From contig PLJH01000138.1 of assembly GCA_003139615.1 (NCBI GenBank), positions 212,578 through 271,609 of the forward strand: a DNA stretch of 59,032 nucleotides, given 5' to 3'. Source of the stretch: Alphaproteobacteria bacterium (GTDB lineage Bacteria; Pseudomonadota; Alphaproteobacteria; Micropepsales; Micropepsaceae). Positions 1-59,032 of this stretch are shown here, piece by piece. Position numbers and translations under genes: made by a program. Under the pieces are notes generated by a model, which was given only the letters and a program-made list of their open reading frames with translations, had not been told where the DNA came from and did not search any database. Position 1 is the stretch's first letter; each line of letters begins with the position of its first letter.

Positions 1-2
1 TG

Positions 3-317
3 CTGGCGGATTATCTGAAAGGCGGATTGAAGATCGATCCTGCGACCGGTGAGGTGCGCCTTGCTTGTGCACCGGCCTGGGAAGCGGCCACCTTTCGCGC
101 GACGGCCTACAATGTTGCGCGATTGGCGCGAAAAATTTCGTGCCCGCTCACGGTAATCTACGGCACGATCAACAGCACGTGCCGCGACCGCGGCGCAGCA
201 GAATTGTCGCTCGGACATCCCGGCACGCGCGTCGTCAAGGTCGACGGCGCGAGCCACTTCCTACCAATGGAAAAGCCGGAGCTTGTGCGGGCAGAGCTTG
301 CGCGGTTCGCCGGCTGA
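3..317 (+). CDS. alpha/beta hydrolase, C-terminal part only
   Basis: The frame is open from the left edge of the window (LADYLKGG reads before the TTG at 27), so the gene starts outside and only about 104 C-terminal residues are seen. They fit the end of an alpha/beta-hydrolase fold: a core strand CPLTVIYG, then the terminal catalytic His in DGASHFLPMEKPE ahead of the last helix. The nucleophile Ser and the oxyanion loop lie outside, so no substrate can be named. It converges with the TetR-type gene with only two bases between the stop codons. Confidence 0.72.
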   Translation: MADYLKGGLKIDPATGEVRLACAPAWEAATFRATAYNVARLARKISCPLTVIYGTINSTCRDRGAAELSLGHPGTRVVKVDGASHFLPMEKPELVRAELARFAG

Positions 318-319
318 AA

Positions 320-931
320 TCAGATCGCCTTCGAAAACCGCGTGTCGAGCCGCGCGAGCAGTTCGTCGGCCGAAAAGCCGAGAGCTTCAAGGCGCCCCGA
401 TCGCGCGAGAAGTGCCAAGCCCGTCAGCGATGCCGCCAGCAGAAGCACATCGGCTTGTGACTCCCGGCTTTCTGCCCGATGACCGGTTGCATCCGAGAGC
501 GCATTGAGCGCCCCGATCAACCGCCCGTTGAACAACCGTTCGGCATCGCTCGTGCCTGCGATCGACGGCAGAGCAGAAGACGCGGCCACAATGGTCTCGG
601 TGTGCTGGAGCAGCGACAACGCCGCACCGGCCGCGGCCGCAAGCCGGCCCGGTCCTTCGAGCGTTCCGGCCGCGTTGCGCATGGCGCGCGCGAGGCCCGA
701 CAGATCCTCTGCCGCCAGGGCCAACAGCAACTCGTCCTTGTTGCGGAAATAGCCGTAGAGCGCGGCCGGTGCAAAACCTGCCTCGGCGGCCGTCGCCCGC
801 AGCGACAGATCGCGGGCACCATCGCGCGCCGCAACGCGACGGGCCGCTTCCAGAATAGAGGCACGCGTCGCGCTATGTTCCCTCGCGCGCCGTTCGGACC
901 GAGCCGGTGATGTCGCCCTCATGGCCCGCAT
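320..931 (-). CDS. TetR/AcrR-family transcriptional regulator
   Basis: About 203 residues. The N-terminal helix-turn-helix is clear: ILEAARRVAARDGARDLSLR followed by ATAAEAGFAPAALYGYFRNK, the recognition-helix signature of TetR repressors, with YGYFRNKDELL closing the domain. The C-terminal ligand-binding half is helical and not assignable to a ligand. It lies 43 bases after the stop of the acyl-CoA dehydrogenase on the same strand, so it is probably co-transcribed with it and may control it in response to an acyl-CoA or related ligand (inference). Three ATGs (934, 931, 922) are possible starts; none has a strong Shine-Dalgarno. The frame extends further upstream but would then run into the dehydrogenase gene. 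Confidence 0.85.
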   Translation of the reverse strand: MRAMRATSPARSERRAREHSATRASILEAARRVAARDGARDLSLRATAAEAGFAPAALYGYFRNKDELLLALAAEDLSGLARAMRNAAGTLEGPGRLAAAAGAALSLLQHTETIVAASSALPSIAGTSDAERLFNGRLIGALNALSDATGHRAESRESQADVLLLAASLTGLALLARSGRLEALGFSADELLARLDTRFSKAI

Positions 932-974
932 CATAAGTGATTCGCGGGCATTCCCGGCGTCAACTTCGGCACAC

Positions 975-2156
975 CTAAAGCCCGATCTGCCGTGCTGCGA
1001 GGTCGCGCAGGATTTCCTCGGAACCTCCCCCGATCGCATTGACCCGCACTTCGCGATAGATGCGCTCGACCCGGCCGCCGCGCATATAGCCGGCGCCGCC
1101 CAGGATCTGCATGGCCTCGCGCGCGCAGAATTCGAGGGTCAATGTCGCCTGCACTTTCAGCAGCGCGAGATCGGCCGCGGGCCGCTCGCCGTTCATCACG
1201 CGCCAGGCGCACATGTCGAGATACGCCGTCGTCGCGTTGATCTGGCGCAGCATCTCCGCGATCTTGTGACGGATCACCTGATGATCGGCGAGGCGCTTGC
1301 CGAAGGTTTCGCGCTGTTGCGCCCAGGCGGCCGCTTCTTCCAGGCACACGCGGGCGGACGCGCAGGCGCCTGCCGCCATGCCCAAACGCTCGCCGTTGAA
1401 ATTGTTGACGATGCCTGTGAAGCCGAGATTTTCGCCGCCGATCAGGTTCTCCGCCGGCACGCGCACGGAATCGAAATAGAGCGCGGCCGTATCCGACGCC
1501 CACCAGCCCTGCTTTTTCAATCTGGTGCGCGAGACGCCCGGCCGGTCCGCTTCGATCAGGAGCAGCGACAGCCCGCCCATGCCTTCGCCGCCCGTGCGCA
1601 CGGCTGTGGTGAAATAATCCGCGCGCATGCCGCCCGTGATGAACATCTTGGAGCCGTCGACGACAAACTCATCGCCATCGCGGCGCGCCCGCGTCTTGAT
1701 CTGCGCCACATCGGAGCCGCCCGAAGGCTCGGTGATCGCGAGGCTGATGCGCTTGTCGCCCGCGAGAACCGGCGGCGCGATCTTGCGCTTCATCTCGTCG
1801 GGGCCGAGTGCCAGGATCGGCGGCAGGCCGATGCCGTGCACCATCAAACTCGCCGAAACGCCGCCCGCGCCGATGCGCGCCAGTTCCTCCGACGTCACGA
1901 TGCCGTGGAAACGATCGAGCCCTTCCGAGATGCCGCCATATTCTTCCGGATAGCCCATCCGCAGAAGGCCGAAGTCGGATGCCTTCTTGTAAAGCGCGAG
2001 CGGAATCTCGCCCGCCTCTTCCCACTCTTCTACATGCGGCATGATCTCGCGATCGATGAAACGGCGAAGTTCACGCCGCCACGCCTGATGCGTATCCTTC
2101 AGGAACGGCGAAGGCGGTCGCGTGGAATCGAAATCGATGGTCGCGCCCTTGGGCAT
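975..2156 (-). CDS. acyl-CoA dehydrogenase, LCAD/IVD-like
   Basis: FAD-dependent alpha,beta-desaturation of an acyl-CoA, the first step of beta-oxidation or branched-chain acid breakdown. About 393 residues, the usual length. Seen: the flavin/substrate motif ITEPSGGSDVAQIKTRARR, the FITGG segment, and the C-terminal GGAGYMRGGRVERIYREVR. The usual short-chain YEGT Glu is replaced (AIGGGSEEILRD), as in long-chain and isovaleryl enzymes, whose catalytic Glu sits on an earlier helix; NFNGERLGMA offers that Glu here. Start at the ATG preceded by GGAAGGA; the frame extends 13 codons upstream without a better site. Substrate length cannot be settled from sequence. Confidence 0.9.
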   Translation of the reverse strand: MPKGATIDFDSTRPPSPFLKDTHQAWRRELRRFIDREIMPHVEEWEEAGEIPLALYKKASDFGLLRMGYPEEYGGISEGLDRFHGIVTSEELARIGAGGVSASLMVHGIGLPPILALGPDEMKRKIAPPVLAGDKRISLAITEPSGGSDVAQIKTRARRDGDEFVVDGSKMFITGGMRADYFTTAVRTGGEGMGGLSLLLIEADRPGVSRTRLKKQGWWASDTAALYFDSVRVPAENLIGGENLGFTGIVNNFNGERLGMAAGACASARVCLEEAAAWAQQRETFGKRLADHQVIRHKIAEMLRQINATTAYLDMCAWRVMNGERPAADLALLKVQATLTLEFCAREAMQILGGAGYMRGGRVERIYREVRVNAIGGGSEEILRDLAARQIGL

Positions 2157-2243
2157 GGCCTGATCCTTCCGGTTGTCAGGCCAAAACCCAAGCACAATTA
2201 CGTGTGAACCGCCATTGGTGACGGCGGCGGTATCGCGGACCGA

Positions 2244-2690
2244 TTACGTCTTGGGGCAACTCGAGCGATCGACATCCGTCCGCCCGCAAAATTTGACTTG
2301 CACCCCGTGAAACTCGTTCACGAGCCGCTCTTCGGCATCCACCGATATGTCGTAGTTGTGCGCCGTTTGCGTCATCTGGTCCTGAATGCCCTTGATTTTG
2401 TCCTTGTCGGGCTTCGTCGCCGTTTGCGCGTTTTGCAGGTCGCGCTTTTCCGAGTTGGTCAGCGCATCGAGACAATCGCGATAGCCTTTAAGGTCTTGCT
2501 GCCAATGCCTGACGTCTTCAAACGCACTGTGCTTCGCAGCCAATGCCGCAGCCGGCGCCATCTGCAGGATTTCGGCCACTGTGGGCAACACCGGAGCGAT
2601 CGGCAACTCGCCACAGCTTTCTCCCTCTGCCAATGCCGGCCCAGCCGACGCGACAATCACTGCAACAGCGAGAATGAATTTTCTAAGCAT
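2244..2690 (-). CDS. small exported protein of unknown function
   Basis: 148 residues, family not recognised. A signal peptide is clear: MLRKFILAVAVIVASAGPALA with cleavage expected after ALA. The mature chain has four cysteines (near ESCGEL, YRDCLDAL, VKFCGRTD and RSSCPKT), which could form two disulfides in the periplasm, and a long charged helical middle. Start fixed by AGGAG seven bases before the ATG. It is the only gene on its strand in the short stretch between the acyl-CoA dehydrogenase and the DJ-1 gene, with about 180 bases upstream for its own promoter. No function is proposed. Confidence 0.75.
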   Translation of the reverse strand: MLRKFILAVAVIVASAGPALAEGESCGELPIAPVLPTVAEILQMAPAAALAAKHSAFEDVRHWQQDLKGYRDCLDALTNSEKRDLQNAQTATKPDKDKIKGIQDQMTQTAHNYDISVDAEERLVNEFHGVQVKFCGRTDVDRSSCPKT

Positions 2691-2868
2691 AAAGGAACTC
2701 CTGATGACGCTTGCTGACGACCCGCCCGGATCAAAGCATAATTGCTACCCGGGAATAAAGGCCGGGCCGGGCATTCCACGCCGGTTGGGGGATATGGCTA
2801 ATTTACCCCCCCGAAGATCAACCCCGGCACCGCAACGTGGCCGATGCGCGGTCATCCGGGGCCCGGAG

Positions 2869-3483
2869 TCAAACTTCGGCCGCGTAAGGCGGCGCCGGGT
2901 CGTATTCCATCGCGCGTTGGACATTCCGGGCAAGCGCAGGGCTGTGAATCTGTCCCGCCAACCATAGCGCCATATCGATGCCCGCCGAGACGCCGGCCGC
3001 CGTCACCACATTGCCGTCGCGAACATATCGGACGCGTTCCAGCACTTCGGACGCCTCGCCCCGCGCCCGCAGCTGCTCGACAAATCCCCAATGGGTTGTG
3101 ACGCGCCGGCCTTTTGCGGGACCGGCTGCCGTCAGGAGAAGCGAGCCCGTGCACACGCTTGTGATCCATTGACAGGATCGAGAGGCCGCAGCGATCCAGG
3201 CGAGCAATGCCTCGTTCTTCACCTCACGCCGCGTGCCCTGGCCGCCCGGGATCAAAAGCACATCCGGTTTCGGACACGCGCCCGTGGTTGTGTGCGGCGT
3301 GACGATCATGCCTTTGGCGCAGCGCACGGGCGCAGCGCGTTCGGCGATGAGCAGCACCTCATGCGGGCGCGCTTCGCCGCTGCGCTCGAACACCTCGTTG
3401 ACCATCGTGAAAACTTCGTACGGCCCCACAAAATCGAGTTCCTCGGCATCGTCAAAGATGAGAATTCCGATTGTCGAGATCAT
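2869..3483 (-). CDS. DJ-1/PfpI family protein (isonitrile hydratase-like)
   Basis: 204 residues, a single class I glutamine amidotransferase-like (DJ-1/PfpI) domain. The nucleophile-elbow Cys is in ITSVCTGSLLLTAAG, with the following helix and TTHWGFVEQL, the arrangement of InhA-type isonitrile hydratases and related ThiJ proteins. The start ATG overlaps the stop of the GlxA-type regulator (ATGA), so both are made from one message. Its sequence parallels the regulator's own N-terminal domain (SVCTGAFLLADSG, TTHWRSVELL), suggesting a common origin. The enzyme may handle the compound sensed by the regulator, but that is inference; hydratase, hydrolase or chaperone roles are all possible in this family. 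Confidence 0.85.
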   Translation of the reverse strand: MISTIGILIFDDAEELDFVGPYEVFTMVNEVFERSGEARPHEVLLIAERAAPVRCAKGMIVTPHTTTGACPKPDVLLIPGGQGTRREVKNEALLAWIAAASRSCQWITSVCTGSLLLTAAGPAKGRRVTTHWGFVEQLRARGEASEVLERVRYVRDGNVVTAAGVSAGIDMALWLAGQIHSPALARNVQRAMEYDPAPPYAAEV

Positions 3484-4472
3484 GCCGTTTCTCCTGTTGC
3501 CTGAAATCTTTCGCGGAACGATGCCGGACTCACTTTGAGATGGCGCTGGAAGGCGCGCCGCATGCGCTCTTCGGAGCCGAACCCGGTACGCGCTGCGACC
3601 GAGCAGATTGCCAGTTTCGAGCCGCTCAACATGCGCCGCGCCGCGTCCAGGCGCGCAAGTTCGATATAGCGTGCCGGTGTATCGCCCGTTTCCTTCCGGA
3701 AGGCGCGCGCGAAACTGCGCTCGCTCATCTTTGCCGCGCGGGCGAGCGCAGGCACATCGAGGTTTTCGCCGACATGTTCCGGAATCCAGCGCAACAACGG
3801 GGCGAGCCTGCCGCGCGCGCTCGCATCCGGGGAGAGATGTGCGCTGAATTGCGACTGTCCGCCCGGTCGCATGAGAAACAGAACGTGCCGCCGTGCGATC
3901 GCAAGCGCCACGTCATCGCCGAAATCTTCGCGCACGAGAGCAAGCGCAAGGTCCATGCCCGCGGTTACGCCGGCAGAGGTCCAGATATTTCCGTCGTGCA
4001 CAAAAATCGCGTCCGGTTCGACCGTGATGTCGGGATAAGACTTCGCCAGCAACTCGACGCTTCGCCAGTGCGTCGTCGCGCGTTTGCCTGTGAGAAGACC
4101 TGAATCCGCCAGCAGGAATGCGCCGGTGCAGACCGATGCCACGCGCCGCGCCCGCTCGGCACCCGCTGTGATCGCCGCGCGCAATTCGGCATTGCGCATC
4201 GCGGCGCGAACGCCATCGCCTCCGGCTATCAGCAGCGTGTCGATCGCGGCCGGCAGATCCGAATAGGCGCCATCCGCCACGAGGCGCACGCCGCTCGACG
4301 ACGCGAAGGCGCCCCCGGTTTCAGCCAGGAGCGTGAGCACATAGCCCGGCGTTTCGCGCGGCCGTTCGTCATTGACGGCGGCCAGAATTTGCAACGGACC
4401 CGTCACATCGAGGAGCTGTGTACCCTCGAAAGCAAGCATCACAATCCGTTTGGGTAATTCGCGCCGGAACAT
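3480..4472 (-). CDS. GlxA family transcriptional regulator (DJ-1 + AraC)
   Basis: 330 residues with two domains. Residues about 8-180 form a DJ-1/PfpI ligand-sensing domain with a retained elbow Cys (VASVCTGAFLLADSG). Residues about 225-325 form an AraC-type double helix-turn-helix: LARAAKMSERSFARAFRKET and the second motif ICSVAARTGFGSEERMRRAF. This is the GlxA/FtrA layout; known members regulate carnitine, glycine-betaine or arginine use, but the ligand here is unknown. It is first in an operon with the free DJ-1 protein. A long perfect inverted repeat lies just upstream and could be its operator. Confidence 0.9.
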   Translation of the reverse strand: MFRRELPKRIVMLAFEGTQLLDVTGPLQILAAVNDERPRETPGYVLTLLAETGGAFASSSGVRLVADGAYSDLPAAIDTLLIAGGDGVRAAMRNAELRAAITAGAERARRVASVCTGAFLLADSGLLTGKRATTHWRSVELLAKSYPDITVEPDAIFVHDGNIWTSAGVTAGMDLALALVREDFGDDVALAIARRHVLFLMRPGGQSQFSAHLSPDASARGRLAPLLRWIPEHVGENLDVPALARAAKMSERSFARAFRKETGDTPARYIELARLDAARRMLSGSKLAICSVAARTGFGSEERMRRAFQRHLKVSPASFRERFQATGETA

Positions 4473-4497
4473 AGCCAGACTTTAAGCCCGAGCCCGC

Positions 4498-4534
4498 TTG
4501 GCGGAAATGACAAATAGCCCACTTTTTCCGCCAA
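4498..4534. promoter_or_regulatory. 10-bp perfect inverted repeat upstream of the glxA-type gene
   Basis: TTGGCGGAAA (4498-4507) is matched exactly by its reverse complement TTTCCGCCAA (4525-4534), with 17 bases between. Arm centres are 27 bases apart, so the arms lie about two and a half helical turns apart. The repeat begins 26 bases upstream of the regulator's ATG, a fitting place for an autoregulatory or activator site. There is no following T-run, so a terminator role is unlikely. Operator function is inferred from symmetry and position only. Confidence 0.5.
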
Positions 4535-4797
4535 CAAGCATAAATCCATGTTGGTGCCGCCTGCCCGCCCGTCGTTTCACGCGTTAAAGTTAACGATCAC
4601 GGAAACGTGATAGTGAATTTTCATGCCATTCGCGCGTTAGAAAACCAGTGAAACAGCCGATTTTGGCGAGCTTTTGCACCGATGAACGCAGGATGAACGG
4701 TTAAGGCAGGGTGGGTTCATCGCCACCCGCCATATTGAGCACAAGACGAAAACGGGCCTGTGAAAAGGGCTCGAAAAACCCAGAAGGAGAATTGAAC
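4535..4797. other. rest of the intergenic region between glxA-type gene and Gly-rich gene
   Basis: No credible coding sequence. It holds a small hairpin ATCACG-GAAA-CGTGAT at 4596-4611 and two TTAA motifs close together at about 4583-4592. It must contain the promoter for the Gly-rich protein; TTGAGC near 4736 is the best -35-like word but no convincing -10 follows. AAGGAG about ten bases before the ATG at 4798 is the ribosome binding site. Confidence 0.4.
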
Positions 4798-5133
4798 ATG
4801 AGAACGATCGCAAAACTTGCAATGGGCGCCCTGATGGCAACCGGCGTTGCCCTGGCGGCTGCGGCGCCTGCCGAGGCTGGCGTCCATGTCGGTATCGGTG
4901 TTGGCGTTGGACCCGGGTATTACGGTGGCGGTTATGGCCCAAACTACTGCTACGGACCTTACGCCGATCCGGGCTATTGCGGTTATCCCGGCTATTGGGG
5001 CCCGGGCTATGTCGGCTTCGGCTGGGGCGGTTGGGGCCATGGTTATTACGGCCGTGGCGGCTGGGGCCGCGGTGGTTTCGGCGGACATGGTGGTTGGGGC
5101 CACGGTGGTTGGGGCGGCCACGGCCACCACTAA
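4798..5133 (+). CDS. Gly/Tyr/Trp/His-rich exported mini-protein
   Basis: 111 residues. A signal peptide (MRTIAKLAMGALMATGVALA, cleavage near AEA-GV) precedes a low-complexity mature chain made almost wholly of Gly, Tyr, Pro, Trp and His: YYGGGYGPN, then GYWGPGYVGFGWGG, then repeated GGWGHG-like units ending in GGHGHH. Two or three Cys sit in the middle. Comparable short Gly-rich secreted proteins are common in alphaproteobacteria without assigned function; His-rich tails can bind metal ions. AAGGAG before the ATG and a strong hairpin terminator after the stop argue for a real, probably well-expressed monocistronic gene. Confidence 0.8.
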   Translation: MRTIAKLAMGALMATGVALAAAAPAEAGVHVGIGVGVGPGYYGGGYGPNYCYGPYADPGYCGYPGYWGPGYVGFGWGGWGHGYYGRGGWGRGGFGGHGGWGHGGWGGHGHH

Positions 5134-5158
5134 GCTCGTTTAGTTTGCCTCTGGGATA

Positions 5159-5195
5159 CGCGGCTGCCGAAAGGCAGCCGCGAAATCCCTTTTCA
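5159..5195 (+). terminator. intrinsic terminator, likely bidirectional
   Basis: A perfect 10-bp stem CGCGGCTGCC / GGCAGCCGCG (5159-5168 and 5173-5182) closed by a GAAA tetraloop, followed by AAATCCCTTTT. It sits 25 bases after the stop of the Gly-rich gene and just beyond the end of the convergent TPR-methyltransferase gene, so it can serve both. Confidence 0.85.
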
Positions 5196-6275
5196 GGTTT
5201 TTAGAAGCGCCATCGCATAACCTTCCACCGGAACGCCGGCCTCGGTCCGCGGATGGCATTCCAATAATCCCACAATTTCGAAATTCGCCCGCGCGGCTTC
5301 GCTGCGCAGATAGTTTTCCGAATGGCGCCAGCGGCGCTTCGGTCCCAATTCAAATCCCTCGCCGGCTTTTTTCTCGACCGTGAGCAAAAACGATCCACCC
5401 AAGTGCAATGTGCGGCGCGCGCCCGCGAGCAGGTTTTCGAGATTGCCGAGATAGACAACCGTGTCGGCAGCGAGCAGCAAATCGTATTTGCGATCTTCGT
5501 CCGCAAGCGCGGATTCGAGATCGGCGACGCGCAATTCGTCGTAGATTTTGCGCGACCGTGCCTTCGCGATCATCGCCGGACTCAGATCGATGCCATCGAG
5601 CGTCAATGCGATATCTTTGAATGCGAGGCCCGCCAATCCGGTGCCGCAGCCGAGATCGAGGATGGAATAGCGCCGGCTGCGATCCGGGATCACGAGATCG
5701 GCAAGGCCGCGCAGGATTGTCGGCGCACCGTACCCCAATTGTCCGATCATGCGCGCGTCGTAGTCGGTCGAGAATTGGTCGAACAGATGACGCACATAAC
5801 GCGGATCGGAGCGCTGTCTTTCGCGCATAGCATGGGCCTCGGCGACCCGGTTTGCGATGCGCGGAGCTGCATCGGCCTTCCCGATCGCGTCGAACGCTTC
5901 CAACGCCTTTTCCGCTTCGCCGGCCTCGAGCCACGCTTCGCCGAGATGCAGCCGCGCATCTGTCAATGCAGGGTCGAGACGCAATGCCCGCTGGAATTCG
6001 CCGATGGCCGTCGGCAGATGACCTGCCGCGAGCAGCGCTTCGCCCAGAGTCACCGCGGCCACCGCAACACCCGGATAAAGCGAAGCGCCCTGGCGCGCGG
6101 CATCGAGAGCAGACGCCGTATCGCCGGCCGCGATGAGCGCACGCACCAGACTGTTGTGCAGCAGAAGTCCGCCGCGACCCTGCTCCAACATGGCCTGCAA
6201 CAAGGCAACCGCGTCACCCGCGCGGCCCTGCGCAATCAGCGCATCGGCACGTTCCAGCGGATCGTCAGGATGCAA
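5193..6275 (-). CDS. TPR-repeat class I SAM methyltransferase
   Basis: 360 residues. The first ~140 are tetratricopeptide-like helices (LHNSLVRALIAAGDTASALD, GEALLAAGHLPTAIGEFQRA, LGEAWLEAGEAEKALEAFDA). After a linker with FDQFSTDYDARM comes a Rossmann methyltransferase domain: motif I ILDLGCGTGLAG near residue 205, the acidic LDGIDLSPAMIAKAR, then DLLLAADTVVYLGNLENLL. This is the TPR-containing methyltransferase family (COG4976). Substrate unknown; the TPR part probably docks a protein partner. The start is a TTG overlapping the end of the MaoC gene by 11 bases, so the two genes are likely translationally coupled. Confidence 0.85.
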   Translation of the reverse strand: MHPDDPLERADALIAQGRAGDAVALLQAMLEQGRGGLLLHNSLVRALIAAGDTASALDAARQGASLYPGVAVAAVTLGEALLAAGHLPTAIGEFQRALRLDPALTDARLHLGEAWLEAGEAEKALEAFDAIGKADAAPRIANRVAEAHAMRERQRSDPRYVRHLFDQFSTDYDARMIGQLGYGAPTILRGLADLVIPDRSRRYSILDLGCGTGLAGLAFKDIALTLDGIDLSPAMIAKARSRKIYDELRVADLESALADEDRKYDLLLAADTVVYLGNLENLLAGARRTLHLGGSFLLTVEKKAGEGFELGPKRRWRHSENYLRSEAARANFEIVGLLECHPRTEAGVPVEGYAMALLKT

Positions 6276-7119
6276 GCGTGCACTTGCCGTTGTTGATCAC
6301 GACCACATCCCGCTCTTTGAGTTTCGAGCGGAACGAAACGATCGGTCCATCGACCCACATCTCCGTCACGATCGTCTCGCCTGGGAACACGGGGGCGGAG
6401 AAGCGCACGTCGAAGCCCACGATTTTCGTCGCATCGTATTTGCAGATGGTCGAGACAATGGCGCGGCAAGCCGTGCCGTAGGAACAAAGCCCGTGCAGGA
6501 TTGGCCGCGGGAAGCCCGCCATCTTCGCCACGTTCGGATCGCGATGCAGAGGATTGCGGTCGCCCGACAACGCATAGATGAAAGCTTGATCGGGGCGCGT
6601 ATCGCAGGCCTGCACGAGATCGGGCGCGCGATCGGGAATCGGATGGGGAGCCGGCGCCCCGTCTTTCGGTCCGCCGAAGCCGCCGTCGCCGCGCGCAAAT
6701 GTCGTCGAGCTCAAGGTGCAAAGTTTCTCGCCCGTTTCCTTCAGCTTGATGACTTTCTCGGTCACCACGACCGCGCCTTTATCTTTGCCTTTGTCGAACG
6801 CGCCGACGACGCGTTCCTCCGCCGTGATCTCGGCGAAAGTCGGCAATGTTTTGTGAATCGTAAGCCGCTGCTCGCCATGCACGACCATCAGATAGTTGAT
6901 GCCCGTCTTGCCCATGGTCGAATTGCCCCAAGCCACGACCGTCGCCATGCTGGGGATGGTGCGCAATCCGTTTTCATACACGAACGGCAACTCGGCCTCG
7001 TTCATCGGATCGCGGCCGAAACCGATCCCCAGCGCATAGAGCATCGAGTCCCGCTCCGTGTAGCGAAAATTGTCGACGCCCGATTTGAGCTTCATGATCT
7101 CGTCGTAGTTGATCGGCAT
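6265..7119 (-). CDS. MaoC-family (R)-specific enoyl-CoA hydratase 2
   Basis: 284 residues, a double hot-dog protein like the hydratase-2 part of eukaryotic peroxisomal multifunctional enzyme. The N-terminal half carries the MaoC_dehydrat_N fold (RDSMLYALGIGFGRDP, FVYENGLRTIPS). The C-terminal half has the catalytic hydratase-2 motif YALSGDRNPLHRDPNVAKMA with Asp and His, then GFPRPILHGLCSYG. It should hydrate trans-2-enoyl-CoA to (3R)-hydroxyacyl-CoA, in beta-oxidation of unsaturated or branched acids or supply of PHA monomers. Start at the ATG preceded by AGGAAG; upstream in-frame codons lack a site. It is divergent from the dienoyl-CoA isomerase-like gene. Confidence 0.9.
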   Translation of the reverse strand: MPINYDEIMKLKSGVDNFRYTERDSMLYALGIGFGRDPMNEAELPFVYENGLRTIPSMATVVAWGNSTMGKTGINYLMVVHGEQRLTIHKTLPTFAEITAEERVVGAFDKGKDKGAVVVTEKVIKLKETGEKLCTLSSTTFARGDGGFGGPKDGAPAPHPIPDRAPDLVQACDTRPDQAFIYALSGDRNPLHRDPNVAKMAGFPRPILHGLCSYGTACRAIVSTICKYDATKIVGFDVRFSAPVFPGETIVTEMWVDGPIVSFRSKLKERDVVVINNGKCTLAS

Positions 7120-7238
7120 GGCCTGCTTCCTGATTTTTCCTGGGCGGCGAGTAGAGCCCCGTTGCACGCGGGCGGCAAGGGTGTTCCGGCGCGGCCACCG
7201 CCATGCTATGGCTCGGACGACCAGAACTGGAGACTGTC

Positions 7239-8087
7239 ATGACCTATCGCTGCTTCAACGTCGAGATCGCCGACAATATCGCGCATGTCCAGCTCAAGCG
7301 CCCGAGCGAACTCAATACGATGGTGCCGGAGTTCTGGCGCGAGCTTCCGGAGATCGTGCGCGAAATCGATCACGAGGCGAAAGCGCGCGTGATCGTAATC
7401 TCTTCGACGGGCAAGCACTTCTCGGCCGGCATGGATCTCTCGGTTTTCACCGCGGCGCAAGGCGGCGCTCCAAGCGAGAAACCGGAGCGCGGACGTTCGG
7501 CCGCAAACCTTCGTCTCCATGTTCTGGAAATCCAGGAAACGTTCAATGTGATCGATCGCGCGCGCATTCCCGTGCTGATCGCGATCCAGGGCGGCTGCAT
7601 CGGCGGCGCGGTCGATCTCTCAAGCGCCTGCGATTGCCGCTATGCGACAGCGGACGCGTTTTTCGTCGTGCAGGAAATCAATATCGGCATGACGGCCGAT
7701 GTGGGCACCTTCCCGCGCCTTTGCAATCTGATGCCGCAAGGCTGGGTGCGCGAACTCGCTTATTCGGGGCGCCGCCTGCCGGCACAGAAGGCGAAGGAGA
7801 TCGGCCTCGTCAATGAGGTGTTCGCAACGCAGGAAGAGATGCTCGCGGGCGTGATGGCAATTGCAAAAGAGATCGCCGAAAAATCGCCGCTCGCGGTGCA
7901 CGGTTCGAAGGTGATGATCAACTACGCGCGCGATCATTCCATTGCCGACGGCCTCGACTACATCGCGACCTGGCAGGCCGGCATGTACAATCCGGAAGTC
8001 GACATGCGCGAATCCTTCGTCGCCAAAGCCGAAAAGCGCGCGCCAAAATTCGCGGACCTTCAGCCGTTGAGGAAGGTGGCGCTGTGA
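7239..8087 (+). CDS. crotonase-family delta3,5-delta2,4-dienoyl-CoA isomerase
   Basis: 282 residues. Crotonase oxyanion-hole segments are HFSAGMDLSVF and GGCIGGAVDLSSACDCRYA. The acidic residues match mammalian ECH1: Asp in SSACDCRYA, Glu in VVQEINIGMTADVGTFPRL and Asp in TADVGT, the triad used to shift the double bonds of 3,5-dienoyl-CoA to 2,4-dienoyl-CoA. This makes dienoyl-CoA isomerase more likely than plain hydratase. It would feed 2,4-dienoyl-CoA reductase, a candidate for which is encoded near 35.1 kb. The ATG 12 codons inside the longest frame is chosen (GGAGACTGTC before it). Confidence 0.85.
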   Translation: MTYRCFNVEIADNIAHVQLKRPSELNTMVPEFWRELPEIVREIDHEAKARVIVISSTGKHFSAGMDLSVFTAAQGGAPSEKPERGRSAANLRLHVLEIQETFNVIDRARIPVLIAIQGGCIGGAVDLSSACDCRYATADAFFVVQEINIGMTADVGTFPRLCNLMPQGWVRELAYSGRRLPAQKAKEIGLVNEVFATQEEMLAGVMAIAKEIAEKSPLAVHGSKVMINYARDHSIADGLDYIATWQAGMYNPEVDMRESFVAKAEKRAPKFADLQPLRKVAL

Positions 8088-8093
8088 TCCGTC

Positions 8094-9926
8094 CTAAACC
8101 GCTTCCTTGTGCGGGATAGCGACAGCCGGACCTTCGCTCCACACGTCGGTCAGCGGAATGCCCTGCTGTTCGATCCTAGCGGTGGCATGCGCATATCCTT
8201 CGGCGATGGCGCGGTCGAACGCTTTCCAGTCGCGCAGGCCCAGATCCTTGAGCGGCGGCTCGAACAGATAATCCGCCTGCTCGCGCACCACCCGGCGCTG
8301 CGCTTCCGAACCGACCGTGCCCGAACGCATCAGGATCGAAACGATGGACGGCGTGCCGCGCATCTGTTGCGCGAGCAGCCACCAGATCGACCGTTCGCCA
8401 TATTGATCGTCGGCCACGCGCAGATCGAGTTCGCCGGTGACGTCCGATGCGATGATGGGGCCTTGTGCGTTCTGTGCCATCACATCGACGGGCAAATTGT
8501 TCATCACGCCGCCGTCGACCAGCAAATGGCCGTGATGCGTCACGGGTGGAAGGATGCCCGGCAGCGCCACGCTGGCGCGCAGTGCACGCCACACCGGCCC
8601 TGCGCGATGCACATGAATACGGCCCGAGGTGAGATCGGACGAGACGCAGAAAAACGGCTTCGGCAATTCCTCGATGCGGCCTTCGCCGAAATTCTCGCGC
8701 AACAGATTCGAAACTTTGCGGCCGCGCACCAGCGCAATCAGCGGCAGCGTGTAGTCCGATAGAGGATTGTTGTCGACGAATGCGGCGCGCATCCGGTCGG
8801 TCAATTCTTCGATGCTCCATTCGAGCGCGAGGCCGGCCGCGATGATGGCGCCCATGCTCGTGCCGCCCAGATGATCGATCGGCACATGCGCTTCCTGCAA
8901 CGCCTTGAGGACGCCGATATGCGCGAAGCCCCGCGCGCCGCCCCCCGCCAGAACGAGACCGACCGCGCGGCCCGCGACGAACCGCGCCATCCGCTTGATG
9001 TCGTCGGGTTGACCCGCGCGGATATGATGATGCGACTGAAAGATGCCACTCCGAAGCGCAAAATGATCGGGCAGTCCCTGGCTGCGGCCCTGCGGATGCA
9101 GCAACAAAAGCTGCGGCCTGCCCGTCGCGCGTTCCTTGAAGGCGGGCATATCGAGCGGCCGCAACGGCAAGGGCATATCGGAACGCGCGAGCAGATAGAT
9201 GCGGTCGGCCTGCCTGAGACACAGATTTGTCCACGGACTGTCCGGCGCTTCGCCGCGATAGAACACGATGTCGTGCGCCGCTTCGAACGCATTGAACCAT
9301 TCGGCCGGCTGTTCGGCCGAACTCGAATCGAGGACAGCCGCCTTCGAGCCCATTTCGACCAGCGCCGCCGCCAGGCGCTGCGCGATCGGTTCGTTCTGCA
9401 AGCCGTCCTGAAGCGGAACGATCGCGAACGTCTTGGGGCGCGAGCCGTCGGTCGGGCGATGCGTCGTCTCCTGCAACCGGCGCACGACGATGCGCATCAG
9501 GTTGAGCATCACGCGCGGATGGCGCGCGATCAGGGAATCGAATCCCTCGCGGCTGATGCGCAGAAGCTCGGTGTCGCGCAATGCCACGAGTTGCGCGGAA
9601 TGCGGTTCGCCCGAGATCAACGACATCTCGCCGACGGTTTCGCCGGCGGCCACATGGGCCACGAGACGCCGCGCACCATGGTCGTCTTCCACGAAGACGC
9701 CGAGGCTGCCGGTGACGACCAGAAACAGCGCATGATTGTTCTCGCCGTCGCGCTTGAGAAGCGTGCCCCCCGGCAAGCCGAACCAATTTGCTTCGGCAAG
9801 AAGGCGCTTGAGCGCGGCCTCGCCCACTTCGTTCAGCAACGGAAAATTGCGCAGACGCGCGCGGAGCGAGTCCGGATACACGGTCTCTCGACCGACACGA
9901 AAGGAGGACAGGAAAGCCATGTTCAT
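8094..9926 (-). CDS. cyclic-nucleotide-binding-domain patatin-like phospholipase (NTE family)
   Basis: 610 residues. Residues about 20-140 form a cNMP-binding/Crp-like domain (LFLVVTGSLGVFVEDD, VGEMSLISGEPHSAQLVALR). A linker domain follows (residues about 165-310). The patatin domain has all key parts: the GGGARGFAHIGV glycine-rich oxyanion loop, the nucleophile elbow GTSMG, and the catalytic Asp in LLVDGGVMNNLP, giving a Ser-Asp dyad. This is the architecture of neuropathy target esterase and bacterial RssA/NTE-like lysophospholipases. Whether the N-terminal domain truly binds nucleotide is not proven by sequence. It converges with the isomerase gene with six bases between. Confidence 0.9.
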   Translation of the reverse strand: MNMAFLSSFRVGRETVYPDSLRARLRNFPLLNEVGEAALKRLLAEANWFGLPGGTLLKRDGENNHALFLVVTGSLGVFVEDDHGARRLVAHVAAGETVGEMSLISGEPHSAQLVALRDTELLRISREGFDSLIARHPRVMLNLMRIVVRRLQETTHRPTDGSRPKTFAIVPLQDGLQNEPIAQRLAAALVEMGSKAAVLDSSSAEQPAEWFNAFEAAHDIVFYRGEAPDSPWTNLCLRQADRIYLLARSDMPLPLRPLDMPAFKERATGRPQLLLLHPQGRSQGLPDHFALRSGIFQSHHHIRAGQPDDIKRMARFVAGRAVGLVLAGGGARGFAHIGVLKALQEAHVPIDHLGGTSMGAIIAAGLALEWSIEELTDRMRAAFVDNNPLSDYTLPLIALVRGRKVSNLLRENFGEGRIEELPKPFFCVSSDLTSGRIHVHRAGPVWRALRASVALPGILPPVTHHGHLLVDGGVMNNLPVDVMAQNAQGPIIASDVTGELDLRVADDQYGERSIWWLLAQQMRGTPSIVSILMRSGTVGSEAQRRVVREQADYLFEPPLKDLGLRDWKAFDRAIAEGYAHATARIEQQGIPLTDVWSEGPAVAIPHKEAV

Positions 9927-9949
9927 CGATTATCCGTCGCCTTTGTAGC

Positions 9950-10768
9950 TTACCAGGCCGTCCAACCGCCATCGATTGTGAGGGTCGAGCCGGTCACAAA
10001 GGTGGAAGCTTTCGAGGCGAGAAACAGGAGTGGTCCCGCGATCTCCTCGGCCCTGCCCGTGCGGCCGAGCATTGTCCGCGACGCGAGACGCCCGGCAAAG
10101 GCAGGATCGTCTTTCGCCACCTGCTCGCGAGGAAACGGGCCGGGCATCAAAGCATTGACGCGAATTCCCGATGGTCCGAACTCGGCGGCCTGGTGCCGCG
10201 TCAGCTGCAGCAATGCCGCCTTGGCCGGACCGTAATGAAACGGGCTTGCCTGTTCGGGTTTGGCATAGATGCGCCGATCGGGAGAAACGGCTCCATACAT
10301 CGAAGCAATGTTGACAACGCTCGCATCACCGGTGGAGTCCACGGCCTTGCGCAATGCAGGGAGCGCAGCACGAACCGTTTCAAACGCAGCGCCGACGCTC
10401 GAACGATAGGTCTCGTCGAAATCGCTTTGTTCCAGCGCGGCGAACGGCTTCGGCGTCATCGCGATCGCGTTGTTTACGAGAATATCGAGGCGGGACCGTG
10501 CCGAGAAGAAGGCGCGCACGCGCTCGGGCTCCGCGACATCGAATGCCGCACGCTCGGCCGAGAATCCGAGCGCCGCAAGTTCACCCTCGAAGTCCTTCAG
10601 GCGCGCGTCGTTGCGGCCGTTCACAATCACATGCGCACCGGCGCTTGCGAGCGCCAGGGTCATCGCGCGACCCAAATGACCGGCGGCTCCGGAAATGAAG
10701 GCAACGCGGCCGTCCAGTCGAAACATGTCTGTTGCGCTTGCGGGCATCGTCAGGATTTCTGCGGCCAT
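9950..10768 (-). CDS. short-chain dehydrogenase/reductase
   Basis: About 272 residues, classical SDR. The NAD(P)-binding motif is VAFISGAAGHLGRAM, with NGRND after the second strand pointing to NADP(H). The NNA signature is LVNNAIAM, the catalytic Ser is in VVNIASMYG, and YGPAK gives the Tyr-x-x-x-Lys pair. The end TGSTLTIDGGWTAW is typical. Substrate unknown; gluconate 5-dehydrogenase-like and 3-oxoacyl reductase-like enzymes look similar. It follows the aldo/keto reductase, overlapping it by 19 bases with this start; a later ATG at 10747 gives a 2-base gap instead, and neither has a clear Shine-Dalgarno. Confidence 0.87.
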   Translation of the reverse strand: MAAEILTMPASATDMFRLDGRVAFISGAAGHLGRAMTLALASAGAHVIVNGRNDARLKDFEGELAALGFSAERAAFDVAEPERVRAFFSARSRLDILVNNAIAMTPKPFAALEQSDFDETYRSSVGAAFETVRAALPALRKAVDSTGDASVVNIASMYGAVSPDRRIYAKPEQASPFHYGPAKAALLQLTRHQAAEFGPSGIRVNALMPGPFPREQVAKDDPAFAGRLASRTMLGRTGRAEEIAGPLLFLASKASTFVTGSTLTIDGGWTAW

Positions 10769-11685
10769 TGCGCGGGATTGAGAAGCTGTGCGGACACGCG
10801 CGGCAAGCGCCTCGCAACGTCTGCGCAATCCGCCGGCGACAAAGGCGGCCTAAGAAACAAGCGCAGATTGTCGTCGAGCTGATCCTCGGTTTCCATGCCG
10901 ACGACGACGCCATCGATCCAATCCTGGCCGCGGGCGTAAGCCACGCAAAGATCGGCCGCGCTGTCGCGACCGAAATCGCGTGCGATTTCCGAGATCGTTG
11001 AAATCAGAGCAGCTGCATCGATGTCGTCGATGCGCGGCCAGATCGATGCATCGTCTGCGGCCAGCAATCCCTGCAGGAAAATGCTGCGTGCGTGGATCGT
11101 CACCTGCGCGCGCGAGCGGATATTCTCGACGATTCCCGCGTCGGCCCAGCGCCAATCCAGAAGATTGAACGGAAGCTGCAAATGGCGCACATCGGAGCAG
11201 GCAAGCGCGGCAGTGGCCTCTTCGGGCGACTGCACGGAGACGCCCAGCGCCAGCACCGTCCCGTCTTCAAGCCGCTCGATCAATCGCTCCCAGACGGCGC
11301 CGCCGAAGGCAGTCATGTGAGCGGCGCGATGCAGCAGCAGGCAATCGATCTGTTCGCGGCGGAGCGCATAAAGCGACTCCTCAATGCTTGTATCGACGGC
11401 AGAGCGGACCTCGCGGCGCGTTGCGCCAGACGCAAGATGGGCCAGCGGACTCAATTTGGTGATGGTGCGGATCGCTTTGCGGGTTCGCAGTGCCTCGCCG
11501 AGACGGTCCTCGCTGTCGCCATAAGCGCGCGCGGTATCGAATTTGGTGATGCCGGCGTCGACCGCACGCGTCACCAACCGCAAGGCTGCGGCGCGGGTGG
11601 GCTTTCCGGTCCGATTGGCTGCTCCATAGGGAACGCCCAATTGCACCGACCCCAGCACAAGTTCTGCCGGGCGCGGTTCACGCAT
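10750..11685 (-). CDS. aldo/keto reductase
   Basis: 311 residues, (beta/alpha)8 NADPH-dependent oxidoreductase. The catalytic tetrad is visible: Asp and Tyr in KFDTARAYGDSE, Lys in ITKLSP, His in CLLLHRAAH. The N-terminal LGSVQLGVPYGAANRTGKPT places it near the subfamily linked to sugar or cyclitol metabolism rather than the large potassium-channel-like group, though this is a loose judgement. Start supported by GGAGGG before the ATG. Upstream gene of a two-gene unit with the SDR, so the two may act on the same carbonyl or sugar substrate. Confidence 0.88.
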   Translation of the reverse strand: MREPRPAELVLGSVQLGVPYGAANRTGKPTRAAALRLVTRAVDAGITKFDTARAYGDSEDRLGEALRTRKAIRTITKLSPLAHLASGATRREVRSAVDTSIEESLYALRREQIDCLLLHRAAHMTAFGGAVWERLIERLEDGTVLALGVSVQSPEEATAALACSDVRHLQLPFNLLDWRWADAGIVENIRSRAQVTIHARSIFLQGLLAADDASIWPRIDDIDAAALISTISEIARDFGRDSAADLCVAYARGQDWIDGVVVGMETEDQLDDNLRLFLRPPLSPADCADVARRLPRVSAQLLNPAQWPQKS

Positions 11686-11741
11686 GACCGGATACCCTCC
11701 TTGCCCCGGTCACAGCCTCGCACGTCATGGTAAACAAGGTC

Positions 11742-12182
11742 TTACGCGGCGTTGCTGACTTCCCAGCCCTTGCAAGCAAGCAGGATAGGCTTTGGCACCG
11801 GTTTCTCGCCGTTGGAGTAATAGGCCACCATGCGCCGCGACAGCCCGAGCGCTTCGGCGGTTTTCGTCAATGACAGGCCGTGACGCAGCCGCCATTCGAG
11901 GAAGTCGCGTGTGTCCCGATGGCCGGTCGCGGACAGCGTCTCCAGCCAAAGCGCTTCTGCGCTCAATTCCGCGCCGCCCTGCCATTCGACGCTGTGTCCC
12001 CATTCGCCGACGCGAACACGCCCAAACGCGGCCGAATTGCGCAACGGCTTGAACGCCTTATCCCGCAGCGTTTCCGCGAGATCCAGTTCGACGCGGGTAC
12101 CGTCCGACCACCGAATGGCAAGAGTCGTCGGCGCTTTCGCTTTCACTGCCGAAATGGTCCGTGTCTTGTCGTCGATATTCAT
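11742..12182 (-). CDS. DUF2442 + helix-turn-helix protein (antitoxin-like)
   Basis: 146 residues. The N-terminal ~75 residues are a DUF2442 domain (ISAVKAKAPTTLAIRWSDGT, RVELDLAETL, PLRNSAAFGRVRVGEWGHSV). The C-terminal ~60 form an HTH: DFLEWRLRHGLSLTKTAEAL then GLSRRMVAYYSNGEKPVPK, like DNA-binding antitoxins. The start is the ATG whose last bases overlap the stop of the DUF4160 gene (ATGA), so it is translationally coupled second gene of the pair. DUF4160/DUF2442 neighbours recur in bacterial genomes and look like toxin-antitoxin modules. By analogy this protein would neutralise its partner and bind the palindrome upstream; both roles are inference. Confidence 0.82.
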   Translation of the reverse strand: MNIDDKTRTISAVKAKAPTTLAIRWSDGTRVELDLAETLRDKAFKPLRNSAAFGRVRVGEWGHSVEWQGGAELSAEALWLETLSATGHRDTRDFLEWRLRHGLSLTKTAEALGLSRRMVAYYSNGEKPVPKPILLACKGWEVSNAA

Positions 12183-12406
12183 CCATTCAACTCCCGCCAT
12201 TTTGCCCTGAGCAACACGCGGTTCCGTCGTCCCCAGATGCACGCCGCCTTCAGGACATCCACCGGCGCGGCGCCGATAATCACATCGAATGTCTCGATGC
12301 TGACGGAACAACGAAATTCGGGACCTTCAATATGAAAGTGCGGGACGCCGTGTTCGCGGCCGTAAACGGCGATCTTCCATCCCGACTCTCGATGGACCGT
12401 AACCAT
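12179..12406 (-). CDS. DUF4160 protein (toxin-like partner)
   Basis: 75 residues, full-length for DUF4160. The family's signature is present: a short N-terminal strand pair, then EHGVPHFHIEGPEFRCSVSI with the conserved HFH motif, followed by a basic C-terminus (IWGRRNRVLLRAKWRELNG). The His cluster and basic tail would suit nucleic-acid interaction, but no activity is established. It is first in a two-gene operon with the DUF2442-HTH protein, and a palindrome covers its -10 region. The small size, coupling and operator make a toxin role plausible, not proven. Confidence 0.82.
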   Translation of the reverse strand: MVTVHRESGWKIAVYGREHGVPHFHIEGPEFRCSVSIETFDVIIGAAPVDVLKAACIWGRRNRVLLRAKWRELNG

Positions 12407-12416
12407 CCCCGCAGAC

Positions 12417-12437
12417 TAGTGCAACTATTGCACTATA
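12417..12437 (-). promoter_or_regulatory. palindromic operator over the DUF4160/DUF2442 promoter
   Basis: TAGTGCAA-CTA-TTGCACTA (12417-12435) is a perfect 8-bp inverted repeat with a 3-base centre, starting 11 bases before the ATG of the DUF4160 gene. On the minus strand the outer arm overlaps TATAGT (12437-12432), a good -10 box, so a protein bound here would block transcription. The HTH of the second gene is the obvious candidate binder, giving the autorepression usual in toxin-antitoxin operons. Confidence 0.68.
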
Positions 12438-12494
12438 GCAAGTCGATTGCGGTTCACCGCGACTTGGTGAACTCTCCCGGCCGAACCGGGATGT

Positions 12495-14429
12495 ATGTGG
12501 GGATTGACCTTGAGATCGATGCTTCTTGCGACCGCCGTCGTCATCGCCGCGCTGACCGCCGCTTCGGCACAACAGGGCCCCACACCTTATCCCATGCCGC
12601 CGGAGATTCCCGCGCCGCAGGACCAGCCTTATCCGGGCATCATCAAACTCACCGTCGACGCGACCGACACCGCGCGCGCGATCTTCCGCGTGCATGAAAA
12701 TATTCCCGTCGCCCATGCGGGTGCGATGGTGCTGCTGTTTCCCAAATGGCTACCGGGAAATCACGGCCCCAGCGGCCCGATCGACAAGCTGGCGGGACTG
12801 GTCATTCACGCGGGCACCGCGAAAATCGCGTGGACGCGCGATGTGGTCGACGTCTACGCCTTCCACATCGATGTGCCTACGGCCGCGAAATCGCTCGATC
12901 TCGATTTCCAGTTCGTCTCGCCTGTCGAGATGAAAGAAGGGCGCGTGGTCATGACGCCCGAAATGCTGAACCTGCAATGGAATGCCACGGCGCTCTATCC
13001 GGCCGGATATTTCTCGCGCCGGATCATGTTTGCGGCCAGCGTGAAGCTGCCGGCAGGCTGGAAATTGGGATCGGCGCTCGAGACCGCATCCGTTGCGGGC
13101 GCGACCACCAACTTCAAGCCCGTTCCGTTCAACACGCTCGTCGATTCGCCCTTGTTCGCAGGAAAATATTTCGAAAGGGTCGATCTCGATCCCGGCGCCA
13201 AGGCGCCGGTGCATATGGATATCGTGGCCGACCGCGCCGAAGATCTCACGATCAGTCCTGCCCAACTTCAGGCACATCGCAATCTCGTCCAGCAGGCGTA
13301 CAAGGCGTTCGGCTCGTATCACTACGACCATTATGATTTTCTGTTGAGCCTCAGCGAGGTAATGAGCGGCATCGGGCTTGAGCATCATCGCTCGAGCGAA
13401 GACGGCACAGCGCTCAAATATTTCACCGACTGGGACAAGTCGTCTGCGTCGCGCGATCTTCTCAGCCACGAATACACCCATTCCTGGAACGGAAAGTTCC
13501 GCCGGCCTGCCGATCTGTGGACGCCCAACTTCAACGTCCCCATGCGCGACAGCCTGCTCTGGGTCTATGAAGGCCAGACGCAATATTGGGGCACCGTGCT
13601 GGCGGCGCGCTCCGGCCTGTGGACGAAACAACAGGGACTCGATGCGCTCGCGGCCGATGCGGCGACCTTCGACAAACGGGCCGGCAATCAGTGGCGCCCG
13701 CTGGAGGATACCACCAACGATCCGATCATCGCGCAACGCAGGCCCATTCCGTGGCGGAGTTGGCAACGCAGCGAGGACTATTACGGTCAGGGCGAACTGA
13801 TCTGGCTCGACGCCGACACACTCATTCGCCGGAAGACGGGCGGCAAGAAATCGCTCGACGATTTCGCGCATGCGTTCTTCGGGATCAATGACGGCAGTTA
13901 CGTAACCGTTACCTACACGTTCAACGACATTGTGCGCGCCCTGAATGGCGTGTTTCCTTATGACTGGGCAGGTTTCCTCAACACGCGCCTCAACGGTCCG
14001 GCGCCGGCCCCGCTGAACGGCCTCGCGCAAGGCGGCTACAAGCTCACTTATACCGACAAGCCGTCGGATTTCACGAAGTCGGCTGAACATCTGCGGAAGA
14101 TGACCGACCTGCTCTATTCGCTGGGCGTCATTCTCGATCACTCGGGCTCGGTCGCGGACGTTCTGTGGGACGGACCCGCGTTCAATGCCGGGATCACGGT
14201 CGGAACGGAGATCGTCGCTGTGAACGGCCATGCCTTCGATGCCGACGACCTGAAGGACGCAATCACCGCGGCTAAGACAGCGCCCGCGCCGATCCAGTTG
14301 CTGCTCAAGCGCGGCGATCGCTACGACACCGTGGCGCTGAATTACCACGGCGGTTTGCGCTATCCGCATCTCGAACGTGTGCCGAATACGCCGGCGCTGC
14401 TGGACGATCTGCTGAGTCCCAGGAAATAA
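12495..14429 (+). CDS. M61 family metallopeptidase with C-terminal PDZ domain
   Basis: 644 residues, exported (signal peptide MLLATAVVIAALTAASA just after the start). Zinc site: HEYTHSW at residues about 325-331 (two His and the general-base Glu) and the third ligand Glu in WVYEGQTQYWG near residue 359. The N-terminal ~250 residues form the beta-rich M61 domain. The C-terminal ~110 residues are a PDZ domain (LWDGPAFNAGITVGTEIVAV). This is the glycyl aminopeptidase class of periplasmic peptidase, trimming small N-terminal residues from peptides. The start could also be the TTG at 12510 or ATG at 12519; all keep the signal peptide. It converges with the thioesterase pair with four bases between. 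Confidence 0.92.
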   Translation: MWGLTLRSMLLATAVVIAALTAASAQQGPTPYPMPPEIPAPQDQPYPGIIKLTVDATDTARAIFRVHENIPVAHAGAMVLLFPKWLPGNHGPSGPIDKLAGLVIHAGTAKIAWTRDVVDVYAFHIDVPTAAKSLDLDFQFVSPVEMKEGRVVMTPEMLNLQWNATALYPAGYFSRRIMFAASVKLPAGWKLGSALETASVAGATTNFKPVPFNTLVDSPLFAGKYFERVDLDPGAKAPVHMDIVADRAEDLTISPAQLQAHRNLVQQAYKAFGSYHYDHYDFLLSLSEVMSGIGLEHHRSSEDGTALKYFTDWDKSSASRDLLSHEYTHSWNGKFRRPADLWTPNFNVPMRDSLLWVYEGQTQYWGTVLAARSGLWTKQQGLDALAADAATFDKRAGNQWRPLEDTTNDPIIAQRRPIPWRSWQRSEDYYGQGELIWLDADTLIRRKTGGKKSLDDFAHAFFGINDGSYVTVTYTFNDIVRALNGVFPYDWAGFLNTRLNGPAPAPLNGLAQGGYKLTYTDKPSDFTKSAEHLRKMTDLLYSLGVILDHSGSVADVLWDGPAFNAGITVGTEIVAVNGHAFDADDLKDAITAAKTAPAPIQLLLKRGDRYDTVALNYHGGLRYPHLERVPNTPALLDDLLSPRK

Positions 14430-14433
14430 GGGA

Positions 14434-14850
14434 TCAATCTCGGCCCAGAAGCTTCCAGATGCTCTCGGCCGTGAAGATCGTTCGGCCTGCGACCGTAAAA
14501 TTGCCGCGCATGAAAACGAGCGCGCGGGTCTTGCGGGTCAGCGCGGGCGTCACTTCGACGATATCCCCGGCATGGGCGGGCTTGAGAAATTGCGTGTGCA
14601 TGTTGAGCGTCACGCTTGGCGCATAGTCGGTCGCGTCCCACACGGCGGCGCCCAAAGTCAGATCTGCATAGGTCATCAGCATGCCGCCATGCAGCACGCC
14701 GCGCATGTTCACGTGGCGTTCGTCGACGCGAAAAATAAAATGCCGCGAACCCGGCGCGCCCGTTTCGAACACGGGGCCGACAAAAATCTCGAACGGATCG
14801 ACAAGCTTTGTCGGCACGTAGCCCGGTAACGGTGACGGTGTATCCGTCAT
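14434..14850 (-). CDS. PaaI-type hot-dog thioesterase (second of a pair)
   Basis: 138 residues. The hot-dog signature is VDERHVNMRGVLHGGMLMTY with the conserved HGGM turn and the following ADLTLGAAV helix, then THLNM-like strand SVTLNMHTQFLKPAHAGD and VEVTPALTRKTRALVFMRG. Such enzymes hydrolyse acyl-CoA or aryl-CoA thioesters. The start ATG overlaps the stop of the neighbouring thioesterase (ATGA). The two share the HGGMLMT core and so look like a tandem duplication; they may form a heteromeric hot-dog enzyme. Substrate is not predictable. Confidence 0.88.
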   Translation of the reverse strand: MTDTPSPLPGYVPTKLVDPFEIFVGPVFETGAPGSRHFIFRVDERHVNMRGVLHGGMLMTYADLTLGAAVWDATDYAPSVTLNMHTQFLKPAHAGDIVEVTPALTRKTRALVFMRGNFTVAGRTIFTAESIWKLLGRD

Positions 14851-15272
14851 GACTCGACGGGGACCTTCCAGAGCCCGGTGGCGACGAGAAGCGTGTGGTC
14901 GCCCGATACCAGTTCGGCCGACATGAACACCATCGTACGCGCGCGCCGCGTGACCTTGACGCGCGCTTCGATCACATCTCCGAGACGGCCGGGTCCGACG
15001 AAATCGCAATTCAGTGAAACCGTGCTGCAACTCTTCGCTCCGGAGACGGCCCGCGCGGTCTGACTCATAGAAATGTCGACGAACGTCATCAGCATGCCGC
15101 CATGGACCGTGCCTGCCGAATTCATGTGTTTGTCGGTAACGATGAATGCGAAGCGCCGGATTTCGTCTCCCGGCGTCTCGGACAGACGGAACAACGGACC
15201 GACAAAACGGTTAAAGCCCCCGACGGAGACGTTGACGGCCCCTTCGGGAATTCTCGGATCGTGCTCAACCAT
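14847..15272 (-). CDS. PaaI-type hot-dog thioesterase (first of a pair)
   Basis: About 141 residues from the ATG MVEHDPRIPEG, which begins where similarity to thioesterases begins; the open frame continues about 67 codons upstream but that part reads as non-protein-like and no good ribosome site marks any start. Core: VTDKHMNSAGTVHGGMLMTF with HGG, then VDISMSQTARAV and the strand STVSLNCDFVGPGRLGDVIE. It is upstream of, and overlaps by four bases, its paralogue. It is divergent from the exported TPR protein gene across a 200-base gap. Confidence 0.85.
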   Translation of the reverse strand: MVEHDPRIPEGAVNVSVGGFNRFVGPLFRLSETPGDEIRRFAFIVTDKHMNSAGTVHGGMLMTFVDISMSQTARAVSGAKSCSTVSLNCDFVGPGRLGDVIEARVKVTRRARTMVFMSAELVSGDHTLLVATGLWKVPVES

Positions 15273-15472
15273 AAGATGCTGCAGGCCTTTTCCGCTCGGA
15301 TCCGTGATAGGGACTTTTGCGCTGCGGTGCAATATCGCAGGGCGCGTCGCCGGCGCACCGATCGACACATTGGAAACGCAATGCGGCTGCACTAGATTTG
15401 CCGGCTTGGGGAGACAGTGCGATCCGGGGTTCTTCCGGAGGCGCCTTTCGCGATTCAACAGAGGATATGACA

Positions 15473-16762
15473 ATGAACAGGTTTGTACGGGCAGCTTTCA
15501 CCACGTCGCTGCTTTGCGCCACGGCCGGCGCATCACTGCTTTTCGGAGCCGCATCGGCGCAGGCTGCGGACAAAACCGATAAAGTCAGCCCTGCGGTTGG
15601 AAAGCCGCTGCAGGAGGCAGGCGCCGCGGCCAAAACCGGCGATTGGGCAACGGCTCTCGCCGACGTCAAGCTTGCGCAAGCCGTTCCGGATCCGACGCCG
15701 TTCGACACGTACAAGATCAACCAGTTCCTGGCCGTTGTGTCGATCAACCTGAAAGATTACGCGACGGCGGCGACCGCCACCGAAGCCGCAGCGGATTCGC
15801 CGGCAATGCCCGATACGGACAAGACGGCAACCTACAAGAACGCATTCATTCTCGCCTCAAACACCAAGCAATACGACAAGGCGGTGATCTACGCACAGGA
15901 TCTCATTGCACTCGGGCCGATCGACGATTCGACCTATATCCAGCTCGCGATCGACTACTACGAAATGAAAGATATCGCGCATGCGCAGCAATACGCGCAA
16001 AAGGCGATCGACGATGCGAAAGCGGCCGGCCAGCAGCCCGACGCCAATGCTCTTCGCATCGTGATGAGCGGACAAGTCAGCCAGAACAATCAGGCCGGCG
16101 CCGAGGCAACCCTTGAAGCGATCGTGCTGGCGGATCCGGACAATTCTGCCGACTCCTGGCGCCAACTCGTCGATGTCGCGATCGGCACCAAGGGCCTTAA
16201 GGATATGGACGCGATCTATCTGTTCCGGCTCAAGCTCATGGCAGGCGCCATGACGGACGCCGAGGATTACACGACGCTGGCGACCGTCGCGGAACAGAAG
16301 GGCTTTCCGACGGAGGCGCAAGCCGTATTTTCGAAAGGCATCGCGAGCGGAAAGCTTTCGGCGGGCCGGAACGGAGAAGCGGAGGCCAAAAGCCGCAAAG
16401 ATGCCGTCACGGATGAGCACCAGCTTCCCCAAATCGCGGCGTCTGCCGAAAAAAGCAAACAAGGCGAGCAGGATCTGCAGCTCGGCGAGGATTATTGGGG
16501 CTACGGACGGTACGCCGATGCCGAAGCGGCCGCGCGCAGCGCCATCGCTAAGGGCGGGATGAAGGATCCCGGCGAAGGTCAATTGCTTTTGGGCGCGACA
16601 TTGGTGGCGCAGGACAAATACAACGAAGCCATTCAGGCATTCGGACAGGTCACAGGCTCTCCGGCGAAATTGAAGGTCGCCCATCTGTGGTCGCTTTACG
16701 CGCAGGCAAAGCTCAAGAAGGCGCCGGCATCGCCGGCACCCGCAACGCCACCCGCACATTGA
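15473..16762 (+). CDS. exported TPR-repeat protein
   Basis: 429 residues. Signal peptide MNRFVRAAFTTSLLCATAGA with cleavage after AQA (AASAQAADK). The mature chain is alpha-helical with degenerate tetratricopeptide repeats: LQEAGAAAKTGDWATALADV, KNAFILASNTKQYDKAVIYA, IQLAIDYYEMKDIAHAQQYA, and near the end LLLGATLVAQDKYNEAIQAF. The tail is Ala/Pro-rich. A scaffold or binding role in the periplasm is likely; no partner can be named. AGAGGA precedes the ATG at 15473; the ATG two codons earlier is too close to that site. Confidence 0.82.
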   Translation: MNRFVRAAFTTSLLCATAGASLLFGAASAQAADKTDKVSPAVGKPLQEAGAAAKTGDWATALADVKLAQAVPDPTPFDTYKINQFLAVVSINLKDYATAATATEAAADSPAMPDTDKTATYKNAFILASNTKQYDKAVIYAQDLIALGPIDDSTYIQLAIDYYEMKDIAHAQQYAQKAIDDAKAAGQQPDANALRIVMSGQVSQNNQAGAEATLEAIVLADPDNSADSWRQLVDVAIGTKGLKDMDAIYLFRLKLMAGAMTDAEDYTTLATVAEQKGFPTEAQAVFSKGIASGKLSAGRNGEAEAKSRKDAVTDEHQLPQIAASAEKSKQGEQDLQLGEDYWGYGRYADAEAAARSAIAKGGMKDPGEGQLLLGATLVAQDKYNEAIQAFGQVTGSPAKLKVAHLWSLYAQAKLKKAPASPAPATPPAH

Positions 16763-16881
16763 CGGCGAAGCCACGCTTTTGAAGTTCGGGACCGGAGACC
16801 AGGGATAGAAATCGTCCCGAGGTTTCCGGTTTCGGATGTCCAGGCCGCATCCGGCAGGTCTATTCAGCCAGGAGTTCACCG

Positions 16882-17457
16882 ATGGGCATTCTGTTGGGCT
16901 TTGCGCCCTTCATTCTGTTCGCGCTGTTGACGAACATATCCGTCAGCCTCGCATTGTGGGTGGCCTTCGCAGCCGCCTTTGCGATCGGCATCCGCGATTT
17001 CGCGCATACGCGAATCCTGCGCGTGCTGGATGTGGGCAGCACCATCCTGTTCGGCCTTCTCGCGCTTTACGCGGGGTTCATTCAGCCCAGCCTGTCCGTG
17101 CAGGCCGTGCGGCTGGTGGTCGATTGCGGCCTCTTGCTGATCGCGGCGACCTCGATGGCGATCCGCAATCCGTTCACGCTGCAATATGCGCGCGAGCAGA
17201 CACCGCAGGAATTCTGGAACACGCCCGTCTTCATCCGCACCAATTATATCATTACCGCTGTCTGGACTCTGGCTTTCCTGGTGACGACGGCGGCGGACGC
17301 CACCGCGACGTTCAACAAGAAATTTCCCCTGTCCCTCGATATCGGCGTGGGCCTGGCTGCGCTTGCGCTCGCCGTTATTTTCACCGCGCGTTATCCCGTC
17401 CTTATGCGCGCCCGCGTGCAGCGCACCCTCGCGGAAAATGCGGGACGTGCCGCCTAG
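16882..17457 (+). CDS. six-helix integral membrane protein, unknown function
   Basis: 191 residues. Hydrophobic segments at roughly residues 4-22, 24-41, 48-67, 75-93, 118-137 and 150-168 make a polytopic inner-membrane protein. No motif for a known transporter or enzyme was recognised; between helices 4 and 5 sits FTLQYAREQTPQEFWNTPVF, a conserved-looking amphipathic loop. AGGAG before the ATG supports the start. It follows the TPR gene by 119 bases and converges with the Lrp gene, whose end it overlaps by four bases. Confidence 0.75.
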   Translation: MGILLGFAPFILFALLTNISVSLALWVAFAAAFAIGIRDFAHTRILRVLDVGSTILFGLLALYAGFIQPSLSVQAVRLVVDCGLLLIAATSMAIRNPFTLQYAREQTPQEFWNTPVFIRTNYIITAVWTLAFLVTTAADATATFNKKFPLSLDIGVGLAALALAVIFTARYPVLMRARVQRTLAENAGRAA

Positions 17458-17924
17458 CTCTCCTGCTGCAGCGGCAATTCGGTGGACGATTTGATCTGTT
17501 CCATCGCGAAGGCCGACGACACATCCGTCAGCTTCACGGCGCGGATCAAGCGCTTGTAGAAGCGATCATATCCGCCAATGTCCGACGTGACGACTTTCAG
17601 CAGATAGTCGACCTCGCCGCTCATGCGATAGACTTCGACGACCTCGGGAAACCCGGAGACGGCGGCAGCAAATTCGGCGAGCCACGCTTCGTCGTGACTG
17701 TTGGTCCGTATGCTGACGAAAACCGTGACGGGAAGCCCGACCTTGGCGCGGTTCACGAGCGCGACGCGGCGCTCGATATAGCCTTCGTCGTCGAGCCGCT
17801 TGAGCCGTTTCCAGCAGGGCGTCGTGGATAAGCCGATCCGCTCGCCCAACTCGGCCACGGTCAGGGTTGCATCGTGCTGCAGCAAGGCCAGCAGTTTTCG
17901 GTCGATATTGTCGATTTGAGTCAT
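17454..17924 (-). CDS. Lrp/AsnC family transcriptional regulator
   Basis: 156 residues, the normal length. N-terminal helix-turn-helix: IDNIDRKLLALLQHDATLTV, then AELGERIGLSTTPCWKRLKR with the classic Asn-family LSTTPCWKRLKRLDDEGYI. The C-terminal ~80 residues are the RAM/AsnC ligand-binding alpha/beta sandwich (VYRMSGEVDYLLKVVTSDIG). It probably senses an amino acid. An Lrp-consensus palindrome lies 24 bases before its ATG, so it likely controls itself and perhaps the divergent DUF6356 gene. Confidence 0.93.
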   Translation of the reverse strand: MTQIDNIDRKLLALLQHDATLTVAELGERIGLSTTPCWKRLKRLDDEGYIERRVALVNRAKVGLPVTVFVSIRTNSHDEAWLAEFAAAVSGFPEVVEVYRMSGEVDYLLKVVTSDIGGYDRFYKRLIRAVKLTDVSSAFAMEQIKSSTELPLQQES

Positions 17925-17947
17925 ATTTCCTACGTTTCGTCGCCCGG

Positions 17948-17962
17948 TAGAATAATATTCTA
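17948..17962. promoter_or_regulatory. Lrp-box palindrome
   Basis: TAGAATAATATTCTA has two 7-base arms around one central base and matches the E. coli Lrp consensus YAGHAWATTWTDCTR at 14 of 15 positions, differing only at the centre. It lies in the AT-rich gap between the divergent lrp-like and DUF6356 genes, 24 bases before the lrp start codon. The link to this regulator is inference from consensus and position. Confidence 0.7.
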
Positions 17963-17969
17963 CTATATG

Positions 17970-17989
17970 CCAAATTTATAGTAATTTGG
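17970..17989. promoter_or_regulatory. second inverted repeat in the lrp-like divergent promoter
   Basis: CCAAATT-TATAGT-AATTTGG: perfect 7-base arms with a 6-base centre that contains a TATAGT -10-like word. It is 7 bases beyond the Lrp box, on the side of the DUF6356 gene. It may be a second weak regulator site or a promoter feature; no consensus was recognised. Confidence 0.4.
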
Positions 17990-18048
17990 GTAATGAATTC
18001 CCGCGCCACCTGCCTAATATGACGCGTCACCAGATTCGCGAGACCTCA

Positions 18049-18300
18049 ATGATCGACCGGCTGTTCCTCGACCACCCCCGCTCCGTGGGCGAAACCTATC
18101 TGGGGCATATGGGAAGCGCCGGACGGTTCGGCAGCCGGATGATCCTGGCAGGCGTCGCCTGCATGCTGCACGGACTCTTTCCGTTCCTGTTCGTGAAAAC
18201 GGGCAGCAATACCGTGCGAACGCTCCACGACAACATGGTGGTCAACCGACGCCGGGCAGCCATTGCGGCAGAACTGTCGGAACTTGGCGCATATATTTGA
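18049..18300 (+). CDS. DUF6356 family small membrane protein
   Basis: 83 residues. The start MIDRLFLDHPRSVGETYLGH and the hydrophobic segment MILAGVACMLHGLFPFLFVK followed by TGSNTVRTLHDNMV fit the DUF6356 family, known mainly from alphaproteobacteria, with no assigned function. One, possibly two, membrane helices. The frame is open further upstream (ATG at 18019), but homology begins at the ATG chosen. It is divergent from the Lrp regulator and shares its promoter region, so regulation by it is possible. Confidence 0.75.
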   Translation: MIDRLFLDHPRSVGETYLGHMGSAGRFGSRMILAGVACMLHGLFPFLFVKTGSNTVRTLHDNMVVNRRRAAIAAELSELGAYI

Positions 18301-18383
18301 AGCGTCATTACCGATGTAATTATGCCCCTCGCCGCCTGTCTGCTATGGGATTTCCATAATCGGTGGTCTGGCGGGACTTCGAC

Positions 18384-21300
18384 ATGCGTAATAACGCAAT
18401 CAAGCACGCGCTTCTGAACAGCGCGGCTCTGGCCACCGGCGCAGGTCTTCTTGCATCGCTGTTTGCAAACAACGCAACCGCCAATCCCCTGGGCGCCGCA
18501 GTCACGACAGGCTCTGCCGCCGTCACGTCGTCATACGGCAAAACCCGGATCGATCAGAACAGTGAAGACGTCGTCATCGACTGGTCGAGCTTCAACATCG
18601 GCGCGGGACAGACGACGCAGTTTGTGCAACCCAACGCGCAGGCGATCGCGGTCAATCGGATCGGCGGCAATGCGCCGTCCCAGATTCTGGGAACACTGGA
18701 TGCGAACGGCCGTATCGTCCTGATTAACGGCAACGGGATGCTGTTCGGCAAGGGCTCGCAGGTGAATGTGGGCTCGCTGATTGCCACGTCGACCGGCGGT
18801 TCGGATTCCGACGTTCTCTCTGGCAAATTCACGCAAGCAGGGAATCAGAATGCTTCCGTGATCAATCAGGGCAGCATCCGTACCTCGCAAAGCGGTCTCG
18901 TTGCCCTCGTCGCGCCCAGCGTGACCAATGCCGGCACCGTCAATGCGAAATTCGGCACAGTCGCGGCGGGCGCGGCGAACAAGTTCACCGTCGATTTTAC
19001 TGGCGATGGACTCGTCTCCTTCGCGGCGCAAGGCGATGTGAACGGCAACGCTTCCGCGGTCAACACCGGTTCGCTGGTGGGAGCCAATGTTTCGCTGACG
19101 GCCCATGCCGCGGAGAGCGTCGCTACCGGCGTGGTCGAGATGAGCGGCATCGTTACCGCACAGACCGCGAAGAATGTCGGCGGCACGATCCTGCTCGATG
19201 CCGGCAATGGTTCGCTGTCGATGACAGGCACGCTAAATGCAGCCGGCCAGACGGGTGGCGGCGCTATCGAGACCTCCGGCAGTCAGGTTTCGATCTCCGG
19301 CAACGTCACCGCCGGACGGAACGGCCAATGGAAAGTCGATCCCGAAAATCTCACCATCAATGCCCCGGCCGCCACATCCATCGACAACGCGCTCAATTCC
19401 GGCACCTCGGTCACCGAGCAGACGACATCGGGTGCTGCCTCCGGTTACGGCACGCAATCGGCAGGCCTTGGCGACATCATCGTCGCGAGTCCGCTCGCCT
19501 GGAATACGAGCGCAACCCTCACGCTCAACTCCTACCATTCGATCGATATCGACGCTCCGATCACGGTGTCCGGCGCGGGCGGTGTGACGCTTAATACCAA
19601 TCAGGGCAGCTCAGGCGGCGTCCTGAGCTTCGATCTGGGCTCCAACGGATTCGGCGGCAACATCGCCTTCACCGGAACGCCCAATTCCGGGCAGAGCATA
19701 ACCATCAACGGCGCGGCGTTTACGCTCCTCTATTCGATGAGCGACGTGCAGAACATAAATAACAACCCAACAGGGTCCTTTGCCCTCGCAGACAATCTGG
19801 CGTCGACGGGCACTTACACCGCGGCGATCGTTGCGAATTTTGATGGAGATTTCGAAGGCCTCGGCCATTCGATTTCGAATATAACGATCAATGATCCCGG
19901 CACGGCAATCAACACCGCAGACGGCTTCTTCGGGACGATTGGGACATCGGGATCGGTGAGCGACCTTTTGCTCGCCGCCGTGAACGTGACTGGAGGAAAC
20001 AATGGGGTTGAGGGTGGCCTCGCCGGAGAAAACCTGGGAGCAATCGACAATGTTCTTTTGACCGGACAGGTCTCGGGTGCTGCATCAACCGAGCTCGAAG
20101 GCGGTCTTATCGGCAACAACAACGGCACGATCGCAAATTCCAGCGTTTCTGGCACCGTTTCCGGTTGCGGTTGCGCATATATTGGCGGCCTCGTCGGAGC
20201 AAACGGATTCTCCGTATCGGGGAGCACCGAGGGAACCGGAACAGTCGTTTCGTCCAACGTGACAGGAACCGTCAGCGGCGCCTACATCCCCGACTCCGGC
20301 CAGGGCTTTCTGGGCGGCCTGGCCGGTGCGAACGATGCGCTGATCGAGAACTCCTTCACGAACACCACGGTGACCGAGTTCGATAGCGACCAAAGCGCGG
20401 GTGGGCTTGTGGCCGAGAACGGGGGAACGATTACGCACTCGTATGCACTTGGCGCTACGACGTCCCCTGACGGCGGAATCATTGGCGGCCTGGTCGGCGG
20501 CAATGTCGGACTGGTAGAATACTCTTATGCCACCGGTCCGGTGCAGGACAGCGTGGTTTCTTCCGTAGGCGGTCTCGTCGGAGACAATAACTTTGGAACG
20601 GTGTCGTATTCATACGCTACAGGCAACGTCAGTGGTGGTTCCGTTTCTTATATCGGCGGCCTCGTCGGAGACAGCGGAACAATAGGCCCCGGCAACATCA
20701 TCAACTCTTACGCCACCGGCAGCGTATCAGGCGGGTCAAAATCCAATATTGGCGGCCTCGTCGGCTATATCACAGGGTACATAAGTAATTCCTTCGCCAC
20801 CGGCGCTGTCTCGGGAACAACCTCGGATTTTATCGGCGGACTAGCCGGCACCAATGAAGGCCCAGTAACTGAGTCTTTTGCCACCGGCTCTGTCACAGCA
20901 GGAGCGGGTGCGAATGCCGGCGGCCTCATCGGCTATAATGTCAGCGTAGGCGGCCTTACGATCTGCAATTCCTACGCGACAGGAAATGTTTCGGCCGGGA
21001 GCACGTCAGATGCCGGCGGACTGGTGGGATTCAACAGCCTGGTGAACATTTCCGACGTTTATTCTATTGGAAGCGTTGCTGGCGGATCGGGAAGCAAAAT
21101 TGGCGGCCTCATTGGATACAACGATGGTGCAGCGACCATTTATGGCTTTTGGGATACGCAGACGAGCGGTTTGTCAATCAGTTCAGGCGGCAATGGTCTG
21201 ACGACGACGCAATTGGAAAACACTTTGCCGGACGGCTTCGCGGGCAGGATTTGGGGATCAGGCGCGGGTCTTTTGCCATATTTCCTCTGGCAATATCCGA

Positions 21301-24233
21301 ACGCTTCGCCACAGGTTATCTCCGGCACTGCTTACGGCGATGCGGGCATGACCCCGCTAACTGCCGGCACGGTCGCCGCCTTTTTGAACGGAACAAGCGC
21401 CGGCAGCACCCCCACTTACGCCAATGGTTACTACTATCTGCTTCTGGCGCCCGGTACGATTGGAAGCGGCAGCGACGTGCTCGCCTATACCACCGGCACC
21501 AACAACGGAGCTTCGCTTGGAGCGAACGAAGCAGGCTCGGTCGCGAACCTAAACATTCTTTCGAACTACTTGTATGTATCGACGCCGGAAAATGCCTATT
21601 CCACGATCGCGCCCGATGTCGCGACCGCAATCGGCGATAATTCTTCAATCCAGACCCTCGTAAACGGCCTGGAAAATCAGGATATTCAGACTTCCGCTTC
21701 GAGCTTCTCAATCGATCGCGCCATCGACACAACCACTCTTATGTTGTCCGCTTCCGGTACAGTCACGCAGTCAGCCCCGATCACGGCCGTGAATCTCCAA
21801 TTGTCCGGGACCGGCACCAACTACGAGCTGACCGACGGCGCCAATGCGATTGGTACTCTTGCGGCAAATGCAGGGGCGCTGAATCTCGCGGATTCCGCCA
21901 ACCTCACCATCGGCAGCGTCAACGGCACGAGCGGCGTGACAGCGACGGGCGCCGTTGTCCTTTCGACCGGCGGCAGCAATCTTGCGATCGACGCTGTGGT
22001 TTCCGGTACCACGGTTTCGTTCAATTCAGGCGGCTCAATCGCGCAGAACAGCGCCGGAATCATCGACGCGAGTACCTTGACGGGAAATTCCGCGACCGGC
22101 ACGACCCTCGACGGCGCCAACATATTCGGAACGCTCGGCGCTTTCTCGAACAGCGGCGCCGGCGGCATTTCGCTTTCGGACGGAGAGAATTTGCGCGTCA
22201 ACGGCGCGGTGAATGCGGGAAGCGGAAGCCTGTCGCTGACCACGACGGGCACCGGCAACATCGTGATCGACACCGCGATGACGGCGGGCGGTTCGGCGAC
22301 GCTGACAGCTGCCGGCACGCTCACGGAATTCACGCCCACCGGAAGCATTTCGGCCGCAACGCTCCAGGGAAGCTCGGGCGGCGCAACGACACTGAACGGC
22401 GCGAACGACTTCGCAAATCTCGGCGCCTTCTCGAACACGGGCGGCGCACTCGCACTGACGGATGACGAAGCCCTGACGATTGCGGGCACGATCAATACCG
22501 GCGCTTACGGCGTCACGCTCAACGGCAAAGGCACGCTCGGCGAATCCACCGGACTCATTGAAGCCGCGACGTTGACAGGCAGCACCGTCGGCGGCGCAAC
22601 ATTGAACGGCGCGAACGAGATCGTGGATCTCAGCGCCTTCACCAACACCGGCGCCGGCGGCTTTGCGCTGACCAACGGCTCGACACTGACTGTGCTCAGC
22701 GCGCTCAATGCGGGAACCGGAAATCTCGCGCTCACGACGACGGGGGTGGGAAGCAATATCGCGATCGACAAGACAATCACGGCCGGCGGAACGGCGACGC
22801 TCGCATCCGCAGGAACGATTTCCGAAGGTTCCGGCGACTTCATCACCGCGTCCGAGCTTGCCGGAACTGCAGCCGGCACGACAGCGCTCAACGGTCCCAA
22901 CATGATCGCCAGCCTCGGCGCATTCGCGAACACGGGCGGCGCATTCGCATTGGTGGACGACAAGAGCCTTACGATCGTAGGAACCCTCAATGCCGGCGAG
23001 AACGCAGTTGCCCTGACCGATGACAGCGCAATCGCCGAGAGCGGAACCGGTGCGATCGATGCAGCGTCTCTGACCGGCTCTTCGTCCGGCGCCGGGACAT
23101 TCGGCGGTCCCAATCAGATCGCCGATCTTGACGGCTTTACGAATAACGGCGCGGGCGGCTTCACGCTGACGGACGGCCAGGCCCTGACAGTCGACGGCAC
23201 AGTCAACGCCGGGACCGGCAATGTTATGCTCGCAACGACGGGCACAGGCAGCAACATCGCCGTCGACCGGACCATCGAAACCGGCGGAACGATGACGCTC
23301 AGTTCGTCCGGAAATATTTCGGAAGGCGCCGATGGCCTCGTCGCTGCGGAAACCCTTATCGGAAGCGCCGCGAGCACGACAATGCTCGGCGAAGCCAACC
23401 AGATTTCGACGCTTGGCGCCTTCACCGACGCCGGTGGGGCATTCGTACTTACCGACGGCGAAAGCCTCGCCATCACGGGTGCGTTGAATGCGGGCACCAG
23501 CGGCGTAACGATCAACGATACGGCAGCGCTCAGCGAGAGCGGAACGGGCCGCATCGATGCACAGGCGCTCAAGGGGTCTTCCACGGGAGGCGCCGTTTTG
23601 AACGGCACCAACAAAATTTCCGCGCTCAACGCGTTTACGAACAGCGGCGGCGGCGGATTTGCGCTGACAGACGCGAAGGCACTGATCGTCAAGGGCGCAA
23701 TCGGTGCTGGAACGGGCGATTTTTCGCTGACGACGACAGGCGCAGGCGGCAAACTCACCATCGACAGTTCGATCTCGGACGGCGGCACCGTTACACTGAT
23801 CTCAAGCAGCACCCTTTCCGAAGGCTCCGGCGGCCTCATATCCGCAGCGGCGCTCGCGGGAAGCGCGGCCGGCAAGACGACACTCAACGGAGTCAACCAG
23901 ATCGCCGCTTTGGCATCGTTCACAGACGCCAAGGGAGGATTCGCACTGACGGATGCGCAGAGCCTTACGATCGAAGGACCCGTAAGCACCGGCAAAAGCA
24001 ATCTCACTCTGCTCGTGACCAGCGGAGACCTTGTTGTCGATGGCGCGCTCGATGCCCACAAGATGACACTCGGTTCGACGCTCGGCCAGGTTTATGGCAC
24101 GGGCGCGATCACCACCGCATTGCTGAACGTGACGGCAGACACCGGCATCGATCTGACCGGGCCAAACGACATCAAGAAGCTCGGCACCAATCAGACAAAC
24201 TCCGGACCCGACGTGATCGACGGCGTGAAGTAG
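18384..24233 (+). CDS. giant TPS-domain exoprotein with GLUG and alternating long/short repeats
   Basis: 1,949 residues. A signal-like N-terminus (MRNNAIKHALLNSAALATGA, ending near NATA-NP) is followed by a filamentous-haemagglutinin-type TPS secretion domain: YGKTRIDQNSEDVVIDWSSF, VNRIGGNAPSQILGTLDANG, INGNGMLFGKGSQVNVG. The usual NPNG motif reads NGNG here. Residues ~535-930 hold 13 GLUG-type units (GGLVG-N-G...SYATG). After a linker, residues ~1230-1870 are 8 repeats built on LNGxNxIxxLxAFTN. The chain ends GPDVIDGVK, with no autotransporter barrel, membrane anchor or sortase-like signal. Known TpsA proteins are adhesins exported by a TpsB pore, but no TpsB gene lies in the window. The ATG at 18384 is preferred to GTG 18363 because the signal peptide begins there. 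Confidence 0.9.
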   Translation: MRNNAIKHALLNSAALATGAGLLASLFANNATANPLGAAVTTGSAAVTSSYGKTRIDQNSEDVVIDWSSFNIGAGQTTQFVQPNAQAIAVNRIGGNAPSQILGTLDANGRIVLINGNGMLFGKGSQVNVGSLIATSTGGSDSDVLSGKFTQAGNQNASVINQGSIRTSQSGLVALVAPSVTNAGTVNAKFGTVAAGAANKFTVDFTGDGLVSFAAQGDVNGNASAVNTGSLVGANVSLTAHAAESVATGVVEMSGIVTAQTAKNVGGTILLDAGNGSLSMTGTLNAAGQTGGGAIETSGSQVSISGNVTAGRNGQWKVDPENLTINAPAATSIDNALNSGTSVTEQTTSGAASGYGTQSAGLGDIIVASPLAWNTSATLTLNSYHSIDIDAPITVSGAGGVTLNTNQGSSGGVLSFDLGSNGFGGNIAFTGTPNSGQSITINGAAFTLLYSMSDVQNINNNPTGSFALADNLASTGTYTAAIVANFDGDFEGLGHSISNITINDPGTAINTADGFFGTIGTSGSVSDLLLAAVNVTGGNNGVEGGLAGENLGAIDNVLLTGQVSGAASTELEGGLIGNNNGTIANSSVSGTVSGCGCAYIGGLVGANGFSVSGSTEGTGTVVSSNVTGTVSGAYIPDSGQGFLGGLAGANDALIENSFTNTTVTEFDSDQSAGGLVAENGGTITHSYALGATTSPDGGIIGGLVGGNVGLVEYSYATGPVQDSVVSSVGGLVGDNNFGTVSYSYATGNVSGGSVSYIGGLVGDSGTIGPGNIINSYATGSVSGGSKSNIGGLVGYITGYISNSFATGAVSGTTSDFIGGLAGTNEGPVTESFATGSVTAGAGANAGGLIGYNVSVGGLTICNSYATGNVSAGSTSDAGGLVGFNSLVNISDVYSIGSVAGGSGSKIGGLIGYNDGAATIYGFWDTQTSGLSISSGGNGLTTTQLENTLPDGFAGRIWGSGAGLLPYFLWQYPNASPQVISGTAYGDAGMTPLTAGTVAAFLNGTSAGSTPTYANGYYYLLLAPGTIGSGSDVLAYTTGTNNGASLGANEAGSVANLNILSNYLYVSTPENAYSTIAPDVATAIGDNSSIQTLVNGLENQDIQTSASSFSIDRAIDTTTLMLSASGTVTQSAPITAVNLQLSGTGTNYELTDGANAIGTLAANAGALNLADSANLTIGSVNGTSGVTATGAVVLSTGGSNLAIDAVVSGTTVSFNSGGSIAQNSAGIIDASTLTGNSATGTTLDGANIFGTLGAFSNSGAGGISLSDGENLRVNGAVNAGSGSLSLTTTGTGNIVIDTAMTAGGSATLTAAGTLTEFTPTGSISAATLQGSSGGATTLNGANDFANLGAFSNTGGALALTDDEALTIAGTINTGAYGVTLNGKGTLGESTGLIEAATLTGSTVGGATLNGANEIVDLSAFTNTGAGGFALTNGSTLTVLSALNAGTGNLALTTTGVGSNIAIDKTITAGGTATLASAGTISEGSGDFITASELAGTAAGTTALNGPNMIASLGAFANTGGAFALVDDKSLTIVGTLNAGENAVALTDDSAIAESGTGAIDAASLTGSSSGAGTFGGPNQIADLDGFTNNGAGGFTLTDGQALTVDGTVNAGTGNVMLATTGTGSNIAVDRTIETGGTMTLSSSGNISEGADGLVAAETLIGSAASTTMLGEANQISTLGAFTDAGGAFVLTDGESLAITGALNAGTSGVTINDTAALSESGTGRIDAQALKGSSTGGAVLNGTNKISALNAFTNSGGGGFALTDAKALIVKGAIGAGTGDFSLTTTGAGGKLTIDSSISDGGTVTLISSSTLSEGSGGLISAAALAGSAAGKTTLNGVNQIAALASFTDAKGGFALTDAQSLTIEGPVSTGKSNLTLLVTSGDLVVDGALDAHKMTLGSTLGQVYGTGAITTALLNVTADTGIDLTGPNDIKKLGTNQTNSGPDVIDGVK
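19990..21175 (+). repeat. 13 GLUG-type coding repeats
   Basis: Thirteen units of about 25-30 residues with the core GG(L)(V/I/A)G-N-G, then NSYATG-V-SG, from GGLAGENLGAIDN to GGLIGYNDGAATI. The DNA itself is repetitive: TTGGCGGCCTCGTCGG-like words recur. Best-ordered units are in the second half (GNVSGGS, GSVSGGS, GAVSGTT). GLUG repeats occur in bacterial surface proteins and form beta-helical folds. Confidence 0.85.
22074..23995 (+). repeat. 8 coding repeats in a strict long/short alternation
   Basis: Aligning the Leu/Phe codon of the LNGxN motif gives positions 22107, 22392, 22602, 22887, 23100, 23385, 23598 and 23883. Spacings are therefore 285, 210, 285, 213, 285, 213 and 285 bases: 95 residues then 70 or 71, in turn. 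The long units contain the extra TTTGTGSNIAID-TI-AGGT-TL segment. The super-repeat is about 165-166 residues. Confidence 0.85.
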
Positions 24234-24353
24234 GCACTTGCCGCTATCCCACTTGTCGGTCGCCAGCTCCCGTCAGGGGCGATCCATCCGGCCGGCCTTT
24301 CTCCCGCGCGCCCAAAAGGCTAGCTTGCCGACCGCTCACATCGGAGAACTGCC

Positions 24354-25559
24354 ATGAAGGAAGCCGTTATCGTCTCGACCGCCCGCACCGGTCTCGCAAA
24401 ATCCATGCGGGGTGGGTTCAACATGACCCACGGCGCCGTCATGGGCGGCCATGCGGTGAAGAACGCCGTCGCCCGCGCCAAGATCGATCCCAAGGAAATC
24501 GAAGACGTCTTTATGGGCTGCGCCAATCCGGAAGGCGCGACCGGCTTCAACATCGCGCGCCTCTCGGCCATCTGGGCGGGCTGCCCGGTCACGACCGCGG
24601 GCACCACCATCAACCGCTTCTGCTCCTCGGGCCTGCAAGCGATCGCCATGGCGGCACAACAGGTGATGACGGAAGCGACGCCTGTCGCGATCGGCTCCGG
24701 CGTGGAATCCATCTCGCTCGTGCAGATGGGCGGCATGAACACCAAGAACCTCACCGAAGAACATCTGATGCAGGTGAAGCCCGCATTGTGGATGTCGATG
24801 ATCGAAACCGCCGAGGTGGTCGCCGCGCGCTACAACATCAGCCGCGAACGCCAGGACGCCTATGCGCTCGAAAGCCAGCGCCGCACCGCTGCAGCCCAGC
24901 AGTCGCAAAAGTTCAAGGATGAAATCGTTCCGCTGCCGACCAAGATGAAAAAGGTCGACAAGGCGACGGGCGCGGAGTCGGTTGTCGACGTCACCGTCGA
25001 TCGCGACGAATGCAATCGTCCCGACACCACGCTCGAAGGCCTGCAGGCGCTGCAGCCTGTGTTCCGCGGCGGCATGGAGATCAAGGAAGGAAAATACATC
25101 ACAGCCGGAAACGCGTCGCAGTTCTCCGACGGTGCATCGGCCTGCGTGGTGATGGATTCCAAAGTGGCGCAGCAGAAGGGCATTACGCCGCTCGGTATTT
25201 TCCGCGGCTTTGCTGTCGCCGGCTGCGAGCCCGACGAGATGGGGATCGGCCCCGTGTTCGCCGTGCCGCGCCTGCTTGAGCGTCACGGTTTGAAGCCCGA
25301 CGACATCGATCTATGGGAATTGAACGAGGCGTTTGCCAGCCAGGTGCTTTACTGCGCCGACCGCATCGGCATTCCGCATGAGAAGCTCAACGTCAATGGC
25401 GGCGCGATCTCCATCGGCCACCCCTACGGCATGTCCGGCGCGCGCATGACGGGACACATCCTGCTCGAAGGCCGCCGCCGCAAGGCGAAATACGGCGTCG
25501 TCACAATGTGCATCGGCGGCGGCATGGGCGCGGCCGGATTGTTCGAATTTGTCCATTAA
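24354..25559 (+). CDS. acetyl-CoA acetyltransferase / 3-ketoacyl-CoA thiolase
   Basis: 401 residues, full-length type-II-like thiolase. The acyl-accepting Cys is Cys90 in [12 protein letters not shown], His356 is in [15 protein letters not shown], and the general base Cys386 is in [16 protein letters not shown]. Cleaves 3-ketoacyl-CoA (beta-oxidation) or condenses two acetyl-CoA. The NEAF motif ([11 protein letters not shown]) is also intact. CGGAG lies nine bases before the ATG. It is followed by the CAP-domain gene, which overlaps its end, but function ties them loosely. It would complete the beta-oxidation enzymes scattered over the window. Confidence 0.95.
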
Positions 25560-26250
25560 GGCCCACGGCCGCGCTTTGCGCGCGCCGGCCCTTGTGCTTC
25601 TTCTGCTGGTCTGCGTCGGTTGCGCGGACCAGCAGGTGGCCACGGTTGCACCGCTGCCGCCTCCCGATCCGCACACGCAAATGGCGGCGCTTGAGCAGCG
25701 CATCTTCGATCTCGTGCAGGACGAACGGTACAAGATCGATCCCAAGGCAAAGACGCTTGTGCTGGACTCCGAACTGATCGGCGTTGCGCGCGAGCGCAGC
25801 GCAGACATGGCGACGAAAAACTATTTCGCGCATGCCTCGCCCAACGGCCAGACATCCGCGACCATCATCATGGACAAGGACGCCGATTTCCAGGGCCTGT
25901 TGGGCGAGAACCTCGCGGCACAGCATTATCTCACGGCGCAGGGCGTCGATATCGATGTGTTTGCCCGGCGCTTCGTCGATTCCTGGCTCGCGAGCCCCAG
26001 CCACAAGGACAATCTGGCATTCGCGGGATACGATCGCAGCGGCGTGGGCGCGGCTGTGAACGGAGACACGATCTACGTCACGCAATTGTTTGCGACGGAT
26101 CTTGGGCTTCCCAAGCCCGCACCGGCAAAGCGCCCCGTGACCCAGTTCAACGATCCGGCATCGGCGACGGCGCACGGTGCTTCCGCTCCACCTCCGCAAG
26201 GCGGTTCGAACGTGCCCATTCCCGTTCCGCGGCCACCGCAATCGGAGTGA
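25549..26250 (+). CDS. CAP-domain (SCP/PR1-like) exported protein
   Basis: About 233 residues from a TTG overlapping the thiolase end by 11 bases; a TTG at 25576 is an alternative. A hydrophobic leader ([11 protein letters not shown]) ends at a Cys and could be a lipoprotein signal, though the lipobox is imperfect. The CAP domain has its cavity residues: His in [10 protein letters not shown], Glu in LLGENLAAQ, His in [20 protein letters not shown], and the closing strand [11 protein letters not shown]. The tail is Pro-rich and probably disordered. Bacterial CAP proteins are secreted and of varied or unknown activity. Confidence 0.85.
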
Positions 26251-26254
26251 CGTC

Positions 26255-26596
26255 ATGCCGACCGGCGAGCACATCGGGACCTACAAAGAGTTCTGGCCCT
26301 ACTACCTTCAACAGCATTCGAGTCCGCGCACGCGCGCGATCCATTATCTCGGGACCGGACTCGCGCTCCTTTCGATCCTTGCGCTGATCGCGACGTTCAA
26401 CCCCTGGTTCCTGCTTCTCGCGCTTGTGGCGGGTTATGCGCCGGCCTGGATCGGCCATTTCTTCATCGAGAAGAACAGGCCCGCGACCTTCACATATCCA
26501 CTGTGGTCGCTGTTCTCCGACTTCCGGATGGCATGGGATTGGCTCTTCGGGACTCTCCCGAAAGAGCTCGAAAAAGCCGGCGTTTTGCCCCGCTAA
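26255..26596 (+). CDS. Mpo1-like/DUF962 membrane protein
   Basis: 113 residues. Motifs of the DUF962/Mpo1 family: FWPYYLQQHSSPRTRAIHYL with His, then LGTGLALLSILALIATF and the second half GHFFIEKNRPATFTYPLWSL with a conserved His. Two or three membrane helices. Yeast Mpo1 is an Fe(II)-dependent dioxygenase in alpha-oxidation of 2-hydroxy fatty acids; the His residues that bind iron there have counterparts here, but activity of the bacterial proteins is not established by sequence. The ATG at 26255 lies four bases after the CAP gene stop, with CGGAG before it. Confidence 0.85.
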   Translation: MPTGEHIGTYKEFWPYYLQQHSSPRTRAIHYLGTGLALLSILALIATFNPWFLLLALVAGYAPAWIGHFFIEKNRPATFTYPLWSLFSDFRMAWDWLFGTLPKELEKAGVLPR

Positions 26597-26741
26597 CCCG
26601 CCGTTAACGCTCTTGGTTAAATATGCCCGTGAGCTAGGTGCTTCGCTGCGGACGCCTGTTTGTCGGGTGGGCATCGTTTCTTTACACAGAATCTCGAGGC
26701 CGGTACCTTCCTTAGTGGGTGCGGCTCATGGCGAACCGAAA

Positions 26742-29381
26742 ATGCAGCCTGATCTTCCCTGGAACGTTGCCGGCATCCCTCCCGAGGCCCGCGAGGCCGC
26801 GAGAGCGGCTGCGCGCCGCGAAGGGCTGTCGGTCGGCGAATGGTTGACCCGGCGAATCCTGCGCAACCTGTCCGAAGGCAGCGAACCGGTCGACGCCATG
26901 CGGGAAGCCTGGCGCCACGGGACCAATGGCGGCTACGTGCCTCCGCCGGAGCCTTCGCCGATGTCATCTGCCACCAGCCGCGATACCGACGACATGCTGG
27001 CGCGGGTCACGCGCAGCGAAAGCGAAACGCAACACGCCTACCGCCGGATCGAAGAGCAACTGCGCGGCCTCGCCCGCAGGCTGGACGCGACGGAACGCAG
27101 TCAGTCCGAAAACGGCCGCGCGATGAGCAAGGCCGCGACCGAGATCAATATCGCGGCGCGCGAACAGGCCCAGGCCTTCGACCAATTGGGTTCGCATGTC
27201 GTGGGACTCAATGAGCGCATTTCGCGTGTCGAGCGTCAGCCGGCCAGCGATGGTTTGCGCGAAGCGGTCAAGGGCCTCCACCAGGGCCTGTCGCGCGTGG
27301 CCGATCAGATCGCCGAAACCGCCAACAATTCCGCCACGCAGATCGCCGCACTCGCGAACAATGTCGAAACCGTCGCGGGCACGCTTCTCGAAGCGCGCGA
27401 CGAGATGGAGCATACGTCCAAGTCGCTCAACAGCCGCATCGCGGTGATCGACGACCGCGTTCGCGCCGTCGAACGCGCCGCGCATTCGAGCGCCGGCGCA
27501 ATGGAGAAGACGCTCGAGAACATCGAATCCACGGCGGCAACGCGAAAGACCGAAGAAGCAGAGATTCGGAGGCAGGCCGACGCGCTTGCCCAACTGGGAG
27601 AAACGCTCGAACACCTCGCCGCAAAGTTTGCGGCGAGCGAAGCACAGACGGCCGGCGCGATGGCACGGCTCGAAGAAAGCGCCATCAAGATCGAAACGCG
27701 CAACTCCGAGCCGACCGTCGACCGCAGACTGCAAGGCATCGAGCACGCATTGTCGGACATCGCGGGCCGGCTCGAAAATACCGAGCGCAGCACGGCCGGT
27801 ACTGCCGGAAACGTCGAAGAGAATCTGCGCAATCTCACACAACGTGTCGATGCCGCCGACAAACGCCAACGCGAAGCGGTCGCCGAACTGCGCGCGGCCG
27901 TGAAAGAAGCGGCGGGACGCCTCGAAGCCGTCGACCCCACCCCCACCCCCGCTCCTCCTCCCCCACCTTCGCCCGCGCAGGCAGCTGCTCCGGCACAAGC
28001 GGCGAGTTTCGATCTGCCGCCCTTCCCGGATGTGCCGCCGCCGGCGTTCCAGCAACCGCCTTTCCAGCAACCCGGGGGCGCATTCGCCAATCCGCAAGCC
28101 ATTCCGGAACCGCCGCCCGCATTCTCCGGCGACCCCAATTTCGGCGGCGCCCATGCGTTCGGCGCCGATGCCTTCGCAGCCAACGCCGTGCAGCAAGCGA
28201 GCGCCGCGGGAACGGATTCCTATCTCTCGGCTGCGCGCCGCGCCGCGCGTTCGGCCGCAGAGGTCCAGCCCGCCGCACGCGGCGGCTTCTCCTGGGGCTT
28301 TGCCGGTGCCGCTGCGCCCGAACAGGAACAGCAACGCGGCCGCACGCGCTTCGTGCTTGTCGGCGGCATCGCTGCGATCGCGGTGCTTGCGATTCTCGCC
28401 GGCGTGCTTCTGAGCCGCGGACTCGTTTCGAACAATCCGCCCGCAATGCAGGTGGCGCTGCCGCAGTCGTTCCGCGCTCAAACGCCCGCGGCGCAGCCCG
28501 TCGTGCAGGCGCCCGCACAACCGCAAACCGTTGCGCCGGATGACACCGCGAATGCGGCTCAACCCTCGACGGCGACGACGGTCGACAACGCACCGCCGGG
28601 ATCGCCGCGCATTCCCGCGCCGCGCAGCCCGCGCACGCATACGACAGCGATCGAAACCCATCCCATTCCCGCCGCCACTCCGCCGGCACCCGTAAAGGTC
28701 GCAGCGGCGCCTGCAAACACTGTGGCTCCGCCGCCCGCACAGGCGCCCCAACAGGTTTCGTTGCTCGATCGCCTGACGGCGCTTGCCAATTCCGGCAACG
28801 CGAAAGGCGAGATGCTGCTCGGCCTCAAATATCTCGACGGCGACGGCGTTACGGTGAACGAAGCGGAAGCCGCCAAATGGCTCGAACGCGCCGCGACGCA
28901 GAACGATGCGATTGCAGCCTATCGTCTCGGCACGCTCTATGAGCGCGGCCACGGCGTAGCAGCCGATCCGGCTAAGGCCGTGCATTGGTACGAAGTCGCC
29001 GCCCAGCAGGGCAACCGCAAGGCCATGCACAATCTGGCCGTGGCGTACGCGCAGGGTACGGGCACGACCAAGGATCTTGCGCAGGCCTCGCAGTGGTTCG
29101 CGCGTGCCGCCAATCTCGGTCTCGCCGACTCCCAGTTCAATCTCGCGGTGCTCTATGAACGCGGCATGGGCGTGCCGCAAAGCCTGCCCGACGCGTTCAA
29201 GTGGTATGCCATTGCGGCATCCCAGGGCGATGCGGAATCGAAGGCCCGCATCGATGCGCTCACGACCCAATTGAGCGCGCCCGATCGCATCGCGGCGCAG
29301 CACGCGGCCGACACATTCAAGCCGCTGCCGATGGACCGCAGCGCCAACATCCCGCCGGATCCTGCCGCCCTTTTCGGCTGA
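26742..29381 (+). CDS. PodJ-like polar protein: coiled coil, one membrane helix, SEL1 repeats
   Basis: About 879 residues. The N-terminus has GIPPEAREAARAAARREGLS followed by VGEWLTRRI, a short motif typical of alphaproteobacterial PodJ/SEL1 proteins. Residues ~75-400 are Ala/Glu/Arg-rich coiled coil. A Pro-rich stretch (~405-470) follows, then a membrane helix at ~540-560 (FVLVGGIAAIAVLAILAGVL). A second Pro/Ala-rich linker leads to four SEL1 repeats (KGEMLLGLKYLDGDGVTVNE, AAYRLGTLYERGHGVAADP, KAMHNLAVAYAQGTGTTKD, DSQFNLAVLYERGMGVPQS). So the cytoplasmic half is coiled and the periplasmic half SEL1, as in PodJ, which organises a cell pole. Start uncertain: ATG 26742 or GTG 26715. Confidence 0.85.
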   Translation: MQPDLPWNVAGIPPEAREAARAAARREGLSVGEWLTRRILRNLSEGSEPVDAMREAWRHGTNGGYVPPPEPSPMSSATSRDTDDMLARVTRSESETQHAYRRIEEQLRGLARRLDATERSQSENGRAMSKAATEINIAAREQAQAFDQLGSHVVGLNERISRVERQPASDGLREAVKGLHQGLSRVADQIAETANNSATQIAALANNVETVAGTLLEARDEMEHTSKSLNSRIAVIDDRVRAVERAAHSSAGAMEKTLENIESTAATRKTEEAEIRRQADALAQLGETLEHLAAKFAASEAQTAGAMARLEESAIKIETRNSEPTVDRRLQGIEHALSDIAGRLENTERSTAGTAGNVEENLRNLTQRVDAADKRQREAVAELRAAVKEAAGRLEAVDPTPTPAPPPPPSPAQAAAPAQAASFDLPPFPDVPPPAFQQPPFQQPGGAFANPQAIPEPPPAFSGDPNFGGAHAFGADAFAANAVQQASAAGTDSYLSAARRAARSAAEVQPAARGGFSWGFAGAAAPEQEQQRGRTRFVLVGGIAAIAVLAILAGVLLSRGLVSNNPPAMQVALPQSFRAQTPAAQPVVQAPAQPQTVAPDDTANAAQPSTATTVDNAPPGSPRIPAPRSPRTHTTAIETHPIPAATPPAPVKVAAAPANTVAPPPAQAPQQVSLLDRLTALANSGNAKGEMLLGLKYLDGDGVTVNEAEAAKWLERAATQNDAIAAYRLGTLYERGHGVAADPAKAVHWYEVAAQQGNRKAMHNLAVAYAQGTGTTKDLAQASQWFARAANLGLADSQFNLAVLYERGMGVPQSLPDAFKWYAIAASQGDAESKARIDALTTQLSAPDRIAAQHAADTFKPLPMDRSANIPPDPAALFG

Positions 29382-29486
29382 TCGTTTCCGCTTCAGGTTG
29401 ACCCTAACGCAGGCGGCGCGCAGACTCCGCAGCGCCCGGTGAATCGCGCCGGGCCGGCCGCCCTCACGCGCAAAATCGTCTGTCCG

Positions 29487-30407
29487 ATGGAAATTTATTT
29501 GCCCATCGCCGAGATGTCAGTCCATTGGCTGATTCTTCTCGGCATGGGCGCAGCGGTCGGCTTTCTTTCCGGAATGCTGGGCGTGGGAGGTGGTTTTCTC
29601 CTCACTCCCCTTCTCATCTTCTACGGCATCCCGTCCGAAGTCGCGGTGGCCACGACCGCGAGCCACCTGACGGCGTCTTCGATGTCCGGGGCGATCGCGC
29701 AATGGCGGCGCAAGGCCGTCGATTTCAAAATGGCCGGCGTGATGCTCGCAGGCGGTTTGGTCGGCTCGTGGCTCGGCGTCTTTCTTTCGGGCCTCTTGCG
29801 CGCTGCGGGCCAATCGGAGATCGCGGTGTCGGCCGGCTATGTGATTTTGCTCGGCACGGTCGGCGGATTGATGCTGAACGAAAGCGTGCGCACTTTGCTT
29901 GCCGCGCGTGCGGGCCGCTCATCGGCGCCACGCCATCAACGGCAATATGCCTGGGTGCGCAGCCTGCCGGGCAAGATCAGATTCCGGCAGTCGCGGCTCT
30001 ATATCAGCGTCATTCCACCGATCCTGTTGGGTGTTCTGGTAGGATTTTTGTCGGCCATCCTCGGCGTGGGCGGCGGCTTCGTCATCGTGCCTGCGATGAT
30101 CTACATCCTGCGCATGCCCACCAATGTGGTGATGGGCACGTCGCTCGTGCAGATCGTCTTCGTGACGGCCACGACCACGATCCTGCACGCCGCAGACAAC
30201 TACACGGTCGACATCGTGCTCGCGGCGATCCTCATTCTGGGGGGAGCGCTGGGCGCGCAATTCGGCGTGCGGATGGCCACGCGCCTGCGCGGCGAGCAGC
30301 TTCGGCTTATGCTCGCCGTTCTCGTGCTCGCCGTGGGCTTGCGATTGCTCTGGGGGCTCGTGGCCACGCCCGACGATCTCTACAGCCTCGCGATCGGCGG
30401 CTCGTGA
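29487..30407 (+). CDS. TSUP (TauE/SafE) family anion exporter
   Basis: 306 residues. Two homologous halves with the TauE/SafE signature: GFLSGMLGVGGGFLLTPLLI near the start and GFLSAILGVGGGFVIVPAMI in the second half. About eight membrane helices. Family members export sulfite, sulfoacetate or related organosulfur anions. The stop TGA shares its last base with the ATG of the TIGR02186 gene, so the two are a tight pair; that pairing recurs in alphaproteobacteria and suggests one transport unit, but the anion is unknown here. A later in-frame ATG (MSVHW) is also possible. Confidence 0.9.
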   Translation: MEIYLPIAEMSVHWLILLGMGAAVGFLSGMLGVGGGFLLTPLLIFYGIPSEVAVATTASHLTASSMSGAIAQWRRKAVDFKMAGVMLAGGLVGSWLGVFLSGLLRAAGQSEIAVSAGYVILLGTVGGLMLNESVRTLLAARAGRSSAPRHQRQYAWVRSLPGKIRFRQSRLYISVIPPILLGVLVGFLSAILGVGGGFVIVPAMIYILRMPTNVVMGTSLVQIVFVTATTTILHAADNYTVDIVLAAILILGGALGAQFGVRMATRLRGEQLRLMLAVLVLAVGLRLLWGLVATPDDLYSLAIGGS

Positions 30408-31162
30408 TGCGCATCGCTCTGCTTGCCGCAATACTCTGTCTCGCCGCGACCGCCGCAGGCGCCGAAGATCTTGTCTCCGGTCTGTCGCAGGACCAGGTTG
30501 AGATCACTTCGAACTATACGGGCACCGACATCGTCGTGTTCGGCGCGATCGAATCCTCCGACAACACTCTGTCGACAACCGGAAGAGACGTGGTTGTCGT
30601 GGTGCGCGGACCGAACGCCAACATGATCGTGCGCCGCAAGGTTCGCATTGCAGGCATCTGGATCAATCGCGATTCCATGCGGTTCGGCGGCTTGCCGACC
30701 TATTATTTCGTGTCGAGCACGCGGCCCTTGTCGGCGATCACATCCACACAGATGTTGCAGCGCTATCAGATCGGGCTCGCCGCCATCGAGCCGCAAAGCA
30801 TGAGCACCCATGTTCCCGCGAAGGCCGAACCCTATCGGCTGGCGGCGATCCAGGAGCGCGCCAATGCCGGTCTTTATGCGGAAAAGACGAATGTCGAATT
30901 CCTCAGTTATTCGCTGTTCCGGGTCCGCGTGCCGATTCCCGCGACCGTGCCGCGGGGCGAATACACCGCCGAGGTCTATCTGTTTCGGGACGGCAATGTG
31001 GTGAGCGCCGAAACCACGCCGCTCGACGTCGAGCAGTCCGGTTTCGAACGACGCATCTACCGCTTCGCCCATCGTTCGCCGTTAGTCTACGGACTCGCAG
31101 CGGTATTCATGGCGATGCTATTCGGATGGCTGTCGTCGCTGATCGTGCGGCAGCAGGTTTGA
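30407..31162 (+). CDS. TIGR02186 family exported/membrane protein
   Basis: 251 residues. A signal peptide (MRIALLAAILCLAATAAGA) is followed by a beta-rich periplasmic domain (VEITSNYTGTDIVVFGAIES, DVVVVVRGPNANMIVRRK, GIWINRDSMRF) and a C-terminal membrane helix (LVYGLAAVFMAMLFGWLSSL) near residues 225-245. This is the Alph_Pro_TM/TIGR02186 layout. Function unknown; the one-base overlap with the TSUP exporter gene suggests it assists export, perhaps as a periplasmic adaptor. Ends two bases before the convergent pdeM stop. Confidence 0.85.
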   Translation: MRIALLAAILCLAATAAGAEDLVSGLSQDQVEITSNYTGTDIVVFGAIESSDNTLSTTGRDVVVVVRGPNANMIVRRKVRIAGIWINRDSMRFGGLPTYYFVSSTRPLSAITSTQMLQRYQIGLAAIEPQSMSTHVPAKAEPYRLAAIQERANAGLYAEKTNVEFLSYSLFRVRVPIPATVPRGEYTAEVYLFRDGNVVSAETTPLDVEQSGFERRIYRFAHRSPLVYGLAAVFMAMLFGWLSSLIVRQQV

Positions 31163-31164
31163 AT

Positions 31165-31821
31165 TCACGCCGCGACGGCATAGACTTGGCGCGCGCCCAA
31201 AACATAGGCCCGAAAAATATCCGGAAACAGTGTACGCACCGCCATTTCTCGCACGTCGAGCCCGCCGGCATAGGCGCCGAAGGCGGGCATCACGAGGCGC
31301 GTGCCGTCCGATACGAAACAGCGCCGCCGCAAGGTTCGCCCGCGCCGGGTGACGCTCGCGCAAGGGTGCAAATGTCCCGCGATCTCGCCCGCAAAGGGCG
31401 TGGCCGACGGTTCGTGGCGGAACAGGAGGCCGCCGATGGCGACCTCTTCCGCGATCTGCCCGCCCAGCCAGGGCGGCGGCTCGGGATCGTGATTGCCCGC
31501 GATCCAAATCCAGTCCGCGGCCTTCGAAAGCGCCAGGAGCAACTTCCGCTCGACATCGTCGAGCCGGTCCGCGGCTTCGTCGTCGTGGAAGGAATCTCCC
31601 AATGCGATGACGTGCCTGGGTGCGTAGTGCTTCACGAGCGCTGTCACGCGCGCGAGCGTCGCCCGCGTGTCGTAAGGCGGCAGCATGGTGCCGCGGCGCG
31701 CATAGGACGAACCCTTTTCGAAATGCATATCGGAGAAGATGAGCATGCGCATCGCCGGCCAATAGAGCGCGCCGGTCGCATCGAGCAGCAATGTCTCGCC
31801 GTTCACTGCGATCTCACTCAA
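31165..31821 (-). CDS. pdeM: ligase-associated DNA damage response endonuclease PdeM
   Basis: 218 residues, calcineurin-like metallophosphoesterase. The metal-binding blocks are all present: SDMHFEK, VIALGDSFHD, WIAGNHDPEP and AGEIAGHLHP. The order and the neighbouring helicase identify the ligase-associated subgroup (PdeM). These enzymes act with an Lhr-type helicase, an exonuclease and an ATP-dependent ligase in DNA repair. It overlaps the end of the helicase gene by 8 bases. The ligase and exonuclease genes are not in the window. Confidence 0.92.
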   Translation of the reverse strand: MSEIAVNGETLLLDATGALYWPAMRMLIFSDMHFEKGSSYARRGTMLPPYDTRATLARVTALVKHYAPRHVIALGDSFHDDEAADRLDDVERKLLLALSKAADWIWIAGNHDPEPPPWLGGQIAEEVAIGGLLFRHEPSATPFAGEIAGHLHPCASVTRRGRTLRRRCFVSDGTRLVMPAFGAYAGGLDVREMAVRTLFPDIFRAYVLGARQVYAVAA

Positions 31822-34303
31822 GGCGCATGGCCTCCTTCACCAGATCGTCCTCCGCCTCGCGCAGGATATCCTCGTGCGCTTCGCCGGCCACCATTTCCCG
31901 GCTGATCTCCAGAAGCGCCGGGACAGCCAGCGGCGAGACCCGCTCCAGGCGCCGGATGACGATGTGATTCCTGATGCGTTTCAACATGTCACCGAGGCGG
32001 GCGATATCCAAGAGGCCAGTGCCGGCGTCTTCATAAGTTGCGCGCAACAGGATGTGATCGGGCTCATGCGCGCGCAACACATCATAGATCAAGTCGGACG
32101 AGAACGTGACCTGCCGGCCGGTTTTCTCGCGGCCCGGATGGCGGCGCTCGATCAGGCCCGCGATGATCGCGCAATTGCGGAAGGTGCGCTTGTAGAGCGC
32201 GGATTCGGCGAGCCACGCGTCGAGATCGTCACCCAGCATGTCCTCGTCGAACAGCCGGTCCATGTCGACGCCGCCCATGTCGCGCAGACCCCAGATCGCC
32301 AGCGCATATTCGTTCGCGGTGAATCCGAGCGGCCGCATGCGCATGCGTTCGAGACGGCGCGTGAGCAGCATGCCCAGCGTCTGGTGCGCGAGCCGGCCTT
32401 CGAACGGATAGCACACGAGATATTCGCGGCTGCCGCGCGGAAACGTTTCAACCAGCAATTGCCCGGGCTCCGGCAACACCGAACGCCATTGCTGGATGCG
32501 CAGCCATTCGCCGACGGGATGCGGCAGCTTCGACCATTTTTCGGGATGCGCGAGGATTTCGCGCACGCGTGAGGCGAGAAAGGTGGAAAGCGGAAACTTT
32601 CCGCCCTGATAGGAGGGAATCTGCGCTTCCGTGGCGTTGTTGCGGGTGACATAGGCTGAGGTTTCCCGAATGCCTTCGAAGCGCAGCACGGAGCCGGCGA
32701 AGATAAAGGAATCGCCGGGTGTGAGCTGCTCGACAAAATATTCCTCGATGTGGCCCAGCACGCGCCCACCCGTACCCGTGGGTTTGCCGCGCGCCTGAAG
32801 CCGGATATCGAGCATCGGATCTTCGATGATGACGCCCACATTGAGCCGATATTGCTGTGCGAGCCGCGGATGCGCGAGCCGCCACAGGCCTTCCGGCGTG
32901 CGCCTGAGGCGTGCATAGCGATCGTAACTCTTGAGCGCATAGCCGCCCGTCGCCACGAAATCGATGACCTTGTCGAAATCCTCACGCGAAAGGTCGTGGT
33001 AGGACTTGGCCGATGTCACTTCCAAAAAAAGCGAATCCGCGTCGAACGGCGCGGCGCAGGCCATGCCGAGCACATGCTGCGCCAGCACGTCGAGCCCGCC
33101 GCGATGGCGCGTCTCGCCGTCGAGCTCGCCCGCCAGCACCGCGTCGCGCGCCGCTTCGCATTCGAGAACCTCGAAGCGGTTCGACGGCACCAGCAACGCC
33201 CGCGAGGGTTCGTCCAGCCGGTGATTGGCGCGGCCGATGCGCTGCACGAGACGGGCCGCGCCCTTGGGCGCGCCGATGCAGATCACGCGATCGACGGCAC
33301 CCCAATCGATACCGAGATCGAGCGTCGACGTGCATACGACTGCCCGCAGATCGCCCCGCGTCATCGCGGCTTCGACCTTGCGGCGTTGCTGGGCCGCAAG
33401 CGAACCATGATGCAGCGCGATGGGCAGGTTTTCGTCATTGACCTTCCACAATTCCTGGAAGGTGCGTTCGGCCTGCGAGCGCGTGTTGACGAACACGAGC
33501 GCGGTCTTCGAGGCGCGAATGGCATTCATGACATCGGGCATCGCGTGCTGAGCGAGATGGCCCGCCCAGGGCACATAGGATTCCGAGGCGCTGATCGCGA
33601 TCTCCGGCTTGGCGCCGGGCTTGCCCAGCACCAGTGCCGACAACGCCATTCCTCCCGGAGGCTGCGGCACGAGATAACGCTGCAGATGTTCCGGGTCGGC
33701 GACCGTCGCCGAGAGCCCCACCCGGCGATGGCCGGGCGCGAGACGCTCAAGCCGCGCGAGACCCAGCGCGAGCAAATCGCCGCGCTTGCTGTTGGCGAGC
33801 GCATGAAGCTCGTCCAGCACGACGGCGCGCACGCTTTCGAACATGCGCCCCGCATCGCGATTGGCCAGCATCAGCGCAAGCTGTTCCGGCGTCGTCAGCA
33901 GAATGTCAGGCGGATTATAGCGCTGGCGCTGGCGGCGCGACGGCGGCGTATCGCCGGTGCGGGTCTCGACGCGCACGGCAAGCCCCATTTCCGCGACCGG
34001 GATTTCCAGATTGCGTGCGACATCGACGGCAAGCGCCTTCAACGGCGAGATATAAAGCGTGTGCAGCACGCTCTTGCGCCGCTGGGGTGCGCGGGCGAGT
34101 TCGATGAGGCTGGGCAGGAAGCCGGCCAGCGTCTTGCCGCCTCCGGTAGGCGCGACCAGCAGCACGGATTGCCCACGTGCCGCATGATCTATCAGCGCAA
34201 GTTGATGCGGCCGCGGCTGCCAGCCACGGCTTTCGAACCAGTTCTGGAAAACCGCCGGCAACTCGTGGCCGGGCGTTTCGTGCCGCGCAAGGTCCTGGAG
34301 CAT
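31814..34303 (-). CDS. ligase-associated DEXH-box DNA helicase (Lhr-type)
   Basis: 829 residues. Superfamily 2 motifs: Walker A APTGGGKTLAGFLPSL, motif II DELHAL, motif III LSATVADP, motif VI QRIGRANHRLDE. The N-terminus has the PRPHQLALIDHAARG Q-like motif. Beyond the two RecA domains comes the winged-helix and Lhr-core region (GDSFIFAGSVLRFEGI). This is the ligase-associated Lhr subgroup, thought to unwind DNA in repair with PdeM. First gene of the pair; divergent from the Fe(II) dioxygenase with a 90-base gap. Confidence 0.93.
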   Translation of the reverse strand: MLQDLARHETPGHELPAVFQNWFESRGWQPRPHQLALIDHAARGQSVLLVAPTGGGKTLAGFLPSLIELARAPQRRKSVLHTLYISPLKALAVDVARNLEIPVAEMGLAVRVETRTGDTPPSRRQRQRYNPPDILLTTPEQLALMLANRDAGRMFESVRAVVLDELHALANSKRGDLLALGLARLERLAPGHRRVGLSATVADPEHLQRYLVPQPPGGMALSALVLGKPGAKPEIAISASESYVPWAGHLAQHAMPDVMNAIRASKTALVFVNTRSQAERTFQELWKVNDENLPIALHHGSLAAQQRRKVEAAMTRGDLRAVVCTSTLDLGIDWGAVDRVICIGAPKGAARLVQRIGRANHRLDEPSRALLVPSNRFEVLECEAARDAVLAGELDGETRHRGGLDVLAQHVLGMACAAPFDADSLFLEVTSAKSYHDLSREDFDKVIDFVATGGYALKSYDRYARLRRTPEGLWRLAHPRLAQQYRLNVGVIIEDPMLDIRLQARGKPTGTGGRVLGHIEEYFVEQLTPGDSFIFAGSVLRFEGIRETSAYVTRNNATEAQIPSYQGGKFPLSTFLASRVREILAHPEKWSKLPHPVGEWLRIQQWRSVLPEPGQLLVETFPRGSREYLVCYPFEGRLAHQTLGMLLTRRLERMRMRPLGFTANEYALAIWGLRDMGGVDMDRLFDEDMLGDDLDAWLAESALYKRTFRNCAIIAGLIERRHPGREKTGRQVTFSSDLIYDVLRAHEPDHILLRATYEDAGTGLLDIARLGDMLKRIRNHIVIRRLERVSPLAVPALLEISREMVAGEAHEDILREAEDDLVKEAMRLE

Positions 34304-34393
34304 CGTCGCGCCAGACTATCAGCACCCGGGGTGCAACGTCCGCAACCTTTTGCTAGCGTTTGTCCCTGCCGGAATTCCGGTGAAAGGACCCCT

Positions 34394-35056
34394 ATGTTCC
34401 TGATGGTCAAGAATGTGCTGACTCCCGCCGAGCTCGAACAGATCCGGCACCTTGCGGGCAGCTTGCGCTTCGTCGAAGGGCGCGTTTCCAATCCCCATAA
34501 TCTGGCGAAGAACAACCTCCAGGCCGACCTCAGCCAGCCGGATGCCGCCAAGGCGGCGCAGATCGCAGGCGCTGCGATCCAGCGCAACGAGGAGATCGGG
34601 AATTTTGCCTTTCCGAAGCGAATCGCCTCCCCGCTTCTGGCGCGTTACGAGCCCGGCATGACCTATGGCGTGCACGCCGATGCGCCGTTCCTGCCGCTGC
34701 CGAACGGACCGCTGCGCTCCGACGTGTCGGCGACGCTGTTCATCAACGATGGCGCGACCTATGCCGGCGGCCGCCTCGCCATTCACCTGGGCTCGGAAGT
34801 CATGACCATCGAGCCCGAACCCGGTGCGATGATCGTGTATCCCTCGACGACCCTGCACGAAGTGACGCCCGTCACCTCCGGCCAGAGGCTCGTGATGTTC
34901 ACCTTCATCGAAAGCGTCATCCCGGACCAGTTTCATCGCGAGTTGCTGTACACGTTGAACGAGGTCAAGGCGCTCGAGGGATTCAACATGAGCTGGGAAA
35001 ACCGCACGCGCCTGAATTTTGTCAGCGGCAGCCTGCATCGCATGTGGGCAAGCTAA
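34394..35056 (+). CDS. Fe(II)/2-oxoglutarate dioxygenase, PKHD-type hydroxylase
   Basis: 220 residues, the size of PiuC/YbiX-type enzymes. Iron ligands are His and Asp in YGVHADAPFLP and His in STTLHEVTPV; the 2-oxoglutarate Arg is in SGQRLVMFTFIES. Similar proteins are induced with TonB siderophore receptors, but no receptor is nearby here. The protein hydroxylated is unknown. AAAGGA lies nine bases before the ATG. It precedes the dienoyl-CoA reductase by 10 bases, so the two are probably co-transcribed. Confidence 0.9.
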   Translation: MFLMVKNVLTPAELEQIRHLAGSLRFVEGRVSNPHNLAKNNLQADLSQPDAAKAAQIAGAAIQRNEEIGNFAFPKRIASPLLARYEPGMTYGVHADAPFLPLPNGPLRSDVSATLFINDGATYAGGRLAIHLGSEVMTIEPEPGAMIVYPSTTLHEVTPVTSGQRLVMFTFIESVIPDQFHRELLYTLNEVKALEGFNMSWENRTRLNFVSGSLHRMWAS

Positions 35057-35066
35057 GAGAAACGCC

Positions 35067-35951
35067 ATGAATATCTTCAAAGACGGCTTGCTCAAGGGCA
35101 AACGCATTCTCGTGACCGGAGGCGGCACGGGCCTGGGCGAAGTGATGGCCGAAGCTTACGCGAAACTGGGTGCGGGCGTTTACATCTGCGGCCGCAGGGC
35201 CAGCGTACTCGACGAAACCGCGAAAAAGATTTCCGACGCGACGGGCGCGAAGGTCAAGGGAATCGCCTGCGATATCCGCGTGGCCGAAGCTGTCGAGGAT
35301 ATGATCGCGCAAATCTGGGTCGACGGCGGCGCACTCACGGGCCTCGTCAACAATGCGGCGGGCAATTTCATCAGCCGCACCAAGGATCTCTCGCCGCGAG
35401 GTTTCAATGCGATTGCCGATATCGTGTTCCGCGGCTCTTTTTACGTCACGCTTGCCTGCGGCAAGCGCTGGATCGAAGCGGGCGACAAGGCGAGCGTGAT
35501 CTCGATCCTCACCACCTGGATCTGGAACGGCGGCCCGTTCACCGTGCCCTCCGCCATGTCGAAGGCCGGCCTCAATATCATGACGAAATCGCTCGCGACC
35601 GAATGGGGGCCGAACGGCATCCGGCTCAACGCGATCGCGCCGGGACCATTCCCGACCAAGGGCGCGTGGGAGCGGCTCAATCCCAAAGCCTCCAATCGCG
35701 GCGAGACGAGCAGCACGATTCCGATGGGTCGCGTGGGTGAGATGCCCGAGCTTGCCAATTTGGCGGTGTTCCTGATGTCGGACGGTTGCGATTACCTGAC
35801 GGGGCAGACCATCGCGCTCGACGGTGCGATGCACCTGGCCTCGGGCGGAAATTTCGCGGCGATGTCCGCGTTGGGCGACGAGGATTGGGAAAGAATCCGC
35901 GGCGAAATCCGCTCCGCCAACGATAAGGACAAAGCACAGCGGGCGGTATGA
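35067..35951 (+). CDS. SDR-type 2,4-dienoyl-CoA reductase
   Basis: 294 residues. Closely patterned on mammalian DECR: ILVTGGGTGLGEVMAEAYAK, VNNAAGNFISRTKDLSPRGF, SLATEWGPNGIRLNAIAPGP and FPTKGAWERLNP. The usual SDR Tyr-x-x-x-Lys is PSAMSKAGLN: Ser replaces Tyr, as in DECR, where an upstream Tyr and Asn take over. NADPH reduction of 2,4-dienoyl-CoA lets polyunsaturated fatty acids enter beta-oxidation, which fits with the dienoyl-CoA isomerase near 7.2 kb. Start at the ATG after AAGAGAAA. Confidence 0.88.
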   Translation: MNIFKDGLLKGKRILVTGGGTGLGEVMAEAYAKLGAGVYICGRRASVLDETAKKISDATGAKVKGIACDIRVAEAVEDMIAQIWVDGGALTGLVNNAAGNFISRTKDLSPRGFNAIADIVFRGSFYVTLACGKRWIEAGDKASVISILTTWIWNGGPFTVPSAMSKAGLNIMTKSLATEWGPNGIRLNAIAPGPFPTKGAWERLNPKASNRGETSSTIPMGRVGEMPELANLAVFLMSDGCDYLTGQTIALDGAMHLASGGNFAAMSALGDEDWERIRGEIRSANDKDKAQRAV

Positions 35952-35953
35952 AA

Positions 35954-36120
35954 TTTTTTCACCCTCCCCTTGAGGGAGGGTCGAAAAATTCGAGCGTGGC
36001 GAGATATTTTTCGGGGAGGGGCAAGCACACAGCTATCGGAGATTTGCCCCTCCCCGAAATCTTCTTTTCGCTGTCGCTCAAAGATGATTTCGACCCTCCC
36101 TCAAGGGGAAGGTGGGAAAA
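35954..36120. repeat. nested inverted-repeat element (REP/MITE-like)
   Basis: Outer arms 35954-35986 and 36088-36120 match as reverse complements at 30 of 33 positions; each arm itself contains CCCTCCC...GGGAGGG symmetry. Inner arms 36008-36024 and 36044-36060 share CGGGGAGGGGCAA and flank a 19-base loop. The whole can fold into a stem within a stem of about 167 bases. It lies between two convergent genes, where it could stop transcription both ways. No open frame or target duplication was seen. Confidence 0.8.
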
Positions 36121-36140
36121 GTAATCGAGTCTCGACCCTT

Positions 36141-36596
36141 CTATTGCGGCACTTTGATAGCTCGCCGCGCGAAGAACGCGACGATCAGGCCGAACAGCAG
36201 CATCGCAAGCATATCTTCCGCCCCTTTCGCCAACATCAGAGAGTGATTCTTGAACGGCGCGGCGGACAGCGGCACGACGACGAAATTCATGACGAAATAA
36301 ATACCGACGCCGTAAGCGAGACCGCCCCAAATCCAGTGACGTATGAGTGCAGGGATCGATCTGCTCGCAAACACATAGAGTGCCGCAATCACGAGCGCCA
36401 TTGCCCATTGCAGGACAAGCCCGATCGCGGCCGACGTCCAGCCATCGTAAAAGGAATTCTTGCCCAACAATCCGCTCGCGATGGAATGCAGGATCACGAC
36501 CAGGTTTATGTGATTGATAAGGCTCGCCGCAAAAATATCGATCGTGCCGGCGATAAACCCGCCCAGCAATATGGCCGTCAAAGCGTAGTTCCGCAT
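36141..36596 (-). CDS. four-helix integral membrane protein, unknown function
   Basis: 151 residues with hydrophobic segments near residues 5-28, 57-78, 88-110 and 123-143. No family assigned with confidence; it resembles uncharacterised alphaproteobacterial membrane proteins with a conserved GTIDIFAASLINH start and YDGWTSAAIGLVLQWAMALV in the middle. Loops are short, leaving no room for an extra domain. It stands alone on its strand between the inverted-repeat element and the glutaryl-CoA dehydrogenase gene. Confidence 0.7.
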   Translation of the reverse strand: MRNYALTAILLGGFIAGTIDIFAASLINHINLVVILHSIASGLLGKNSFYDGWTSAAIGLVLQWAMALVIAALYVFASRSIPALIRHWIWGGLAYGVGIYFVMNFVVVPLSAAPFKNHSLMLAKGAEDMLAMLLFGLIVAFFARRAIKVPQ

Positions 36597-36674
36597 GGCA
36601 TTCCCTCCCGTCCCGCATTCGCAGCTTACGCGAAATAGAACGGGACCGCGTTCACACCCAGGTGAATGCGCGCT

Positions 36675-37892
36675 TCAGCTGAACGCCTGAATTCCCGTCT
36701 GCGCGCGGCCGAGGATGAGAGCATGCACGTCATGCGTACCCTCGTAGGTGTTGACCGCTTCGAGATTCAGCATGTGGCGGATGACGTGATATTCGTCGGA
36801 AACGCCGTTACCGCCGTGCATGTCGCGTGCGGCGCGGGCGATGTCGAGCGCCTTGCCGCAATTGTTGCGCTTCATCAACGAGATGGCGGGCGGCGCGGCC
36901 TTGTGCTCGTCCATCAATCGTCCGAGCCGCAGCGCGCCCAACAGGCCAAGCGTGATCTCCGTCTGCATGTCGGCCAACTTTTTCTGGATCAACTGGTTGG
37001 CTGCCAGTGGGCGGCCGAACTGCTTGCGGTCCAGCGTATATTGCCGCGCCGCATGCCAGCAGAATTCCGCCGCCCCCATCGCACCCCAGGAAATTCCGTA
37101 GCGCGCACGATTGAGGCAGCCGAACGGACCCGAAAGCCCCTGCACGTTCGGCAGCAGATTTGCCACAGGCACGAAGCAATCCTCGAGCACGATTTCGCCC
37201 GTGACGCTCGCGCGCAACGAGAACTTGCCTTCGATCTTGGGCGTGGAGAATCCCTTCATGCCGCGCTCGACGATGAAGCCGCGGATGATCCCGTCATCCG
37301 TCTTCGCCCACACGACCGCCACGTCGGCGAGCGGCGAATTGGTGATCCACATCTTGGCGCCGTTGAGCCGATAGCCGCCTGCCGCGGCGCTCGCGCGCGT
37401 CTTCATGCCGCCCGGATCGGAACCGAAATCGGGCTCCGTCAATCCGAAGCTGCCGACGAATTCGCCACTTGCGAGCTTCGGCAGATATTTCCGACGCTGC
37501 TCCTCGGTGCCATAGGCAAAGATCGGGTACATCACGAGCGAGTTTTGTACGCTCATCGCCGAGCGATAGCCCGAATCCACGCGCTCGACTTCGCGCGCGA
37601 CGAGCCCATAGCAGACATAGCTCATACCGGCCCCGCCATAGGCTTCGGGCAACGTGATGCCGAGGAACCCAACCTCGCCCATCTCCGTCATGATGGCGCG
37701 GTCGAAGGTCTCGTGGCGGAAGCCGTCGCGCACGCGCGGGAACAGTTTGCCCTGGCAAAATGCGTGTGCCTGATCGCGCACCATGCGCTCCTCGCCGCTC
37801 AACTCGGCATCCAGCAGCAGGGGATCGGCCCAGTCGAAGGAATGGGCCTCACTCTCGCGCGAGGACGAGGCATGTTTCGGTGCAGAACTCAT
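36675..37892 (-). CDS. gcdH: glutaryl-CoA dehydrogenase
   Basis: 405 residues. Best fit is Gcd[55 protein letters not shown], and the catalytic Glu (about 384) in [17 protein letters not shown]. It oxidatively decarboxylates glutaryl-CoA to crotonyl-CoA in Lys, Trp and benzoate breakdown; the electron acceptor is ETF. The gene follows the second S9 peptidase by 11 bases on the same strand, so it may be read from that operon, though a peptide-to-lysine link is only inference. Confidence 0.92.
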
Positions 37893-37903
37893 GGCGCGCG
37901 CTT

Positions 37904-39850
37904 TCAGGGGGCGGTCTTGGGCGCCGCATCACCGATATGGGCCGCAAGAAATCGCTCGACTTCCTTGAGCAACTTAATCCGCGTGGCGGAATACTCAAGC
38001 TGGTGGTCGTCGCCTTCGAGCGTGACGAACTCGACCTGCTTGCCGGCATGTTTCAGGGCGTCTTCCTCGATCTGGCTTTGCTCGATGGGGACTGTCGTAT
38101 CCTTGTCGCTGTGCAGAAGGAGAATCGGTATCTTGACGTTGGCGGCAAAGTTCGCCGGCGAGGCGGAGTCCAGCTTGCTGCTGTCCACATCGGCTCCAAT
38201 ACGTCGCTTCCAGACCGAAACCGCTTCGGATTCGAATGACGTTCCGGTGTACAACATGCGGTTAAGATCGGACAATCCGGCGAAGCTGACGGCGCAGGCG
38301 TAAAGGTCGGGAGAAAACGTTGCGCCGGCAAGGGCCATATATCCGCCATAGCTGGCGCCGACGATGCAAATCCGTTTCGGATCCGCAATTCCGCCCGCGA
38401 TGAGCTTCTTCACGCCGTCTTGCACGTCATACTGAACCTTGCCGGCCCATTCGCCATCGCCCGCCAGGATGAAATCCGCTCCATAGCCCGACGAACCGCG
38501 ATAGTTGGGCTGAAGCACCGCATATCCGCGCGAAGCCATGAATTGAGCCCACCAATCGAAATCCATCGAATCCCGCGCCTCGGGTCCGCCATGCGGAAAG
38601 ATGACCGTGGGCAGATTGTGCGGGTCTCGTCCGGGCGGCAAAGTGAGATAGGCGTGAATATCGCGACCGTCGCGCGCTTTGTAGGGATAGGGTTTGACGT
38701 CTCCCAGGTCGGAAGGCTTCAGGGAGTCATAGGCTTCCTCGACGACATTCACCTGATGGTTTGCGGTTGTGTACAGAGACAGCACCGGCGGGTTCTTCGG
38801 GCCCTCCGTTCCCACCAAATATTCCGTGCCGGCATCGTCCTTCGAAATAACAAGCACCGATTGGCCTGGGAACGCCTTTTCGAGCGTCGACTGGATCTGT
38901 TGCAGGCTAGGATCGAAGTAAACAGCCTTGGTCAGGTCGTCCGCATAGGTGGCGCCAACGATTCGCCCTGTCCTTTCGTCGGGGATGGCGCCCTGCATAT
39001 CGTAGGCGGGATTTTCGAAGAGCGCCGCACCGAAGCCTGACGGCAGCCAGTTATAGAGACCCAACGTGCCGGAGGGAGTTGCATGATCCACCGCGAATTG
39101 CGGATGCTCGCCGGCGACCAGTCCTTCAATTCCGAAACTCGAACCTCCCTTCACCTGATATTTGAAGACTTCGTTGCCGCCCAAATAGACATGGTTCGTG
39201 AGATCGTCATCCTGCTCGATCTGCCCGAGCACGTCGCCATGACCGTTGGTCAGAAACTCTATCGTGTCATTGTCTCCGTGACGGATCGGTGTGCCGACAC
39301 CCGTGCCGACATCGACTTGATAAAGTTGCAGGAGGAACTGGCGATCGAACCGGTCCAGTTCGGTCATGTAAATATGATCCGGATCGTCCGCGTCCATATC
39401 GGCGATCGAGCCGACATCGTGATTGAGCTTCAGATACGGAGCGTTGTTCATCAGGATCGCCTGGGTCTTCGCATCGACGTCCACGCCGATCGCACGACTC
39501 CAGGAATTGAGATCCTTCTTGTCCCATTTGTTGACCAGATTCGTGTGAAAGACGCATATTGCGAGACGGTTGCTTTTCCAGATGACGTCGCCTGCAAGTG
39601 CATCCTGCATGCCGATAACCATTGGCGCCGCATCGGGCTTCGTCAAATCGAGAAACGCGACCTTTTCCTTGCCGTCGATGGCCCTGATAAGAGCAAGATG
39701 CTTTCCGTCGGGAGACAGTCGCCCGAATTCGGCCTTTGGAAGACTGCCGAATGCCTCGACAGGCGGCGCCGCCTTCGATGGAGCCGAAACGAAGAAAATC
39801 GACATCACCGTAGCAGTCAACGCAGCGTGATGCGCATTGTACCTCGTCAT
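37904..39850 (-). CDS. S9 family serine peptidase (tandem copy 2)
   Basis: 648 residues. Signal peptide within the first ~28 residues (ending SAPSKA-AP). An N-terminal beta-propeller of about 370 residues ([20 protein letters not shown] typical) precedes the alpha/beta-hydrolase catalytic domain. Catalytic triad: Ser in [14 protein letters not shown], Asp in [15 protein letters not shown], His in EGDDHQL. Prolyl-oligopeptidase family, likely a periplasmic or secreted dipeptidyl-type enzyme. GGGAGG eight bases before the ATG fixes the start. It follows its paralogue by 43 bases. Confidence 0.93.
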
Positions 39851-39893
39851 GTTACCTCCCAAACGATCACGCCTTTGCAGAGGCACCGAAGCA

Positions 39894-41858
39894 TCAGGTT
39901 CCGATATGGGCCGCCAGGAATTTTTCGACCTCCTTCAGGAGCTGAATGCGGGTTGCGCCGAGTGATAGGTAATGATCGTCGCCGTCGAGCGTGATGAACT
40001 GCACGTTCTTGCCGGCGCTCAGAAGTGCCTTGTTCTCGATCTCACTTTGCTCGATCGGCACCGTAACGTCCTTGTTGCTATGAATCAGCAATATCGGAAT
40101 CTTGACCTGATCGGCATGAGCATAGGGCGACATAGAGTCCAGCTTGCCCGTCTCCGATTTTCCGGCGCCTATACGCGCCTCCCACAATGAGGACGACTCC
40201 GTCTCTTCGCCGCCGCTATTGACGTCGCGATCAATAAACAATTGAAGATCCGCAATGCCGGCATAGCTGATGGCGCAAGCATATTGATTGGGATTGAAGG
40301 TCGCGCCCGCCAATGCAGCGTAACCGCCATAACTCGCACCGACAATGCAGATGCGCTTGGGATCGGCAATTCCGTCAGCGATCAGCTTTTGAACGCCATC
40401 CGTGATATCGTTCTGCACCTTGCCCGCCCACTCTCCGTTTCCGGCGTCCCGGAAGGCGACTCCATAACCGGACGATCCGCGAAAATTGGGCTGCAACACA
40501 GCGTAACCTCGCGAGGCCATGAATTGTGCCCACCAATCGAATTCAAGGCTATCGCGAGCGGCGGGACCACCATGCGGAAAAATAACCGTGGGAAGGTTTT
40601 TTGGCGATTTGCCGGGCGGCAATGTGAGATAGGCATGAATGTCCATCCCATCCCGCGATTTGTACGGATAGGCTTTTTCTTCTCCAAGATCGGACGGCGA
40701 TAAATCGGGATATGATTTCGCGACCACACTGAGTTGGGACGTGGCGGGGCTGAACAGATAAAACGCTTCGGGGTTTTTCGGACCTTCGGCGGCAACGACA
40801 TAATTGGCGCCCGCGGCGTCTCTGGAAACAATCCGGACGGACTGCATCGGCAATGCCCGCTTCAAGCGTTCTTCGATCTGTTCGCGCTTGGGATCGAAAT
40901 ATTTGTATTCCGCCATATCGTCGACGTAACTAACGCCGACGACTCGATTTTCGTGTTCATCGCCCAGTACTTCGTCAATATCATAGGAAGGATTGAGAAA
41001 AAGCGGCGGTCCCAGAGTGCTGTCGCCGAGTTTAAGACCATAAAGGGCATCCATGCCTTCGTTCCCGACCGCACGCACCGCGAGTGCGCTTCCGTCTTCC
41101 GTAAGGTTTTCGACGCCCCATTCGTCGCCTCCGCGTACATCATAAGAGGCCACTTCCTTTTCCCCGATATACAGGTGCTCCTTCAAATCCTGTGTCTGAT
41201 CGATTCGCCCGAGGTAGTGCCCCATTCCATCGGTCAAAAAACGATTTGTATCAGGGCTTCCATGCCGGACCAATTGGCTGACGCCTGACGTAACGCCCAC
41301 GATGAAAAGGTCAAGAAAATATTGATCGTACACCCGCGGGGCGGTGCCATGCAGTTGCGCGTCGGTTTCCTGAGTTTCCATTAAAACAAAATCCGGGTCC
41401 GCGGAAACCACGTCGAGTACGCCGGAAGCCCAGCCATTTTCCTTCGGCGCATCGCCCATGAGTACGGCGGCGTCTCCGCCGTCCATCGCAACGCTGATGG
41501 CGCGGCTGAAAACCTGAATGTCCTTGTAATACGTCAATTTTTTGTTGGCTCGAAATATGCAAATGAGCCGGTTGTTGTTCGCCCAAATGATATCCTCGGC
41601 GATGGCGTCCGGAAATCCGGCGTTCTTCGGCGTCGCATTCGGCGAATCGAGTTCGAACACCGTGGCGATCGGGCGACCGTTCACAGGGTGAATGATTGCG
41701 AGATGCTTTCCATCGGGTGATATTTTCGCGTTGGTAATCGTCGGCAGATTTCCGAACGTTTCAAGCGCTGGAGCGGCAATGGCGTCCATCGCTGCTATCG
41801 GCGAAGCGCAAAGCCCCAAAACGCACACAGCGCCAAACAGGCGCGATCTATTGGACAT
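39894..41858 (-). CDS. S9 family serine peptidase (tandem copy 1)
   Basis: 654 residues with a signal peptide (LFGAVCVLGLCASPIAA) and the same propeller-plus-hydrolase layout as its neighbour. Triad: Ser in GASYGGYAALAG, Asp in LIHSNKDVTVPIEQS (Asp after NK), His in DGDDHYLSLG. Long stretches are the same in both paralogues, such as [21 protein letters not shown] and [12 protein letters not shown], so this is a tandem duplication that has since diverged in the propeller. The GGGGGAG site before the ATG is strong. The gene leads the operon and has a direct repeat upstream. Confidence 0.93.
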   Translation of the reverse strand: MSNRSRLFGAVCVLGLCASPIAAMDAIAAPALETFGNLPTITNAKISPDGKHLAIIHPVNGRPIATVFELDSPNATPKNAGFPDAIAEDIIWANNNRLICIFRANKKLTYYKDIQVFSRAISVAMDGGDAAVLMGDAPKENGWASGVLDVVSADPDFVLMETQETDAQLHGTAPRVYDQYFLDLFIVGVTSGVSQLVRHGSPDTNRFLTDGMGHYLGRIDQTQDLKEHLYIGEKEVASYDVRGGDEWGVENLTEDGSALAVRAVGNEGMDALYGLKLGDSTLGPPLFLNPSYDIDEVLGDEHENRVVGVSYVDDMAEYKYFDPKREQIEERLKRALPMQSVRIVSRDAAGANYVVAAEGPKNPEAFYLFSPATSQLSVVAKSYPDLSPSDLGEEKAYPYKSRDGMDIHAYLTLPPGKSPKNLPTVIFPHGGPAARDSLEFDWWAQFMASRGYAVLQPNFRGSSGYGVAFRDAGNGEWAGKVQNDITDGVQKLIADGIADPKRICIVGASYGGYAALAGATFNPNQYACAISYAGIADLQLFIDRDVNSGGEETESSSLWEARIGAGKSETGKLDSMSPYAHADQVKIPILLIHSNKDVTVPIEQSEIENKALLSAGKNVQFITLDGDDHYLSLGATRIQLLKEVEKFLAAHIGT

Positions 41859-41880
41859 TTGGCTCCCCCAGCCCTCGGAC

Positions 41881-41922
41881 TAGAGGACGCTACCGCGGAT
41901 GATTAGAGGACACTACTGCGGA
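41881..41922 (-). repeat. 19-bp direct repeat upstream of the S9 peptidase operon
   Basis: TAGAGGACGCTACCGCGGA (41881-41899) and TAGAGGACACTACTGCGGA (41904-41922) differ at 2 of 19 positions. Their starts are 23 bases apart, about two helical turns. They begin 23 bases before the ATG of the first peptidase gene, in the expected promoter region. A direct-repeat operator is plausible; no matching family consensus was recognised. Confidence 0.6.
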
Positions 41923-41987
41923 CTCTCGTCATTTGAAAGCGATTACTGCAGCTACATCGTGCCAATCATAGGTTACTCTGAGAAAAA

Positions 41988-42743
41988 TCAACTTCCGAAA
42001 AATTCGACCACCGCCAGCTTGTAAACCTTGTCGCCGACCGTCGTCATATGATCGCGCTTGGCAACTGTCACCGAGCGACCGTCGGCAAAAGCAGCCGCCA
42101 ATGGATCGGGCGGCCCGGTCAGCGCGTCCTTCTCGCCGCAAACCACGAGTACCGGACGCTGCGATTGCGCGAGTTCCGCCGCCGTGAATGCATGGCGCTT
42201 GCCGCGCATGCAGGCTGCGAGCGCCTGGATATCCTTGCCCGATCGTTCGGCGAATTCGCGAAAGCTCTTTTGCACGGGATCCGTGATCTTGTTCTTGTCC
42301 GGCTCCAGCAACGCTTCGGCGATTCCCTCCCGCGATCCGAATGCCGTGCCGAGATAGCTGCCGCCCACGCCGCCGATCACAACTTTCTGCAACATGTCGG
42401 GATGGTCCATCAGCACATGCATGCTGATGAAGCCGCCCATCGAGTAGCCCATCAGGAACGCGTCACCCGCGCCGGCCGCCTCCATCACGGCCACGACATC
42501 CTCCGCCATGAGCGTGTGGTTGTAGAAGGCCGGGTCGTGGGGCTTGTCGCTTTCGCCGTGACCGCGGCAATCGATGGCGACCACGCGATACCCCGCCTCG
42601 GTGAGCGTGTCGTACCAGCCGGGGGCTTTCCAGTTCTGGACCCTGTTCGAGGCGAACCCGTGGACCAGCACAACTGAGGGCCCATCCCCCATGATTTCAT
42701 AGGCAATTCGCACGCCGTCGGCGGCTTTGACGAACTCTGTCAT
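41988..42743 (-). CDS. alpha/beta hydrolase
   Basis: 251 residues, a full alpha/beta-hydrolase fold. The oxyanion segment is VVLVHGFASNRVQNW, the nucleophile Ser is in FLMGYSMGGFISMHV, the acid is in VVCGEKDALTGPP, and the terminal His is in VAKRDHMTTVGDKVY. Esterase, lipase and C-C hydrolase activities all occur with this pattern. GGAGAA lies before the ATG, which is chosen over a much longer open frame whose upstream part is antisense to the M20 gene. The divergent M20 amidohydrolase gene begins 84 bases away. Confidence 0.88.
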   Translation of the reverse strand: MTEFVKAADGVRIAYEIMGDGPSVVLVHGFASNRVQNWKAPGWYDTLTEAGYRVVAIDCRGHGESDKPHDPAFYNHTLMAEDVVAVMEAAGAGDAFLMGYSMGGFISMHVLMDHPDMLQKVVIGGVGGSYLGTAFGSREGIAEALLEPDKNKITDPVQKSFREFAERSGKDIQALAACMRGKRHAFTAAELAQSQRPVLVVCGEKDALTGPPDPLAAAFADGRSVTVAKRDHMTTVGDKVYKLAVVEFFGS

Positions 42744-42827
42744 AGGGACGTTCTCCGCTGGCGGGCGACCTTCGCAAAGGCTGCCCGGACTGTCTATGAT
42801 GACGGCCGTGTCACCGGAATCCCCCCA

Positions 42828-44108
42828 ATGTCGCTGGATGCCTTGAAGAAAGATGTCGCGGCCGCGATCGACGGCATGCGCGCGGAACTGCTGGAACTTT
42901 CGCATGCGATTCACCAGGAGCCGGAACTCGCGCTGCAGGAATTCAAGTCTGCCGCGAAGCTGGAAGACGCGGTCGCACGGCATGACATTCCCGTTCAGCG
43001 CGGCGCGTTCGGGTTGGAGACGGCCTATGCGGCCGAGTTCGGCAAGGCCGGCGGCCCAACCATCGCGATCCTCTCGGAATACGATGCGCTGCCCGGCATC
43101 GGCCATGCCTGCGGCCACAACATCATCGCGACCTCCGGGCTGGGCGCCGCGATGGCGCTGTCGAAACTCGGCGCGCGTTTGCCGGGGCGCGTGCGCTATC
43201 TGGGGACGCCCGCGGAAGAACGTTTCGGCGGCAAGGAAATCATCGCCCGCGAAGGCGCGTTCGACGGCGCGGACGCCGCGATGATGATCCACCCGTCCAA
43301 TGTCGATCTCGTCACCATGCCCTGCATTGCGATTGCGGAAGTGGAGGCGACCTATCACGGCCGCGCAGCGCACGCCTCCGCCATGCCTTATCGCGGGCTC
43401 AACGCGCTCGATGGTGTGGTGACCGCATATCAATCGATCGCGCAATTGCGCCAGCACATCCGCCAGACGGAACGCATGCACGGCATCATCACAGAGGGCG
43501 GGCTCGCGGCCAATATCGTTCCCGAGCGCGCCGCCTGTCGCTTCTATGTGCGGGCAGCGGATGTGCACGATCTCTCGGCGCTCAAGAAACGCGTGCATGC
43601 CTGTTTCGAAGCGGCGGCGCTTTCGACAGGCTGCACTGTCGAGATCCGCTGGGGCGGCACCGACTATCTCGACCTCAAGACCAACTGGCCGATCGCCGAT
43701 GCGTTTGCGCGCAACGGGGCCGCTATCGGCCGCGAATTCGCATCGACGAAAAACATCCCGCCCGGTTTTGCCGGATCGACCGACATGGGCAATGTGAGCC
43801 ATCGCGTGCCGTCGATTCATCCGATGCTGGCGGTGGCGCCTCCCGGCGTGATCATTCACAACGCCGAATTCGCGCGTTGGGCGGCGTCCGACAAGGGCGA
43901 TGCCGCCGTGATCGACGGCGCAAAGACTCTCGCGATGACGGCGCTCGACCTGATGAGCGACCATTCGTTGCTGGCCACCGCGAAATCCGATTTCGATGCG
44001 ACGGCAGATGTTTCTGCCGCGGCACTCGCGCGGCTCACCGAAAAGGTCCCCAACAGCGAACCGCACGCGCATCTCCATGGCGCCGGCGGCTGCGGATGCG
44101 CGTCATGA
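42828..44108 (+). CDS. M20-family amidohydrolase (AbgB-like)
   Basis: 426 residues. M20D metal-site pieces: HAIHQEPELALQEFKSA, YDALPGIGHACGHNIIATSG (Cys and His), GTPAEERFGGKEIIA (Glu), MMIHPSNVDL, and STDMGNVSHRVPSIHP near the C-terminus. The layout is that of p-aminobenzoyl-glutamate hydrolase B and aminoacylase-like enzymes, which split N-acyl amino acids or aryl amides. The C-terminus HLHGAGGCGCAS is His/Cys-rich and unusual. Its stop overlaps the ATG of the DUF423 gene (ATGA). Exact substrate unknown. Confidence 0.9.
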   Translation: MSLDALKKDVAAAIDGMRAELLELSHAIHQEPELALQEFKSAAKLEDAVARHDIPVQRGAFGLETAYAAEFGKAGGPTIAILSEYDALPGIGHACGHNIIATSGLGAAMALSKLGARLPGRVRYLGTPAEERFGGKEIIAREGAFDGADAAMMIHPSNVDLVTMPCIAIAEVEATYHGRAAHASAMPYRGLNALDGVVTAYQSIAQLRQHIRQTERMHGIITEGGLAANIVPERAACRFYVRAADVHDLSALKKRVHACFEAAALSTGCTVEIRWGGTDYLDLKTNWPIADAFARNGAAIGREFASTKNIPPGFAGSTDMGNVSHRVPSIHPMLAVAPPGVIIHNAEFARWAASDKGDAAVIDGAKTLAMTALDLMSDHSLLATAKSDFDATADVSAAALARLTEKVPNSEPHAHLHGAGGCGCAS

Positions 44109-44476
44109 ATCTATGGCTCCTGATTGCCGCAATCAACGGCTTCCTGGCCGTCGCAGCCGGCGCGTTCGGTGCGCACGGTCTACAGGGCAGGCTCGACCCG
44201 CATCACCTTGAGATTTTCGAAACAGGTGCGCGCTATCAGATGTATCACGCGCTGGCGATGGGGCTTGCCGCGCTCGCCATGCGCGGGACGGCGAGCGGCG
44301 CGGCGCAGACGTCGGCCGCTTTCTTTCTGGTCGGCATCGTCCTGTTCTCGGGATCGCTTTATGTCCTTGCGCTCACGGGCATTCGCGCCGTCGGCATCGT
44401 GACGCCCTTCGGCGGTCTCGCCTTTCTGATCGGCTGGGGCGCGCTCGCCTGGGCCGCGGCAACGGTTTCGGCATGA
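44105..44476 (+). CDS. DUF423 family membrane protein
   Basis: 123 residues, four membrane helices. Family signature: AAINGFLAVAAGAFGAHGLQ at the N-terminus with the AFGAHGL motif, then FETGARYQMYHALAMGLAAL and VLFSGSLYVLALTG, ending GGLAFLIGWGALAWAA. DUF423 (YwdK-like) proteins are widespread in bacteria with no confirmed activity. Both ends overlap neighbours by four bases, so it is translated within one operon between the amidohydrolase and the FAD monooxygenase. Confidence 0.93.
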   Translation: MNLWLLIAAINGFLAVAAGAFGAHGLQGRLDPHHLEIFETGARYQMYHALAMGLAALAMRGTASGAAQTSAAFFLVGIVLFSGSLYVLALTGIRAVGIVTPFGGLAFLIGWGALAWAAATVSA

Positions 44477-45960
44477 GTACAAAACCTGAAACCGTTCTCG
44501 TCGCGGGCGCCGGAATTGCCGGCCTTGGTGTGGCGCTCGCACTTGGCGACGGAAATCGTGAGGTCACAATCCTCGACCGCGATCCGCCGCCGCCGGATGC
44601 TTCGCCTGAAGAAGCGTTCAACACCTGGGAACGGCGCGGCGCGACGCAGCTTCGTCACAGCCACGTATTTCTCGGCCGTCTCACCACACTCATCCGCGAC
44701 CGCTATCCCAGACTGCTTGACGAATTGCTGCAGGCAGGTGCGCGCATTTTCACGTTCGAAGACGCGCTGCCACCGACATTGAAAAATATCTACGCGCCCG
44801 CGGCCGGCGACGACGAGATGACTATTCTGTTCAGCCGGCGCACGACACTGGAACTGGTGATGCGCCGGTATGCAGCGCAATTGCCGAATGTCCGCTTCGT
44901 TTCGGATGCCGGTGTGCGGGGGCTGCTCGCGCATCGCGACGGGCAATCGCTCATCGTCGATGGCCTCGCTGTCACACGCGGCGACACGGTCGAAGAAATG
45001 CGCGCTGACGTGACCGTCGATGCGAGCGGCCGCAATACGGCGTTTCCGGACTGGCTGCGCGCCGAAGGGCTCCAAGTCACCGAAGAGGAAAGCCCCGCAG
45101 GCATTCTCTATTTCACGCGCCATTATCGCTTGCGCGACGGCATGGACGAGCCGGATCGCGACGGCACGCCGGGCGCCGGCGATCTGGGCTACATCAAATA
45201 TGGCGTATTCGCCGCCGACAACCGGCATTTCTCCATCACGCTCGCCACGCCCGAGATCGAAACCGAATTGCGCATGGCAATCGTAAGGCCGGAGATTTTC
45301 GATCGCCTTTGCGCGGAGATTCCCGGTTGTGCGCGATGGACCGATCCGGCCCGCGCCTTGCCTGCGAGCCCCGTCTATTCCATGGGCAATCTCAAAAGCG
45401 TCTGGCGGAATTATTTCAGGCACGGCGAACCGCAGGCGCTTGGCTTCTTCGCGGTCGGCGACTCCGCCGTGCGCACGAATCCGCTTTACGGACGCGGCTG
45501 CTCGGCAGGCGTTGTTCACGCGCATATCCTGCGCACGGCTCTCGATGCGACGGCCGATCCGCGTGAACGCGCCAGGATCGTGGAGCGTGACACCCGCGCG
45601 GCCTTGCGTCCCTATTACGACACGATGGTGAAACAGGATTTGCAATCCATCCGCCGGGCAGGGCACGAGCGCGATCCCGCCTACAAGCCGCGCCTCAAGG
45701 GCCGCATCGCCAAGAGCTTTATCGAAGACGCGCTGATGCCGGCCACGCGGGCAGACCTCGCCGTGCTGCGCGCGTCGTCCCGCGCGTTTCATATGTTTTC
45801 CGATCCGGTGGCGTGGCTGAAAGACCCGGTTATGCTCGCGCGCATCCTGCGTGTCTGGGCGGTGCCAAAATCGCGAAAAACGCGCGCCGGGTATTATCCG
45901 CCCGAATTCGGGCCGCCGCGGGCCGAGATGTTCGCGCGTGTCGGACTTGCAAATTCATAA
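44473..45960 (+). CDS. FAD-dependent monooxygenase/epoxidase-like oxidoreductase
   Basis: 495 residues. N-terminal FAD-binding motif ETVLVAGAGIAGLGVALALG with the acidic LDRDPP after it, and the second FAD block FAVGDSAVRTNPLYGRGCSA, where the Asp contacts ribitol. This places it near the squalene/zeaxanthin epoxidase and aromatic hydroxylase group of FAD monooxygenases, although geranylgeranyl-reductase-like enzymes have a similar fold. The start overlaps the DUF423 stop; an epoxide hydrolase follows 21 bases after its stop, so epoxidation of an isoprenoid or alkene is a reasonable guess but not shown. Confidence 0.82.
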   Translation: MSTKPETVLVAGAGIAGLGVALALGDGNREVTILDRDPPPPDASPEEAFNTWERRGATQLRHSHVFLGRLTTLIRDRYPRLLDELLQAGARIFTFEDALPPTLKNIYAPAAGDDEMTILFSRRTTLELVMRRYAAQLPNVRFVSDAGVRGLLAHRDGQSLIVDGLAVTRGDTVEEMRADVTVDASGRNTAFPDWLRAEGLQVTEEESPAGILYFTRHYRLRDGMDEPDRDGTPGAGDLGYIKYGVFAADNRHFSITLATPEIETELRMAIVRPEIFDRLCAEIPGCARWTDPARALPASPVYSMGNLKSVWRNYFRHGEPQALGFFAVGDSAVRTNPLYGRGCSAGVVHAHILRTALDATADPRERARIVERDTRAALRPYYDTMVKQDLQSIRRAGHERDPAYKPRLKGRIAKSFIEDALMPATRADLAVLRASSRAFHMFSDPVAWLKDPVMLARILRVWAVPKSRKTRAGYYPPEFGPPRAEMFARVGLANS

Positions 45961-45981
45961 GAATAATTTCCGGAGGAAACG

Positions 45982-46950
45982 ATGGCGGACATGCCCGAAC
46001 CGACGATGATCAAGACCAACGGCATCGACATGGCCGTATATGAGGCCGGACCGAAGGATGGCTTGCCGGTTGTCATGTGTCATGGCTTTCCGGAGCTCGC
46101 CTATTCCTGGCGCCATCAGATTCCGGCGCTCGCCGCGGCCGGCTTTCGCGCCATTGCGCCGGATCAGCGCGGCTACGGCCGCACGTCGCGTCCCGAGAAT
46201 GTGCGCGATTACGATATGGCGCATCTGACCGGCGATCTCGCCGGAATGCTCGACGCGTTGGGGCTCAAGAAGGCGATCTTCTGCGGCCACGATTGGGGCG
46301 GCCTCATCGTCTGGCAGATGCCGCTCTTTCATCCGGATCGCGTTGCCGGCGTCATCGGCGTCAACACGCCATTTCTCGCGCGCCCGCCCATCGATCCGAT
46401 CATGGGAATGCGGGCGATGTTCGGCGAGAACATGTACATCGTCTATTTCCAGAAACCCGGCGAGGCGGATGTCGCGCTCGCGAAGGATGTCGGAAAATCC
46501 TTCCGCTTCTTCATGCGTAAGAACGGCGTCAGCGCACTCGATTACGCGAAGCTGCCCAAGGAGGCGCGCAATCTGGAACTGGTCAATGCCATCCAATCCG
46601 ATGAATCGCTATGGCCGGGCGAAGCGCTGCTCACGCCCGACGAGCTGAAAGTGTTCGTCGACACGTTCACGCGTACGGGCTTTACCGGCGGCATCAACTG
46701 GTATCGTAACATGACGCGCAACTGGGAAGTGTCCGGCACCATGGAGCAGAAGGTCCATGTGCCCGGATTGATGATCATGGCGGAAGACGATGTCGTGCTC
46801 TCGCCCGCCATGGCCGACGGCATGGAGCGTTTCGTGCCCGATCTCGAACGGGTTCTGATCAGGCATTGCGGCCACTGGACCCAGCAGGAACATCCTGAAG
46901 AGACCAGCGCGGCCATGATCGACTGGCTGACGCGCCGATTCCGCCCATAG
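45982..46950 (+). CDS. epoxide hydrolase (alpha/beta hydrolase)
   Basis: 322 residues. Epoxide-hydrolase landmarks: oxyanion motif VVMCHGFPELAYSWRHQ, RGYGRTSRP, the Asp nucleophile in AIFCGHDWGGLIVWQM, and the catalytic His in IRHCGHWTQQEHPEE; an Asp/Glu acid and a cap domain with Tyr lie between. It hydrolyses epoxides to diols by an ester intermediate. The very strong GGAGGAAAC before the ATG suggests good expression. It lies directly downstream of the FAD monooxygenase and upstream of the ABA4-like gene, making the three look like one pathway. Confidence 0.92.
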   Translation: MADMPEPTMIKTNGIDMAVYEAGPKDGLPVVMCHGFPELAYSWRHQIPALAAAGFRAIAPDQRGYGRTSRPENVRDYDMAHLTGDLAGMLDALGLKKAIFCGHDWGGLIVWQMPLFHPDRVAGVIGVNTPFLARPPIDPIMGMRAMFGENMYIVYFQKPGEADVALAKDVGKSFRFFMRKNGVSALDYAKLPKEARNLELVNAIQSDESLWPGEALLTPDELKVFVDTFTRTGFTGGINWYRNMTRNWEVSGTMEQKVHVPGLMIMAEDDVVLSPAMADGMERFVPDLERVLIRHCGHWTQQEHPEETSAAMIDWLTRRFRP

Positions 46951-46959
46951 GAGCGGCAC

Positions 46960-47412
46960 ATGACTCCCGAAACGATCTTCGCCATCGCCGACAACGGCAT
47001 TCTCGTTTTCTGGCTGCTGCTGATCGTGGCGCCGGCCTGGCGCGGCACGCAAATTCTTGTGCACTCCGTGGCGATTCCGGTTTTGCTGGGCCTGACTTAC
47101 ATCTGGCTCTTCGCGACCGCCGCCCGCATCGGCCTCCCTGCCGGCGCCGGCTTCTCGTCCCTGCACGGCGTGGCCGCTTTTTTTTCTTCGCCTTACGCGC
47201 TGACGGCCGGCTGGGTTCACTATCTCGTGTTCGACCTCTTTGTCGGGGCGTGGGAGACGCGCGATGCGAAGCGTCGTGGTATTCCGCACCTCCTGGTCAT
47301 TCCGTGCCTCGTCGTGACGCTGGTGGTCGGGCCCGTGGGGCTGCTGCTCTATATCGTTTTGAGGGCAATCCTCGGCAAAGGCGGCTTTTTCCTGACCGAA
47401 ACGCCGGCTTGA
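46960..47412 (+). CDS. ABA4-like (DUF4281) membrane protein
   Basis: 150 residues with four hydrophobic segments. The family signature is GWVHYLVFDLFVGAWETRDA followed by KRRGIPHLLVIPCLVVTLVV and GPVGLLLYIVLRAI. The plant member ABA4 is needed to convert violaxanthin to neoxanthin; bacterial relatives are mostly uncharacterised. Located 9 bases after the epoxide hydrolase gene. The neighbourhood suggests isoprenoid or carotenoid epoxide chemistry, but no carotenoid gene is in the window. Confidence 0.85.
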   Translation: MTPETIFAIADNGILVFWLLLIVAPAWRGTQILVHSVAIPVLLGLTYIWLFATAARIGLPAGAGFSSLHGVAAFFSSPYALTAGWVHYLVFDLFVGAWETRDAKRRGIPHLLVIPCLVVTLVVGPVGLLLYIVLRAILGKGGFFLTETPA

Positions 47413-47476
47413 TCCGGATTTAACGCATCATACGTATCTTCAATCGCACCCCGGAACCTGCAATTCTACCCGAATC

Positions 47477-48394
47477 ATGGCCGACGACAGCGACAACATC
47501 GACACCTTCTCCTACGCCGCACCGGACGACCCGCGGCTCAAGCGTTTCGTGATCCGGCTGATCGAGCGCATGTCGGGCCAGCCTTATCTCAAATATCTCT
47601 ACGACGAACACCACACGCACCCCGTTCCGGGCGAGAGCTTCTGGGATGCGGCCATCCGAAAGCTGGAACTCAAGCTGGTCTACAATGAGGAGCAACTCGC
47701 AGCGTGGCCGAAGACAGGTCCGCTCATGGTCGTGTGCAACCATCCGTTCGGCGTGCTCGACGGCGTCATCATCTGCCATCTCGTCTCGAAGGTGCGGAAC
47801 GATTTCCGCGTCTTGACGAATTCCGTGCTTTATCGCGCCGAAGAAATCCGTCCCTATCTGCTGCCGATCGACTTCGCGGAAACCGAAGACGCACTCAAGA
47901 CCAACATCAAGTCGCGCGCCGAGGCGAAGACGCATCTGATCGGCGGCGGATGCCTCGTGGTTTTCCCGGCAGGAGGCGTTTCGACGACGCCGAAGGTCTG
48001 GCACAAGCGTGCCGTCGATACCGAATGGAAGACTTTCACAGCACGGCTCATTACCCAGGCGAAGGCGCCTGTCGCGCCCGTTTTCTTCGCCGGACAGAAC
48101 AGCCGCCTGTTCCAGATCGCAAGCCATGTGAGCATGACCTTACGGCTCTCGCTGATCTTCAAGGAAGTGCACGACATGATCGGTGGCGAGGTCCAAATGC
48201 GCGTGGGCGCGGTGGTGCCTTATGACAAGCTTCCGTCGATGGACGACAGACAGGCTTTCATGGCGCAATTGCGCGACATGACGTATGCGCTGGGGCAAGG
48301 CGTTCCCAACCCGCCGAAAACGCGCATCAAACGTCCGCGCAGCGCACCGAAAACTCCGGATGTCTCCCATCCGCAGCGCAGCCGCACCGCATGA
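47477..48394 (+). CDS. lysophospholipid acyltransferase-like protein (PlsC family)
   Basis: 305 residues. Acyltransferase motif I is VVCNHPFGVLDGVIICHL (His-x4-Asp pattern), and motif III-like VVFPAGGVSTTPK follows, as in 1-acylglycerol-3-phosphate acyltransferases and hemolysin-like acyltransferases. It should transfer an acyl group from acyl-CoA or acyl-ACP to a lysolipid or amino-lipid. The C-terminal ~35 residues are Arg/Pro/Lys-rich and not part of the fold. No Shine-Dalgarno is obvious before the ATG. Its stop overlaps the lutA start. Confidence 0.88.
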   Translation: MADDSDNIDTFSYAAPDDPRLKRFVIRLIERMSGQPYLKYLYDEHHTHPVPGESFWDAAIRKLELKLVYNEEQLAAWPKTGPLMVVCNHPFGVLDGVIICHLVSKVRNDFRVLTNSVLYRAEEIRPYLLPIDFAETEDALKTNIKSRAEAKTHLIGGGCLVVFPAGGVSTTPKVWHKRAVDTEWKTFTARLITQAKAPVAPVFFAGQNSRLFQIASHVSMTLRLSLIFKEVHDMIGGEVQMRVGAVVPYDKLPSMDDRQAFMAQLRDMTYALGQGVPNPPKTRIKRPRSAPKTPDVSHPQRSRTA

Positions 48395-49152
48395 AGCCCG
48401 GTGCCCGCGTCGGCCTATTCGTCACCTGCCTTGTCGATCTCATCCGTCCGCAGATCGGCTTCGCGTCCGTGAAGCTGCTGGAAGATGCAGGGTGCAAAGT
48501 ATCGGTTCCCGAGGTGCAAACCTGTTGCGGACAGCCGGCCTGGAATGCCGGCGCAGACAAAGACGCCGCCGCGATTGCGCGACAGGTGGTCGATGCGTTC
48601 GTGCCGTTCGATTATGTCGTGGCGCCCTCCGGCTCCTGCGCGGGCATGCTGAAGAAATATCCCGATGTGCTGGCGCAGGATGCGGCATATCTGCCGCGAG
48701 CGCATGCGCTCGCCGCGAAGACACACGAACTCACATCGTTTCTTGTGAAGATCGCGGGCATGACGGGCGTTAAAGCTGCCTGTGCGACCCGCGCCTGCTA
48801 TCACGATTCCTGCTCCAGTCTGCGCGAAATGAATGTGAAAGCCGAGCCGCGCCGATTGCTTGCGACGGTCGAAGGCTTCGAACTGGTTGAATTGACCGAC
48901 GGCGCCGTGTGCTGCGGCTTTGGCGGGCTCTTCTCCGTCAAATATCCCGAAATCTCCGAGCGCATGGCGGACGACAAGATTGCCGACGCGCAGAAGACGG
49001 GAGCCGAAACCCTGGTGGGTGGCGATCTGGGTTGTCTGCTGCATCTCGCAGGCCGGATGGAGCGCCAGGGCAAGACATTGCGCGTGCGCCATGTGGCCGA
49101 AGTGCTGGCAGGCGTGGGCAAGGAGCCGGCGCTGGGCGAACCCGAAACATGA
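48391..49152 (+). CDS. lutA: LutA-like L-lactate utilisation iron-sulfur protein
   Basis: 253 residues. Two CCG (cysteine-rich) domains: VGLFVTCLVDLIRPQIG, VQTCCGQPAWNAGA, SGSCAGML in the first half; CATRACYHDSCSSLREMN and GAVCCGFGGLFSVKYPEISE in the second. These domains bind a Fe-S cluster and handle electrons from lactate. First of lutABC, each joined by an ATGA overlap. Homologues (YkgE) oxidise L-lactate to pyruvate with LutB and LutC. It follows the acyltransferase gene with no gap, so both are probably on one message. Confidence 0.92.
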   Translation: MKPGARVGLFVTCLVDLIRPQIGFASVKLLEDAGCKVSVPEVQTCCGQPAWNAGADKDAAAIARQVVDAFVPFDYVVAPSGSCAGMLKKYPDVLAQDAAYLPRAHALAAKTHELTSFLVKIAGMTGVKAACATRACYHDSCSSLREMNVKAEPRRLLATVEGFELVELTDGAVCCGFGGLFSVKYPEISERMADDKIADAQKTGAETLVGGDLGCLLHLAGRMERQGKTLRVRHVAEVLAGVGKEPALGEPET

Positions 49153-50561
49153 GCCAGGATCCACGCAATTTCACAGCCGCGTCGCATGAGGCGCTGGCCG
49201 ATCCCAATCTCAAGGTCGCGCTGGGCCGGCTCAAAACGCATTTCCAACTGGGCCGCACATATGCGGCCGCAAATTTCGGCGATTTCGAAGCGTTGCGCGA
49301 ACAGGGTCGCGCAATTCGCGACTATTCGCTGTCGCGGCTCGACATTTTGCTGGAGACTTTCGATGCCCGCGTGAACGCGCGTGGCGGGCATGTCCACTGG
49401 GCGCGCGATGCGAAGGAAGCGCGCGAAATCATTCTCGCCATCCTGCGCGAGACGGGCGCAAAGACGGTCACCAAGGGCAAATCCATGGTGAGCGAGGAGA
49501 TCGAGCTCAACCCGTTCCTCGAAGCGAACGGGATTACGCCGGTCGAGACCGATCTCGGCGAATACATCATCCAGCTGCGCCACGAGCCGCCCAGCCACAT
49601 CATCGCGCCGGCGTTCCATCTGAGCAAAGAGCAAGTGGCCGAGACGTTCCACGAAGCCCACACCACGCTCGACCCGAACCGCCCGCTGACCGAGCGCAAT
49701 GCGCTGGTCGCCGAAGCACGGCGCATGCTGCGCACGTCTTTCGAAGCGGCCGACGCAGGCATCACGGGCGCCAATTTCCTCACGGCCGAGGAAGGGGCAG
49801 CCATGCTCGTGACCAACGAGGGCAATGGCGATCTGACGCGGCTTCTGCCGCGCACCCATATCGTGCTGACCGGAATCGAAAAGATCGTCCCCGATCTCAA
49901 CGATGCGTCCGTGCTGCTGCGTCTCCTCACGCGCTCGGCGACGGGTCAGGCGATCTCGAGCTATGTCAGCGTGATGGCGGGACCGCGGGGCCCAGGCGAA
50001 ACCGACGGGCCGGAAAACTTCCATGTCGTGCTGGTCGACAATGGCCGCACGCGGCTGATCGGCACCGAAGCGGAAGACGTGCTGCGTTGTATCCGCTGTA
50101 GCGCCTGCCTCAATCACTGCCCGATCTACAGCGCGGTGGGAGGTCATGCCTATGGCGCGACCTATCCCGGGCCTATCGGTGCCGCGCTCAATCCGAATCT
50201 GCTGGGGCTCGCCGCCGCGCATCATCATCCCAATGCATCGACCTTCTGCGGGCGCTGCGCGGAAGTATGCCCGGTGAAAATCCCCCTGCCCCGGATCATG
50301 CGCCATTGGCGCGCGCGCGAATATGCGAGCGGGCTTGCGCCCAAAGCGATGGTGGCCGGGCTTTCGCTCTGGGCTTTCGCAGCGAAACGCCCGCGCCTTT
50401 ATCGGTTTGGAGCGGGTTTCCTGTCGCGCTTCCTGAAACGTATCGCGGGAAAGCGCGGCGCGGTCCGCGCGATGTCGTTGATGCGCGGCTGGTTCGCCGT
50501 GCGCGATTTTCCCGCGCCCAAGGGCAAGACGTTTCACGAGCTGTGGCGGGCGCGCAAATGA
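49149..50561 (+). CDS. lutB: LutB-like iron-sulfur lactate utilisation protein
   Basis: 470 residues. The N-terminal part is the LUD domain (GAKTVTKGKSMVSEEIELN, TGANFLTAEEGAAMLVTNEG, ATGQAISSYVSVMAGPRGPG). Two [4Fe-4S] ferredoxin motifs follow: CIRCSACLNHCPIYSAVGGH and CGRCAEVCPVKIPLPRIM. The last ~90 residues, lacking metal motifs, match the usual LutB C-terminus. Subunit of lactate oxidation feeding the quinone pool. The ATG shares ATGA with the lutA stop; the frame is open far upstream, but that part is a shifted reading of lutA. Confidence 0.94.
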   Translation: MSQDPRNFTAASHEALADPNLKVALGRLKTHFQLGRTYAAANFGDFEALREQGRAIRDYSLSRLDILLETFDARVNARGGHVHWARDAKEAREIILAILRETGAKTVTKGKSMVSEEIELNPFLEANGITPVETDLGEYIIQLRHEPPSHIIAPAFHLSKEQVAETFHEAHTTLDPNRPLTERNALVAEARRMLRTSFEAADAGITGANFLTAEEGAAMLVTNEGNGDLTRLLPRTHIVLTGIEKIVPDLNDASVLLRLLTRSATGQAISSYVSVMAGPRGPGETDGPENFHVVLVDNGRTRLIGTEAEDVLRCIRCSACLNHCPIYSAVGGHAYGATYPGPIGAALNPNLLGLAAAHHHPNASTFCGRCAEVCPVKIPLPRIMRHWRAREYASGLAPKAMVAGLSLWAFAAKRPRLYRFGAGFLSRFLKRIAGKRGAVRAMSLMRGWFAVRDFPAPKGKTFHELWRARK

Positions 50562-51169
50562 GCGCGCGCGACGAAATCCTGTCCGCCATCCGCCTGCGCC
50601 GCGTGCGCAACGAGCCGCGGCCATCACCTTATCATCCCGCAGCGATCGACGGCGACCTCGTCGCGCAATTCGCAAAGCGCGCCACGTCCCAAGCCGCGGA
50701 GGTGCGGCATCTGTCGAGCATGGACGACGTTCCGGCGGCAGTCGCCGATATTCTGCGCGGTCGCAACATGCAGGCGGTCATTCACCTGCCGCCGGGATCA
50801 GCGGACGAGCAATTGCCCTGGCAATCTGCGCCCGGTCTGACCCGGGGGAGTTCACCGCCCGGACCCGACGACGCGGCGCTCGCGCTCGCGCCCTACGCCA
50901 TCGCCGAAACCGGCACGCTTGCTTACACGTCTGCACCCGACACACCTGCGTCCTGGCATTTCCGCGCCGGTCTCGAAATCGCCGTGCTGCGCTCGGACTC
51001 GGTCCTCCCGCATCTGGAAGAGGTGCTCGCGAAGGTGAAGGCGCGCGGCGAATTCCCCCGCACACTCAATCTCGTGACCGGCCCTTCGCGCACGGGCGAC
51101 ATCGAGCAGACCCTGGAACTCGGCGCCCACGGCCCGAAGGCGTTGGCGATTTTGATTATCGATGGTTGA
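50558..51169 (+). CDS. lutC: LutC-like LUD-domain lactate utilisation protein
   Basis: 203 residues. The LUD-domain core: YAIAETGTLAYTSAPDTPAS in the middle and NLVTGPSRTGDIEQTLELGA with HGPKALAILIIDG at the end, the family's SRTADIE-like motif. LutC is needed with LutA and LutB for growth on L-lactate. The ATG overlaps the lutB stop. Ends seven bases before the convergent marR gene. No LctP/LldP permease or GntR regulator was seen next to the cluster, so uptake and control lie elsewhere. Confidence 0.93.
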   Translation: MSARDEILSAIRLRRVRNEPRPSPYHPAAIDGDLVAQFAKRATSQAAEVRHLSSMDDVPAAVADILRGRNMQAVIHLPPGSADEQLPWQSAPGLTRGSSPPGPDDAALALAPYAIAETGTLAYTSAPDTPASWHFRAGLEIAVLRSDSVLPHLEEVLAKVKARGEFPRTLNLVTGPSRTGDIEQTLELGAHGPKALAILIIDG

Positions 51170-51176
51170 GGCGCTT

Positions 51177-51650
51177 CTATCCCCCGCCCAGCAGGCTCGA
51201 TTGCCGCGCGAGCTTGGTCATCAGTTGATCAAGTGTCGCGCGTTCGGCGGGCGAGAGCGCACTGAGGAATTGCTCTTCGAGATGGAGCGCGAGCGGGGCG
51301 ACCTGGTCGTAGATTGCGCGGCCTTTGGGCGTGAGTGACAGGCGGGTGATGCGTGCGTCTTTTCCATCCGTCTCGCGCTGTACGCGCTTCTTCTTCGTCA
51401 GGCTCGCGACGGCGCGGCTCACCTGGACTTTATCCATGGCCGTGCGCGCGGCGACTTCGCGGGCGGAGAGGCCCGGCGTGCCGCCCAGCACCGCCATGGT
51501 GCGCCATTCGGGGATGTTGAGATCGAAACGCGCGGAATATTGCCGTGCGATCGCGCTCGACACGCGGTTCGACAACACCGAAAGCCGATAGGGCAGGAAA
51601 CGATCGAGATCGAGCCGCCGCTCCGGCACCGCAGCGGCATCATTCCGCAT
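51177..51650 (-). CDS. MarR family transcriptional regulator of the tyrosine-degradation operon
   Basis: 157 residues, a winged-helix MarR. The N-terminus has FLPYRLSVLSNRVSSAIARQ; the DNA-binding helices are LSAREVAARTAMDKVQVSRA followed by VASLTKKKRVQRETDGKDAR (the wing). It is the last gene of hppD-hmgA-fahA-maiA-marR, overlapping the maiA end by 11 bases. The 20-bp palindrome upstream of hppD is its likely operator; a tyrosine breakdown acid such as homogentisate may be the effector. Both are inference. Confidence 0.88.
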   Translation of the reverse strand: MRNDAAAVPERRLDLDRFLPYRLSVLSNRVSSAIARQYSARFDLNIPEWRTMAVLGGTPGLSAREVAARTAMDKVQVSRAVASLTKKKRVQRETDGKDARITRLSLTPKGRAIYDQVAPLALHLEEQFLSALSPAERATLDQLMTKLARQSSLLGGG

Positions 51651-52308
51651 CGGGCTGTGCCGCCGGTAAGGCCGCCGCAAAAGCCGGATGCGCCAGCGCC
51701 GTCTGCTCGATGCGCAGGATCGTCGGATAGGGCGACAGATCGAGATTGACCCGCCGCGCATTCGCAAGCTGCGGGATCAGGCAGATGTCGGCCAGCGTCG
51801 GCGTATCGCCGTGGCCGTAGCGCCCCGTCTGCCGCGAGCCGGCCAGCAACGTCTCGATCGCGGCAAAGCCCAGCGAAATCCAGTGGCGCTGCCAGGCTGC
51901 GCGCTTTTCTTCCGAGGCGCCGAAATCGTCGCGCAGATGGAGCAGCACGCGCAGATTGTTCACCGGATGAATGTCGCAAGCAACCATGTCCGCCAATTGG
52001 CGCACACGGGCGCGGCCGGCGGCATCGCGGGGCAGCACAGGCGGCTCCGGTTTCACCTCGTCCAGATATTCGATGATCGCAAGCGACTGGCCAATTGTGT
52101 GGCCGTCATGAATCAGAGTCGGAATGAGTTCCTGCGGGTTCACAGCCCTGTAGCCGGGTGCGTGCTGCTGGCCGCCGTCTTTCAGCAGGTGAACGAATTT
52201 CCATTCCGGCACGATGCCCTTCAGGTTGAGCGCGATGCGCACCCGAAACGCGGCCGACGAGCGGAAATAACCATAGACGACGAAGTCAGGATCCATAACG
52301 GATGACAT
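51640..52308 (-). CDS. maiA: maleylacetoacetate isomerase (zeta-class GST)
   Basis: 222 residues. Zeta-class glutathione-transferase features: VVYGYFRSSAAFRVRIALNL near the start (usually SSCSWRVR; here the Ser-Ser pair is kept but the Cys is Ala), NPQELIPTLIHDGHTIGQSL, AIIEYLDEVKPEPPVLP, and the C-terminal domain ADMVACDIHPVNNLRVLLHL. Isomerises maleylacetoacetate to fumarylacetoacetate with glutathione. Its ATG lies inside the end of the fumarylacetoacetate hydrolase gene (23-base overlap), or MDPDFV four codons later. Fits the operon. Confidence 0.9.
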   Translation of the reverse strand: MSSVMDPDFVVYGYFRSSAAFRVRIALNLKGIVPEWKFVHLLKDGGQQHAPGYRAVNPQELIPTLIHDGHTIGQSLAIIEYLDEVKPEPPVLPRDAAGRARVRQLADMVACDIHPVNNLRVLLHLRDDFGASEEKRAAWQRHWISLGFAAIETLLAGSRQTGRYGHGDTPTLADICLIPQLANARRVNLDLSPYPTILRIEQTALAHPAFAAALPAAQPDAE

Positions 52309-53269
52309 CCTGATCGATCGCTCCGAAAATGGAGCGCCCCTCCGAATCGAACATTTCGATGCGCACGCGATCGCCGAATTTCATGAAGGGCGTGCGCGGT
52401 GCACCGTGCTCGAGTTGCTCCAACGTGCGGCGCTCGGCAATGCAGCACGAGCCGTGCGAATGATCCTTGTTCGCCACCGTGCCGGAACCCACGATCGTGC
52501 CCGCGCCCAGCATTCGCGTCTTCGCGGCGTGGGCGATCAATTGCGGGAACGAAAACGTCATGTCTTCGCCCGCATTGGGCGAGCCGAAGCGCACACCGTT
52601 GAAATCGACCGTGAGCGGCAGATGCACCTTGCCGCCGGACCATGCTTCGCCCAATTCGTCGGGCGTCACGGCCACGGGGGAAAACGCGGATGCCGGCTTC
52701 GACTGGAAGAAGCCGAAATTCTTCGCCAGCTCCGACGGGATCAGATTGCGCAAGCTCACATCGTTGACCAGCATCAGGAGCTTGATGTGATGCTCGGCGC
52801 CGCTCGCGCCCACGCCAGGCGGCACGTCGTCGGTGATGACGGCCACTTCGGCTTCGAAATCGATGCCCCAGGCCTCATCCCCCGCAGAGATCGGATCGCA
52901 GGGGCCGATGAAGGAATCCGAGCCGCCCTGATACATGAGAGGATCGGTCCAGAAGGACGGCGGCATCTCCGCGCCGCGCGCCTTTCGCACCAACTCGACA
53001 TGGGTGACATAGGCCGAACCATCCGCCCATTGATAGGCGCGCGGCAGCGGTGACGCGCAGTCGCGCGAGTTGAACGGCTTCGCGCCGTCCGCATCGCCGT
53101 CATTCAGAATTTCGTAGACGCGCATCAGGCGCGGTGCGAGATGTGCCCATTCATCCATCGCGCGCTGCAGGGTTGGCGCGATATGCGGCACGGCCACGCA
53201 ACGCGAAAGATCGCGGCTGACCACGACAAGCTGGCCGTCGCGGCCATGACGGAGAGACGCGAGTTTCAT
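52286..53269 (-). CDS. fahA: fumarylacetoacetate hydrolase family protein
   Basis: 327 residues, the short bacterial FAH form with its own N-terminal domain. The FAH core: YQGGSDSFIGPCDPISAGDE, WGIDFEAEVAVITDDVPPGV, GSPNAGEDMTFSFPQLIAHA, and AGTIVGSGTVANKDHSHGSC. Metal-binding Glu/Asp residues sit in WGIDFEAE. Splits fumarylacetoacetate to fumarate and acetoacetate, the last step of the pathway. The ATG overlaps the hmgA stop (ATGA). Role set by the operon; other FAH-fold enzymes act on 2-keto-acids, so substrate assignment rests on context. Confidence 0.9.
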   Translation of the reverse strand: MKLASLRHGRDGQLVVVSRDLSRCVAVPHIAPTLQRAMDEWAHLAPRLMRVYEILNDGDADGAKPFNSRDCASPLPRAYQWADGSAYVTHVELVRKARGAEMPPSFWTDPLMYQGGSDSFIGPCDPISAGDEAWGIDFEAEVAVITDDVPPGVGASGAEHHIKLLMLVNDVSLRNLIPSELAKNFGFFQSKPASAFSPVAVTPDELGEAWSGGKVHLPLTVDFNGVRFGSPNAGEDMTFSFPQLIAHAAKTRMLGAGTIVGSGTVANKDHSHGSCCIAERRTLEQLEHGAPRTPFMKFGDRVRIEMFDSEGRSIFGAIDQDVIRYGS

Positions 53270-54396
53270 TTGTGTTTCCAGCTGTCGGCGTAATTGCGAT
53301 CTTCGGTCGCTTCCGCTTCCTTGCTCATGTCCAGCGGATCGCGCGCGTCGACCATCACGGCCACTTCGTCGGTCATCGTCTTCGCGGCCTTGGCGCCCGC
53401 GGCGAACGCCTTCGGATGTGGTCCATGGGTAAAGCCGTTCGGGTGGAACGTCACCATGCCGGGGCGGATATTGTCGCGGCTGAAGAACTCGCCCTGATGA
53501 TAGAAGATCACTTCGTCGTAATCGTCGTTCGAATGGAAGAATGGCACTTTGAGCGCGCCGGGATCGCTTTCGATGGGCCGCGGCACGAAAGTGCAGACGA
53601 CAAACCGATCCGCCACAAAGGTCGAATGCACCGAGGGCGGAATATGATAGCGGTGGCTCATGATCGGGCGGATGTCGCGCCAGTTGAGCTTCACCGGCGC
53701 GAGATTGCCTTTCCAGCCCACGGCATCCAGCGGATTATACGGATAGGTGACGGTGGTGATCTCGCCGCGCCTTTTGATGCGCACTTTCCATTCGCGTTCG
53801 TCGGCCTGGGCGCGGAAGGCATCATCGAGCTTGGGCGTGTCGAGCGCGGCCGGATCGAAGAACGCATGCGGGCCCAGAATGCCGCGCTCGGGCAACTTGT
53901 AGGAACCGTTGGTCGCTTCGATGGTGAGCGAGACCGTGCGCGCGCTCGGCGCCAGCCGCCACATCGTGCCGCGCGGCAAAACGAGATAATCGCCGTCGCG
54001 ATAGGTGAGATGGCCGAAATCGCAGAAGAGATCGCCCGCACCCTCATGAATGAACAGCAATTGGTCGCCGTCGGAATTGCGCGCAAGATGCGTCATCGCG
54101 GTCCGGCATTCCCAAATCCCGATCCGGCAACTCGCATTCGAGAGCAATCTCGGTCCAAGAAACGGATCGCTCGTTTTGTCGGTCGCGGCCAGCGCATCGA
54201 AAGCGCGCGGACGCAAGGGACCGTCGAACGACGTCCAGCCTGTCGGGGGATGGCGATGATAGATATGCGCGGCAGGCCCGAAGAACCCGTCGCGGCCGAT
54301 TTCGCGCTCGAACGTACCGGCCGGCAAATCGGCATGGGCCTGGCGCGAGGTTTCGCCTTCTATGCGGGGGAATTCGATCCAGTTTTTCGCGCTCAT
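53266..54396 (-). CDS. hmgA: homogentisate 1,2-dioxygenase
   Basis: 376 residues, the compact bacterial form. Landmarks: IPPSVHSTFVADRFVVCTFV, VPFFHSNDDYDEVIFYHQGE with the iron-binding His and Glu region, VTFHPNGFTHGPHPKAFAAG, whose His closes the iron site, and the upstream cupin half with DGDYLVLPRGTMWRL. Opens the ring of homogentisate to maleylacetoacetate. Start overlaps the hppD stop (ATGA); its stop overlaps fahA. So hppD, hmgA and fahA are translationally coupled. Confidence 0.93.
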   Translation of the reverse strand: MSAKNWIEFPRIEGETSRQAHADLPAGTFEREIGRDGFFGPAAHIYHRHPPTGWTSFDGPLRPRAFDALAATDKTSDPFLGPRLLSNASCRIGIWECRTAMTHLARNSDGDQLLFIHEGAGDLFCDFGHLTYRDGDYLVLPRGTMWRLAPSARTVSLTIEATNGSYKLPERGILGPHAFFDPAALDTPKLDDAFRAQADEREWKVRIKRRGEITTVTYPYNPLDAVGWKGNLAPVKLNWRDIRPIMSHRYHIPPSVHSTFVADRFVVCTFVPRPIESDPGALKVPFFHSNDDYDEVIFYHQGEFFSRDNIRPGMVTFHPNGFTHGPHPKAFAAGAKAAKTMTDEVAVMVDARDPLDMSKEAEATEDRNYADSWKHK

Positions 54397-55457
54397 GCCT
54401 GCAGCACTCCGCGCTTCACCTGATCGGCTTCGATGGATTCGAACAAGGCCTTGAAGTTGCCTTCGCCGAAGCCCTCATTGCCCTTGCGCTGGATAACCTC
54501 GAAGAAGATCGGACCGATCGCGTTCTGCGTGAAAATCTGCAGCAGCAGCCCCTGATCCTCCGTCGGCGCGCCGTCCATCAGGATGCGATCGCGCTTCAGC
54601 CGATCGACATCTTCGCCATGGCCCTTGATGCGATTGTCGAGGCGCTCGTAATAGGTTTCCGGCGTGTCCTGAAACGCGACACCCTTCTTCGCGAGCGTTT
54701 CGACGGACGCATAGATGTCGTCGGTGCCCAGCGCGATGTGCTGAATGCCTTCGCCGTGATAGAGATCGAGATATTCCGCGATCTGCGATTTGTCGTCGGA
54801 GGATTCGTTGATCGGGATGCGGATTTTTCCGTCCGGGCTCGTCATCGCGCGCGATTTGAGGCCGGTGAGATTGCCTTCGATATCGAAATAGCGGATCTCG
54901 CGGAAGTTGAAGAGCTTCTCATAGAAGCCGGCCCATTGATCCATGTTGCCGCGGAACACGTTGTGCGTGACGTGGTCGATATAGGTGAGCCCGGCGCCCT
55001 CATGCGCGAAACCCTTGGCTGAATCGGTGGGCAGGAAATCGACGTCGTAGATCGAGCGGTCGCCATAGCGGTCGACCAGATAGATCACGCTGCCGCCGAT
55101 GCCTTCGATGGCGGGAATGTTGAGTTCCATCGGGCCGACATGATTGGCGAACGGCTTGGCCCCCAGATCGATCAGCTTCTTGTAGGCAGCCGGAGCATCC
55201 TTGACGCGGAACGCCATCGCGCAAGCCGAAGGGCCATGCGCCTTCGCAAAGCGGCTGCCATGACTGTCCGGTTCCGCGTTGACGATGAAGTTCACCTCGC
55301 CCTGGCGGAACAACGTCACATCCTTCGAGCGATGCCGCGCCACCGCGCGAAAGCCCATGCGCTCGAAATAGGCATGTAGCTGGCCCACATCGGGTGCTGT
55401 GTATTCGACGAATTCGAAACCGTCGGTCCCCATCGGATTGTCCCAGATGTTCGCCAT
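54393..55457 (-). CDS. hppD: 4-hydroxyphenylpyruvate dioxygenase
   Basis: 354 residues, two vicinal-oxygen-chelate halves. Iron ligands: His in LTYIDHVTHNVFRGNMDQWA, His in YHGEGIQHIALGTDDIYASV, and Glu in IGPIFFEVIQRKGNEGFGEG. The C-terminal GFGEGNFKALFESIEADQ is diagnostic of HPPD. Converts 4-hydroxyphenylpyruvate to homogentisate. First gene of the tyrosine operon. AAGGAGG before the ATG is a very strong ribosome site; the frame extends 15 codons upstream but overlaps the palindrome. A perfect 20-bp palindrome lies 36 bases upstream of the ATG. Confidence 0.95.
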   Translation of the reverse strand: MANIWDNPMGTDGFEFVEYTAPDVGQLHAYFERMGFRAVARHRSKDVTLFRQGEVNFIVNAEPDSHGSRFAKAHGPSACAMAFRVKDAPAAYKKLIDLGAKPFANHVGPMELNIPAIEGIGGSVIYLVDRYGDRSIYDVDFLPTDSAKGFAHEGAGLTYIDHVTHNVFRGNMDQWAGFYEKLFNFREIRYFDIEGNLTGLKSRAMTSPDGKIRIPINESSDDKSQIAEYLDLYHGEGIQHIALGTDDIYASVETLAKKGVAFQDTPETYYERLDNRIKGHGEDVDRLKRDRILMDGAPTEDQGLLLQIFTQNAIGPIFFEVIQRKGNEGFGEGNFKALFESIEADQVKRGVLQA

Positions 55458-55492
55458 AGCCGGCCTCCTTAGAGTCGCGTGAGGATTGCGAG

Positions 55493-55512
55493 ATAGTTTC
55501 ATATGAAACTAT
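55493..55512 (-). promoter_or_regulatory. 20-bp perfect palindrome, probable MarR operator of the tyrosine operon
   Basis: ATAGTTTCATATGAAACTAT is identical to its own reverse complement over all 20 bases. It lies 36 bases before the hppD ATG. A TTGACC -35-like word sits just upstream on the minus strand (55523-55518), so the palindrome covers the likely -10 region. The size and symmetry fit a MarR dimer, and a MarR gene ends the operon. Confidence 0.8.
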
Positions 55513-55628
55513 TTGCCGGTCAAGGCGTTTCGAGCAAGTTTGGCCCCGCTGCGAGGTGCCCAAGACGGGACAAGGGGCCATACCGGCGAACGCAAGCCAA
55601 TAACGGCGGCTGTCCCTCGCAGGGCACT

Positions 55629-56138
55629 TCAGCACTCTTCGATCGGGGTCTGCTGTGCGAAAAATGCACGCCAGCCGCCGTTTTCCCAAACGTAGTAATC
55701 GGCGTAGCGCGCCCGTGCTTTCCGAGCCGAACCGGTGGCGCTTAGCGTTCCATATGCGACAGCCACGTTTCCATGCAGCAAAACTTGTATCTCCGGAAAT
55801 TCGGGAATTGGCATGTTTTTTCCCCGATTTTCGGCGGCGCCTCGTAATTCGTCCACGAGCGTCGTTATGTTCCCATGACGCATGATTTCTATGAAATCCG
55901 GCGTAAGAAGGCAGCGTTCGAATTGCGTGTCGCCGCGCAAGAAAGCCACAGTCCACGCTTTCTCGAGCCTGTCTATCGTTGCAACATTTTTTTGCTCGTG
56001 CGCAAGCGACGGCAATCTGCAGGCGTCACTGGCAAGAAGCGGCGACGGAGAAATCGCCAATATACACGAAACGGCGATCAAACATCGACGCAGGATCGAG
56101 GCGCAACCGAGGAAGAATTCTTGATTCTTCCGGGTCAC
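55629..56138 (-). CDS. exported DUF4440/NTF2-like protein
   Basis: About 169 residues from a GTG sharing GTGA with the S41 stop; an ATG at 56171 is possible but lies deeper in the S41 gene. A hydrophobic signal (LIAVSCILAISPSPLLA) is followed by an NTF2-like fold of the DUF4440/SnoaL type: VATIDRLEKAWTVAFLRGDT, FERCLLTPDFIEIMRHGNIT, EIQVLLHGNVAVAYGTLSAT and RYADYYVWENGGWRAFFAQQ. Such proteins bind small molecules or act as enzyme-like scaffolds. Last of a three-gene unit of exported proteins. Confidence 0.8.
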   Translation of the reverse strand: MTRKNQEFFLGCASILRRCLIAVSCILAISPSPLLASDACRLPSLAHEQKNVATIDRLEKAWTVAFLRGDTQFERCLLTPDFIEIMRHGNITTLVDELRGAAENRGKNMPIPEFPEIQVLLHGNVAVAYGTLSATGSARKARARYADYYVWENGGWRAFFAQQTPIEEC

Positions 56139-57634
56139 GGCGCCGGCCGCAACACCGTCTGCTGTATCCATTGCTGCACGGCATCGGTGTCCGCGATATC
56201 GCCCGTGAAGGTGAAGGCCGGTGCGAAGGGCCCGATCTGGGGCGGTGCATCGGGCATGATTGCGTCCAGGGTCGAGAAGGTGGAAAGGCCGGAGGGCAGC
56301 ACGATTTCGCGGACTTCCGAATAATGCGTATCGGAGCCAGTCATGTCGCCGGCCTGAATCGCGCCGAGCTTACGGAAGAAATCCACCGTGTTGATGCAGG
56401 AACTGAAACAGAGCGCGTCCGTCAGCACCACCACCGGCGCTTTCATCAGCGATTTCGGGGCATCGCCCGCAACCGCAGTGGCGGGATTCGCCGGGCAGGT
56501 CGGCGGCCCTGTGAGCGCTTCGTGCCGCGCCGCTGCCGCCTTCATCGCAACCTCGGCGTCGCCATACTCCTTCGCGCCATCGACAAAGCCTTCGCGCTGA
56601 AACTGTTCGATCATTTTCGCGAGCGCATCGATATTGCCCGGCGAGGCACGGAAAACGGAGGCACAACCGCCGGCCGTATCCTCCATCGGGCCCAGGATCG
56701 ACGTCACGTAAGCGGGACCGTAAAGCACCTCGGCGAGCGCGCGGCCGTAGCTGTCGCCGCCGCCGCCATTGCCGCGCAGGTCCACCACCACGAATTGGGC
56801 GTTGCGCAACTTGTCGGCCTGGGCTTTTGCGGAATCGATCACGGGCTGTGCTTCGGGCTCAAGCGATTGAATGGAGATCCAATAGCCCGCATCAAGCGCG
56901 CGCATTCCGAAACCCGCCTGACCATAAGGATGCTTCCAATAGGTTTCGTGAAGCTTGGTGTAGCCAATCTTCGTCCAGTTGAGCGCGTGGACTTCGTCCT
57001 TGCTGCCGATCTCGAACGTGCAGGCGCGAGGGCGCGTTACGAAAGGATTGCCGTCATCGACCAACAGGGAACCAGCATGGACAATCTGCATCGCCTCCAC
57101 GGCAACGACCGTGTGGAAATGAAGGATCTCGCGCGCAAGTTCGTCCACGGCCACGCCGTCGCAACTCACAATCCGTGCGCCGGCCAGTTCCACGCCGACG
57201 ATCTTCGGTTCGTCGCCGGCGACGACCCAGTTCGCACCGCGCTTTGCGGCAATAATTCCTGCCCATTGCACGTTGCGCGGCAGGACCTGCATGTTCGACC
57301 AGATATGGCCGTCGCCCATGGAGTTGGCAAACTCGCCGAGTGTCGCGGAGTATCCGTCGATATTCGTGACGGCAGCAGCGCGTTGCACCGCTTTCGCGTG
57401 CGCCGCTTCAAGCGCCGAAGCGAATTTCGCGTCTCCGGCTTCAGCGGTCGCCGCGGGATGGTTGTCTTTCAGCAATCTGTAGGCAGCATCGACATCGATG
57501 CGCGTGAGCGTTCGCCAGGGAGCGGCGATATCGGGCGTTGGGCCGGCAGCCAGGATTGGAGAGCACACTGATAGAAGAATGGCGATCGCGAGGTTGGATC
57601 GCCGCAGGAATATATGGATTGAAGCGATTCTCAT
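56135..57634 (-). CDS. exported S41 family peptidase
   Basis: 499 residues with a signal peptide (LAIAILLSVCSPILAAG). The tail-specific-protease fold appears in the second half: AQFVVVDLRGNGGGGDSYGR with the GNGG turn, VVVLTDALCFSSCINTVDFF containing the nucleophile Ser region, and GSDTHYSEVREIVLPSGLST. No clear PDZ domain was seen between the N-terminal helical part and the protease core. Start overlaps the propeller gene stop (ATGA) and its stop overlaps the DUF4440 start. Substrate unknown. Confidence 0.85.
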   Translation of the reverse strand: MRIASIHIFLRRSNLAIAILLSVCSPILAAGPTPDIAAPWRTLTRIDVDAAYRLLKDNHPAATAEAGDAKFASALEAAHAKAVQRAAAVTNIDGYSATLGEFANSMGDGHIWSNMQVLPRNVQWAGIIAAKRGANWVVAGDEPKIVGVELAGARIVSCDGVAVDELAREILHFHTVVAVEAMQIVHAGSLLVDDGNPFVTRPRACTFEIGSKDEVHALNWTKIGYTKLHETYWKHPYGQAGFGMRALDAGYWISIQSLEPEAQPVIDSAKAQADKLRNAQFVVVDLRGNGGGGDSYGRALAEVLYGPAYVTSILGPMEDTAGGCASVFRASPGNIDALAKMIEQFQREGFVDGAKEYGDAEVAMKAAAARHEALTGPPTCPANPATAVAGDAPKSLMKAPVVVLTDALCFSSCINTVDFFRKLGAIQAGDMTGSDTHYSEVREIVLPSGLSTFSTLDAIMPDAPPQIGPFAPAFTFTGDIADTDAVQQWIQQTVLRPAP

Positions 57635-58917
57635 TCGACTCCTCCCGGCGTCCGTTCAGACAAATCGAACCGCATGATACGCGCCGGCGTGAGCGCGGCC
57701 GATGGATTCAACACGCCATGTTCGTCGAGCGAACTCCATCCCGAATTGGCGATATAATAGAAAATACGCCCGACAAACACACCATGGGTCGGGTCGCCGA
57801 GGGAGCCGCCCCGTTCGATGACGCGTTGTGAAACGACGGCCGACGATGTTCCGTCGAGCGAGAACGAAATCACCCGTTCCGGCGAGGCGCCGTTTTGCGC
57901 CGCGATCAGTAGATTGCCGCGGCAATAGAGGCCATCGATTCCGTCGAGATCGTAATGCCCCTGCGTGGAGAGCCAGCGGGCCGATCCCGTAGCGAGGTTC
58001 ATCATTGCCGTGCCTCTCACAAAGTCCGGCACAAATGCGGTGTTCGAATTTCGGCAAATCGCGAACGTTTGGGGCGAGACGAAATCGCCATGATCGATGC
58101 GATCCAGGCGACGGTCATGTACCCTATAAATCCCACCGCCGTCGCCGTCGGAGACGACCGGATCGCCGCCATCAGCGAGAACCATGTCGCCCAAATTACC
58201 ATTGCGGGGGCCTTCAATACGCGTAAGAAGCGTCCCCCGATCGAGGTCGTATTCGAGCAGCACGGAACGTCCCCAATCCGCCTTGGGAACGATCGCAAAT
58301 CCGTTGAAGGCCACTTCGGTTGCCCAAAGCACACGACGTTCGGCGTCGACCTTGATCGCCACCATGGGCCAATGATCCGGCGATATTGCGAAATCGCGCT
58401 CGCCCCCGCTTGCGTCCATCGTCACGATCTTCTTCTGCAAAATCGACGTGACGAAGAACCGCCGCGATGTGGAATCGTAATCGATGTCTTCGGGCAGCAA
58501 GGCGGTATCCAAAATCACGAATGCTGACTGCGCACGCGAAACCGGGCGCCGATTGGCGATCATGGTGTCATCGAAGCCCGGCCTGATCTGCGCGAACGCC
58601 GGTGTCGTCAGGATTTCGTTGACCTGCCCCATCGCCAGAAAGCGTTTGGTGGCGGCAGCGGCTTCGGCAATGTTTCCGAGTTGCAACTGCGCACGCGCGA
58701 CCTCCAGATTGGACAGCGGCGAATCGTTCAGGAATGTCCGCATGCGCCCGGCGTCGATCAGATAGGCATGCCAGTCCTTTTGCGCGCGATCGTGCGACAG
58801 CGACTGTTGCAGACTCTGGAATTGCTTTACGGCGGTGGGCGCCGCAGCGGACAAATGTCCGGCCGGCGCCAGCGTGAGCGTGCCGATAATGGCGCAATAG
58901 TTTGCAATTCTGCGCAT
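57631..58917 (-). CDS. exported beta-propeller protein (NHL/SMP-30-like)
   Basis: 428 residues from an ATG preceded by AGGACGG; the frame is open 17 codons further. Signal peptide MRRIANYCAIIGTLTLAPAG, ending near LSA-AA. A short helical TPR-like stretch (LEVARAQLQLGNIAEAAAAT) comes before repeated propeller blades: PEDIDYDSTSRRFFVTSILQ, WPMVAIKVDAERRVLWATEV, LEYDLDRGTLLTRIEGPRNG, LGDMVLADGGDPVVSDGDGG, and GIDGLYCRGNLLIAAQNGAS. It may bind a sugar, peptide or metal. Leads the three-gene unit with S41 and DUF4440 genes. Confidence 0.8.
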   Translation of the reverse strand: MRRIANYCAIIGTLTLAPAGHLSAAAPTAVKQFQSLQQSLSHDRAQKDWHAYLIDAGRMRTFLNDSPLSNLEVARAQLQLGNIAEAAAATKRFLAMGQVNEILTTPAFAQIRPGFDDTMIANRRPVSRAQSAFVILDTALLPEDIDYDSTSRRFFVTSILQKKIVTMDASGGERDFAISPDHWPMVAIKVDAERRVLWATEVAFNGFAIVPKADWGRSVLLEYDLDRGTLLTRIEGPRNGNLGDMVLADGGDPVVSDGDGGGIYRVHDRRLDRIDHGDFVSPQTFAICRNSNTAFVPDFVRGTAMMNLATGSARWLSTQGHYDLDGIDGLYCRGNLLIAAQNGASPERVISFSLDGTSSAVVSQRVIERGGSLGDPTHGVFVGRIFYYIANSGWSSLDEHGVLNPSAALTPARIMRFDLSERTPGGVE

Positions 58918-59032
58918 GCGACGGGACCGTCCTGCGGTTGTCTGCGCCATCGTGTTGCGAAAGGTCACGCCGAAAGTCCGAGATCGCCGTCTGCGGTGGA
59001 TCGCGCCAATTGCGGTTTCTCTCCGGCCTTCC

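Follow-up and report, generated by a model that had tools for sequence, protein, structure and literature searches.

Within 59,032 nucleotides from an alphaproteobacterium of the family Micropepsaceae (contig PLJH01000138.1; this whole stretch is referred to as the window), three adjacent genes raise the question whether a FAD monooxygenase, an epoxide hydrolase (EH) and a relative of plant ABA4 belong to one route in which an epoxide is formed and opened, and which substrate would be used. The initial annotation proposed such a route for an isoprenoid, by analogy with the epoxy-carotenoids of plants. The locus was compared with genomes of the host genus and with a class sample of 385 Alphaproteobacteria genomes, which are not phylogenetically independent; Fisher p-values describe this sample only. 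The class counts of FAD monooxygenase and EH genes are lower bounds, with the best four or five candidates scored per genome.

The genes for the FAD monooxygenase (44473..45960, 495 aa), the EH (45982..46950, 322 aa) and the ABA4-like protein (46960..47412, 150 aa) are contiguous on the + strand, separated by 21 and 9 bases according to the ORF list. The adjacency claimed initially is present, and the same-strand run is longer than described, comprising nine genes on the + strand (42828-51169) with the trio among them. The run is opened by an M20-family amidohydrolase gene (42828..44108; TIGR01891 over cut-off, Peptidase_M20), which is also located upstream in relatives from the genus. It is followed by a gene for a small hydrophobic DUF423 protein (44105..44476; PF04241 at 95.9 bits, hydropathy), which overlaps both the M20 and the FAD monooxygenase gene by 4 bases and sits 5' of the FAD monooxygenase or EH gene in many relatives. 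Downstream of the trio, an acyltransferase (Acyltransf_2; 47477..48394) has sub-cut-off kinship to the lyso-lipid acyltransferases OlsF and GlsA, and its gene comes after EH or ABA4 in genus relatives. The run continues with genes for a LutA-like protein (CCG domains; 48391..49152) and a LutB-like protein (LUD domain, 4Fe-4S, LutB_C; 49149..50561) and is closed by a LutC-like protein (LUD domain; 50558..51169), each with a 4-base overlap.

In Pfam, the FAD protein has a sub-threshold match alone (DAO, 24 bits vs 27.9). Its closest solved relatives are the polyether epoxidases MonCI and Lsd18 (phmmer 1.9e-17; profile search 1.1e-31 for MonCI and at best 3.3e-25 for Lsd18/LasC), by a wide margin over squalene monooxygenase, which is next in the profile search with 1.5e-6 across about 40 residues. 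NCBIfam models of geranylgeranyl reductases and aromatic hydroxylases score 18-26 bits, far below their cut-offs, and solved members of these groups match weakly and locally. The protein carries GAGIAG at 12, VDASGRNT at 182, GD at 329-330 and NPLYGRG at 336, which we take to be the GxGxxG, DG-type and GD/NP..G motifs of class A flavin monooxygenases. G12, G14, G17, D183, G186, G329, D330, N336, P337 and further residues are invariant in an alignment of 19 rows (A3; L022 with broken frames, L026 and L079 excluded). Judged by these motifs, the protein is a class A flavin monooxygenase; by its kinship it is probably an epoxidase, and the initial assignment to an epoxidase-like group held. In the published description, polyether polyene epoxidases are characterized by the signatures RKGxPQxRHxHxLWSxGA and AFNPxxGHGMSxxA, and His57 of MonCI stacks on the flavin (PMC10560226). 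His57 aligns with H64 of the window's protein, invariant across the 19 rows. At the two signatures the window's protein reads RRGATQLRHSHVFLGRLT and RTNPLYGRGCSAGV. Because these are kept in part only (Q.RHxH and NPxYGxGxS are retained, whereas LWSxGA, AF, HGM and the remainder are altered), its sequence marks it as a relative of the polyether polyene epoxidases, not a member. It further differs from MonCI and Lsd18 in an identity of about 20-24% in Foldseek alignments and in its gene neighbourhood, where no polyketide genes were seen and the partner is an alpha/beta-hydrolase EH. The AlphaFold model is weak (mean pLDDT 56.0, four rows); Foldseek placed Lsd18 and MonCI on top, followed by squalene epoxidase, which, given the weak model, only agrees with the sequence result. 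Among plasmid records, distant kin only were found (95 records, all < 60% identity, 68 of them from Streptomyces). In genome G028 (locus L022), the FAD monooxygenase, DUF423 and M20 genes are each broken by frame changes, which looks like an assembly error.

The second gene was annotated as an epoxide hydrolase with intact HGFP and HDWGG, and both motifs are present, at residues 34 and 103. Solved soluble epoxide hydrolases match over nearly the full length, with E-values of 1.5e-78 (EphA, the nearest chain) and 9.1e-76. D104, presumably the nucleophile, D270 and H298 as the presumed Asp-His pair and the putative lid residues Y152 and Y241, all assigned by comparison with sEH, are each invariant in 18 aligned rows (A4; L019, L020, L022, L026 and L079 excluded). 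With HGxP, the Asp nucleophile, the Asp-His pair and two lid tyrosines, the protein is by its residues a soluble epoxide hydrolase, with the corresponding activity predicted. Unlike mycobacterial EphA and mammalian sEH, with which it shares the presumed catalytic and lid residues, it is encoded beside a flavin epoxidase-like gene and is linked, among relatives, to genes of a methylmannose polysaccharide (MMP) type cluster.

The third protein has hydrophobic stretches and belongs to the ABA4-like family PF14108 (133.8 bits vs a cut-off of 27), as was expected from the initial annotation. It shares this family with plant ABA4, which acts in neoxanthin formation; in contrast to plants, the host has no carotenoid desaturase over cut-off. 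Synechococcus elongatus, which is not known to produce neoxanthin, also carries a PF14108 protein. The AlphaFold model is poor (mean pLDDT 56.6, two rows). In a tree, the nearest neighbour of the window's ABA4 is the copy of RI_48 (86/74).

Matches to the FAD monooxygenase were found in at least 22 of the 385 genomes at 1e-10, of which 14 with E < 1e-100 were counted and eight weak ones (best 6.3e-22) were dropped. FAD monooxygenase and EH genes are neighbours in 12 of these 14 genomes, distributed over seven families, which exceeds chance within the class sample. In three of the seven families (G088, G218, G390), a divergent EH (35-38%) lies on the other side of the FAD monooxygenase gene. 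The link of ABA4 is weaker: all three genes occur together in 4/14 genomes (ABA4 within 3 kb of FAD). Hence, the expectation that the three genes are neighbours in relatives holds for the pair and seldom for the trio. Within the host genus, the FAD monooxygenase gene is present in 8/38 genomes, another eight genomes carry the EH in the same slot without it, and ABA4 occupies this slot in the window only. Because the EH often occurs without the FAD enzyme and ABA4 is seldom part of the run, the three genes do not constitute one obligate pathway. In the FAD tree, the six sequences used from the host genus form the sister group of SO-S41 together with the MMP-linked copy of RI_48 (98/98).

MmpH was found in 33 of the 385 genomes, from twelve families. 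In 31 of them manT, a methyltransferase gene, mmpH and meT1 are all present in this order; the remaining two are cut by contig ends. Families f9 and f121, in which the full cluster occurs, contain some genomes assembled into one to three contigs, perhaps from cultured strains. The encoded proteins match 7qsg (2.7e-102), 7qsj (MmpH, 6.3e-85) and 6g7d (2.5e-60); we take 7qsg to be ManT and 6g7d to be MeT1. The arrangement ManT-methyltransferase-MmpH-(MeT1 reversed) corresponds to the locus-tag order of M. hassiacum, and the putative catalytic residues Asp47 and Glu262 of MmpH are kept in L082 (numbering offset inferred; PMC9883506). The same paper covers MMP genes of mycobacteria and of other actinobacteria, and our literature search returned no report of MMP in Alphaproteobacteria. 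Unlike the mycobacterial cluster, these alphaproteobacterial clusters have EH, FAD monooxygenase, ABA4, SnoaL and DUF423 companions. According to a tally by hand, the EH is the commonest of six companions counted: it lies just 5' of the four-gene cluster, within 6 kb of MmpH and on the strand of ManT every time, in 17 of the 33 genomes (six families), and in family f18 it immediately precedes ManT. The FAD monooxygenase and ABA4 genes are each within 6 kb of MmpH in 8/33. At least 24 genomes contain both EH and MmpH vs 3.9 expected, with the genomes not being independent. The sole actinobacterial MMP-type region seen, in Nonomuraea (L206), has no match to EH, FAD monooxygenase or ABA4 in 20.9 kb, so the companions do not belong to MMP biosynthesis as such. 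In the EH tree, EHs without a visible MMP link nest within the same large clade; its 20 'other' rows were selected from among the listed EH places, not all of which are included, and strain SO-S41 (L027) was put in the group 'own_fad' though not shown to be of the host genus. A gene order passed on by descent, and not a common function, may account for the link of EH and MMP. A role of the SnoaL companion as a polyether-type epoxide opener of the NTF2 fold was considered and is not supported, its only solved matches (E up to 10) being two proteins with other or no annotation.

The best explanation, to which we assign about an even chance, is an epoxidase/EH pair for a lipophilic alkene which is a detached piece of the companion module of MMP loci. 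The FAD enzyme would use NAD(P)H and O2 to transfer oxygen onto a C=C bond of the substrate, the EH would open this epoxide to a vicinal diol, and the ABA4-like protein would be an optional membrane accessory outside this core. Because many relatives carry the EH alone, it evidently also functions without the FAD enzyme, and the coupling is not obligate: besides the eight genomes of the genus, 10 of the 17 MmpH loci that have an EH close by lack the FAD monooxygenase gene. The source would be a module of DUF423, FAD monooxygenase, EH and ABA4, followed by SnoaL and by a small hydrophobic protein, directly 5' of the MMP-type cluster in other Alphaproteobacteria; the window's genus would have retained part of it beside the acyltransferase and lutABC genes and lost the MMP genes. 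The proposed function of MMP in mycobacteria is the sequestration of fatty-acyl CoA, which would make an unsaturated fatty acyl group or a related lipid the likeliest substrate.

That an epoxide is formed and opened was a fair proposal given the kinship of the predicted epoxidase and the adjacent EH, but the isoprenoid route, in which a carotenoid, hopanoid or squalene is epoxidised and opened and ABA4 acts on the epoxide, we consider quite improbable. The initial annotation suggested looking for carotenoid, hopanoid and squalene genes in the host. Its genome (96.67% complete) contains a squalene-hopene cyclase and three matches to the squalene/phytoene synthase family, and PF14108 membership also fits this route; the phytoene desaturase CrtI (TIGR02734) is absent over cut-off (best 48.1 bits vs 238.1), as it is from 17 of the 20 genomes with the FAD monooxygenase tested. 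Hopene cyclase (PF13243) is missing from 10 of 12 such genomes outside the genus, whereas within the genus it is present in 35/38, far more widely than the FAD monooxygenase gene. PF00494 matches 76/80 genomes and, with paralogues unsorted, is uninformative alone. After tests with PF00494, PF13243 and TIGR02734, these three compounds were rejected as a common substrate. The analogy to plant ABA4 is not supported either, given the lack of a CrtI over cut-off and the 10 of 14 genomes without ABA4 near the FAD monooxygenase gene. Farnesyl compounds are epoxidised in vitro by both MonCI and Lsd18 (PMC10560226, PMC12144862), and another linear isoprenoid may, by analogy, be the substrate.

It is possible, albeit on balance unlikely, that the three genes are independent neighbours, with the EH acting on its own to detoxify epoxides of lipids or xenobiotics, the FAD enzyme performing other chemistry such as hydroxylation or halogenation, ABA4 being unrelated and the order being inherited. 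The eight genomes of the genus that have an EH in this slot but no FAD monooxygenase gene fit this explanation, as do the incomplete polyether signatures, two MMP-type loci with ABA4 lacking both EH and FAD (G159, G262) and one genome with FAD lacking EH (G265). However, the FAD monooxygenase gene is beside an EH in nearly all strong-FAD genomes, and the three families which pair it with a different EH lineage in opposite order are not explained by plain inheritance of gene order. Very improbable, in our estimate, is an EH-like enzyme that is a hydrolase of the MMP pathway and acts on MMP itself or its acyl groups. Its rank as the commonest companion and its position next to ManT would agree with such a role, but the presumed nucleophile is Asp and the two lid tyrosines are retained, both features of epoxide hydrolases, 16 of the 33 MMP-type loci show no EH (four of these are cut close by contig ends), and the host genus has the EH yet no match to MmpH in the five genomes searched (the window's own, G000, and four others).

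The trio alone is a modest find, namely a polyether-epoxidase relative that has an epoxide hydrolase as partner and near which no polyketide genes were seen. Of greater weight is the recurrence of companion genes, EH above all, beside complete MMP-type clusters in Alphaproteobacteria. Tentatively, and with clearly less than an even chance of being correct, Alphaproteobacteria of the twelve sampled families might make MMP of the mycobacterial type, to which several loci would add companions epoxidising lipids and opening the epoxides (FAD monooxygenase, EH, ABA4-like protein, SnoaL). Epoxy- or dihydroxy-lipids would then be carried or presented by the polysaccharide, and the window would represent the module persisting in its absence. 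If these organisms make MMP, its dealings with lipids would become accessible to study in Gram-negative bacteria, and the companion enzymes would be clues to the lipid.

As described in the initial annotation, a FAD monooxygenase (FAD; 44473-45960), an epoxide hydrolase (EH; 45982-46950, 21 bases after the FAD gene) and an ABA4-like protein (46960-47412, 9 bases after the EH gene) are encoded by consecutive ORFs on the + strand. These belong to a run of nine same-strand genes (42828-51169), five of whose eight junctions are overlaps of 4 bases, in the order M20 hydrolase, DUF423, FAD, EH, ABA4-like, acyltransferase, LutA-, LutB- and LutC-like. The lactate-utilisation (LutABC-like) genes (48391-51169) continue from the acyltransferase with 4-base overlaps and are odd company for an epoxide pair. 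An S9 peptidase (39894-41858) and an alpha/beta hydrolase (41988-42746) lie just upstream on the opposite (-) strand. The host genome comprises 4.65 Mb in 142 contigs (completeness 96.67%).

The FAD enzyme gave one Pfam match, under threshold, and weak NCBIfam matches (18-26 bits; ubiquinone hydroxylases, geranylgeranyl reductases and others). Among solved structures, only MonCI (1.9e-17) and Lsd18/LasC (2.5e-12) were matched at 0.001. A profile of 19 FAD relatives gave 1.1e-31 and 3.3e-25 for these two, the next match being squalene monooxygenase with only 1.5e-6 over ~40 residues. Thus, the enzyme did not group with geranylgeranyl reductases or aromatic hydroxylases, and its earlier assignment as epoxidase-like was upheld. 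Class A monooxygenase features are unchanged across 19 aligned rows. Of the signatures published for MonCI-type polyether epoxidases (PMC10560226), Q.RHxH including the flavin-stacking His and NPxYGxGxS are retained, whereas the set is otherwise incomplete. Because of this partial retention, the enzyme is, judged by sequence, a relative of the polyether epoxidases and not a member. EH matches epoxide hydrolases over nearly the full length (EphA, 1.5e-78), and the presumed nucleophile Asp, acid, His and both lid tyrosines are unchanged in 18 aligned rows. The ABA4-like protein fits PF14108 well; such proteins also occur in four very small alphaproteobacterial genomes of 1.2-1.3 Mb (G134, G242, G331, G409; family f98). 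An ABA4 homologue from a diatom, when tested in E. coli, is cited as inactive as a neoxanthin synthase (PMC10840463).

A first sample of 61 genomes comprised the host, 36 other members of its genus and 24 of the class; eight carried FAD and five ABA4. Among 385 Alphaproteobacteria, FAD matched in at least 22 genomes at 1e-10 (14 below 1e-100), EH in at least 46 at 1e-60 and PF14108 in 39. FAD and EH lie <2 kb apart in 12 of the 14 strong-FAD genomes (seven families). The full trio is found in four of the 14 (the host G000, G044, G178, G276) and additionally in the MAG RI_48. As to the exceptions, G162 has EH elsewhere and G265 has none at 1e-60. In G390, G218 and G088, an EH of distinct lineage (35-38% identity, a single clade in the tree) lies on the other side of FAD. 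At the loci L083, L084 and L085, FAD and divergent EH are near a TetR-type regulator (L083 by clustering), with an amidohydrolase in L084 and a TonB receptor in L085, a setting like that of a catabolic locus.

Using the acyltransferase as query, 22 of 38 genus genomes were matched. Eight loci have FAD-EH-acyltransferase, eight have EH in this position with no FAD, and six are without this EH or cut. ABA4 occupies this slot in the window only; G021 carries it on a different contig. In L022 (G028), FAD, DUF423 and M20 are each broken by frame changes, more like assembly error than decay.

In other families, the FAD/EH block is followed by a recurring four-gene cluster that resembles the mycobacterial cluster for methylmannose polysaccharide (MMP) (L021:13282-17010; L024, L028, L075, L076, L078-L082, L087-L090, L166-L185). 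Three match solved structures: 7qsg (2.7e-102; labelled inositol phosphate glycosyltransferase), 7qsj (MmpH, 6.3e-85) and 6g7d (2.5e-60; labelled methyltransferase domain protein). The fourth, a methyltransferase (MT) in the place of pMeT3, matches general methyltransferases only. We take 7qsg and 6g7d to be the structures of ManT and MeT1. These assignments agree with the enzymes described for MMP in PMC9883506, which also names Asp47 and Glu262 as putative acid and base of MmpH; both are kept in the MmpH of L082, with Asp50 replaced by Asn (one-residue chain offset inferred). Of the 385 genomes, 33 carry MmpH, spread over twelve families; the five genus genomes of this sample, host included, all lack a match. 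The order ManT-MT-MmpH-(MeT1 reversed), which equals that of the M. hassiacum locus tags, is complete in 31 of 33 MmpH regions, the other two being cut by contig ends. The single actinobacterial locus read (Nonomuraea, 20.9 kb) has the same order, without a match to EH, FAD, ABA4, SnoaL, DUF423 or the small membrane protein.

On the same strand as ManT, the region upstream of it holds subsets of DUF423, FAD, EH and ABA4 in this order, followed by SnoaL_3 and a small hydrophobic protein in variable order. Counted by hand in 33 MMP-type loci, EH is present in 17, SnoaL in 14, DUF423 in 12 (some kilobases off in three), the small hydrophobic protein in nine, and FAD and ABA4 in eight each; nine loci have no companion, but in four of these a contig end lies close by. 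Both EH and MmpH are present in 24 genomes (3.9 expected; the 385 genomes are not phylogenetically independent). The loci with EH near MmpH belong to families f4, f9, f18, f121, f126 and f167. FAD is absent nearby in 10 of 17 EH-MmpH loci, so the epoxide for EH may have another source. A Rv3169-family protein (407 bits) and an APH-type kinase lie near the block in family f9 and, by clustering, f121 (L082:12515-14715; by clustering also L021, L076, L078 and L079). No paper on MMP in Proteobacteria or Alphaproteobacteria was found, which is weak evidence for novelty with most subscription papers outside the search; under the same coverage, no paper was found that pairs methylmannose with epoxide hydrolase or epoxide hydrolase with an ABA4-like protein.

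From family knowledge, the FAD enzyme, reduced with NAD(P)H, would most likely form a hydroperoxyflavin and epoxidise an alkene, and EH would convert the epoxide to a diol via an Asp ester mechanism. For the isoprenoid substrate suggested initially, 28 genomes were searched for CrtI (TIGR02734), and five had a match above cut-off; these include 3 of the 20 FAD genomes covered (G033, G157, G260) and not the host. Squalene-hopene cyclase (PF13243) occurs in 35 of 38 genus genomes, with or without FAD; beyond the genus, two of the 12 FAD genomes have it. These distributions therefore do not fit carotenoid or hopanoid substrates; PF00494 (76 of 80 genomes) does not discriminate. Other linear isoprenoids are possible. 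As a first guess of low certainty, the substrate may be a fatty acyl, since the role proposed for MMP in mycobacteria is to sequester fatty-acyl CoA (PMC9883506) and the run contains a lipid-type acyltransferase.

In the FAD tree, the six own-genus enzymes used form a single clade (100/97), sister to strain SO-S41 plus the MMP-linked RI_48 copy (98/98). For ABA4, the copy in the window groups most closely with the RI_48 one, though weakly supported (86/74), and own-genus and MMP-linked EHs share one large clade alongside EHs without a seen MMP link. On the simplest reading, an ancestor had the module next to MMP genes, and the module was later kept without them; less simply, transfer may have been involved.
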